Positions 1 to 38,802 of a DNA stretch of 38,802 nt are shown piece after piece. The stretch's first letter is position 1; every line of letters begins with the position of its first letter. Both the position numbers and the translations under genes were made by a program. The DNA comes from a virus, in IMG/VR virus record IMGVR_UViG_3300025886_000073, positions 1 to 38,802 of that record, one strand, 5' to 3'. The notes beneath the pieces are model-generated. The model worked only from the letters and a program-made list of their open reading frames with translations, did no database searches and was not told where the DNA came from.

Positions 1-74
1 GTTACTTCATATTGAGATTGTGCAATAGAAAATATAGGAAGGGTTATTAATAATAGAAAAATAATGTTTTTCAT
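1..74 (-). CDS. Exported protein, N-terminus only (runs off the window)
   Basis: The first 24 codons of a gene whose 3' part lies outside the window. The translation starts MKNIIFLLLITLPIFSIAQ, a typical Sec signal peptide: a lysine, a hydrophobic core, then a likely cleavage before Q, a common pattern in Bacteroidota. Its ATG lies one base beyond the stop of the preceding 94-residue gene, so it is the fourth member of a tight envelope-gene operon. The mature function cannot be judged from so little sequence. Confidence 0.6.
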   Translation of the reverse strand, partial: MKNIIFLLLITLPIFSIAQSQYEV

Positions 75-75
75 T

Positions 76-360
76 TTATGGTTTTTTAGATAACTCATAT
101 AGACGTTCTTCTAGTTTGTCAAATTTTTCTAAAAGCATTTCTACATCTTGTTGAGTATCCATTATGGTTTGACGAACCAACTCATCTTTTAAGTCGTATT
201 CAACTCTTTCAATAACGGGCTCTGGTAGAACCATTGCTCTAGCAATATCTGCTTTTAATGTAAACCATACTGTAGATAATGAGACTACAAATCCTACTAT
301 CATTGCTATTGTTTTTAAATCGAGGATTACTTTAGTATCCTCACCTATTTGTTTTGCCAT
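76..360 (-). CDS. Small one-helix membrane protein with C-terminal coiled coil
   Basis: A 94-residue protein with a short polar N-terminus, one hydrophobic segment at about residues 17-35 (IAMIVGFVVSLSTVWF), then a charged region that looks like a coiled coil from about 50 to 90. There is no cleavable signal peptide, so an N-in, C-out topology is plausible. It is packed between a lipoprotein gene (5 nt upstream) and another exported protein gene (1 nt downstream). The topology resembles inner-membrane spanins or some small holins, and a neighbouring lipoprotein would suit a spanin pair. That is a hypothesis: I see no family-specific motif. No Shine-Dalgarno sequence precedes the ATG. Confidence 0.6.
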   Translation of the reverse strand: MAKQIGEDTKVILDLKTIAMIVGFVVSLSTVWFTLKADIARAMVLPEPVIERVEYDLKDELVRQTIMDTQQDVEMLLEKFDKLEERLYELSKKP

Positions 361-365
361 TTTAT

Positions 366-938
366 TTAATCTAATAAATACCCGTAAGGTGTTGATGTTA
401 CATCTTGCCCTATTGGGAAGTTTTCTAATCTCATTGATAATGTCATAGTTCGTTGAATGTAGGGGTTATAAAATTCTCCCTCAGCAGTTAAACAAATTAA
501 CGAAGGGTCATAAAGAGCATCTGGTTCGATAATCTCTCCTACTATAACTTCGTTCCAAACTATATACTCATCGTTACCAGGTATTTCTACTCCAGCATAT
601 TTGTTATTAGGATTTTCCCAAGTATATGTACCTGTATCCAATAATAAACCATTATCTTCTGCATCTGAATCTAGTAAATACATTGCAAAATGTTGTCTAT
701 CTAATCTCGGTTCTCCATCATCTATTTGAAGATACAGTATAAATATTTTTTTTAATTTACCATCAATTCCTAATGTTTCTCCACCATAAGAGGTTACAAC
801 TGAGTATCTTTCGTATGGGTCAAATGAATCACCATCTAATGCAATTTCAAATACTAGTTGTCCATCATTAACTACTATCTCATCCTTAGTACAACCAAAG
901 AAAATAGCAAGTGCTAAAAGTAATATTAATTTTTTCAT
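366..938 (-). CDS. Lipoprotein with Bacteroidota-type surface export signal
   Basis: A 190-residue protein beginning MKKLILLLALAIFFGCTKDE. The hydrophobic signal sequence ends in a lipobox with C16 as the lipidated residue. Residues 18-20 (K-D-E) directly after the cysteine match the K-(D/E)2 lipoprotein export signal that sends lipoproteins to the cell surface in Capnocytophaga and relatives. The mature part is acidic with alternating strand-like segments and no motif I recognise. It starts 2 nt after the stop of the outer-membrane-like gene and ends 5 nt before the small membrane protein gene, so all are probably co-transcribed. Possible roles are altering the host surface, excluding other phages, or acting as an outer-membrane lysis partner; the sequence does not choose between them. 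Confidence 0.7.
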   Translation of the reverse strand: MKKLILLLALAIFFGCTKDEIVVNDGQLVFEIALDGDSFDPYERYSVVTSYGGETLGIDGKLKKIFILYLQIDDGEPRLDRQHFAMYLLDSDAEDNGLLLDTGTYTWENPNNKYAGVEIPGNDEYIVWNEVIVGEIIEPDALYDPSLICLTAEGEFYNPYIQRTMTLSMRLENFPIGQDVTSTPYGYLLD

Positions 939-940
939 AA

Positions 941-2143
941 TTATTTAAACGTATAATTTAATCCGAATGTTGTTTGATACAACTTGCTATCCCACATTTT
1001 AGAATATTCACCTTCTATGAAAATTCCTAAATTTTTTCCTATTTTAGTTCCTAATGATGCCCCAAATGAGTAATCAGTCCATTGTTCTAATTCTGCATTT
1101 TGTCTTAATCCACCCCTACCCCAATTGTTTCTATTAAGATAACTGAATTCTTCTTCTCCAGCAACATATTTGTGATATGGTAAAATTAAATTTCCATAAG
1201 CATGTAACCAAAAATTTCTTTTGTAGTGGTAAAAATCAAACCCTACTATAGGAGCAACTTCAATCCAAGGATCTAATAAATCCCAAGCTCTCCCATTAAA
1301 CTCATTCATCAACATAGGCATTATATTTTCTCTAAAGCTTAAGTCAGAGTGTGCTACCTGTACTCCATTCTCATCTATCCAACACCAATCGTTAGTTACA
1401 TTACCATTAGCATCTGTTGATGTATAGAAAACATCAGTGTATCCATTTTCATATCCTAATGTATACCATTGGTTAATTGCGTTTCCGAATTCATCAGTTT
1501 CATTTAACCATATTTCGATAGGATTATACCCATAAGCTCTTTCATGCCCTCTAGCTATTACCCCAGCTGAAAATGAGAATTTTTTTCCAATAGGTAATCT
1601 AGCTCTTACTTCTGCTGATTTATAATTTAAGTTAATTTTACCTACTTCTCTTGATTGTACTTTTACAATATGGTATTTACCTGTATGTTTTAAAAAATAA
1701 TTAAAATTAGTAAAATCTTCACCTCTCCATCTTTCTTTTTCATAATGGAATTGATATTCTAAACCTTGTACCGCAGATGTTGGTGCACCAAATACTAATT
1801 GTTCTTCTGTACCATCATAATAGTTTTTTGGTTTTCTTTCGTAATCGAATCTGGCTAATTTTCTAATCCCAAACCCATATCTGTAGTCATAAGGAAAACT
1901 CGGAGTATTATCTACTACATCTGGAATTGAATAAATACTACCATCTGGGTTAGTTCTTAAAAAATAAGTAGGTTCTGCTGCTTCTACAGAGTTATTTATA
2001 TCTCCAGCTCCGTAGACTGTTCCGTATTTAAGAAAATCTTTATAAAGTGATTTAAAAAATTTACCTTTATTTGGTGTAGTTGGTTCTTGACCATAGGAGG
2101 GTAAAGCTATTAAAAGCACAAATATTAGTAATATTTTTTTCAT
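941..2143 (-). CDS. Putative outer-membrane beta-barrel protein with signal peptide
   Basis: A 400-residue protein with a Sec signal peptide (MKKILLIFVLLIALPSYG, likely cleaved before QE). The mature region is rich in aromatic residues and in short alternating segments. It closes with strands such as LGIFIEGEYSKMW and a C-terminal TTFGLNYTFK, an aromatic-then-polar ending typical of outer-membrane barrels. I do not recognise a specific family. It is the first gene after an intrinsic terminator and has a copy of the late promoter-like motif at 2200-2209, 56 nt upstream of the ATG, so it is probably expressed with the late genes. Possible roles include a receptor mimic, superinfection exclusion or a virion surface component. 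Barrel topology is inferred from sequence character only. Confidence 0.65.
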   Translation of the reverse strand: MKKILLIFVLLIALPSYGQEPTTPNKGKFFKSLYKDFLKYGTVYGAGDINNSVEAAEPTYFLRTNPDGSIYSIPDVVDNTPSFPYDYRYGFGIRKLARFDYERKPKNYYDGTEEQLVFGAPTSAVQGLEYQFHYEKERWRGEDFTNFNYFLKHTGKYHIVKVQSREVGKINLNYKSAEVRARLPIGKKFSFSAGVIARGHERAYGYNPIEIWLNETDEFGNAINQWYTLGYENGYTDVFYTSTDANGNVTNDWCWIDENGVQVAHSDLSFRENIMPMLMNEFNGRAWDLLDPWIEVAPIVGFDFYHYKRNFWLHAYGNLILPYHKYVAGEEEFSYLNRNNWGRGGLRQNAELEQWTDYSFGASLGTKIGKNLGIFIEGEYSKMWDSKLYQTTFGLNYTFK

Positions 2144-2199
2144 ATAGTTTGATTTATTTATTTATGTAGATAACTATATTCTTTAACAACTTTATTTGC

Positions 2200-2209
2200 T
2201 TATAAATAT
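2200..2209 (-). promoter_or_regulatory. Late promoter-like motif ATATTTATAA (copy 1)
   Basis: An exact ATATTTATAA on the coding strand, immediately after the terminator that closes the reductase operon and 56 nt before the ATG of the outer-membrane-like gene. One of ten exact copies found upstream of transcription units. Confidence 0.5.
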
Positions 2210-2210
2210 A

Positions 2211-2236
2211 AAAAAAGAGGGTACTAATGCACCCTC
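2211..2236 (-). terminator. Intrinsic terminator after nrdA
   Basis: On the minus strand a perfect 6-bp stem GAGGGT/ACCCTC with an 8-nt loop is followed by a run of six T, then more A/T. It lies 25 nt past the nrdA stop codon and would end the replication and reductase transcript before the envelope-gene operon. Confidence 0.75.
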
Positions 2237-2260
2237 CTTAATCTCTCTTTCATAATATTT

Positions 2261-3976
2261 TTAACCATCACATGAAACGCAGTCTGCCATACGAGAACCT
2301 AAATCTCCTTTAATTACTGAATCTGTTCTTAAATAATAGAATGTTTTAATTCCCAACTTCCATCCTTCTAAATGTACTTGATTTATCCATTTAGGTGAAT
2401 CATTTACATCAAAAGATAGATTTAATGATTGTGTTTGATCAATATAACGTTGTCTAATTGCTGCTTGGCGTACTAGTTCTAATTGGTTAATTTCCGGGAA
2501 CGTTAAAAATAATTCCTTTTCATCAGGAGACAAAATATTATCTGGTAAACCTTGTGCTGAACCATCCTCAGCTAACATTTGATCCCACCATTTATCTTTA
2601 TCTTCTCCTTTTTCAATTAAAATGGATTGTAATACTTTATTTTTTCTAATAAAAGTACCTTTAGCACCATTAAAAGTGTAAATATTAGCAGGTAGAGGTT
2701 CAATACCAGCACTAATACCCCCACAAATAACTGAATTAGATACTGTTGGAGCAATTGCTAACAAATGTGTATTTCTCATACCTGTACCTCTACACCATAA
2801 TGGTTCTCCATATTCTTGAGCTAAGGCCATAGATGCTTTTTCTGCTTTACTCCTAATGTCTGAAAATATATTATGAGTATGTGCTGTAGATGCTATTGAA
2901 TTAAAGGGTAATTCTTTTTGTTGTAAGAAAGAATGCCAACCCATTACACCTAAACCTAAAGCTCTACCTTTACGAGCATGGTTATATGTTCTTTCTAATG
3001 AAGTTTTACCTGCTGATTTATCAATAAATTCTTGCATTACTCCATCTAGGAACCAAGTAGCTAATTCAACGGCATCTGTATCTTTCCATTCATCATATTT
3101 AGATAAATTCATAGAAGATAGACAACAAATAAAACTATGTTCTTCATCTGTAAATAATGTAATTTCAGAACAAATATTTGTCATACTTACATCTAAATTA
3201 TTTAGTCTATAAGCTATTGGGTTATCTTTATTAACATTATCCTTATACATTATATAGGGTTCACCTGTTTCCATTCTTGACTTTAAAACAGTAGCCCATC
3301 TATTCATTGCTTCTGGGTCTCTTGCTTCTAGCTTTCTCATAAATGAATCTCCTACAACAACACATTGATGTAAATTTAGACATTGTCTGTTTGGATCACC
3401 TTTTGGTCTACGAATTTGTAAGAATTCTTCTATATCTCCATGTTCTATATCTAAATTAACAGATGCTGCTCCTCTTCGAACATTACCTTGGTTAGTAGCA
3501 ATAATTGATGAATCAAATATTTTAGCCCAGGGTACTACACCTTCACTTTTACCATTTCCTGAGATTTCAGTTCCACGTTCTCTAATGCGATTTAACGAAA
3601 TACCTACACCCCCACCGGATGCTGTTAATTTCATTAGTTCCGCGTTAGTTAAACCGATTCCACGTATTGAATCGGGTGTATCAACACCAAAACACGAAAT
3701 TGGTAAACCACGATCAGTTCCCATATTTGATAATACAGGTGATGCTAATCCTAACCAACCATTCCACATAATTTTAAAGAATTTATTAGCTAATTCTGGT
3801 TTTTTAAGTCTATTAGCAGAGGCATTAGAAACTCTTCTATATGCTTTTTTTACATCTTCTCCTGGGAGTAAATAACCTTTAGATATAGTTGCTAAAGAAA
3901 TTTCATCCATCCATTCTGGGTAGTTTTTTCCTTTTTCCCAATTTGTATAATCTACTTGTAATGCGTTGTTTTCCAT
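2261..3976 (-). CDS. nrdA: Class Ia ribonucleoside-diphosphate reductase, large subunit
   Basis: A 571-residue NrdA that reduces ribonucleoside diphosphates for phage DNA synthesis together with NrdB. The catalytic residues are present: redox cysteines C95 (PISCFG) and C285 (CLSSMNL), the active-site N267-x-C269-x-E271, the radical-transfer pair Y547-Y548 (TFYYLRT), and the C-terminal C566-x-x-C569 that is re-reduced by thioredoxin or glutaredoxin. It is shorter than the roughly 750-residue cellular enzymes. The N-terminus starts almost directly in the catalytic domain, so the ATP-cone that mediates dATP shut-off appears to be absent. It starts 3 nt after the nrdB C-terminal fragment and is the last gene before a terminator, forming an nrdB-nrdA unit at the end of the replication operon. 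Confidence 0.95.
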   Translation of the reverse strand: MENNALQVDYTNWEKGKNYPEWMDEISLATISKGYLLPGEDVKKAYRRVSNASANRLKKPELANKFFKIMWNGWLGLASPVLSNMGTDRGLPISCFGVDTPDSIRGIGLTNAELMKLTASGGGVGISLNRIRERGTEISGNGKSEGVVPWAKIFDSSIIATNQGNVRRGAASVNLDIEHGDIEEFLQIRRPKGDPNRQCLNLHQCVVVGDSFMRKLEARDPEAMNRWATVLKSRMETGEPYIMYKDNVNKDNPIAYRLNNLDVSMTNICSEITLFTDEEHSFICCLSSMNLSKYDEWKDTDAVELATWFLDGVMQEFIDKSAGKTSLERTYNHARKGRALGLGVMGWHSFLQQKELPFNSIASTAHTHNIFSDIRSKAEKASMALAQEYGEPLWCRGTGMRNTHLLAIAPTVSNSVICGGISAGIEPLPANIYTFNGAKGTFIRKNKVLQSILIEKGEDKDKWWDQMLAEDGSAQGLPDNILSPDEKELFLTFPEINQLELVRQAAIRQRYIDQTQSLNLSFDVNDSPKWINQVHLEGWKLGIKTFYYLRTDSVIKGDLGSRMADCVSCDG

Positions 3977-3979
3977 ATT

Positions 3980-4258
3980 TTAAAATAAACTGTTTGCGTC
4001 CCAATTTTGAACACCTTTACTATAATTTGTTACTCTGTTTGCAAAAAAATCTGTATGTTGTTTTCCTGCTGATAAGCTATCAAACCATTTCATTCTTTTT
4101 ACTGCATCTTTATCTATCCCATTAACTATAGGTCCATATCCTAAATCACTCATTTTAGTGTTTACTCTATGTTTAATAAATGAAATTAAATCATATTTGG
4201 GACAACCTTTTAAATCTCCCATTTCATACACTTTATCAATTTTCATACACTTTATCAA
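3980..4258 (-). CDS. nrdB: NrdB C-terminal fragment (displaced by a 19-bp duplication)
   Basis: A 92-codon open frame whose nominal first codon is TTG, so it probably has no start of its own. After the first 12 residues, which repeat the end of the NrdB N-terminal fragment in another frame, it reads MGDLKGCPKYDL onward and ends QHTDFFANRVTNYSKG...NSLF. This is what I expect of the C-terminal part of a class Ia small subunit, whose flexible tail docks on NrdA. The preceding fragment ends DKVYEN-stop and this one contains DKVYEMGDL, so the two are one gene split by the tandem duplication at 4222-4259. With one repeat copy the joined protein is 328 residues. nrdA begins 3 nt further on. Confidence 0.85.
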   Translation of the reverse strand: MIKCMKIDKVYEMGDLKGCPKYDLISFIKHRVNTKMSDLGYGPIVNGIDKDAVKRMKWFDSLSAGKQHTDFFANRVTNYSKGVQNWDANSLF

Positions 4259-4259
4259 T
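4222..4259. repeat. nrdB: Perfect 19-bp tandem duplication inside nrdB
   Basis: Two adjacent identical 19-bp copies (4222-4240 and 4241-4259; plus strand TTTCATACACTTTATCAAT). Because 19 is not a multiple of three, the second copy shifts the frame and creates a TGA right after DKVYEN. Deleting either copy restores a continuous NrdB frame. This could be a true mutation, a phase-variable state, or an assembly or read error. Confidence 0.95.
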
Positions 4260-4985
4260 AAAATCTAATTCTAATTTTAAAGATAATTTAGCTGCTTCTT
4301 CTATATCAGCTTGTAATTCTGGTGTGTTGTATTCTGGATGTTCTTGCATTAGCGTTCTGAATAACCAACAACCTGCTTCTGAATGTAATGATTCATCTCT
4401 GATGCTCCACTCTACAATTTGACCTACTCCTTTAAGTTTATTGTCTAATTTAAAAGATAATAATACTGCAAATGAAGAAAATAAATTAACTCCTTCCGTA
4501 AACGCAGAAAAGACTGCTAATGATTTTGCTCTTTCATGCCAATTAGGAGTACCATCATGTGAATCTCTAACTTCAGTTAATGCCTCAATTTTTGCCATAG
4601 TGGCTTCATCTTCTAAAAACTCTGCAAAATTATCTAATCCTAATTCTTCATTTAATAATGAATATGCTTCAGCATGGATAGTTTCAAATGCTCCAAATGT
4701 AACAGCCATTTTAATTATTTCAGGTTTTCTAAACCAACTAGTTACTAAGGTAGTCCAATAATCATTTACTACAGTTTCAGTTTGAGCAAAACCTTTTAAA
4801 ATTGTACCAATAATGTTTTTTTCATGGGGTTCTAAATTCTGTTTCCAATCATTAACATCACTCATCATTGGGACTTCGGTATGTAACCAGTGTGCTTGTT
4901 GCTGTTTAAGCCAATAATCTGAAGCTTGTTGGTATTCGAAAGGTTTGTAAACAATTCTTTCTTGTGTGATGTCTTTTTTTGCCAT
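4236..4985 (-). CDS. nrdB: Class Ia ribonucleotide reductase small subunit, N-terminal 249 residues (frame broken)
   Basis: The radical-generating small subunit. Iron-ligand motifs expected of R2 are visible: E70 (QTETVV), E101 and H104 (FETIHAEAY), E164 (FTEGVNL), and E198 with H201 (RDESLHSEAG). The spacing E101-x-x-H104-x-x-x-Y108 reproduces the E. coli E115/H118/Y122 arrangement, so the tyrosyl radical residue is Y108. The frame stops at residue 249 because of a 19-bp tandem duplication; the remaining C-terminal 80 residues continue in another frame at 3980-4258. As written, the truncated protein lacks the C-terminal tail needed to bind NrdA, so it should be inactive unless the duplication is absent in the real genome or the ribosome shifts frame. 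It starts 25 nt after the helicase gene. Confidence 0.93.
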   Translation of the reverse strand: MAKKDITQERIVYKPFEYQQASDYWLKQQQAHWLHTEVPMMSDVNDWKQNLEPHEKNIIGTILKGFAQTETVVNDYWTTLVTSWFRKPEIIKMAVTFGAFETIHAEAYSLLNEELGLDNFAEFLEDEATMAKIEALTEVRDSHDGTPNWHERAKSLAVFSAFTEGVNLFSSFAVLLSFKLDNKLKGVGQIVEWSIRDESLHSEAGCWLFRTLMQEHPEYNTPELQADIEEAAKLSLKLELDFIDKVYEN

Positions 4986-5010
4986 TTATGTGATTTATTA
5001 AAAGTTTAAA

Positions 5011-6408
5011 TTATTTTTTTTCAAAACTAAATATATCTTGTTTTACTTTATCATATGCGGCAGCTGCCTTCTTTTTTGTGTATGCGTCGACGTCATCATA
5101 ACTATTAGACCTTGTCTTTGGAGCGAAACTTTCTTCATCACCACTTAGATCTGTATTGTAAGGAAATACTTCAAAGTGACCTGTAGCTGTATTTGCTGTT
5201 ACAGAGAAGGTATGACCATCCATTCCATATCTATTTTTCATAATATGTAATCTACCAGTCCCTCCTACTTTGTCTTCCTTCTTTCTTGATAAAGACATAC
5301 AAAAATCCGTAATCATAATTTTATCATATGACCCCGCTGCTTTATCCCCTTCAATAATTTCATCATTAGCCCCTGCTCTATTTACTTGTGAGACAGACCA
5401 AATTGGTATATCTAATTGTTTAGCAAGACCCTTTGTACTAGTATAAATATCATCAATATCATCTTTCCTTTCCCTGTTTTTACGTCCTGATGAAAGTAAA
5501 TCTACATAATCAATAATAACTAAATCTGCTTTAATTCCTAAACTTTCTACTTTTTTAATATGTGATTCTATAGTAGACATAGTTGCACGCCCTGTTGGGA
5601 ATTCTTTAATAACTAACTTACCGGGTAGTTGAGGTATTATTTCTTCTACTTTTTCCTTGTTGTCATGTAATTCACGAACATCTATTTTTGTAAAAAAGGC
5701 ATCATATCTTTTACCTACATACGCCTCACCTAGTTCTAAAGTATAATGAATTACGTTATACCCTAACCTTACTGCTCTACCACCAACTGATACTAATGAC
5801 CATGATTTACCAGCTCCTGGGCTACCAAATATAAGACCAAAATCTCCATTTCCCAGTCCACCTTGTAATAAATCATTGATCTTAGGCCAAGGTGTTGGTA
5901 TAGTAATTCTAGATTCTTCTTTATATCTTTCTTCAATATCTTTAACGTATTCATGTCCTAAGTTTTTATCTTGTCCTGCTTTTAAAGCACCATCAACTAA
6001 ATACCTAATACCATCAAAATCGCCTGCTTTTAATAAATCCACAGACGACATTAAGGCCTTCTTCAATTGTTGGTTTTTACAAAAATTTGTAAATTCTTCT
6101 TGTACATATTCTAAATCATCATCAGAAGAAACATATGCCTGTTTTAGTTGATCCGTTAATGAAATTTTTAATACTTCATTATCTACCTTTTGTATTTCAA
6201 CTTTTAAAACCTCTAATGAAGGTGTAGTATGGTATTTGTCATAGTATTTTAATATTTCTTTAATAACCCATTTTTGAGATTGATTCTCAAAATAATCTTC
6301 AGATATTATATCATGAATGTTTACTAAGAATTCCTTATGTGTTAACAATGAAGATAACACTTTAATCTGGAAATCGTGGCCGTATTGGTTTATACTATTT
6401 AATGTCAT
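5011..6408 (-). CDS. gp41: Replicative DNA helicase, DnaB/T4 gp41 type
   Basis: A 465-residue hexameric replicative helicase that would unwind DNA 5' to 3' on the lagging strand. An N-terminal helical domain (about 1-150) precedes a RecA-like core. Walker A is at 195-202 (GSPGAGKS), Walker B at 296-301 (LVIIDY), and the downstream SQVNRAG near 335-345 fits the DnaB sensor segment. Length matches T4 gp41 (475). It lies 19 nt after the exonuclease gene and just before nrdB, in one replication operon. The partner primase (gp61) and the helicase loader (gp59) are not in the window. The start ATG lies behind an A/T-rich leader with no Shine-Dalgarno sequence. Confidence 0.92.
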   Translation of the reverse strand: MTLNSINQYGHDFQIKVLSSLLTHKEFLVNIHDIISEDYFENQSQKWVIKEILKYYDKYHTTPSLEVLKVEIQKVDNEVLKISLTDQLKQAYVSSDDDLEYVQEEFTNFCKNQQLKKALMSSVDLLKAGDFDGIRYLVDGALKAGQDKNLGHEYVKDIEERYKEESRITIPTPWPKINDLLQGGLGNGDFGLIFGSPGAGKSWSLVSVGGRAVRLGYNVIHYTLELGEAYVGKRYDAFFTKIDVRELHDNKEKVEEIIPQLPGKLVIKEFPTGRATMSTIESHIKKVESLGIKADLVIIDYVDLLSSGRKNRERKDDIDDIYTSTKGLAKQLDIPIWSVSQVNRAGANDEIIEGDKAAGSYDKIMITDFCMSLSRKKEDKVGGTGRLHIMKNRYGMDGHTFSVTANTATGHFEVFPYNTDLSGDEESFAPKTRSNSYDDVDAYTKKKAAAAYDKVKQDIFSFEKK

Positions 6409-6427
6409 CTATAACCTTTTTATTTTA

Positions 6428-7465
6428 TTATTTGTATGTTGGGAACATTTCGAATATGTCTTTTAACCATGATTCTAAATTTCTAATCATCCCTCCTAAT
6501 TTATCTTCATTATAAAATGAAATAAACATTTCAGAATTAAAATCGGGTAAATCTTCTGTTATTAAACTATCAATATATTCTTTACCTCTATCATCGATCA
6601 TAGGAGTACTTAAATCCATAACCTTATAATTTGTTTCAATTCTGTCTTGTTCCTGAACTATACGTGAATATACAATATGTTCTTTGAATTTCCTAGCGGA
6701 TATGTCGAAGATGTCTTGAAGTGTTAATTCTTCTGTTTTTAATTCAGGGAATTTTTTAAATATACCTTTTGCTCCTAATCCTTTAATACCTTTAATATTA
6801 TCTGAATTATCTCCTAGTAATGTTTTATGTAAAATAAAATTATGAGGTAATAAACCGAACTTTTCTTCTACAACTTTTGGGGTATAATACTCTTTTTCCA
6901 TAGGTCTATACACAATAATCTTATCAGTTACTAGTTGTAAAAAATCCTTATCACTAGATACAATAAAACAAGTTGAATCGTGTTTTTCTACTAACTTTTC
7001 AGCTAATACTGCTATAATATCATCAGCTTCAACTTTATCAAGTATAGTAGTTTTAACAGGTAATAATTTTAGGTACTGAATAATGCGAACAATTTGGTCA
7101 ACTTTTGAGTCGTGTTCTTCCTCAATATTATCAAATGCTTCCCAATTAGTAATTCTAGATAAATTCCTTGTTCCTTTGTACTCGGAGAGCAGGTTCTTAC
7201 GGTTTACCGTTGAACCCGCCCCATCGAATACTACATAAACAGAAGTTGGATTTGTTTGTCTAATCATAGCACCTAAAGAACGAAAGAACCCACCTAATCC
7301 CCCAATATGTACCCCATCAGGATTTACCATATTCATCATAGCAAAGTTTCTAAAAAATAAATTTAAACCATCTAAAATTAATACTCTATCGTGTCTATTT
7401 GGGGTAGGTGCGTCCTGGTCTTCTTGGATACCATCCAAGAGACTAAATAATTCTCTTTGCTTCAT
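6428..7465 (-). CDS. rnh: 5'-3' exonuclease / RNase H-like flap nuclease
   Basis: A 345-residue nuclease of the 5'-nuclease (PIN/FEN) family, comparable to T4 RNase H, which removes RNA primers and flaps. The acidic metal ligands appear in family order: D32 (ILDGLNLFFRN), D81 (VFDG), E146/D148/D149 (VEADDIIA), D172/D174 (SSDKDFLQL), and D219/D222 (GDNSDNIKGIKGLG). The last of these begins the helix-hairpin-helix DNA-binding segment. It sits between uvsX and the helicase with short gaps (10 and 19 nt), consistent with Okazaki-fragment processing. The first about 25 residues are not needed for the fold and may be a linker or protein-contact segment. The polymerase-linked exonuclease of PolA is the main alternative, but this is a stand-alone gene. 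Confidence 0.9.
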   Translation of the reverse strand: MKQRELFSLLDGIQEDQDAPTPNRHDRVLILDGLNLFFRNFAMMNMVNPDGVHIGGLGGFFRSLGAMIRQTNPTSVYVVFDGAGSTVNRKNLLSEYKGTRNLSRITNWEAFDNIEEEHDSKVDQIVRIIQYLKLLPVKTTILDKVEADDIIAVLAEKLVEKHDSTCFIVSSDKDFLQLVTDKIIVYRPMEKEYYTPKVVEEKFGLLPHNFILHKTLLGDNSDNIKGIKGLGAKGIFKKFPELKTEELTLQDIFDISARKFKEHIVYSRIVQEQDRIETNYKVMDLSTPMIDDRGKEYIDSLITEDLPDFNSEMFISFYNEDKLGGMIRNLESWLKDIFEMFPTYK

Positions 7466-7475
7466 GATTTTTTGT

Positions 7476-8552
7476 TTATAAGTCTTGTGTATCGAACAAA
7501 ACAGGGGTTACATCTTCTTGGTCTTCAACTATTTCAAATTTTCCTCCTCCTAAGATTCTAGCCCATTCTTCCGAATGGTCCTTCTTATAAGCATTCTTAT
7601 CTTTATCAGTATCTTGAATAAAACCGTGGGTTGTCATTACAATTTTACCCCTTGACTGAATACCATTAACATGATTTTTGTCAATTTGTAAATTTGTACG
7701 TTTACCCCATTCAACTTGCTTACCACCTTTAATTGCTTTAATCTTAGATGTACCAGCATTTGAAACATTACCAAATGTAACTACAAATGTTGCATCATAC
7801 CACATAGCCATCCCACCTTTGTTCATCATCTTTGGTTGCCCCATAGGTGATTCTGCTTTAGCAGTCCAAACTTTGTTAATAGCAATTAATGTATTTGTAT
7901 ATGGTGCTGATTCTTTACGAGACATTACAATACTTTGGTTAACTGTATTACCAAACTGTGTTGACATCGCCCCCGCATTCCACTCATTGTTGTTTTTTAA
8001 TTTTTCAACTGACATGGCACAAGGAATAGAACCAATTGAATCCCAGAAAAATGCTAAGTCATAAGGTAAATTACCTTTTTTCTGCTCGTTCTGTAGATCC
8101 ATAATAAAGGCAGCTACATCTTCAATAGTATGTACTGTTTCTCTATCAACATAAATAAAATTACCATCATAATCAAGAACCTCACCTGTGTCCTTATCTT
8201 TAATAAGATTAACTTCTAACCCCATTTGAGCGGCATGTTCCCAGTTCCATTTCATTTCAGTAATAATAAAAACGGGTAATACACCCATTTTTTGTGCTGA
8301 AACTGCTGCTTCAAGTAAAGCTGTTGTTTTACCTGTATCAGAATGTCCCCTAAGTAATGAAATATGCCCCATTGGTATACCAGGTACTCCAGCAATTTCT
8401 TGAAAAGCAGGTGATAATGGTATCCAATTTTGTTCCTTAAATTTAACATTTTTATCTAAACCTTTAGATGATTTAAACTTATTAAGGTCAAATTTGCTCT
8501 TAATCTCGGCAGACACTGCTGCCGAGAGAGACTTTGATATTTTTTTCGCCAT
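7476..8552 (-). CDS. uvsX: UvsX RecA-like recombinase
   Basis: A 358-residue recombinase that would form filaments on single-stranded DNA for strand invasion and recombination-dependent replication. Walker A is at 69-76 (GHSDTGKT) and Walker B at about 166-172 (LAFFWDS). A conserved glutamate sits in FIITEMKW (about residue 99). The segment around QFGNTVNQS and the basic region near KQVEWGKRTNLQIDKNH fit UvsX/RecA DNA-binding loops. T4 UvsX is 391 residues. The gene begins 2 nt after the gp32 stop, so the two single-strand-DNA proteins are co-expressed. The C-terminus is acidic (EDQEDVTPVLFDTQDL). Confidence 0.93.
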   Translation of the reverse strand: MAKKISKSLSAAVSAEIKSKFDLNKFKSSKGLDKNVKFKEQNWIPLSPAFQEIAGVPGIPMGHISLLRGHSDTGKTTALLEAAVSAQKMGVLPVFIITEMKWNWEHAAQMGLEVNLIKDKDTGEVLDYDGNFIYVDRETVHTIEDVAAFIMDLQNEQKKGNLPYDLAFFWDSIGSIPCAMSVEKLKNNNEWNAGAMSTQFGNTVNQSIVMSRKESAPYTNTLIAINKVWTAKAESPMGQPKMMNKGGMAMWYDATFVVTFGNVSNAGTSKIKAIKGGKQVEWGKRTNLQIDKNHVNGIQSRGKIVMTTHGFIQDTDKDKNAYKKDHSEEWARILGGGKFEIVEDQEDVTPVLFDTQDL

Positions 8553-8554
8553 AT

Positions 8555-9391
8555 TTAGAAGGGAAGATCATCTGTTTTAGAATCAGTGTTAAACATAGAA
8601 TCAAAGGCATCCGCCTTATTTTTCTTTGCATTTCCTGTATCTAAACTAAAGTTAGAAGTAGAAGGGGAAGCAGCGGTTGGTGTTGGAAACGCGTTTTCAC
8701 TTACGTTAGACTCTTCTTCTTCAGGTGATAACCACTTTTCTAAAGCGGATTTCATTTCTTCAAATGAATAACGTTTAAATAAATCCCCTTTAGGATTTGG
8801 TTGCTCGTTTGTCCATTTTTCTACTAATTCAGCATCTGTACTAAGTGGAGATGTTTTTAATCTTACTCTAACTGATGATTTATTATAAGGAGTACCAGTT
8901 GATTCAGGACCTACTGTTTCAATAGTAAGATCTCTACCACCTACAATGTCAGTATAATCTCCGATTTCATCATCAACAGCAAGTGCTAATAATTCTTCAT
9001 ATACTTGCTTACCAAACTGCCATAGTCTAACACCTTTATCTTCTTCTCCACGTACTACTACAGGAACGAAAATACGGTTTTTGGCATCTAGCTTTTTAGC
9101 TAATACATAATTTTCTTTATTATACTCCCCTTCACGTAGTTTCCCTGCGAATAGAGCAATTGGGTCTTTTTCACCAAAATTAGTAGGTGAAATCATTACT
9201 TTATTAGTAATACCATAGTAAAACTTCAACTCAGTAAACGGATTAGAAGCATCATACGCTGATGGTACAATTCTGATCTGCTGTTTACCTACTGTAGGTC
9301 TCCAATAAATTAGTGAATAATCGGTCTTTTGACCTCCCTGTGGTTTTGATTGGAGGGTGTCCAATTTCTGCTTTAGTGCATTTAAATCCAT
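8555..9391 (-). CDS. gp32: Single-stranded DNA-binding protein, T4 gp32-like
   Basis: A 278-residue gp32-type SSB, recognised by its N-terminal region (YWRPTVGKQQIRIVPSAYD), an OB-like core, its position next to uvsX, and an acidic, low-complexity C-terminus (about 225-278). Two details differ from T4 gp32. I see no cysteine or histidine, so the structural zinc site of T4 gp32 is missing. The last residues are DDLPF, close to the DDIPF tip of bacterial SSB proteins that recruits partner proteins. A host-type promoter (9430-9461) precedes it, so this gene may start the uvsX-exonuclease-helicase-nrd transcript, which ends at the terminator near 2211. Confidence 0.85.
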   Translation of the reverse strand: MDLNALKQKLDTLQSKPQGGQKTDYSLIYWRPTVGKQQIRIVPSAYDASNPFTELKFYYGITNKVMISPTNFGEKDPIALFAGKLREGEYNKENYVLAKKLDAKNRIFVPVVVRGEEDKGVRLWQFGKQVYEELLALAVDDEIGDYTDIVGGRDLTIETVGPESTGTPYNKSSVRVRLKTSPLSTDAELVEKWTNEQPNPKGDLFKRYSFEEMKSALEKWLSPEEEESNVSENAFPTPTAASPSTSNFSLDTGNAKKNKADAFDSMFNTDSKTDDLPF

Positions 9392-9429
9392 AATGTAACT
9401 TATTTTTAATTATAACTGTTTATATGTAA

Positions 9430-9461
9430 CTAATATACGAACTATATTTTGGGGAACCAAA
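9430..9461 (-). promoter_or_regulatory. Bacteroidota-type promoter upstream of gp32
   Basis: On the minus strand TTTG (9458-9461) is followed after 20 nt by TATATTAG (9430-9437). This closely matches the Bacteroidota primary sigma consensus TTTG-N19/20-TAnnTTTG. It lies in the 70-nt gap before gp32, about 38 nt upstream of the ATG. It looks like an early or middle promoter read by unmodified host RNA polymerase. Confidence 0.5.
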
Positions 9462-9929
9462 CTATACTTCGATTATTTTATATATTTTTGTATTTAATTG
9501 GTTTAAATCATTATGTTGTGTAAGTAAAACACAATTTCTATAATGTTGCCAATCAACTTGATATTTAGTATCTACTACACCACCATTTAACTTCTTAATT
9601 AACTCATTAAGGGCATTTATAGTGTATAAAGTATTGGATTCTTTTTTTCTATGTACCAATATAGTGTTTTCTGGAATGGTTTGTATATTTCCTTGGTCTA
9701 CATTATAAGTTACAACGTATTCATCTTTGCCCACGATCTCGAGGACAAACATTTTATTGTATATAATGGTGTATCTGCTTGTAATCTCTTCTAATAAAGA
9801 ATCTAAATTCTCTAAATTTGTGAAGGTACAAAATAACTTATTGTTCAAATCTCCTATGTTTTGGAATGACGTTATAACATCATAGTTCGTGTTATACGTA
9901 TTTGGAGAATTATTTAAAATCGTAGTCAT
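9462..9929 (-). CDS. Uncharacterised protein overlapping the DNA polymerase gene
   Basis: A 155-residue soluble protein with no signal peptide or membrane segment. The N-terminal 25 residues are Asn/Thr-rich and may be disordered. The remainder has strand-rich segments (MFVLEIVGKDEYVVTYNV), then a conserved-looking helix-and-basic stretch (HRKKESNTLYTINALNELIK) and a C-terminal IYKIIEV. Its start overlaps the end of the polymerase gene by 20 nt, implying translational coupling and a replication-linked role, but I do not recognise the family. A host-type promoter for gp32 begins immediately at its stop codon. Confidence 0.7.
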   Translation of the reverse strand: MTTILNNSPNTYNTNYDVITSFQNIGDLNNKLFCTFTNLENLDSLLEEITSRYTIIYNKMFVLEIVGKDEYVVTYNVDQGNIQTIPENTILVHRKKESNTLYTINALNELIKKLNGGVVDTKYQVDWQHYRNCVLLTQHNDLNQLNTKIYKIIEV

Positions 9930-11184
9930 AACCCGTTTCTTCTTTAATGTTTAATTTATATTTTATAAAAACTTCCCTAATCAACCACATAGTATCTTCC
10001 TCATCATCATCTACATCAAATAGAAACGAATCATAAGTATATAGTATTATTTTTGTTTTCTTTCCCTTCAATATACGAAACATATCCCACAAAACCAAAC
10101 AGTTAACGCTTGTTTCCAAATTTTGTAAAACATAATTAAATAGTTTTTGTGGGTTCATTTCACCCAAATTTTCTTTTCTATATATAAATCCAGATACCGG
10201 ACATTCTACAAACCCGTCGCTCTCAAATTTACGCCATATCTCTCCTACGTATTTCTCTATTTTTTGAAAGAACTCCAAATGTTTATAATTTGAGAAAACA
10301 CCCCCATATAACTGTTTGAAAGTAAGTTCTTTCGATTTTTTGTAATCCACTTTATATAAGGTAGCAAAATGAGCGTGAATATCATTAGTGGGAAACTCAT
10401 AATCAACAAGGCGAGCAGCCAAGCTAGGATGGTAAGCACTAATATCAATTTCCACAAGTTTGTTATTGCGAGGAATAAAACTTTTCCTACATCCATTTTC
10501 TTTGTTAAGTGCGGCATAATTTACGTTTTTAAATTTATTTGACGGTCTTGTTGTTGTTGTTTTTAAGTTGAACTGAGTGTGGACGTATTCACCGTCAACT
10601 GCGTGGAAGTATTTGCTGAAGGTGTCATTACATATGCGTATTCCACTTCGCTCGATAGCGTTGAATACCACGGATACTCTACTGTTAAAGAATTCATCAT
10701 ATTTTGTTTTTTCTATGTTAATATTCGCTTTTAGATCTTTAAAAATGGTCTCACACAATTCATAATGTTTAACAATTGGTATAATTGCGTTTAACTCTAA
10801 GTTATCTTTGTGTTTACGATAATATAAATCATGTGTTGCCGTTGTAGGTCGTATATACGTAGTAGGTGGGCGATTTATGTCGCTAAGAGCTTTGTTTAAG
10901 TTTGGGTAATAATGTAATAATTCTTTTTTATCTCTACAATATAATATTTCAAACTTTTCTAGCAAGTCGTTTATACGCGTGTTTAACGCATTTAAAGCTT
11001 CACTATGCGTAACACATACCATAAAGCCTTTAGTTGCTAAAATCGGTCTAATATACACTAAACTTACACGGTTTTGTGTTGGGTGTATGGTGTCATTAAA
11101 AGGTATTACCTCAATGAAAGCCTCCCTATAACTACTATTTATTAAAACCTTTAATTGCTCTTCGTCTTCTACTAACCAATACAT
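9910..11184 (-). CDS. Compact family A DNA polymerase
   Basis: A 424-residue PolA-type polymerase. The palm and fingers motifs are in order: the TTTTRPSNKFKNVNY segment (about 209-223) corresponds to the TGR...NLQNIP region. Motif A is VEIDISAYHPS, with catalytic D247. Motif B is KELTFKQLYGG, with K285, F289 and Y293 matching Pol I K758, F762 and Y766. Motif C is YTYDSFLFDV, with D385. H252 occupies the place of the Pol I steric-gate E710, and S386 replaces the glutamate of HDE. The N-terminal about 170 residues lack clear 3'-5' exonuclease acidic motifs. Typical T4-like phages use a much larger family B enzyme, so this may be the replicase or an accessory enzyme. A possible host-type -7 box precedes it. 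Confidence 0.85.
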   Translation of the reverse strand: MYWLVEDEEQLKVLINSSYREAFIEVIPFNDTIHPTQNRVSLVYIRPILATKGFMVCVTHSEALNALNTRINDLLEKFEILYCRDKKELLHYYPNLNKALSDINRPPTTYIRPTTATHDLYYRKHKDNLELNAIIPIVKHYELCETIFKDLKANINIEKTKYDEFFNSRVSVVFNAIERSGIRICNDTFSKYFHAVDGEYVHTQFNLKTTTTRPSNKFKNVNYAALNKENGCRKSFIPRNNKLVEIDISAYHPSLAARLVDYEFPTNDIHAHFATLYKVDYKKSKELTFKQLYGGVFSNYKHLEFFQKIEKYVGEIWRKFESDGFVECPVSGFIYRKENLGEMNPQKLFNYVLQNLETSVNCLVLWDMFRILKGKKTKIILYTYDSFLFDVDDDEEDTMWLIREVFIKYKLNIKEETGYDYDFK

Positions 11185-11200
11185 TTATAACCATTTTATT

Positions 11201-11208
11201 CCAATATA
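11201..11208 (-). promoter_or_regulatory. Possible host-type -7 box upstream of the polymerase
   Basis: TATATTGG on the minus strand, 16 nt before the polymerase ATG, resembles the Bacteroidota TAnnTTTG box and the box ahead of gp32. I see no good TTTG element 19-20 nt upstream, so this is weak. It falls at the switch from virion to replication genes, where a new promoter would be expected. Confidence 0.3.
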
Positions 11209-11220
11209 CGACAGATTTAT

Positions 11221-12087
11221 CTAGTATCCACTTTTTCTCGAGATGTTTTTTCTTATTGATGTCCCTACCTCATTGTTTAAGGGTACTTTGATTTTTGTTT
11301 TTTCCTCCCCCCCTATAAAAGGAATAAGAGTAGAATGTTGAGTAGGCTTATGGAATTTTCCTTCCATCATTACCCCTCTATTTGAATGAACATGGTAATA
11401 ACCAACATAGTTTTCTCCTGTTGGTATCAATTTTAATTCATTCCCGTTAGTATAAAAATAATTTGGGGATGATGATTTATAAAATTTACAAAATCTTAAT
11501 TTAAAGAATTCCTCAAATCCATACCATTTTAGGTTTGTAGATGTTTGTTTTGCTAAATTTTTATTAACTTTATAAACATCAATAGGATTGCCTGATATAT
11601 TCCAGTTTAAGTAGGATGGAGTATATAATTGGTATTGAGTATTTGGGTTTTCGTTTAGATAGTTATTATAAGTATCAACATCGATTTCTATATACTTTAA
11701 TTCATTGTTCTTCTTTAAGAAGTATCTTTGGTATTCTCCAGTATCGTATTCTTCTTTAGTTGGAAATACTATACTAGACATAGGAGAAGAAGCATTGCTT
11801 ATAGGAGAACCAACTGCACCTACATAAGCTGGGGGGAGATATGAAATATTAGCTTCTTCTGTTGTATAAGCCCCAGTTTTACCCGCTTCTACATCTTGGG
11901 CTGCATTATTTTCATTATTAGGGATTAATGGGTTGTTAGGTCCGTCTTGAGGTGTTTTACCACTAAAGTATTTACCATCAGAAGTTGAATAGTAATCACC
12001 GGTATATACCTCTCCGGTTGATGCTAAAAGATAGTCTCCAGTAGCAGTGTATAAATTGGGCGTTATTTGTGATAGAGGATAATACAT
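11221..12087 (-). CDS. Probable tail or baseplate protein with duplicated Tyr/Gly module
   Basis: A 288-residue protein at the end of the tail operon; its ATG overlaps the hub-amidase stop by one base, so it is likely a virion or tail-assembly protein. Two segments align with each other: residues 24-56 (TGEVYTGDYY...SGK...LIP) and 223-256 (TGENYVGYYH...EGK...LIP). Only the second copy carries H232, H234, H246 and H251, a cluster that could bind metal. The segment between them (about 57-110) is Asn/Pro/Ser-rich and linker-like. I do not know the family. A spike-tip or tail-fibre attachment role is possible because metal-binding histidines occur in phage spike tips, but this is inference. Confidence 0.65.
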   Translation of the reverse strand: MYYPLSQITPNLYTATGDYLLASTGEVYTGDYYSTSDGKYFSGKTPQDGPNNPLIPNNENNAAQDVEAGKTGAYTTEEANISYLPPAYVGAVGSPISNASSPMSSIVFPTKEEYDTGEYQRYFLKKNNELKYIEIDVDTYNNYLNENPNTQYQLYTPSYLNWNISGNPIDVYKVNKNLAKQTSTNLKWYGFEEFFKLRFCKFYKSSSPNYFYTNGNELKLIPTGENYVGYYHVHSNRGVMMEGKFHKPTQHSTLIPFIGGEEKTKIKVPLNNEVGTSIRKNISRKSGY

Positions 12088-15000
12088 TATAAGCTTCCTA
12101 TTTCCATTAACATTTCTAATATTTCTTTTTGTGGTAAAATATCACTTTTATCTGTTCTATAAGAACAATGAGTGTAAATACCAGGTTGTCCGTCCATTGC
12201 CATATTTGATTTCCTATTAGCTTTCGGGAAGAGTTCTTTATAGTTAGTTTTATTTAAATAAACCGGAATGTTAAATTTGGTTTTTAAATCTATGATTAAA
12301 GATTTAACTGTTGAAATTTGTTCTGGGGTATATTTTTGAAATCTTTCTTGGACATTAAATTTATTCACATACCTATACCCCTTTTCCATTTTTACTATAT
12401 TATTATTATCATCAACCATATATGGGTCTGCTATTTCATTTTCAGGTATTACTTTACCTGTCCATGCTTGCCAACCTTTATCCGTTTTGGAAAGTTTACC
12501 TAATGAAACTATTTCAATTCCTATACTTATTCTATTTAATCTATCAGTTCCTGGGGAAGATGCTAGATGTTTTGACCAATATTCTAAAGGAAAAACATGC
12601 TCATTAAAACCATTTCTATCTATATGGTAATGTGTAGCTAGTGGATATGTTTTTTTATTCCATCCTCTTATATCTCCAGCAGCATTTGTAACCCCAGCGG
12701 TATGGTGTAATACTATTTGGGTTTTCGTTGTTGCTTCTGGGACGTAAATTAAGTTTTGACATTTTTCTCTCCATTTATTTGAAAGGCTTGTATTATCTAA
12801 AGGTATACTTGTAGTTAAAGATACTCTAGGGGCATCTCCTTCTAATAATACAAAGTCTTCAGATTGTTGGTTTACAATATCCTCTACTACCCCACCAGTA
12901 AATGCCTCTAAACTTTCTTCTTTTGTTTTAGGTGTACTAATTGTTTCTAAAGAAGTAGACCAAGTATTATCTCCTATTTGATGGTTAACCTTTGAAATTA
13001 CAAAATCTAATGCTTTAGGATATTGAGCGGGGAGAAAACCCTGTCTTATTTTTAAACTATTATATATCCCAATACCTGATATTCCATCACACGTTAGTCC
13101 TAAAGAAGCAGGAATAAATCCTATTTTAGTTGATGGGGTACCAGTTGCAGCATATAACCCATTATCAATAATATTAACATAAGCTTTAAATGATTGTTTA
13201 CCTTGTTTAATAAATTCTGGATTTAAATGAAAATAATACCCATTTGTATCTAAAGTCCCATTAGCTTTACCTCTGAAACTTTGAATTAAATATCTAATAT
13301 AATTACTAGAAAATTTTTCTAATTCTTTTACTTCAGGTACAAGGGCTTTATCATTTATATCCTCAATTACATCTTCTACATATTCATGCCATTCGGTATT
13401 TGAATAATTATTTCCAGTAATAGGACAACTTTCTACATCTTTATGAACTTTAAAGGTTATACCAAACTTTGTTGATTTTCTTTTACTTCTTCTAAATGGA
13501 CCAAAATGGGTGTCAGTTTCTGAACTTTTAAAATGGTCCTTCATTTCATTAATCTGAGCTAGGGTTAATGGTTTATATATGTTATCACTAGGTTTAACTA
13601 CAATATTTTTGCTTTTATCTTCGGTTTTAGGGTCTTTTAAATCAAATTGATATTGATCTCTTAAACCTGAGTTCCAATTAGAAAAAGCAGTAGCATCATA
13701 ATTTTTAGTCGAAGAACCATTTGCTGTAGCCCCTATTGATATCATAGAAGAAAGTGAGGAATCAATTTTAGTTTTAAAGCTAAAATCTTGGACTATGTTG
13801 GATTGGGTTTTACCTGTTGTATCTCCTTCTTTAGGTAGACCATAACCAAATAGTTCAAAATTAGGCTTTTGTGTAAAAAATTCTTTAAACGAACTTTGTT
13901 CAATCCCCCTTATTTTATTTTGGTCTTGTATCGTAATAACACTATCGTTTACTAAGACAGGTTCTAAGTTAGGGATGTCACCTAATGCAGAATTAACACC
14001 ATTACATATATTTTGTATAAACTTAAAAAGGAAAAGATCACCCTTATCATTAGTATCTTTTTGAAGACACCCTGCTACAAAATCATAGTTAAGATATACA
14101 TTCATAATTTGACCATACATTATTGAATTATCCTGCCCCTCAACTACTACCCAATCTTTCATAGCCTTTATAAAAGACCAATAGGTTTTAACCCCGGTCT
14201 TTTTTGAAGACATCTCTGTTGATGAATTAATTGATATATTACTTGTAAATAAAGGTTTTACTAAGGCTACTTTTGGATCAAATGAAATTTGATTTGGGTA
14301 AATTGCCATTATATTAGACTTAACGTCTGTGTCTATACTTAACATACCAGTACCTGACATATTAGGGATACAGAATTGGTTAATTTTTCTTAATAGTTCT
14401 CCAAAGGTTAAATAGTAACCAAATTTATCAATATCAACCCCTTCTCCGTCATTTAGTCCTCTAATAGCACCTAATAATGCTTTATCCCCATCATCTTTTT
14501 TTAGGAGCCAATACATATTTAAATACTCACCATAACCCCACCACTTTTGTTTCCCTTTGGGGTCCATAATGTCTGTAAATAAATCATAAGCTAGTGGAGA
14601 TGAACCTGCATTGTTTACCACATTGGAGGCCATAGATGTAGGAAAATTTTGAAGGCCAGTACTATACCCATTTACAATCGCAGCTATATCTTCTTCTGTT
14701 TTTACTTGTTGAGGAAGGTTTACTTTTAAGGATTCAATAACATCCCCTACTGACATTAATGTTAGTGTAATAGAATAACTTCCATCTTGTTCAAAACTCC
14801 AATTAAAATTACTAACTTTTCCTATAAACCCATCATAATTACCACTATATAATCCTCGATATCGTTCAACATCCTTAGTTAATTTTCTAAAGTTATAAGT
14901 TTTATAATCTTGAAACCATATATCCTCAGTTATAGTATTACCCATTTGTTGGATTTCATCATTATTATTTAAGAACTTATCCCAACCCCATTCAAGTATC

Positions 15001-15629
15001 ATGGTATATCCTAACCTAATATATAATAACTCAATAAGTTCAAATTGAAACTTATTATAACATTTAAGTTCGACTGTTGCTTTTCTTATTGAACCCCTAT
15101 TTAAACAATCTACCTTAGCACTAATAAGACCAGGAGGAGGAACAAAACCTTGCTCTTTACCCCCTAAACCATATGATGATGCTTCATTCCATACTTGACC
15201 TGTTGTAGAAATTCCACTTCTTTGACTATACCCTCCACTATTTCCCTCTCCTTCTTGGTTTTTATTAGAGGGAATGACTGTTGATATTGTATTAAATAAT
15301 ACAGCTTTAGTAGCTAGTTTATTACCTAAAAAGTCAGCTGGTTTTGGAAATCCTATATCTTTTAATCTAGATTCTCCTGTAGTTCTTTCAGTCTCCTCAA
15401 TGTCTTTTAATGTTAAAGTTGGTTTTGTTTTTTTAAGTTCAACTAACATTTCATTTTTAGTTTGAACCCTAACGGATGATGCTAATTTTAACCAAGCATT
15501 CCTGTTGTTTTGTATTTGAAGCTGTTGGGGTGTTCTAGGTGTATCAAACCCAGAACCCGCAGTTTGTTGTCTAATTTGGAGTTGTTTGTCTACAAATTCT
15601 TTAAATGATTCTCCTATTAATCTTCCCAT
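12087..15629 (-). CDS. Large baseplate hub protein with C-terminal N-acetylmuramoyl-L-alanine amidase domain
   Basis: At 1180 residues the longest gene here. The C-terminal about 210 residues are an amidase_2/PGRP-type domain that would cut peptidoglycan during DNA injection. It begins with IVLHHTAG (H975/H976), followed by THYHID, SIGIEIVS and THCSYRTDKSDILP (H1154, C1155, D1160, D1163), which supply the expected zinc ligands. The N-terminal about 900 residues include conserved-looking segments such as VPPPGLISAKVDCLNRG and LYIRLGYTMILEWGW near 165-210. The location between the LysM-like gene and the last tail gene indicates a hub or cell-puncturing role. T4 instead fuses a lysozyme into gp5, so this would be a functional analogue using a different enzyme. 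The hub assignment comes from context, the amidase from motifs. Confidence 0.85.
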   Translation of the reverse strand: MGRLIGESFKEFVDKQLQIRQQTAGSGFDTPRTPQQLQIQNNRNAWLKLASSVRVQTKNEMLVELKKTKPTLTLKDIEETERTTGESRLKDIGFPKPADFLGNKLATKAVLFNTISTVIPSNKNQEGEGNSGGYSQRSGISTTGQVWNEASSYGLGGKEQGFVPPPGLISAKVDCLNRGSIRKATVELKCYNKFQFELIELLYIRLGYTMILEWGWDKFLNNNDEIQQMGNTITEDIWFQDYKTYNFRKLTKDVERYRGLYSGNYDGFIGKVSNFNWSFEQDGSYSITLTLMSVGDVIESLKVNLPQQVKTEEDIAAIVNGYSTGLQNFPTSMASNVVNNAGSSPLAYDLFTDIMDPKGKQKWWGYGEYLNMYWLLKKDDGDKALLGAIRGLNDGEGVDIDKFGYYLTFGELLRKINQFCIPNMSGTGMLSIDTDVKSNIMAIYPNQISFDPKVALVKPLFTSNISINSSTEMSSKKTGVKTYWSFIKAMKDWVVVEGQDNSIMYGQIMNVYLNYDFVAGCLQKDTNDKGDLFLFKFIQNICNGVNSALGDIPNLEPVLVNDSVITIQDQNKIRGIEQSSFKEFFTQKPNFELFGYGLPKEGDTTGKTQSNIVQDFSFKTKIDSSLSSMISIGATANGSSTKNYDATAFSNWNSGLRDQYQFDLKDPKTEDKSKNIVVKPSDNIYKPLTLAQINEMKDHFKSSETDTHFGPFRRSKRKSTKFGITFKVHKDVESCPITGNNYSNTEWHEYVEDVIEDINDKALVPEVKELEKFSSNYIRYLIQSFRGKANGTLDTNGYYFHLNPEFIKQGKQSFKAYVNIIDNGLYAATGTPSTKIGFIPASLGLTCDGISGIGIYNSLKIRQGFLPAQYPKALDFVISKVNHQIGDNTWSTSLETISTPKTKEESLEAFTGGVVEDIVNQQSEDFVLLEGDAPRVSLTTSIPLDNTSLSNKWREKCQNLIYVPEATTKTQIVLHHTAGVTNAAGDIRGWNKKTYPLATHYHIDRNGFNEHVFPLEYWSKHLASSPGTDRLNRISIGIEIVSLGKLSKTDKGWQAWTGKVIPENEIADPYMVDDNNNIVKMEKGYRYVNKFNVQERFQKYTPEQISTVKSLIIDLKTKFNIPVYLNKTNYKELFPKANRKSNMAMDGQPGIYTHCSYRTDKSDILPQKEILEMLMEIGSL

Positions 15630-15635
15630 AACCTT

Positions 15636-15956
15636 TTATTTTCTTAGATTTAAAATATCATAATCCGCCTGTATTTGACCTATATTAATAGGGATTCTAA
15701 TTTGAACCCCTAAAGGTAAGTAATAGGAATCTTGTTTTAAAAATTCATTTGCTGTAGAGATTATCCACCATAAGGTTGGGTCACCATAGTATTGGTTTGA
15801 TAATATATCTAATCTATCTCCTTCTTCAGTATAAACATACACATCACTTTGTTGTAGGGCGATTGAAGGATATTTAATATTTTTATAAAAAGGGACACCA
15901 GACAAACCTTTTTTGTTTTCTCTGCTAATTATCTTTATTTTAGTGTATCTCCCCAT
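15636..15956 (-). CDS. LysM-like baseplate protein (gp53 / tail protein X type)
   Basis: A 106-residue protein. The central segment (about 42-93: EEGDRLDILSNQYYGDPTLW, then a WWIIS helix and LPLGVQIRIP) has the layout of LysM-type tail proteins: a D-x-L-x-x-x-Y-G-D helix, a tryptophan, then a proline-containing last strand. P2 gpX and the LysM part of T4 gp53 look similar and bind baseplate wedges or the tube. It lies 4 nt after the tube-initiator-like gene and 6 nt before the hub-amidase gene in one operon, supporting a structural baseplate role. T4 gp53 is about twice as long, so full equivalence is not assured. Confidence 0.7.
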   Translation of the reverse strand: MGRYTKIKIISRENKKGLSGVPFYKNIKYPSIALQQSDVYVYTEEGDRLDILSNQYYGDPTLWWIISTANEFLKQDSYYLPLGVQIRIPINIGQIQADYDILNLRK

Positions 15957-15960
15957 TTAT

Positions 15961-18117
15961 TTATTTTTTAGGAATATAATTAATGTTATCTCCTTGTCCA
16001 TCATAATTATTTCCTGATGCCGCTGCTAGGTTAATATAATGCTCTGGTCCGTATTTGTCAAGGAATTTACCACCTCCCTCTAATGCTTTACCATTAGCAA
16101 ATGTATTTTGTTGTAATTGAGGTACAAAGTCATGTATAGGTATAAAGTTAAATCCTGAAACTTTTACCATCATAGGCATTTCTTTAACTGAAGGATCTGT
16201 AAATATTTCTTTCTTTTCTTGTCCCCTATTTACATATTTAATATTCCCATTATCTGGTATTGATATTTCCCATGGAGATTCTTGTGGGATATCAATATTT
16301 AACCCCGTCATAATCCCAACTTGTTCTTGAAAATACCCTCCTACTGTCAATGTAATTAAATTTCCTCTCATATACCCGAAGTTTGAATAATCAGGAGCAC
16401 AAACTGAGGCTAAATAATTTAATTTCTGGTACATAGGTATTAGCTCTTGTTTTGATTGAGCTGCTACCGTCCAAGCCATACTTACTTTTCTATCAAACCC
16501 TCCATACTTATAGAAATTTTCAGCCCTACCCATATATTTTTGTGATTTCCACTCTGCTGAATAATTGTCAGACATTGAGTCTATAAAAGCTCTAAAATGA
16601 ATATAAGTTTTTAATTCAGGGTTTTCGTTGTCTATTACCCCAATTCTAAACTTTACTAAGTCGTTTTTTACATTGTTAGTAGTTACAGAAGTTGATTGGT
16701 AAAGAGGTAAAGCTGTGATTTTATCTAGGGCTTTCATATAGCCTGAATTTCCTTCTACAGAGTCAGGTTGGTTATTAAGTGCACCTCTTTTTCCAATTGT
16801 GTAACTTTTTAAATTACCTCTTCTTCCGGGGTCACCTAAATTAACTCTTTGTTCTATATTCTTTTGAGTATAATCTAATGTATCAGGAATTTGTTCTGAC
16901 CCATCTGGTGCTATAATTTTAGTAAATGATGGTTTATAAAATTTCCCATCTTTACTTGTTGGGATATATTCTTCTAATTCGGCTTGAGTAAATACTTGTC
17001 TTGGTATTATTTCAGAAACACCACTTCTTAATTTATTAAGATCTGTTTCTAAGGTCCCCGATTTATATACACTTCTAGAAAGTGTTAAGGGACTTATAAC
17101 GTCATTAGGGTTAAATAAAGTATTTAAATATACAAATTGAGAAGATTTACTTAGGGATGATACCCATTTAGTAGTAGCTCCATAAGCTCTTTGAATATCA
17201 TCTATATCCTTAGCTTTATCTAAACCTGGTGTATAAACACTAGGAATATAATCTATTTCACCCGTTGCTATATTTGTACCAAATGCGTTAATATTACCAG
17301 AATTAATTATTTTAAGATTATTCTTAAATTGTTGTTTAAATTCTAGTTGAGTATTAAATTGATTATTAATACCCGTTCTTTGATCTAAAGGTACTCTGAT
17401 TTTTGTCTTTCCTATTCCTAATATTGATCCTGGTCCTCCTCCATATTCAAACAACACATTATCTGTTTGTTTGTTTGTAATTTTTAATAAAAGTGGTTCT
17501 AATCTACTTTTGTTACCTTCAACCCCACCCGTAGCTATTGTATTTAAATAAGTTGGTAAACCAAAAAGTGAATTACCATCTGGGGATCCTTTAGTTGTTT
17601 TTTTAAAAGGGTTTAATCCTTGTTTATTTAAATGACCTCCAAAGACACCTGCGGCGGACTGTCCTATAGTACCTAAAGGAGAATATATTCCTTGGTTTAA
17701 ACCTATATTACTTTTTATAAAATCTCCTATTTTACCTATAAGTGACGTAGGACCATTGCTTACTGTTATACCCCTATCTTCTACATACTTTTCATACCCT
17801 ACTTCTGAGTTAACGTTAGTTAATGATAATATATTTTGTTTTGCAAAAAATAATGTACCTGTTATGTTAATTGGTTGATCATTTGTGTTATCCCCGTTAT
17901 AAAATAACTTAGATATTCGTTTAGTATCGTTAGCTATAATTTTAGGTAATAGCGAACCCCCACGTATTAGAAAATCGGGTCCTCCTGTTTTTCCTAAATC
18001 AGAAAAACTATCGGGGATTTTACTAGTTACATAAGGTTGGTTACTATTTCCACCTCCTACTGTGTCCTTACCATACCTTAAAGATTTAAGGTTGGTTGTC
18101 ATATTAACTAACGCCAT
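15961..18117 (-). CDS. Baseplate / tail-tube-initiator-like structural protein
   Basis: A 718-residue protein without signal peptide or membrane helices. The first about 480 residues are Asn/Gly/Thr-rich with low-complexity linkers. The C-terminal third looks folded and tube-like: YIHFRAFIDSMSDNYSAEW, KYMGRAENFYKYGGFDRKVS, then LNYLASVCAPDYS and GNLITLTVGGYFQEQ (about 515-640). This matches the shape of tube-type domains in the T4 gp48/gp54 tube-initiation proteins of the baseplate, and the position between tape measure and LysM-like gene fits. It is roughly twice the length of T4 gp48, and the assignment is by pattern and context. It could instead be a fused baseplate wedge-hub protein. Confidence 0.55.
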   Translation of the reverse strand: MALVNMTTNLKSLRYGKDTVGGGNSNQPYVTSKIPDSFSDLGKTGGPDFLIRGGSLLPKIIANDTKRISKLFYNGDNTNDQPINITGTLFFAKQNILSLTNVNSEVGYEKYVEDRGITVSNGPTSLIGKIGDFIKSNIGLNQGIYSPLGTIGQSAAGVFGGHLNKQGLNPFKKTTKGSPDGNSLFGLPTYLNTIATGGVEGNKSRLEPLLLKITNKQTDNVLFEYGGGPGSILGIGKTKIRVPLDQRTGINNQFNTQLEFKQQFKNNLKIINSGNINAFGTNIATGEIDYIPSVYTPGLDKAKDIDDIQRAYGATTKWVSSLSKSSQFVYLNTLFNPNDVISPLTLSRSVYKSGTLETDLNKLRSGVSEIIPRQVFTQAELEEYIPTSKDGKFYKPSFTKIIAPDGSEQIPDTLDYTQKNIEQRVNLGDPGRRGNLKSYTIGKRGALNNQPDSVEGNSGYMKALDKITALPLYQSTSVTTNNVKNDLVKFRIGVIDNENPELKTYIHFRAFIDSMSDNYSAEWKSQKYMGRAENFYKYGGFDRKVSMAWTVAAQSKQELIPMYQKLNYLASVCAPDYSNFGYMRGNLITLTVGGYFQEQVGIMTGLNIDIPQESPWEISIPDNGNIKYVNRGQEKKEIFTDPSVKEMPMMVKVSGFNFIPIHDFVPQLQQNTFANGKALEGGGKFLDKYGPEHYINLAAASGNNYDGQGDNINYIPKK

Positions 18118-18127
18118 ATTTTATAGA

Positions 18128-18355
18128 TTATCCAGGTAGATTATCTAAATATCTTGTAGGTGCTACTGGTCCTTCCAATGTTGAAGGTTGAGGTAAAACA
18201 CCATTATTAGGCTCTACTTGAGAAGCGTTTGGTTTTCCAATGGTTGAATAATCATAATGTAGAGTAGACTGTTGGAAATTTGGTGTATTAGGTGTTTGAC
18301 CATTTAAACTTGTGGCACTAGCTTGACCTGATGTTAATTTGTTTAATAAACTCAT
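18128..18355 (-). CDS. Small low-complexity tail-operon protein
   Basis: A 75-residue protein rich in Ser, Thr, Asn, Gln and Pro, with no membrane segment and little predicted order. A late promoter-like motif lies 13 nt before its ATG, making it the first gene of the tube-initiator, LysM, hub-amidase and 288-residue gene operon. Function is unknown; a small virion or assembly factor is likely from position. Confidence 0.65.
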   Translation of the reverse strand: MSLLNKLTSGQASATSLNGQTPNTPNFQQSTLHYDYSTIGKPNASQVEPNNGVLPQPSTLEGPVAPTRYLDNLPG

Positions 18356-18368
18356 AATTGTTGTTTTA

Positions 18369-18378
18369 TTATAAATAT
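18369..18378 (-). promoter_or_regulatory. Late promoter-like motif ATATTTATAA (copy 2)
   Basis: An exact motif copy in the 27-nt gap after the tape measure gene, 13 nt upstream of the 75-residue gene. It is followed by TAAAA on the coding strand, like copies 3, 4 and 5. Confidence 0.5.
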
Positions 18379-18382
18379 TAGA

Positions 18383-20761
18383 CTATTGTATTTCGTATAA
18401 CCCCATTGGAGCCATATCTGGTGTTTTTTTAATAAGTTGTGCTAATAATGAGTTTGTTTCAGAATTATCAACCTTAATTGAGGGAGAATTTCCGGATAAT
18501 GGTATGACTGCTTCTGGTCCTGCTTCCCCTACAAGGGCATTAGTAGGACCTGTAACGATACCACCTTTAGCCATTGGGGTACGATTTCTAATCGACTGGT
18601 CATCCCCAAAAGCATCACCACTAAATCCATAATTAGCCTGTGCTGATGCTTCAGCAGCTTGGATTTGCCCTTTAATAGCACTATCTCCAAAGTCCCCCCC
18701 GAATAACCAACCAATCCCATTAATTAAATCTTCTATTGCTGCTACACCTACCAGTACAGTTTGAATCATAGGGTCTAAAAAAGACATAATTTTTCCTACA
18801 AAACCAAAAAGTTTTGCTATTATACTTACTATAGGCATTATAGCATTTGCTACTGTAACAAATACCTCTTTTAGTTTTTCAATAGTAGCGTTAAATTTAT
18901 CTTGTGCTCCTACTTGGTTGTTTAATCCTTCAACACCTTGTTCCTCAAGAATTCTCATTGCTTCAGCTTCCCCTACTTGTGCTTTTAGTGTTTCAAATTT
19001 TGCAGTTGCCGCCTTTGCATCTTCTTCTGTAAGTCCTTTTAATTGGTCTTGTAATATTAAAGTTCCAGCAAGTTCTTCTCTATTCATTCCAACTGCTTTT
19101 GCTAAAGCTTCCTGTTGGATTCTATTCATTGCTGTAAATTCTGCAGACGAACCTGCTTGTGCCGCTATTTCACTGGCTACTGTTGCTAAGTCATTATTTA
19201 AAGCTGCCTGTCTTGCCTTTTCTAAGTTAAGGTCCTTACCTAACAATACTTCAGCTTCTAATTCATTTGAAATAGATGATTCAAAATCAAGTAAACTACT
19301 AGCTATAGCATCAACTTTACTCATTTCCATACCTAAAGATTTGGCGGTTGATACTGCAGCCCCTATTAATCCTGGATTTTTACCTAATGATAATGTTGTT
19401 GCCGCAGATACTTTACCTATATCTTTAAGCATCTTCTGCTCATTTAATATAACTCCATTTTTTAAAGCAGAAACTTTAGCCTGGGCTAAGAATTGTCCTG
19501 TAATTTCATCTGTTGTTTTGCTCGTTCCTAATTGTAAACGAGAAATGCCTTGTAATTCTTCATTAGTAAAACCAGACATTGTTCTAAGTTTAGTAAAAGA
19601 TATTGCCATATCTTCAGACATCATTGAGGATGTTCCTAAAGCAGAATTTATTCCTTCAAACGTTTCTCTAATTCCTTTAGTAGTAACAAAAAGTTCACCT
19701 GAGGCTGAAGCCATGTTGGTCATTTCCATATTCATACCTAAGGCATCATCATATGTCATACCAAATTCTTTGGCCATTTTTGATGATGCGGCATCCACGC
19801 CTTTCATAGCATCAACGAGTTCTTTAAGTAGATATAAGGGTCCTAGGGATTTTAAAAGGCTTTTACCTAAGCTTTTAATACCTGCCGACATTCCTGAAAC
19901 CCCCTTCTTTGAGGATTTAGTAATGGACTTCATATCACCATCACCTATACCTAACTTACCAGCTTTTTTAGATCCTGCGGTACCAGTTAACATTTTACCA
20001 TCTTTACCTAGAAGTTTATCTTCTAGGCCCATACGTTTTACAGCATCTGCATTTAAACCTTTACCAGATTTTAAGGCTTCTTTATCTAATTCTCTTTGTT
20101 TGGTTTTGGCCTCAAATATATCATTTTGAAGGCCCACTTCTACGGCACTATCTGTTGCTGCTTGTCTTGCGGCATCTGCTGAATCTTGAAATGCGCTAGT
20201 AAACTTACCTAAACCGGGAATAGCCTCTGATATTTCATTTAAACCATCAAATAGTCTAACACCACTTTGATTATTAATCTTAGTTTGAAATTCTTCTACT
20301 TTTTCAATTGATTTTAAAAACTTTTCAGATTGTTCTACTCTTGCTTTTACTTCTTCTAGTTGTGCCCCTTCAAGCATTCCTGACTTTGCTGCAATATCTA
20401 GTCTTTTAAATTCTTGTTTAACTAAAGCTTTTTTCTGTTGAATTTGCTTATTAGTCATAGTTACTTGACCACCAAGAACTTGGGTAAAGTCTTCTGCTAT
20501 ACCTAATAAGGATTTAAATGATTTTTTGGATACAGATAAAGCATAATTACTCTTTTGGAGTTCTTGAATACTATCTCCTAGTGATTTTGCAAAGTAATCT
20601 ACATCACTATTAATGGCAAGAAGTTCTCTTCTTAATCTAGATAACTCAGCATTAGATTCTTTTAAACCCCCAGTAAACTTTTTATCAAAGTCTACCTGCC
20701 CTAATTCCTTTTTAATAAGGCGGATTTGTTCTTTGATTTCATCTAAATTATTCTTGGCCAT
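18383..20761 (-). CDS. Tail tape measure protein
   Basis: A 792-residue protein mostly of long helices. The first about 170 residues are coiled-coil-like (LDEIKEQIRLIKKELGQVDF). A hydrophobic stretch near 640-710 (VFVTVANAIMPIVSIIAKLF and after) could enter the host membrane. The C-terminus carries GGIVTGPTNALVGEAG followed by PEAVIPL (about 748-770), a segment that recurs at the ends of tape measure proteins in many phages. The gene follows the gp26/gp51 chaperone-like pair, the usual tape-measure position. Using the common rule of about 0.15 nm per residue, the tail would be near 120 nm. It is longer than T4 gp29 (590 residues) and may not be a direct sequence relative. Confidence 0.88.
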   Translation of the reverse strand: MAKNNLDEIKEQIRLIKKELGQVDFDKKFTGGLKESNAELSRLRRELLAINSDVDYFAKSLGDSIQELQKSNYALSVSKKSFKSLLGIAEDFTQVLGGQVTMTNKQIQQKKALVKQEFKRLDIAAKSGMLEGAQLEEVKARVEQSEKFLKSIEKVEEFQTKINNQSGVRLFDGLNEISEAIPGLGKFTSAFQDSADAARQAATDSAVEVGLQNDIFEAKTKQRELDKEALKSGKGLNADAVKRMGLEDKLLGKDGKMLTGTAGSKKAGKLGIGDGDMKSITKSSKKGVSGMSAGIKSLGKSLLKSLGPLYLLKELVDAMKGVDAASSKMAKEFGMTYDDALGMNMEMTNMASASGELFVTTKGIRETFEGINSALGTSSMMSEDMAISFTKLRTMSGFTNEELQGISRLQLGTSKTTDEITGQFLAQAKVSALKNGVILNEQKMLKDIGKVSAATTLSLGKNPGLIGAAVSTAKSLGMEMSKVDAIASSLLDFESSISNELEAEVLLGKDLNLEKARQAALNNDLATVASEIAAQAGSSAEFTAMNRIQQEALAKAVGMNREELAGTLILQDQLKGLTEEDAKAATAKFETLKAQVGEAEAMRILEEQGVEGLNNQVGAQDKFNATIEKLKEVFVTVANAIMPIVSIIAKLFGFVGKIMSFLDPMIQTVLVGVAAIEDLINGIGWLFGGDFGDSAIKGQIQAAEASAQANYGFSGDAFGDDQSIRNRTPMAKGGIVTGPTNALVGEAGPEAVIPLSGNSPSIKVDNSETNSLLAQLIKKTPDMAPMGLYEIQ

Positions 20762-20772
20762 TGATTATTTTA

Positions 20773-20782
20773 TTATAAATAT
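20773..20782 (-). promoter_or_regulatory. Late promoter-like motif ATATTTATAA (copy 3)
   Basis: An exact copy in the 23-nt gap between the gp51-like frame and the tape measure gene, only 11 nt before the tape measure ATG. A transcript starting just past it would have a very short leader. Confidence 0.5.
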
Positions 20783-20784
20783 TG

Positions 20785-21087
20785 CTAATTATAACTTGTT
20801 TTACCTTTATATGGTTTAGATGCAGAAGCAAATTCTGGGGTATTAACTTTACCATCGGCCGAAATTAAAGTTTTATTACCTTTATTTCCTTCTTTAGCAC
20901 GTTCCATTTCTTTTTTCCGATTATCATAGTGGTTATTCATCTCAGATAAAGTAAACTTACGGAGCCATATAGGCATATTATATATAGTATGCCAGTCATA
21001 CCCTCCATTACCATGGAATACTATGCTGTGAATTGATTGGAATAAAATTTTTCTATATTGGGGGGCTAGATCAGGCGTCAGGCCAAA
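20785..21087 (-). CDS. gp51: gp51-like tail-assembly frame, entered by frameshift from gp26
   Basis: An open frame of about 100 codons whose protein-like sequence begins well before its only ATG (at 20976). The upstream part reads GLTPDLAPQYRKILFQ, then HSIVFHGNGGYDWHTIYN, and continues into MPIWLRKFTLSEMNNHYD. I see no ATG, GTG or TTG in that part, and the frame is closed by a TAG at 21100-21102. It overlaps the 3' end of the gp26-like gene and lies +1 (or -2) to it, with a T7 run at the overlap. It therefore looks like the second half of a frameshifted gp26-gp51 protein. The C-terminal half is charged and probably flexible. The tape measure gene follows. The gp51 name rests on position and a remembered resemblance to cyanophage gp51, so it is tentative. 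The independent-start alternative is a 63-residue protein from 20976. Confidence 0.7.
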   Translation of the reverse strand, partial: FGLTPDLAPQYRKILFQSIHSIVFHGNGGYDWHTIYNMPIWLRKFTLSEMNNHYDNRKKEMERAKEGNKGNKTLISADGKVNTPEFASASKPYKGKTSYN

Positions 21088-21799
21088 AAAAGTTAAGTCC
21101 TATAGGGACAGAAACTTCCTCCCCTCCATCAAGCGATACAGTCATATCTAAATCGGGAGCTATCTCCCTAACATGATCTCTGAATGCTCTAGCATCTTTT
21201 GCTAAGAAATAATTATCTACAAAGTCTCTGATTGATTTTACTTCATCATCACCATCTACTGATGTAATCATGTGTTTTAATCTTGTGGTTAATTCCGGGG
21301 AGGAATTAGGAGAAATCTTTTTTAATCCTTTTAATTCTCTTTCTATTTTTTTAGTATCATTACCATCTAAAAGTTTAAAACCTAAAACTGTACCTGTGTT
21401 TTCTAATTTATAGGTAAATGAATTATTTGAATTTTCTAAAGCTGAATAATTAATATTTTTTGGTTTTATCTCTGTTAAATCTATAGATTCTTCTTTACCT
21501 CCTATATTTACAATATATTCCTTACCATACCCTAAAATACGAGTAGCTACGAATAGTGCATTTTTATCTCCTGTGTGTAAATCCGATATTTTTATATCTT
21601 TGTTTATGATTACCGCTTCTAGTAATTTATCTAATACTATGCCCTTTTGGATATAAGCTTGATTAGTTAGTATATCTTCTTCTTTAGCAGTCATATACTT
21701 AATTTCAACTTTACCGCTTGATAAAGGGTGATCTTTTAGATACAATAAGCCTTTTGATGGCAGTTCTACTTCTTCGGTTGGGAATTTAAATTCACTCAT
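21071..21799 (-). CDS. gp26: gp26-like baseplate hub assembly / tail chaperone protein
   Basis: A 242-residue protein. It starts FKFPTEEVELPSKGLLYLKD and continues GKVEIKYMTAKEEDIL, the pattern of the T4 gp26-type base plate family (LPSKG...T..EE..L). The C-terminal half is helical (IRDFVDNYFLAKDARAFRDH) and ends LNFFWPDA. It sits between the tube gene and the tape measure gene, where other tailed phages encode tail-assembly chaperones, usually made as short and frameshifted long forms. Here the last codons contain a T7 run (21085-21091) where a shift would add the gp51-like frame. It has a terminator upstream and no exact late motif, so its promoter is unidentified. Confidence 0.75.
   Translation of the reverse strand: MSEFKFPTEEVELPSKGLLYLKDHPLSSGKVEIKYMTAKEEDILTNQAYIQKGIVLDKLLEAVIINKDIKISDLHTGDKNALFVATRILGYGKEYIVNIGGKEESIDLTEIKPKNINYSALENSNNSFTYKLENTGTVLGFKLLDGNDTKKIERELKGLKKISPNSSPELTTRLKHMITSVDGDDEVKSIRDFVDNYFLAKDARAFRDHVREIAPDLDMTVSLDGGEEVSVPIGLNFFWPDA
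21085..21091 (-). other. Candidate slippery site (T7) for gp26-gp51 frameshift
   Basis: On the coding strand AAC-TTT-TTT-TGG in the gp26 frame. Skipping one T (+1) or slipping back two (-2) on the T run enters the gp51-like frame and reads FFGLTPDLAP. The gp26 frame stops five codons after the run. Confidence 0.55.
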
Positions 21800-21852
21800 A
21801 TAATCTTTATTTAATTAAAACTTTGTTATTCTAGTATACATATGTAAAATAC

Positions 21853-21876
21853 AAAAAAGCTTGACCGAAGCCAAGC
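21853..21876 (-). terminator. Intrinsic terminator after the tail tube gene
   Basis: On the minus strand GCTTGGC, a TTCG tetraloop, then GTCAAGC (seven pairs including one G-U) followed by six T. It lies 34 nt beyond the gp19 stop and separates the highly expressed tube gene from the gp26/gp51 genes. Confidence 0.75.
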
Positions 21877-21910
21877 AATTTTTGAAAAAAGGAAAAGTAA
21901 TTTTTTTCTT

Positions 21911-22399
21911 TTAGAAATTTAGTATACAATAATCTGGTTGTACTGTAATTTGTAATTCTACAGCAGCACTTTCATTATCCCAATTATAATCCCCAAAGGT
22001 AGCCTCTGTAATCATAGCACCTTTAATAATCCATTCTGAAACGATATCACCTACAGGTCCTAATACGTTCATAGTTAAATCTTTCTTATAGAAATCACTA
22101 TATCCATCTCTACCTGTTACTGATTCATGGTGTAATCTAACCCATTCCATTACAGCTTGTGCCCCACTTGGAGTAATTGGATCAAATAATGTCATTTGAA
22201 TTGTGTTCCAAAGTGTTTTACCTTTAACGTATCTTGCAACGTTAATGTGATTCAATTGAACTGAACCTTGGGTTAATGAAACAGCTCCCATACCTTTAAT
22301 TTGGTATGAAGGGATTCCATCTACATACAGTATAAACCTATTTTGTTGTTTTGGTTCAAATGCTGTATAAAATATTTCGTTCGGGTCTAATACTGCCAT
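21911..22399 (-). CDS. gp19: Tail tube protein, gp19-like
   Basis: A 162-residue major tail tube protein, the same length class as T4 gp19 (163). It starts with the N-terminal region, then RFILYVDGIPSYQIKGMGAV, the VQLNHINVARYVKGKTLW strand pair, the helix AQAVMEWVRLHHESVTG, and the closing strands ESAAVELQITVQPDY. These match the single-domain tube fold shared with contractile tails. It lies 40 nt after the sheath gene with its own late motif, and a strong terminator follows, consistent with high, separate expression of an abundant virion protein. Confidence 0.92.
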   Translation of the reverse strand: MAVLDPNEIFYTAFEPKQQNRFILYVDGIPSYQIKGMGAVSLTQGSVQLNHINVARYVKGKTLWNTIQMTLFDPITPSGAQAVMEWVRLHHESVTGRDGYSDFYKKDLTMNVLGPVGDIVSEWIIKGAMITEATFGDYNWDNESAAVELQITVQPDYCILNF

Positions 22400-22414
22400 T
22401 GTTATATATTTTTA

Positions 22415-22424
22415 TTATAAATAT
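22415..22424 (-). promoter_or_regulatory. Late promoter-like motif ATATTTATAA (copy 4)
   Basis: An exact copy between sheath and tube genes, 15 nt before the gp19 ATG, followed by TAAAA on the coding strand. Confidence 0.5.
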
Positions 22425-22439
22425 TCTAAATTATTGTTT

Positions 22440-24494
22440 TTATTCAGGAAATGTTGCTCCAGTTGGTAAAACATTGAAATCTAAAATTACAAATTCAGCT
22501 GTTTTAGTTGGTTGTAAATAAATTTGGCCTACTAGCTCATTTCTATCTATAACGTCTGGTGTATTGTTTGTAGCATCCATTACTACTTTAAAGGCATACA
22601 ATCCTTGTCTTTGTTGTACTGATTCTAAGTATGGGTTTACATTTGCTAAGAAGTTATTTCTTGTTGCATTTGTATTTTGTTCAAATACTAAGTTATCTGA
22701 TACTTGAGAAATATATCCTTTAAGAGCAATTAACAATCTACGTACATTTACTCTATCTAAAGCACTTGCTCTTTTCTGTAAAGTTTTCTGTCCAAATACT
22801 ACAACTCCACTTCCTGGGAATGTTGCAATTGGATTTACATTTGCTTCATATAATGTATCTCTATTTCCAGATGTTAATTTTCTTTCTGCTCTTACTACAC
22901 TTCCTAAAGCTCCTCTAATTAGACCTGCTGGTGCGAACCATGGGTCTGATGAAGCATCTGTAAATGCATAAACTGCAGGAATATATGTTGAAGCTGGTGC
23001 CCAAACTGTTTGTCCGGTTCCGGCATCTACCGTTTGTAACCACGGCCAATAAGCGGCTGCATATGAGCTATCATATTTTGTTGCTTCTGTTGTAACTGCG
23101 TTGATTTGCGAGTTATACGCTGCTACATCGATTACTGCTAAACAATCTGTTCTACCTTGTGCTAATGATACTAACCTTGTAACAGTATTTGAATGTTGTT
23201 GTGAGTTTAAACCAGGTGCTGTGATTACATTGAATTGATAATCATCAGAATTACTTAGTAAGTTAATGGATTGTGTATAATTATCCATTATTAAACCTTG
23301 TATATTACCTGTTGTTATATTTTCATTAAATTTAACTGGTGAGTTTGTTGCAGTAACTTGATCTCCAGTAGCTCCAGAAAATGATCCTGAACCTCCATTT
23401 ACTGATATGTTAGGTAAGCTAGATGTAAATTCACTTTTTGCTTGACCATTATTATCGAAATATTGAGGTGTTGGTTTATTAACATTTTCTACATATATGT
23501 AAGCACTTCTTTGTGGGTAATTACCTAATGTTTTAACATAGTAATCAGTTCCATCTTGTGCTACTTCATAATAAGTATCTCCAATTACATTCGAAATATA
23601 ATTTGGAGCAGTTGGGTCTAATGATAAGTTGTTATATGTTTCTAATACTGTTTTTGATGTTGCAGTATCATTTCCTCTTCTAACTAATAATGAAAATTGT
23701 CCCGAAGCTGTATTTACTGAAGCTACTTCCCATCTAATGTTATCCTTTGTACCATTGGTTAAAGTTCCATTTGCTCCATCTACTACTTGAGAATTGTTCA
23801 TATTAACACCCTCAGAAATAGTTTTAATAGTAAATGAACCAGTATTTTGTATATCTGAATCTGTTAATGTAATTGTTAAGTCTTCACCATTTGGTTTTGT
23901 AGCACCTAAAGATTCCGAAGTGAAGTTAATAACATCACCTACTTCATAAGCAATACCTTCTGTTGTTATAGTAATGGAAGAGATTGTTGATACTGTTGCA
24001 TCTATATCTTGTGCTGCTATCTCAATTGATGCTATTGCTGAGTTACCTAATCCACCTGCTACTGGTACGTTATTTACTACCCCACCTGTAGAACCTGTTA
24101 TGTTTATTACTGGGGATAGATTAATTGATGATAATAATGCATCAACTCCTGTTACTAATCTACCTTCAGTTATTGAACTAGGGATAGAAGAAGAAGCGCC
24201 ATCGAAGCTTCCAGAAACTACACGAGTCATTAATAATGATTCACCACCTTGGGCAAAATAATTTCTTGCGGATATAGAATTTAAGTAAGTATAAAATTGA
24301 GATCCACTTTCTACTGTACTTCCAAATATTGCTTCATATTGAGAAAAAGTAGAAACTGCAGTTGGTATTCCAACTGGTCCTTTAGTAGCGGGTCCAATAA
24401 TAGCTGCACCATAAGTTACAGGTCTAGCACCAATAAAAGATTGGTCGTTTTCCCTTGCTAAGACACCTGGAGATAAAAGAGTTTGCTCTGCCAT
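22440..24494 (-). CDS. gp18: Contractile tail sheath protein, gp18-like
   Basis: A 684-residue sheath protein, close to T4 gp18 (659). The N-terminus LLSPGVLARENDQSFIG, then PVTYGAAIIGPATKGPVG and FSQYEAIFG, is the conserved sheath start. The C-terminal domain has SALDRVNVRRLLIALKGYIS, FEQNTNATRNNFLANVNPYL and a final strand EFVILDFNVLPTG that joins neighbouring subunits. The middle (about 110-440) is a variable, Ser/Thr/Gly-rich protruding region. A late motif lies 28 nt upstream, and the tube gene follows. Confidence 0.94.
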   Translation of the reverse strand: MAEQTLLSPGVLARENDQSFIGARPVTYGAAIIGPATKGPVGIPTAVSTFSQYEAIFGSTVESGSQFYTYLNSISARNYFAQGGESLLMTRVVSGSFDGASSSIPSSITEGRLVTGVDALLSSINLSPVINITGSTGGVVNNVPVAGGLGNSAIASIEIAAQDIDATVSTISSITITTEGIAYEVGDVINFTSESLGATKPNGEDLTITLTDSDIQNTGSFTIKTISEGVNMNNSQVVDGANGTLTNGTKDNIRWEVASVNTASGQFSLLVRRGNDTATSKTVLETYNNLSLDPTAPNYISNVIGDTYYEVAQDGTDYYVKTLGNYPQRSAYIYVENVNKPTPQYFDNNGQAKSEFTSSLPNISVNGGSGSFSGATGDQVTATNSPVKFNENITTGNIQGLIMDNYTQSINLLSNSDDYQFNVITAPGLNSQQHSNTVTRLVSLAQGRTDCLAVIDVAAYNSQINAVTTEATKYDSSYAAAYWPWLQTVDAGTGQTVWAPASTYIPAVYAFTDASSDPWFAPAGLIRGALGSVVRAERKLTSGNRDTLYEANVNPIATFPGSGVVVFGQKTLQKRASALDRVNVRRLLIALKGYISQVSDNLVFEQNTNATRNNFLANVNPYLESVQQRQGLYAFKVVMDATNNTPDVIDRNELVGQIYLQPTKTAEFVILDFNVLPTGATFPE

Positions 24495-24522
24495 TGTTTA
24501 TTAATTTATTAGTATTGTTTTA

Positions 24523-24532
24523 TTATAAATAT
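24523..24532 (-). promoter_or_regulatory. Late promoter-like motif ATATTTATAA (copy 5)
   Basis: An exact copy 28 nt before the sheath ATG, in the 57-nt gap after the 83-residue gene, followed by TAAAA. Confidence 0.5.
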
Positions 24533-24551
24533 TAGAAAATGTTTCGAAATA

Positions 24552-24803
24552 TTAATTTATTGGAGTAAATTCTCCTTTTTCTAGATCTATATTACCTTCA
24601 CCATATTTTTCTTGTAGTTGGTTACCAGTACTTACTTGATCTTGTTGTAATTTATCAAATTCTTCTAATAATGCTTTCTTTTGTTTTTTTAAGGCATCTA
24701 TTCTTAATTCTGTTGCACCTAACCCACCTACTATTTCATTATTTCTAGTTTGGTAATCTTGAAGTGTTTGTAACTCTTTTTCTGATAACTTTTTAATGCT
24801 CAT
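24552..24803 (-). CDS. Small coiled-coil protein between tail terminator and sheath genes
   Basis: An 83-residue protein that is almost entirely one charged helix (ELQTLQDYQTRNNEIVG, LRIDALKKQKKALLEEFDKL), so probably a coiled-coil oligomer. It has its own late motif 18 nt upstream. It is placed where T4 keeps gp16 and gp17, but is far too short for a terminase and the large terminase lies elsewhere. A small virion or tail-assembly factor is the best guess; a small-terminase role cannot be ruled out because no gp16 was found in the window. Confidence 0.65.
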   Translation of the reverse strand: MSIKKLSEKELQTLQDYQTRNNEIVGGLGATELRIDALKKQKKALLEEFDKLQQDQVSTGNQLQEKYGEGNIDLEKGEFTPIN

Positions 24804-24821
24804 AATGTATTTTTTATTTAA

Positions 24822-24831
24822 TTATAAATAT
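24822..24831 (-). promoter_or_regulatory. Late promoter-like motif ATATTTATAA (copy 6)
   Basis: An exact copy 18 nt before the ATG of the 83-residue coiled-coil gene, followed by TTAAA on the coding strand. Confidence 0.5.
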
Positions 24832-24849
24832 ATATAAGTTGGTTAAAAA

Positions 24850-25794
24850 TTACGTTCTTTTTCTCCCGTCTTTAGTAGGATTAGAAATAATTTCCATACC
24901 ATTTATATCTGATACTGCTTCTGTGTTGATAGTTATTTTAGCTTTTGAATTATAGATTTTAGTTGCATTTAGCTCTTTTTGGATTGTATCAGGTAGTATG
25001 TAACCTCTTAATCTAATATTAAAAGTACCGGTTACTAATCTATCCTTACCTTGAGTTAGTTCAGTTGCTGTTGTAAAGCTATCTATAAAAGCTCTAAATT
25101 GGAATCTTTCGGGCATACCCCAATAAGCATCAGAAGCATATTCACATGCCTCTATTACTTTGTTTAATTGTTCCATGTAGTAGGTTTGGATTAAACAACT
25201 ATATTCTAACGTTACGTAGTCAGGTTGTGCTACTACATGAAATTTTTCAATAGGTTTTCTATTATTTAAGGTTCCAAAGTTACTATAAAAGTTTTTTGGG
25301 CTGTATTGTTTAGACCATTTACCATATAAATTAGGTTGGTTAGCATCTAACTTATTTGCTACTGTTCTATCTTTGGATAATGAATCCCTTTTAATTACAA
25401 TAATAGGTAACATAATTGCACCATTTTTGTCTCTATAATACCCATCACGTTGGAAGGATTTCCATCTTTCAGGTGCACCATATATTACAGGTACATCTCT
25501 TTTTATTCCATTTTGATAAACAAAGGGTTTAATTTTATTATTAAAGTAATAAAAAATAGCTTCATCAATATCTTTTAAACCAATAGAATACTGTTTAGTA
25601 CTATCCCCTTTAAGGCTCATATTGTTAGACCTATTAAAGTCAATCCCTGTTTCAGTATAATTAGGGTTTGGGGGAGAAATAGCATTATTAGGGTTACCTA
25701 CTTCTCCTCTGCCTTCAGTTCCTTCAAACGCATTTTGTTTTGAATTACTTATAGTTAATTGTGATTTTGGTATAGGTTTTCTTGGTTTTGCCAT
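24850..25794 (-). CDS. gp15: Tail terminator / sheath stabiliser, gp15-like
   Basis: A 314-residue protein. The core order resembles T4 gp15 (272 residues): VPVIYGAPERWKSFQRDGYY, then LPIIVIKRDSL, the strand pair VVAQPDYVTLEYSCLIQTYY, a helix MEQLNKVIEACEYAS, and a late TFNIRLRGYILPD matching the gp15 EVNGWMYPP strand. The first about 60 residues are a Lys/Pro/Asn-rich extension. gp15 caps the completed tube and sheath and provides the surface that binds the head neck. The ATG overlaps the gp14-like stop by one base, and the sheath genes follow. Confidence 0.8.
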   Translation of the reverse strand: MAKPRKPIPKSQLTISNSKQNAFEGTEGRGEVGNPNNAISPPNPNYTETGIDFNRSNNMSLKGDSTKQYSIGLKDIDEAIFYYFNNKIKPFVYQNGIKRDVPVIYGAPERWKSFQRDGYYRDKNGAIMLPIIVIKRDSLSKDRTVANKLDANQPNLYGKWSKQYSPKNFYSNFGTLNNRKPIEKFHVVAQPDYVTLEYSCLIQTYYMEQLNKVIEACEYASDAYWGMPERFQFRAFIDSFTTATELTQGKDRLVTGTFNIRLRGYILPDTIQKELNATKIYNSKAKITINTEAVSDINGMEIISNPTKDGRKRT

Positions 25795-26324
25795 TACATT
25801 CTTTCTATATAAGGTGATATCGCAACTTTATCAGCTGGGATGTAATAAGTTGAGCATAGTATAGATATATTGTTACCATATAAATCTAGGTTTGGATTTA
25901 ATGGGTTTGGAACTCCGTCTGAGTCATTATTTGGGTATGCCGGGTTTTTTCCTCCCCAATATTGGTTGGCAATTGTACTTTGTACCCCATAATATGCTTC
26001 TTGGTATAAGATAATATCTCCTACTCTAGGTACCACATCGGCATCTACTAAATCATCTCTAAAGAAATTAAAATTTATACCTTGTTCAAATTGTACTCCT
26101 TCTGTATTTTCAGCATATTGTTGGTCTCCTCTATCAATCAATATATTAAATAGAAAAGGACCATCATAGTATTTTTCTTCGGCCGCTTCACCATAAATGT
26201 TAACTTTAGTTTCTTCTAACTTAAATTGATATAAAGCACATTGTTGGGTAATAATATTACCCATCAATTCTCTATTAAACTTTCGCATTAGAGAAACATC
26301 TCTAACTTTAGTGTACATTGCCAT
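25794..26324 (-). CDS. gp14: Neck protein, gp14-like
   Basis: A 176-residue protein whose sequence (LMRKFNRELMGNIITQQCAL, NFNFFRDDLVDADVVPRVGD, IILYQEAYYGVQ) fits the T4 gp14 neck family: an N-terminal helix, a FF-x-DD segment, then VGDIILYQEAYYGV strands. It is shorter than T4 gp14 (256). It lies 1 nt after the gp13-like gene and overlaps gp15 by one base. The gp13-gp14-gp15 order is that of T4 and supports the assignment more than the local similarity alone. Confidence 0.65.
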   Translation of the reverse strand: MAMYTKVRDVSLMRKFNRELMGNIITQQCALYQFKLEETKVNIYGEAAEEKYYDGPFLFNILIDRGDQQYAENTEGVQFEQGINFNFFRDDLVDADVVPRVGDIILYQEAYYGVQSTIANQYWGGKNPAYPNNDSDGVPNPLNPNLDLYGNNISILCSTYYIPADKVAISPYIERM

Positions 26325-26325
26325 A

Positions 26326-27504
26326 TTATCCTATAAAAATTGTATATGGAACCTTTTGTAATTCCATCATTTTTGAATCTCCTTCTTTAGCTCTTCTTTC
26401 TAATGAAGCCATTCTTGAAGTTTCATCTAAATATGTTCTTAATCTTTCTATTAATGCTGTTTTTTCTGCGGTAGCAGCTGCTATTAAATCTGATTGGTTT
26501 AATGTTACATCAGCATTTGGGATTGGAATAGTACCATATTTACCCCTAACATACCCCAACATTTCTTTTGCTAAAGCTAAAGTATATTCAAAAATCCATT
26601 GTCTCCCAACACTGTTTATTTGGTCATAATTAGGGTTACCATAAGGTGTATTAGAAACATTTGTTACATTTCCTGGGGATTGTTGTACTGAACTGGCTAT
26701 CCTTTCATCTCTTAAAATATATTCAAACCATATTTTAGGGGATTGATCTAAACTATTAACACTAAAATTAGGTACGGGAAATATTTTTAAATTATCTCCT
26801 CTAATTTCAAATGAATAATTGTTTCTTCGAACAGTTTCAGCCATTTCGATTTGCTGGATAACTGCTATTTCATAATTTAAAGGGGACATTAAATACCCAC
26901 CAGCTTCACCAAATCCTCCTATGCCTGCTATTCCAGCTGCTGCTACACCCCCAAATCCAAACCCATTATATGGGTCTAAAAATCTTGCGGATGCGGGGTA
27001 GGGTTCTTGGTAAAATACTCTTTTAATTTCAATACCATGCATATATTCAGAACCGGTATAACCACTAGCAGTCATAAAGGTTTGAAAAGAATAATTTTGT
27101 TGGCTGCCAGTTAAATTAAAAGACCCTGAGTAGTAATTTACATTACCCCCTGAACCTGCTTCTTCACCATATTGCTCTGATAGTCTAACTATTGGTTCAA
27201 AACTCGGTGTTATAAGTGCTTGGTTTAAATTTGACGCCGTTGGTAATCCTTCTAAAGATAATTGATTATCTCGTATTTTATATGCATATATTTCATTACC
27301 ATATGTGGTAGTTGCCTCCTCAAAAGCAGTAAAAAATGAACCAGATTGAAGTTCAACATCTACTAAAGGGAAACCTAGTCTTTGAGCACAAAAGTTAGCA
27401 ACCTTATTTGCATCAACAGCAAAGTCAGTCTGTGAATCGTAAAACCCAAAAGGAGTTTGGCCTGCGGCAAAAGTACTAACTCCTGTCCAAATAGGTATGT
27501 TCAT
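26326..27504 (-). CDS. gp13: Neck protein, gp13-like
   Basis: A 392-residue protein, longer than T4 gp13 (309). The N-terminal segment ANKVANFCAQRLGFPLVDVE, then FFTAFEEATTTYGNEI, follows the gp13 neck pattern of C-x-x-x-LG-x-P followed by an acidic helix. The middle (about 165-215) is Gly/Ala-rich and hydrophobic, probably a loop or insertion. The C-terminal part (ALAKEMLGYVRGKYGTIPIP) is helical. Together with gp14 it would form the collar that retains packaged DNA and binds the tail. A late motif precedes it at 27542-27551, after the phoH gene. Confidence 0.7.
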   Translation of the reverse strand: MNIPIWTGVSTFAAGQTPFGFYDSQTDFAVDANKVANFCAQRLGFPLVDVELQSGSFFTAFEEATTTYGNEIYAYKIRDNQLSLEGLPTASNLNQALITPSFEPIVRLSEQYGEEAGSGGNVNYYSGSFNLTGSQQNYSFQTFMTASGYTGSEYMHGIEIKRVFYQEPYPASARFLDPYNGFGFGGVAAAGIAGIGGFGEAGGYLMSPLNYEIAVIQQIEMAETVRRNNYSFEIRGDNLKIFPVPNFSVNSLDQSPKIWFEYILRDERIASSVQQSPGNVTNVSNTPYGNPNYDQINSVGRQWIFEYTLALAKEMLGYVRGKYGTIPIPNADVTLNQSDLIAAATAEKTALIERLRTYLDETSRMASLERRAKEGDSKMMELQKVPYTIFIG

Positions 27505-27541
27505 ATCTTAATGTATTTAATTTAATATGTGTGTATTTTAG

Positions 27542-27551
27542 TTATAAATAT
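27542..27551 (-). promoter_or_regulatory. Late promoter-like motif ATATTTATAA (copy 7)
   Basis: An exact copy 38 nt before the gp13-like ATG, in the gap after phoH, followed by CTAAA. It would drive the gp13-gp14-gp15 unit. Confidence 0.5.
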
Positions 27552-27565
27552 GAAAAAGAGTGTTA

Positions 27566-28297
27566 CTATTTAGATCTTAGAGTAGACCCAGATGTAACTA
27601 ATGATATCCCCTTGTCAATCGCAGTGTTATAATATTCTATTAAGTCTTCAACTATTTCATTTCTATGGTTAGTTATTAAAGTAACACCTGCTAATTTTTT
27701 AATTTTTCTTGAGGCGGCATATAAGAATTTAAAGCCTGAATCTGATTTTTTCTTTAAATCTGTTTGATGTGAATCACCACATATCACCATTTTACTTCTT
27801 AAACCAATACGAGATGTAATCATCTCCATTTGTTCATGGGTAACATTTTGTGCCTCATCTACTATAATTAAAGAATCTAAAAATGTTCTACCTCTCATAA
27901 ATGATACAGGTACAATTTCTATTTTACCATCTTCAATCATCTTTTCAACTTTTACCTTATCATATAAAGCAAAGAAGTTTTGATATATTGGTTGAACCCA
28001 GGGATCCATTTTTTCTCTTAAATCACCAGGTAAAAAACCTATTTCTTCTTTAGATACTGTAGGTCTTGTAATTATAATTTTATCATATTGTTTTCTAAAT
28101 AACCCATCTAATGCAACATTACATGCTAATAATGTCTTTCCACTACCCGCACTTCCTGCTAGTAGTGTTATTGTATTATCTAAAATTGTTTTTTTAGCTA
28201 ATTTTTGTTCTTCATTTAATTGTAATTTAAACTTAATGGGATTTTTGGGAATTCTTTTTTTACGATAAACTTCGTCGGTATGTAATTTACTCGCCAT
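27566..28297 (-). CDS. phoH: PhoH-like P-loop ATPase
   Basis: A 243-residue PhoH protein. Walker A is at 48-55 (GSAGSGKT), followed by the PhoH signature ITRPTVSKEEIGFLPGD (about 76-92) with the downstream KMDPWVQPIYQNF. The MRGRTFLDSLIIVDEAQN segment with Walker B is at about 134-151, and TLITNHRNEIVE lies near 210. PhoH is common in marine phages; its role there is unsettled, with RNA metabolism and phosphate stress suggested. Here it sits between the major capsid and neck genes, bracketed by a strong upstream terminator and a late motif. Confidence 0.93.
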   Translation of the reverse strand: MASKLHTDEVYRKKRIPKNPIKFKLQLNEEQKLAKKTILDNTITLLAGSAGSGKTLLACNVALDGLFRKQYDKIIITRPTVSKEEIGFLPGDLREKMDPWVQPIYQNFFALYDKVKVEKMIEDGKIEIVPVSFMRGRTFLDSLIIVDEAQNVTHEQMEMITSRIGLRSKMVICGDSHQTDLKKKSDSGFKFLYAASRKIKKLAGVTLITNHRNEIVEDLIEYYNTAIDKGISLVTSGSTLRSK

Positions 28298-28321
28298 GGT
28301 TTTAATAACTTTATTGTTCTA

Positions 28322-28331
28322 TTATAAATAT
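28322..28331 (-). promoter_or_regulatory. Late promoter-like motif ATATTTATAA (copy 8)
   Basis: An exact copy 25 nt before the phoH ATG, starting 10 nt past the terminator's T run; followed by TAGAA on the coding strand. Confidence 0.5.
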
Positions 28332-28340
28332 GAAGAAGAT

Positions 28341-28366
28341 AAAAAAACCCGGCCTAAGCCGGGTTT
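28341..28366 (-). terminator. Intrinsic terminator after major capsid gene
   Basis: A perfect 9-bp stem AAACCCGGC/GCCGGGTTT with a 4-nt loop; on the minus strand the run extends to seven T. It lies 27 nt past the gp23 stop. This is the strongest terminator in the window, as expected for the most abundant transcript. Confidence 0.88.
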
Positions 28367-28393
28367 AATTATTAAGTAAAAATTAATTCTCTA

Positions 28394-30079
28394 TTATAGA
28401 GAGTTTAATCCGTTTACTTGGATAGTACCATAAAATTCTGGTCTTACCATTTTCTTAGCATAACGAGTTAATAGACCTTTACGTGGTGTGAAGGTGTTTG
28501 GATCGTATACTAATGGAGTCATAATTAATGGAATGTATGGAGCAAATACAGCACCCGTTTCCAAGAACTGAGAACCTCTGAATCCTAATAGGATTGTGTT
28601 TTCAGTCATGTATGGGTTTTTGTATACTTTGTAACGTCCGTTTAATTGACCTACTTTTTGTACACCAAATGCGTAGCTTGCTTTAGAAACATCACCGTCA
28701 GTATCAGCAGCAAATCCTGGAATTGATTCTAGGATAGTTCCTACAGCTGGAGAACATACTAGGAAGTTTGCACCACCTCTTAATGTTTTCTGGTGTATGA
28801 TATTACTTAACTTTTGGATTTTAGTTCCTAATGTTTGGAACCATTGTCCTTGAGAATTGTAAAATCCTAAACTTGGTTGAATACCACCTGCTTCAGTAAT
28901 TGATCTGTTGTTAACTGCAGACCAGATTTCATTTCCAGCAGCAGCGTTTTCGATCAACATACTTAAGATCTCTAAGTCAATTTCTAATGAAATGTACTCA
29001 CTTAAGATTGAAGTCAATTCAGCTTCAGCATCTAATGCATGGTATGCATTTAAATCCTGTGCGAATTCTGGCGTCCATACTGCTTTCAATTTTCTAGTTT
29101 TAGCAACGATTGCAGATGATTTCATCTCTACGTTGATTTCTGGAATAGAAATTGATGGGGAGTTTAAACTGTTTGGATTTGGGTTTCCATCTTCAAAATC
29201 ACCTCTTAGGTTATCTTGTGGTTGGATTTGGTATACAACTGTTACGTTGTCCCCTGCTACGAATGCAACTGGTCCTGCACCTACTACGTCAGCTTTTGCT
29301 ACTATGAATTCTATAGTTGAACCACCTTTATACTTGGTAAATGCTGAAACTTGTACTCCTGCAGCTGAACCAGATACTGATCCTGCTTCTGAACCTGAAA
29401 ATAATTGGAATCCTGCAACTCCTTCTAAATCAGCATACTTTACATCAGCAGTTGCTACTAATATTTTCCAGTAATCACCATCTACAGCTGATTGAGAATA
29501 ATCAGAATCATAGTTAAAATCTGCCCATGTAGCAGCTGCTAAAGGAGCGGATTGATCAGCTACGATTGATTGTGTATTGTTAATTGAATACCCGAAACGA
29601 CCTGCACCGTAAAATCCACCTGCATTTGTGTTACCAAATGGAGCTGTTGCAGTAGTTCCGTCTCCGTATAAAGAACTTCCTTTTGCGAAAGGTGTGTGAT
29701 CACTTCCGTATTGGAAATCTAAGAAAAATACTAGACCTGAAGGTAAGTTCATTGGTTGAACACTAACGAATTCTTTCGCTGCGATTTGACCAAATACTTT
29801 TCTTACCAATGGTAAAGCAACTCCTGCCCATTGTCCACCTACATTTACTGCAGTTTGTGAATCAAATGTACCACCGTTTGCTACACCACCACTAGTTTGT
29901 GATGATTCTACTACAAGTTGTTTAGCTTGGTTTTCAAGGATCATACCCATGTTGTTTTTGTGGGCACCACCTAGACCTTCTAAAAGACCTGTTTTTTCCC
30001 ATTTGCTAGATAATCTAGCCGCATCAGACTGCATAGACTGATAAGGGTTTGCGCTTTCTAATAATGAATTTAAGCTCAT
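28394..30079 (-). CDS. gp23: Major capsid protein, gp23-like
   Basis: A 561-residue major capsid precursor, comparable to T4 gp23 (521). The N-terminal about 60 residues (SMQSDAARLSSKWEKTGLLE) form a helical propeptide region. Core segments QWAGVALPLVRKVFGQIAAK, EFVSVQPMNLPSGLVFFLDF, then IPEINVEMKSSAIVAKTRKL, KAVWTPEFAQDLNAYHALDA and the final FTPRKGLLTRYAKKM are typical of gp23. Possible gp21 cleavage points of the form (I/L)-x-E are L32-L33-E34 and I47-L48-E49. It follows the scaffold gene by 32 nt and is closed by a strong terminator. I found no exact late motif upstream, so it is probably transcribed with gp22. Confidence 0.95.
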   Translation of the reverse strand: MSLNSLLESANPYQSMQSDAARLSSKWEKTGLLEGLGGAHKNNMGMILENQAKQLVVESSQTSGGVANGGTFDSQTAVNVGGQWAGVALPLVRKVFGQIAAKEFVSVQPMNLPSGLVFFLDFQYGSDHTPFAKGSSLYGDGTTATAPFGNTNAGGFYGAGRFGYSINNTQSIVADQSAPLAAATWADFNYDSDYSQSAVDGDYWKILVATADVKYADLEGVAGFQLFSGSEAGSVSGSAAGVQVSAFTKYKGGSTIEFIVAKADVVGAGPVAFVAGDNVTVVYQIQPQDNLRGDFEDGNPNPNSLNSPSISIPEINVEMKSSAIVAKTRKLKAVWTPEFAQDLNAYHALDAEAELTSILSEYISLEIDLEILSMLIENAAAGNEIWSAVNNRSITEAGGIQPSLGFYNSQGQWFQTLGTKIQKLSNIIHQKTLRGGANFLVCSPAVGTILESIPGFAADTDGDVSKASYAFGVQKVGQLNGRYKVYKNPYMTENTILLGFRGSQFLETGAVFAPYIPLIMTPLVYDPNTFTPRKGLLTRYAKKMVRPEFYGTIQVNGLNSL

Positions 30080-30111
30080 GTTTAAGTTTTTTAATTGTTA
30101 TTTTTAATAAT

Positions 30112-31218
30112 TTAAATTAAACCTGCGAGTTTTTGCATACGGTTATAAACATCATTTGACTCGATAATAGGTTGTTTTTTCGCTTTTGGTTCTAAACCAC
30201 TAGCTTTTGAAGCAGCACCTTTTTTAACTGATTCATTAATTGTTGAATTTGTAATTGTATTTACAATTCCTTCATTTAATGTTTCAAAAATAGTTTTTGC
30301 TTGACCTACATTAATCGCTTTGTCAAATGCTTTTAATACCTTAACTTTTTTACTCTCGGTTAAGTTTTTTGCTTTAAAGATTTTATTAGTATAAAGTAAT
30401 TTAGCGTTCAAAAGATTAACTTCTTGTAATTCAACTTTAAGAGCTTCGATTTCATCTAATGCTTCTTTAAATCTCATTTTTTCAGTTTCAGCTTCGATTT
30501 TGTCGTCTTTTTTACGATCATCACCTTCGGCTTTTTCTTTTTTAGTCATTTTCTCGTCTAATTCTTCTTGTTTAGCTTCGTCGATTTCGATATCAACATC
30601 TACATCTTCAACGTCTTCAACGTCTTCAACTTCAACATCAACTTCTTCTTCTGCGAATTCGTCGCCCGGCTCGATTTCTCCAGCTGCAACCATGTCACTA
30701 ATGACATCTTCGATGAAACCTTTAAGGTCGTCTTCTGACATATCTTCAAGGTCGATTTCTTCGTCCTCTATTTTGTCATCTTCGTCCTCTTTTTCATCTT
30801 TCATACCGTCCTTATAGCCTTCTTCTTCAGCGTCAGTTCGTGCATCTTCGTCTAATTCCAATTCAGCCAATAACTCATCTAGATTAACTTCATCCTCGGA
30901 TAATTCTTTATCTTCTTCTTCCTGTACAGTAGATGTTCCTACTTTTTTAGGTGATAGATCTTTTAAAGAATCACCTGCTGGTGAATTTTTTCTTTCAAAG
31001 CTTGGGGCGTCCATTTCTTTAACTTCATCCTTGTCTTCTTCTTTTGCTTCTTTTACCTCATCATCTTTATCCATCTCCTCTAATTTAGCAGATAGTTGAT
31101 TTTTTAGGTAAGGAGTAAAAGCTTCCTCAAGGGCAAGTTTAGCATTAGCGATGGCAGTGTCTTTGACAGCTTTAGCATCAGCAATAGCTTCGGTTAACAA
31201 ATCTCTGTTGTTTGTCAT
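30112..31218 (-). CDS. gp22: Prohead core scaffold protein, gp22-like
   Basis: A 368-residue, strongly acidic protein. The N-terminal about 50 residues are a helix (TNNRDLLTEAIADAKAVKDT), the middle (about 60-235) is dominated by E and D including a VEDVEDVEDVDVD repeat, and the C-terminal part is basic and helical (LYTNKIFKAKNLTESKKVKV). This acidic-core design and its place directly between the gp21 protease and gp23 identify it as the assembly scaffold, which would be degraded by gp21 during maturation. T4 gp22 is shorter (269); the extra length is the acidic middle. Its 191-nt upstream region holds a terminator and two hairpins. Confidence 0.88.
   Translation of the reverse strand: MTNNRDLLTEAIADAKAVKDTAIANAKLALEEAFTPYLKNQLSAKLEEMDKDDEVKEAKEEDKDEVKEMDAPSFERKNSPAGDSLKDLSPKKVGTSTVQEEEDKELSEDEVNLDELLAELELDEDARTDAEEEGYKDGMKDEKEDEDDKIEDEEIDLEDMSEDDLKGFIEDVISDMVAAGEIEPGDEFAEEEVDVEVEDVEDVEDVDVDIEIDEAKQEELDEKMTKKEKAEGDDRKKDDKIEAETEKMRFKEALDEIEALKVELQEVNLLNAKLLYTNKIFKAKNLTESKKVKVLKAFDKAINVGQAKTIFETLNEGIVNTITNSTINESVKKGAASKASGLEPKAKKQPIIESNDVYNRMQKLAGLI
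30602..30628. repeat. Short tandem 9-bp repeat in the gp22 acidic region
   Basis: Three adjacent 9-bp units, ACATCTTCA then ACGTCTTCA twice on the plus strand, encoding the VED repeat of the scaffold. The unit keeps frame, so copy-number change would only alter the length of the acidic stretch. Confidence 0.7.
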
Positions 31219-31340
31219 AATCCCAAAATTTAGTTTGTGAAATACGCTTATTCATGAAGCGTAATAGAAATATTATTTATTCGACACCATATAAGAATGT
31301 TCATGGTGTATTACAGTTATACGTATATGAATATTTATTA
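31219..31340 (-). promoter_or_regulatory. gp22-gp23 leader with two hairpins
   Basis: The leader between a terminator and the gp22 ATG has two perfect 7-bp inverted repeats: ACACCAT/ATGGTGT (31284-31290 with 31303-31309) and TACGCTT/AAGCGTA (31243-31249 with 31257-31263). It has no exact ATATTTATAA motif. The nearest promoter-like strings are two coding-strand AATAAATA sequences, one just past the terminator and one between the hairpins, which resemble the T4 late box TATAAATA. The hairpins could stabilise or regulate the capsid transcript; this is inference. Confidence 0.4.
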
Positions 31341-31369
31341 AAAATACAAAAGACGCCAAAAAGGCGTCT
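31341..31369 (-). terminator. Intrinsic terminator after gp21
   Basis: A perfect 7-bp stem AGACGCC/GGCGTCT with a 5-nt loop; on the minus strand it is followed by TTTTGTATTTTT. It lies about 40 nt past the gp21 stop. A shorter T run on the other side could also make it work for plus-strand transcripts. Confidence 0.8.
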
Positions 31370-31409
31370 AATGTTTTTAATCCATCGGTAGCGTCCGAAG
31401 AAATTTTGT

Positions 31410-32015
31410 TTATGTTACAGGGCATGAACCTTTTGAACAAAGGATTTCATGTATAATGTTATTAACTTTTGTATAATCGTAAGAAATAGTTTCTTTTCCT
31501 TCCTTGATCATATGCATATATGAACCGGGGTTTGATGGAGTTGAAACGAAGTCCCAACATAACAATTCAAAATCGTCTTGTACTTCCATTACACCATTTA
31601 TTTCTTGTAATGAACCCATACCACGAGATGATACTCCTACTGTAACTCCATTACCAACAAGTGCTTTTAATATATCTCCAGCTGGGGTAGGTAGTACCTC
31701 TATTTTACCTATAATATTATCCCCATCCCATCTATATTCTGATATTAGGTGTGATACATTTTGTAAATTAATAACTTGAGACTCTGGGTGGTCTAATTCT
31801 CCCATTGAACGTCTTTGTTCTATTAATTCAGAATAACGATCCATTTCCCTTTCCCATAATTCTTTAGAATAATATCTACCGTTTCCGTTTTTAACTTCAC
31901 ACGTAGCTAATATCCCTTCAACAACCATATTCCCATTACTCTTATTAACACTTTCGGTTAATGAAGTAGGGGACAGCTGTAATGTATGGGTTTCTATTAT
32001 AAGTTTTTTATTCAT
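31410..32015 (-). CDS. gp21: Prohead maturation protease, gp21-like
   Basis: A 201-residue serine protease that would cleave scaffold and capsid precursors. The conserved start MVVEGILATCEVKNGNGRYY is followed by the catalytic histidine H76 (MGELDHPE), the nucleophile in VTVGVSSRGMG (S129 or S130), and the DFVSTPSNPGS segment (about 155-165). Its length is close to T4 gp21 (212). It follows the 452-residue core protein by 2 nt and is the last gene before a terminator; gp22 and gp23 lie beyond it, the T4 order. Confidence 0.93.
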   Translation of the reverse strand: MNKKLIIETHTLQLSPTSLTESVNKSNGNMVVEGILATCEVKNGNGRYYSKELWEREMDRYSELIEQRRSMGELDHPESQVINLQNVSHLISEYRWDGDNIIGKIEVLPTPAGDILKALVGNGVTVGVSSRGMGSLQEINGVMEVQDDFELLCWDFVSTPSNPGSYMHMIKEGKETISYDYTKVNNIIHEILCSKGSCPVT

Positions 32016-32017
32016 TT

Positions 32018-33376
32018 TTATGAATTGGTTTCTTCTATTTCCATTTCATCTACCATTTCAGTTCTTTGGTAAGATTTACCACAAGATTTTTCGTAGATTT
32101 TTTCCATTTTCATTTTTTTTCTTTCCAAATCCTTGATTTCTCTTTGCATTTGTTTCATTTTAGATTTATCAATCAATTCACTAAGATTTTCATCTTCCTG
32201 GATTGAGCTAACTCTATCTACTTTTTCTTGAATATGGTCATGTAAGAAATTTAATTGAGCTTCTAATTTTACAGCTTCAGCCTCTTTACCTATTTCAGCT
32301 AATTTAGTATCAATTGATTCTTTTTTAGATTTTTTCTTTTTATCTTTAACTGCTTTAGCCATTGGTTCTTTTGTATCACCATCTCCGTCTACATCTGGGT
32401 AATCAGGTCTTGCTTCTTCTGACATTCCTGCTTTGTCCTGTGATGCTTCAATAGCTTTATCTCTTGCTTCTTCTACATCATTTTCATCCATTGGTAATTT
32501 TTTCTCTTCCTCAGCGTATAAAGACGAATGATATTGAGACCCTGCTTGGGTAGATTGGAATTCATCCTCAGACATCATTTGTCTAATCATATTCCCCGAT
32601 TGGGCTGCTAATGAATTTGGGTTACCTGTAGTAACTACACCACCTAATCCTTCTCTAATTAATTTTTTAAATAATTCTTCTTTAATTGGTTTCATTTTTG
32701 TATCTGATTTTTTGAGTTTATCGCTATATCCGCTTCCACCATATGTTTTACCTGTATTTTCTTGTACTTCTGGTTCTGTGTATCCTATACCTACACCAAA
32801 TTGACCTTCTTTTACATAATGTAATTCGTCTTTAGCTAGGTTTTTAATTACTTTTTCTTGTGCTTCTTCTAATGATAAGCTAGGATCTTCTTTAAGTTCA
32901 TAATAAACCCCATTCATCATTTCCTGGGCATTGACATTGTTGATATTATCTTCTTTTGGAGAATAATCATAATTACGTTCCTCAACATTTTCAACACCTT
33001 TAGCTACTTTTTTAGCATCAGCTTTTACTGCTTCATCTTCTTTTTTAGTATTGAGTTTTTCATCAATATCTTTATCAATAATAGGTTTTAAAGACTTAGC
33101 TCTTTCTTCATTAACAAATTGCTCATATTTATTTTCCCAAGCTTGTTTATTTGGGTTAAAATCTTCAGAAGTTAATTGTACTAAAGGTTTTAAAGTAACA
33201 ATATCACCTAAACCCTCACTAATTTTACTTTTGCTCTTTAAAATACTTGTAGCATCATTGTAAGAAGTAAGATTTGATAATAAATTAGGGTATGTTTTTT
33301 TAGCTTCCTTTAGGAATAAATCCTTACGACCCTTACCTTCTTGGATTAAATTATATTGTTCTTGTAGTGTTTTCAT
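32018..33376 (-). CDS. Charged prohead core-type protein with EF-hand-like loop
   Basis: A 452-residue, highly charged, mostly helical protein of unknown family, encoded where T4 has its small core proteins gp67 and gp68. Residues 328-337 read DVDGDGDTKE, with acidic residues at the 1, 3, 5 and 7 positions of a calcium-binding loop. A Lys-rich stretch (KDKKKKSKKE) follows, then a long coiled coil (about 355-440, e.g. KMKQMQREIKDLERKKMKME). A helix KKLIREGLGGVV lies near 237-248. Several I/L-x-E sites could be gp21 targets. It lies between a 79-residue gene (1 nt) and gp21 (2 nt). A prohead core or internal head protein is the likely role. Confidence 0.7.
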   Translation of the reverse strand: MKTLQEQYNLIQEGKGRKDLFLKEAKKTYPNLLSNLTSYNDATSILKSKSKISEGLGDIVTLKPLVQLTSEDFNPNKQAWENKYEQFVNEERAKSLKPIIDKDIDEKLNTKKEDEAVKADAKKVAKGVENVEERNYDYSPKEDNINNVNAQEMMNGVYYELKEDPSLSLEEAQEKVIKNLAKDELHYVKEGQFGVGIGYTEPEVQENTGKTYGGSGYSDKLKKSDTKMKPIKEELFKKLIREGLGGVVTTGNPNSLAAQSGNMIRQMMSEDEFQSTQAGSQYHSSLYAEEEKKLPMDENDVEEARDKAIEASQDKAGMSEEARPDYPDVDGDGDTKEPMAKAVKDKKKKSKKESIDTKLAEIGKEAEAVKLEAQLNFLHDHIQEKVDRVSSIQEDENLSELIDKSKMKQMQREIKDLERKKMKMEKIYEKSCGKSYQRTEMVDEMEIEETNS

Positions 33377-33377
33377 A

Positions 33378-33617
33378 TTATTTTTCTAATAGTATTTTGA
33401 TGTCTTTTATATAGTCTTTAATTATGTCCGTTGGGGTTATTACTGCAAAAGTATCTGGTTGTTGCTTATATGTTTTTATTGTTTCTATTTTTGCTTGTCT
33501 TAATGGTTTGATTAAAGACTGTAGTTCATTTTCAATTTCAGAAAAGGCATTAATACGTTCCTGTTGGAATTTTTCTGCCTTACTTTCTTCTTCCTTAACT
33601 ACCTTATACTTATACAT
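33378..33617 (-). CDS. Small helical head-cluster protein
   Basis: A 79-residue, charged, helical protein beginning MYKYKVVKEEESKAEKFQQE. Its first residues resemble those of the next gene upstream (MGYKYKVKEIE). It is separated by 1 nt from both neighbours inside the core-gene operon. Its size and position recall T4 gp67 or gp68, small core proteins, but I see no sequence proof. Confidence 0.65.
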   Translation of the reverse strand: MYKYKVVKEEESKAEKFQQERINAFSEIENELQSLIKPLRQAKIETIKTYKQQPDTFAVITPTDIIKDYIKDIKILLEK

Positions 33618-33618
33618 A

Positions 33619-34224
33619 TTAAACGTTTTTTACTTCTAAACCGCTACCTTTTTGTACGTAATTTCCATTTTTGTCCCTAGGTACTAGTTTATATTTAAAC
33701 TGTTTTACATACGCATTATCACTAACCCCATTTTCTGTTGCTTTAGGTCCTGGGCCTAGATCTTCGCCCGGTTGTTCAGCAGATTCTTCTACTTCTTTAT
33801 ATCCTAATTCTTTATATGCCTTAATATTAGGTTTAGAACCTTTTTTTCTAAATGCATATGGTGTTAAATAAGCACCCGCACCCCCTGATGTAGACATTTC
33901 ATCTACTTCTTCTTCTCTAATTGCCTTTTTATAATCTTCTGGGTAATTATTTCTAACATGGGTACGAATTATATTTCTTAATTGTTTTGCTTGTTCGTAT
34001 ATGTCTAAAAATTTTTTATCATCTTTAGCTCTTTGATAAACACTCTTTGCTGTATCTACTAGTTCAGTAGAATCTTCAACTAATTTAGTTAAATTTGGAA
34101 CATAATCTATAGACCAAGATATAGCACCAGTTTCGGGGTCTTTATCTGTAACTACAGATTTAACACCCCCAGTAACTTTTGTATCCCCTATCTCTATTTC
34201 CTTAACTTTATATTTGTACCCCAT
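33619..34224 (-). CDS. Uncharacterised head-cluster protein
   Basis: A 201-residue protein. It begins MGYKYKVKEIEIGDTKVTGG and has a helical middle (about 50-105). A distinctive EMSTSGGAGAYLTPYAF segment (about 109-125) is followed by RKKGSKPNIKAYKELGYK. A final FKYKLVPRDKNG echoes the start. The STSGGAGAY-type segment looks like a processing or binding site, but I cannot assign it. It starts inside the end of the preceding gene (17-nt overlap), implying coupled translation within the portal-to-protease operon. Confidence 0.65.
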   Translation of the reverse strand: MGYKYKVKEIEIGDTKVTGGVKSVVTDKDPETGAISWSIDYVPNLTKLVEDSTELVDTAKSVYQRAKDDKKFLDIYEQAKQLRNIIRTHVRNNYPEDYKKAIREEEVDEMSTSGGAGAYLTPYAFRKKGSKPNIKAYKELGYKEVEESAEQPGEDLGPGPKATENGVSDNAYVKQFKYKLVPRDKNGNYVQKGSGLEVKNV

Positions 34225-35071
34225 TAGTGTTTTTAATTTCTTTAACTAATTCGTAATATTGTAACAAATCAACTAAATTATCATTACCTACTTTATCACT
34301 TTTATTTAATTCTACTAAAAATTTAGCTACTTCAGTAATTTTAACCTGTGTTGCCTTATCTTTAACATTTAAAGATTCAGTATTTAAAGTCTCTTTTAGC
34401 TCTTTAATTTTATTATTATAGAACTTCCTTAAGCCAGGTGTAGAATCTACTGAGTGTATAAATTCTTTAAGGACTTGTTTTTGATCATTACTTAATAAAT
34501 TATACTTGTCATTAAATTTTTCAAGTAATATTTTATAAGTTAATGTCCTTATGTCTTTATCATAACTAGAATATTCTTCAAGTAGTTGGTCTTTTTTAGA
34601 TTGGTTAATTTTGGATCTAGTTAGAAACTCTAACAATGTAATCTTATTTTCAATTAATTGTTTATTGTCTACTAAACCCTTTGTATTTATCCCTTCTATT
34701 AAAGTATATAAAGCTGCTATTTCTTTATAATTTTTGATTTTAGCACCAAAGAAAGTATTTAAATCATAATGTTCTTTAATTTCGTTAATTAAGTTATACT
34801 TTTGTTTTTTAAGTATACCTCTATTAAAATGTTTTGAACTGTCTAATGTAGTAGTTATATACAAACCTGCCTTTGTTTCACTTAACATAGAAGATTTACT
34901 AATAGCTTCGTATAATTTATATTCGCGGCCTAATTCCGTTTTAACAAAATACTTTTTTAAAAGATTTATAGCGGCAGATTCATTCCCCGAAAGAGTATCA
35001 GCGGTTATTTGTCTAACTAATAGTTCAAATAATATACCGGTGTTTTTATACTTTGAGTGTTTAATTTTCAT
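34208..35071 (-). CDS. Uncharacterised helical protein downstream of portal
   Basis: A 287-residue, Lys/Leu/Asn-rich and largely helical protein. The ATG at 35071 (MKIKHSKYKNTGILFELLVR) is preferred over an in-frame TTG one codon earlier. There is no signal peptide, membrane segment or motif I recognise. It is the first gene of the core operon, with a late motif 16 nt upstream, and overlaps the next gene by 17 nt. Its place between portal and protease suggests a role in prohead initiation or core assembly. Confidence 0.7.
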   Translation of the reverse strand: MKIKHSKYKNTGILFELLVRQITADTLSGNESAAINLLKKYFVKTELGREYKLYEAISKSSMLSETKAGLYITTTLDSSKHFNRGILKKQKYNLINEIKEHYDLNTFFGAKIKNYKEIAALYTLIEGINTKGLVDNKQLIENKITLLEFLTRSKINQSKKDQLLEEYSSYDKDIRTLTYKILLEKFNDKYNLLSNDQKQVLKEFIHSVDSTPGLRKFYNNKIKELKETLNTESLNVKDKATQVKITEVAKFLVELNKSDKVGNDNLVDLLQYYELVKEIKNTNGVQI

Positions 35072-35086
35072 CAAAAATATATTTAT

Positions 35087-35096
35087 TTATAAATAT
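35087..35096 (-). promoter_or_regulatory. Late promoter-like motif ATATTTATAA (copy 9)
   Basis: An exact copy that touches the portal stop codon and lies 16 nt before the next ATG. Here the coding strand continues ATAAA, giving a true TATAAATA, the T4 late consensus, overlapping the motif. Confidence 0.55.
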
Positions 35097-36991
35097 TAGG
35101 ATTTTAGTTGAGATTCATCAAGTAAAGAAGAAGTATCTTTATCTTGTTCAAAAATTAACTGTTTTTCATTAATTTTATTAAAGATATCTTTATTCTTTAA
35201 AAAAGTAATCTTAGGGTCTTCAAACTCAGAAAGTCTTGGTTTATTTTTTCCGTCGTTTTTGTCCGTATCTTTCATACGTTTAACTCCTAATGGGTCTTTA
35301 CCAAAGTTATTTTCTTGTTTACCCCTATTAGTAATACCATCTTTTGGTCTCCCTAATTTTAAGTCATCGCTATAACCATCAGGTACATTACCTGGATCAG
35401 ACATTGTTCTTCCTTTACCATATAATGAAGCTAAATCGTGAGGAGTACCATATGATTTACCAGATGATATAGGGTCATTACCCTCTGATTCAATTTGAGC
35501 ATTTCTAAATTTGCGTTTTGAATCTTCTCGAACCATATCTCTGTATTCATCATATTGGTCTTCACTAAAGTGATAAACATTGTGGTAAATCCAATCAGAT
35601 GGTACTAAACCTTGTTCTAACAATGTACCTGCTAATTCAGATTTAGACTTTAACAATTCAATTCTTTCCTGATCATAAATGATAGAAGGAGTTGTCATTG
35701 ATAATTCAAAATTAGTTAAGGATTCATCTTTATACCCTTGGGTGTATAAATGCACCAATGCAATTTTTTGTAATTCAGAAAGTAAAATTCTTTGTATTCT
35801 ATCAATTGTACGGGCAAATCTAATATCTTGGGCTGCTAGAGTTGCTTTACCCTCTGTATTTTCATCATAACCCATAAATGCCTTTGGTACTTTTAAAGCG
35901 GCAAACAATTTTTCTCTTAAGTATTCAACATCCGAAATGCCATCATATTGTAAACCGGGTGTTGTTTCAATTTTTGTTGCACTATCATTACCACGAACAG
36001 GAATATAAAAATCTTCAAGCATATTTTGCATGTTATACTTTAAGTTATACTCACCTGTTTTTTCATCCATCATTGGAGTACGTTTCATATTATTGATAGT
36101 TTTCTGCATAAATGCTTCAACTTCATTTGGTGGAATAGCTCCAACATTTACATAAAATACTCTTTTTTCTGGTGCACGAGCAATTCTGTGAATTAACATC
36201 GCGTCTTCCATTAATGTATATTGTTTAAATAATTTTCTAGCGGGTTCAATATAAGATCTACCATAAGGTAAATAATTAACATCCCCTACCATTCTAAAGT
36301 GAGCCATTTCATAGTTGTCATATGTAATTCCAGTCCTATCATCATAGTCACCATTAGCCCCCGCTACATTATAATAACCACTAGATGAACCACCAGAAAA
36401 ACCTTCAGGGTTCCATTTAAACTTAACTTCAGATGGGTTTTCTGGATTATACCCTTCAATTCTTTCAATATGATACGCAGTATAAGGTATTACATTATAA
36501 ACACCAAACTTTTCTGCTATTTCTAACTTTAAGAAAAAATCACCATACTTACACATTTGTCTAACCCACATCCATAGGTTAAATTCTACATTTAATACAT
36601 CATAAAATAAATTATAAAGGATTTTTTGTACATCCTCATTAGAACTTCTAATTTGAAGTACTTCGCCCATATCATTTTTTAAGGTTGATTCATCCGCTAT
36701 AATGTCTAAAGAGGAAGCTATGATAGCATCTTGATCCATTACGTCATATTCAGAATATAACTGTGTTCTTAAATATTGGTAATTTAAGTTGAATTGTGCC
36801 CCATATAATGAGGTTGGGGCAGAAGAGTAAACTTTATTAAATCTGTCTACCAACGCATTAGTTTCATATTCACCACTAGATTGAATATGACCCGAATCTA
36901 TAGTTTTAACTTGGTCACCACCAACGTTTCTTATTACTACATCTGTAGAAAATAATCTTCTTAATCTTGTAAATACACTTGTGTCTGCCAT
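35096..36991 (-). CDS. gp20: Portal vertex protein, gp20-like
   Basis: A 631-residue portal, longer than T4 gp20 (524). Matching segments include YSEYDVMDQDAIIASSLDII near 80-100, the wing region LWMWVRQMCKYGDFFLKLEI, MAHFRMVGDVNYLPYGRSYI (about 230-250), then ARKLFKQYTLMEDAMLIHRI, ARAPEKRVFYVNVGAIPP, and VPKAFMGYDENTEGKATLAA (about 365-385). The portal nucleates the prohead and is the channel for DNA packaging by the terminase. The last about 110 residues are polar and probably disordered, which explains the extra length. A late motif lies 18 nt upstream and the terminase gene ends just before it. Confidence 0.95.
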   Translation of the reverse strand: MADTSVFTRLRRLFSTDVVIRNVGGDQVKTIDSGHIQSSGEYETNALVDRFNKVYSSAPTSLYGAQFNLNYQYLRTQLYSEYDVMDQDAIIASSLDIIADESTLKNDMGEVLQIRSSNEDVQKILYNLFYDVLNVEFNLWMWVRQMCKYGDFFLKLEIAEKFGVYNVIPYTAYHIERIEGYNPENPSEVKFKWNPEGFSGGSSSGYYNVAGANGDYDDRTGITYDNYEMAHFRMVGDVNYLPYGRSYIEPARKLFKQYTLMEDAMLIHRIARAPEKRVFYVNVGAIPPNEVEAFMQKTINNMKRTPMMDEKTGEYNLKYNMQNMLEDFYIPVRGNDSATKIETTPGLQYDGISDVEYLREKLFAALKVPKAFMGYDENTEGKATLAAQDIRFARTIDRIQRILLSELQKIALVHLYTQGYKDESLTNFELSMTTPSIIYDQERIELLKSKSELAGTLLEQGLVPSDWIYHNVYHFSEDQYDEYRDMVREDSKRKFRNAQIESEGNDPISSGKSYGTPHDLASLYGKGRTMSDPGNVPDGYSDDLKLGRPKDGITNRGKQENNFGKDPLGVKRMKDTDKNDGKNKPRLSEFEDPKITFLKNKDIFNKINEKQLIFEQDKDTSSLLDESQLKS

Positions 36992-37008
36992 CTAATATAT
37001 AATTATTG

Positions 37009-37018
37009 TTATAAATAT
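37009..37018 (-). promoter_or_regulatory. Late promoter-like motif ATATTTATAA (copy 10)
   Basis: An exact copy in the 29-nt gap between terminase and portal genes, 18 nt before the portal ATG. Confidence 0.5.
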
Positions 37019-37020
37019 GG

Positions 37021-38592
37021 TCATAATAACCAACTAATATTCTCTTTTCCATCTGGGGTGTTAATTTCGTATGGATTTTTTACATTTTGGTTACTACCAT
37101 AACTCCCCTGATATGGTGTTCTATTAACAGTCATATTATTTATTGACTGTTTTGTAATATCAATTCCCCTTTGTCTAAATTTAAGGGCTGTGTCTCTAAT
37201 ATACATTGCCGTACCAAATGCTATAACTAAATCATCGTTATAACCTGTTTGTGCTTCCGCTCTACCATTTTTCCAAATAAACACCTTCATTTCTTCAACT
37301 AACCTCTTTGAATGAATTGTTACACCTTTATCTGCTATATATTCTTGGAACTTACCTATTATCATAGGGCGTGTTCTAGATGACATAGTAAAACCAGCTA
37401 CCATTTTTGAGTGATCTTGATATTTGTCAAAATACGAATTAGCATTGGCCTCTCCACTCTTTTGTGAATAGTAAAGATTAGAATATTGTCTATCAATAGC
37501 TACTTGTATGGTTGCCCATCCTATATTAGCATTTTCTATTACAAGTAATGCTTCATTGTATTCTGTAGCTAGACCTACTAATAAATGACCAAATTCTTTT
37601 GTTCCAATTTGTCCTTTATATTCTGCTACCTGAACATTGGTTTCAACATCCATTACATGACAAGTAGAAAAATCTTTTCCATCACCACGAGCAACATCAG
37701 CTACTACCATATAGGACCTAGTATAATCTGCGTTTTCCCAAACCCATAAGTTTTGATCAGCTCCTCTACGTTCTAAAGGGTCTTTAATGTAAGTTTTTTC
37801 GTAATATTCCAAATATTCGTTATAAAATACTATATCACCTGAGGTACTAAAATCGCAATCACATTCTTGTGCCGCCAGTCTAGGATCACCTAATAATGAA
37901 TCTTGTGCATCCCTCCATTTTTGGTCACGTTCAGGATGAACATACCAGGGAAGTTTAATAGGTAAAAATTCATTTTCACCCTGTTCAGCTTTAACCCATG
38001 TTTGATGAAACCAATTACCAGTACCATAAGGGGTTGATAATACAATAGCACCACCACCTGTTGCTAGGGTTTGTTGTGCTGATGCCCATGTTTCAGCAAT
38101 ATTATCAATAAAAGCTGCTTCATCAATAATTAGTAAAGATACTGCTTCTGAACGTGCAGCATCGGCATTAGAAGATTTGGCTTGTATTTTTGAACCATTA
38201 ATTAACCTTAATGATAATTTATTGTTTTCAGCAGAATCTACTTTAAGCCATGAGGGTAAATTCTCCCACATGAATTGTACTTTTGTTACTAAATTTCTTG
38301 CTGTTGCTTGTGTAGTTGCTAGTGCTAATACATTCCGATCTTTATGAAATGTCATTAACCATAATGAATAACCTGCTGCTAAAGTAGATATACCTAATTG
38401 CCTAGATTTTAATATGGCACTATAGTCATTGTTTTGAAATAACGTTAATACTTTTTCTTGAAATGGGTACAGGTTGAACTGTATGCGGCCACGTTGTGGG
38501 TGCTGTATATAACAGTATTTACGCATAAAATGTACTGGGTCCTTAGCACATCTAAGATATTCTTGACGTATAACTTTTTTTAAATCTGACAT
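37021..38592 (-). CDS. gp17: Terminase large subunit, gp17-like
   Basis: A 523-residue packaging motor. The ATPase domain has Walker A at 63-70 (SRQLGIST), the same variant type as T4 gp17 (SRQLGKT), and Walker B at 153-158 (LLIIDE), with a coupling segment IVLSTPYGTGNWF (about 183-195). The C-terminal RNase H-fold nuclease has its acidic residues at D299 (VVADVARGDGKDFST), E353 (VIENANIG) and D453/D454 (GYNDDLVIA). It is a little shorter than T4 gp17 (610). It starts 4 nt after the truncated membrane protein gene. No small terminase gene is recognisable in the window. Confidence 0.96.
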   Translation of the reverse strand: MSDLKKVIRQEYLRCAKDPVHFMRKYCYIQHPQRGRIQFNLYPFQEKVLTLFQNNDYSAILKSRQLGISTLAAGYSLWLMTFHKDRNVLALATTQATARNLVTKVQFMWENLPSWLKVDSAENNKLSLRLINGSKIQAKSSNADAARSEAVSLLIIDEAAFIDNIAETWASAQQTLATGGGAIVLSTPYGTGNWFHQTWVKAEQGENEFLPIKLPWYVHPERDQKWRDAQDSLLGDPRLAAQECDCDFSTSGDIVFYNEYLEYYEKTYIKDPLERRGADQNLWVWENADYTRSYMVVADVARGDGKDFSTCHVMDVETNVQVAEYKGQIGTKEFGHLLVGLATEYNEALLVIENANIGWATIQVAIDRQYSNLYYSQKSGEANANSYFDKYQDHSKMVAGFTMSSRTRPMIIGKFQEYIADKGVTIHSKRLVEEMKVFIWKNGRAEAQTGYNDDLVIAFGTAMYIRDTALKFRQRGIDITKQSINNMTVNRTPYQGSYGSNQNVKNPYEINTPDGKENISWLL

Positions 38593-38596
38593 GCAG

Positions 38597-38802
38597 TTAT
38601 TTTAATATAAGTATTACCCCACCTATTGCTACTAAACCCGCACCACCTAAAATTTTATTTTTAAGCCTTTGTTTTTTAATTTCAAGTCTTAACTTATCGT
38701 TTAATTGTTTAGTAAATTCTAATTGAGATCCTTTAGTTGATAATATAGAATTAAAATTACTTATTTGAAAGTTAAGATTATTAATAACACTATCCTTTAA
38801 TA
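38597..38802 (-). CDS. C-terminal part of a coiled-coil membrane-anchored protein
   Basis: The last 67 codons of a gene whose start lies outside the window. It consists of a polar, coiled-coil-like stretch (SQLEFTKQLNDKLRLEIKKQ) and a C-terminal glycine-rich hydrophobic segment (GGAGLVAIGGVILILK), which would be a tail-anchor membrane helix. It ends 4 nt before the terminase start. I do not recognise it; a tail-anchored spanin-like or scaffold-anchoring protein are both possible. Confidence 0.6.
   Translation of the reverse strand, partial: LKDSVINNLNFQISNFNSILSTKGSQLEFTKQLNDKLRLEIKKQRLKNKILGGAGLVAIGGVILILK

Follow-up and report, generated by a model that had tools for sequence, protein, structure and literature searches.

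Frameshifting in the tail assembly chaperone (TAC) genes of several groups of T4-like phages was reportedly described by Vladimirov, Gautam and Davidson in 2022 (Virology 566:9-15), T4 itself being said to have separate genes 26 and 51. To judge from the title of that work, as cited in PRFect (PMC10885494), its authors identified the TAC genes of T4-like phages. Frameshifted TACs are widespread, produce two soluble forms that help in tail assembly, and make use of -1, -2 and +1 shifts, phage Mu using -2 and the haloarchaeal HSTV-2 very likely +1 (PMC5009743). The second TAC frame is open in all Vandenendeviridae genomes examined, and the same paper calls the poly-T sites of T4-like phages -1 signals (PMC12846349). 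Here we describe a locus in a 38,802-nucleotide stretch of viral DNA (IMG/VR record IMGVR_UViG_3300025886_000073; hereafter the window), which we consider very likely, on comparative sequence evidence, to be the TAC of a T4-like contractile phage in which a minority of ribosomes slip by +1 at AAC_TTT_TTT_TGG to yield a long form, TAC-NC, while most yield the short form, TAC-N. More generally, the ribosomes of a large group of T4-like marine phages appear to skip forward by one base at a fixed stretch of seven Ts.

The locus sits in a T4-type module with terminase, portal, protease, major head protein, sheath and tube genes, and consists of two overlapping frames with the tube gene on one side and the probable tape measure gene on the other (Table 1). 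The latter lies downstream of TAC-C across a gap of 23 nt; no Pfam or PHROG match of its own was found for this candidate, and the gene at the equivalent place in the Flavobacterium phage immuto carries the annotation tail tape measure protein. Elsewhere in the window, a 424-aa ORF (9910-11184, minus strand), perhaps a split or divergent polymerase, aligns with the 1445-position DNA polymerase profile phrog_17 over positions 957-1204 alone, and a 1180-aa protein downstream of the tail genes (12087-15629, minus strand) has a weak amidase match at 951-1041 (phrog_3088, E 5e-4).

Table 1. Tail genes and recoding features of the TAC region, in window coordinates.
Feature	Coordinates	Strand	Basis
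TAC-N (242 aa), short chaperone form resembling gp26	21071..21799	-	ORF, phrog_150, profile match, AlphaFold model
Frameshift site AAC TTT TTT TGG	21083..21094	-	Sequence; TTT TTT T in 156/170 plain-site +1 junctions
TAC-C, start-less C-terminal extension in the +1 frame, GGC 21084-21082 to stop 20787-20785	20785..21084	-	Open frame, dN/dS, profile match
Predicted TAC-NC fusion, 337 aa (P0001)	20785..21799	-	Translation with one +1 step
Probable tail tape measure protein, 792 aa	18383..20761	-	Position and length
Tail tube protein (gp19-like), upstream neighbour of TAC	21911..22399	-	phrog_4542, E 5.7e-22
Tail sheath protein (gp18-like)	22440..24494	-	phrog_23, E 1.2e-73; Phage_sheath_1

The gp26-like frame ends in ...IGLNFFWPDA*, and its 3' end is overlapped in the +1 (equivalently -2) frame by a second frame that is open on the minus strand from 21099 to 20785 (104 codons). 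As a sequence-only reading of this DNA had described, the overlap falls at a run of exactly seven Ts (T7; 21091-21085), read in the gp26 frame as TTT TTT TGG (AAC TTT TTT TGG CCT); TTTTTTTGGCC occurs once in the whole window. The first ATG of the second frame lies at 20976-20974, separated from the slip site by 36 residues (GLTPDLAPQYRKILFQSIHSIVFHGNGGYDWHTIYN), and no ATG, GTG or TTG was found in the window between the upstream stop of this frame and that ATG. The claim that no start codon serves the upstream part is thereby borne out; the frame has two further ATGs, however, so that this one is not, as had been stated, the only one.

This first, start-less part of the second frame is under purifying selection at the protein level. 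Between the gp26 stop and a conserved MP motif, the +1 frame has a dN/dS of 0.30 in the window clade (80 distinct sequences) and of 0.41 in the group of phage Mel-JY01 (60 sequences), without stops in either, and the other two frames of the same stretch have values of 1.1-1.6 and are mostly closed by stops. Some relatives have L, I or F in place of the YNMP methionine, so that this residue is not a conserved start. We regard it as extremely improbable that the second frame is a separate small gene, whether initiated from ATG 20976 or from a rare start codon, with its upstream part a by-product; TAC-C does stand as a separate gene with its own ATG in two relatives, L264 and L268, and database annotations give short ORFs from such ATGs, but selection acts on the 36 residues ahead of the ATG, the would-be start methionine varies, no ATG, GTG or TTG could serve the conserved part in the window and in many other loci, and a separate gene gives no reason for the slip site to be fixed.

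IMG/VR and phage records were searched with TAC-N or TAC-C as the query. The first two rounds identified 103 distinct junctions with the second frame open in the +1 phase; wider searches brought the +1 class to 174 distinct junctions, in every one of which the second frame stays open in the +1 phase. Because this frame opens 26 nt or less before the gp26 stop in 33 of the initial 103, only a few codons are left there in which the shift can occur. The start-less overlap and the T-run site, for which the sequence-only reading had proposed a check on homologous loci, are thus both kept across the 174 junctions, with the site nearly fixed. That reading had also raised an indel error in the T run. 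Homopolymers are prone to such errors, but a single continuous gene split in this way has practically no credibility here and is refuted by many independent assemblies and by cultured phages: the same phase is found in 174 distinct junctions from many samples, also at sites that hold no long run, and in the cultured phages immuto, Mel-JY01, RM378, SP-15, LIS04 and GXN1.

At the slip site itself, the plain-site set of 170 +1 junctions (a 171st entry, TTC CTT T, is L268, in which the frame is lost, and is not counted) comprises 156 TTT TTT T, 10 TTC TTT T, 3 CTT TTT T and 1 TTT CTT T (immuto), the next codon being TGG in all but two, which have TAC (L243/L245). Four remote +1 members differ (LR756508, TTT CTA; GXN1, TTC TTT CGT; LIS04, TTT TTT AGT; SP-15, TTT TTT CAC), and Rhodothermus phage RM378 retains TTT TTT TGG. 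The second codon of the site is TTT in 106 of 108 diverse clusters, TTT making up 84% of Phe codons. The base preceding TTT TTT T is C, G or A and is T in 0 of 156, though T ends 59% of codons for the residues found there, and it is again never T among 99 clusters that differ by more than 15%; these site counts treat related sequences as separate and are not probabilities, the clusters being nevertheless diverse. Elsewhere in these genes in-phase TTT_TTT_T is avoided (3 seen against 14.3 expected outside the site in 77 non-redundant loci).

The T run would also suit slippage of RNA polymerase on T7, with the fusion then made by normal translation of the altered mRNA; transcriptional slippage can occur at T runs, and nearly all of the window clade has T7. 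However, junctions with an interrupted run show no change of phase (TTTCTTT in immuto, TTCTTTT in 10 cases, TTTCTATTC for LR756508 and TTCTTTCGT for GXN1), which favours ribosomal over transcriptional slippage, and T runs never reach eight even though NNT would be the commonest preceding codon, so that we hold this explanation to be very unlikely. Folding of the region gave no conserved RNA structure: RNAalifold reached -3.8 kcal/mol for the window clade and found none for the other group, and MFE z-scores averaged -0.3 to -0.8. Nor did we find a Shine-Dalgarno-like stimulator close to the slip site, and a useful rate of ribosomal shifting is therefore assumed. A conserved purine-rich GAG GAG element (21116-21127, minus strand, and relatives), largely restricted to the window clade, stands some 26 nt upstream of the slip codon and is too distant for known Shine-Dalgarno stimulators. 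Codon -10 is GAG in 58 and GAA in 8 of 108 clusters, GAG being 18% of the Glu codons in gp26, and the window's own version of the element is GGG GAG GAA.

In the ribosomal reading that we prefer, most ribosomes would terminate at the gp26 stop and release TAC-N. In a minority, tRNA-Phe paired with the second TTT in the P site (predicted slip codon 21088-21086), with TGG waiting in the A site, would move by +1 onto the TTT at 21087-21085, and translation would resume with GGC in the +1 frame to give TAC-NC, with which 22 other predicted fusions align along their length. By analogy with lambda gpG and gpGT, TAC-N may form a coat on the tape measure protein, and tail tube subunits may be recruited by the C domain of TAC-NC. 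The direction of the shift was assessed by asking, at each junction, which P-site codons within the permitted stretch have a tRNA able to pair again after a move of +1 or -2. Among the 174 junctions, re-pairing after +1 is possible in 174 and after -2 in 161; 13 permit +1 only, including the TTC_TTT_TGG clade and LR756508, and none permits -2 only. In eight TTC_TTT_TGG junctions (L253-L261) the sole possible event is TTT to TTT by +1. A -2 ribosomal slip would make the same fusion with one extra residue (LNFFFGLTPD), the junction peptide of the window being predicted to end LNFFGLTPDLAPQYR after +1 and LNFFFGLTPDLAPQYR after -2. The window is among the 161 junctions at which TTT to TTT re-pairing by -2 could occur, the tail chaperone of phage Mu is known to slip by -2 (PMC5009743), and related T4-like phages slip backwards by one; against this, a tandem -2 shift has poor P-site pairing and the 13 junctions open to +1 alone, with none open to -2 alone, favour +1, and we consider a -2 slip unlikely. 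The +1 direction in the window has strong comparative support, short of proof.

In one branch the slip site has been lost. L264 and L268 group with immuto in one clade (support 99/98); at the site L264 has TTC TTG TAT and L268 has TTC CTT TGG, the +1 frame is closed in both, and both carry TAC-C as a separate ATG-started gene in another frame (2214-2534 in L264). The 188-kb L264 contig contains a single TAC-N, with no second TAC-N or TAC-NC gene found. These phages manage with no fusion, so that the fusion can be dispensed with, a point that counts against our best explanation. Relatives with a start codon of their own, which the sequence-only reading had taken as evidence against a frameshift, therefore do exist, but only as this nested pair, and in them the slip site was lost when the start codon was gained. 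The programmed frameshift proposed by that reading is supported by the conserved phase, the conserved slip site, the selection on the start-less part and the loss of the slip site from the relatives that possess a start codon.

In other relatives the second part follows in the -1 phase, e.g., in cyanophage S-PM2 (TCT TTT TTC GCA TAA), other cyanophages, phiM7, AS-zj, QD01, OLIVR5, X1, Atu_ph07, PA5oct, CM1 and LR756511. A T precedes the two Phe codons (TTT TTY) in 90 of 90 junctions in the -1 phase (80 more contigs having been added), a count in which the scan scored the next codon pair for LR756511, whose actual site GGT TTT TTC fits, and from which Vibrio phage D504 (TCA CTT TTC), which does not fit TTT TTY, was excluded. 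The window falls outside this class, which has T_TTT_TTC or T_TTT_TTT: its site is C_TTT_TTT_T and its second frame is +1. The flanking bases agree with these directions, as T_TTT_TTC permits two tRNAs to re-pair one base back, and V_TTT_TTT_T (V, not T) permits one tRNA to move forward by one and spoils the -1 heptamer. Synechococcus phage S-SCSM1 (L275, 1290-1504) breaks the base rule, having T_TTT_TTC yet its second part in the +1 frame, owing either to a sequencing indel or to a true exception, i.e., a switch of direction.

The same Phe-Phe position thus seems to serve for either -1 or +1 in T4-like TACs, and the TAC-N tree requires the direction to have changed at least twice on well-supported branches, a result to be read with long-branch cautions. 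It seems to us somewhat more likely than not that TAC frameshifting in the T4 superfamily changed during evolution between -1 and +1 at a single homologous Phe-Phe site, with the direction set by the flanking bases (T before TTT TTC or TTT for -1; a base other than T before TTT TTT, with T after it, for +1), and that the weakening to CTT_T in immuto and the loss with a new ATG in L264 and L268 were later steps in one branch. A literature search, the contents of Vladimirov et al. (2022) aside, turned up no earlier account of +1 shifting at a TAC of this group, a negative that counts only weakly towards novelty; both the simple direction rule and the use of +1 at V_TTT_TTT_TGG look new. Having -1 and +1 at the same position of the same gene in a large natural set makes the rules of direction readable from evolution and testable by single-base changes.

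The identity of the two parts was established through a chain of profile comparisons. The window TAC-N matched phrog_150 (baseplate hub) with an E-value of 7.6e-9, a match shared by 23 of 23 members, and window-clade TAC-N matched cyanophage gp26 (E 4e-7), which in turn matched the T4 gp26 profile (E 1.4e-18) and was also linked to the N part of T4 gp51. For TAC-C, the +1-class and -1-class profiles matched each other (E 2.5e-7), and the -1-class profile matched residues 207-244 of T4 gp51 (E 3e-5, probability 73%). Direct hhalign comparison of the small window-clade profile with T4 gp26 and gp51 was not significant, neither part had a Pfam family, and a PDB sequence search with the fusion profile gave no match up to E 1. 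A match of S-RS29 to the TAC-C query was dismissed as chance, the gene being unrelated by position. The AlphaFold model of TAC-N (pLDDT 91.7) has BFVD matches to T4-like hub and hub-assembly proteins; the first of its 66 PDB matches is the HK97 TAC 2ob9, which is not significant (E 1.1, probability 0.33). Given the chain to T4 gp26 and gp51 and the place between tube and tape measure, we conclude that this is the TAC of a T4-like phage. The suggestion that gp26- and gp51-like proteins act here as joined tail-assembly chaperones therefore holds as to the TAC link, but the match of the 104-codon frame is limited to the C-terminal part of T4 gp51, and as T4 gp51 is itself the N+C form, the arrangement is more aptly described as TAC-N with a TAC-C extension.

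Immuto infects Flavobacterium and one relative was found in a Flavobacteriales MAG; the hosts are probably Flavobacteriales, a group in which we know of little recoding work and for whose probable phages the +1 site is thus of interest. The cultured relatives immuto and Mel-JY01 are annotated with no fusion, and the database annotation of immuto 2-6A (L081, 5839-5949) gives a 36-codon ORF from an internal ATG in which more than half of TAC-C is missing. With homologs of the second part truncated or omitted in cultured relatives, the annotation of T4-like phages could be corrected on this basis.

Compared with described systems, the window locus resembles lambda gpG/gpGT (Xu, Hendrix and Duda 2004) in having a short form and a C-terminal extension by frameshift near the 3' end of a gene between those for tube and tape measure; the lambda shift, however, is -1, unlike the +1 predicted here. 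The TAC of the Vandenendeviridae (Pseudomonas phage Adele) likewise has a poly-T site at the 3' end of TAC-N, but this is a different phage family, and its site, GTTTTT, is given as -1 (PMC12846349). T4 gp26 and gp51 are homologous by profile to the N and C parts, but the T4 forms come from separate genes. The cyanophage and proteobacterial relatives would shift by -1 at T_TTT_TTC, whereas the window group would shift by +1 at V_TTT_TTT_T. In the release factor 2 gene (prfB), a +1 shift occurs at CUU_UGA, the P-site tRNA moving from CUU to UUU, and the immuto site CTT_TGG shares this slip codon. Unlike in prfB, the waiting A-site codon of the TAC sites is a sense codon (TGG, or TAC in L243/L245) rather than a stop codon, and there is no close Shine-Dalgarno-like stimulator; the TTT_T of the other +1 members would correspond to a prfB-type slip with better re-pairing.
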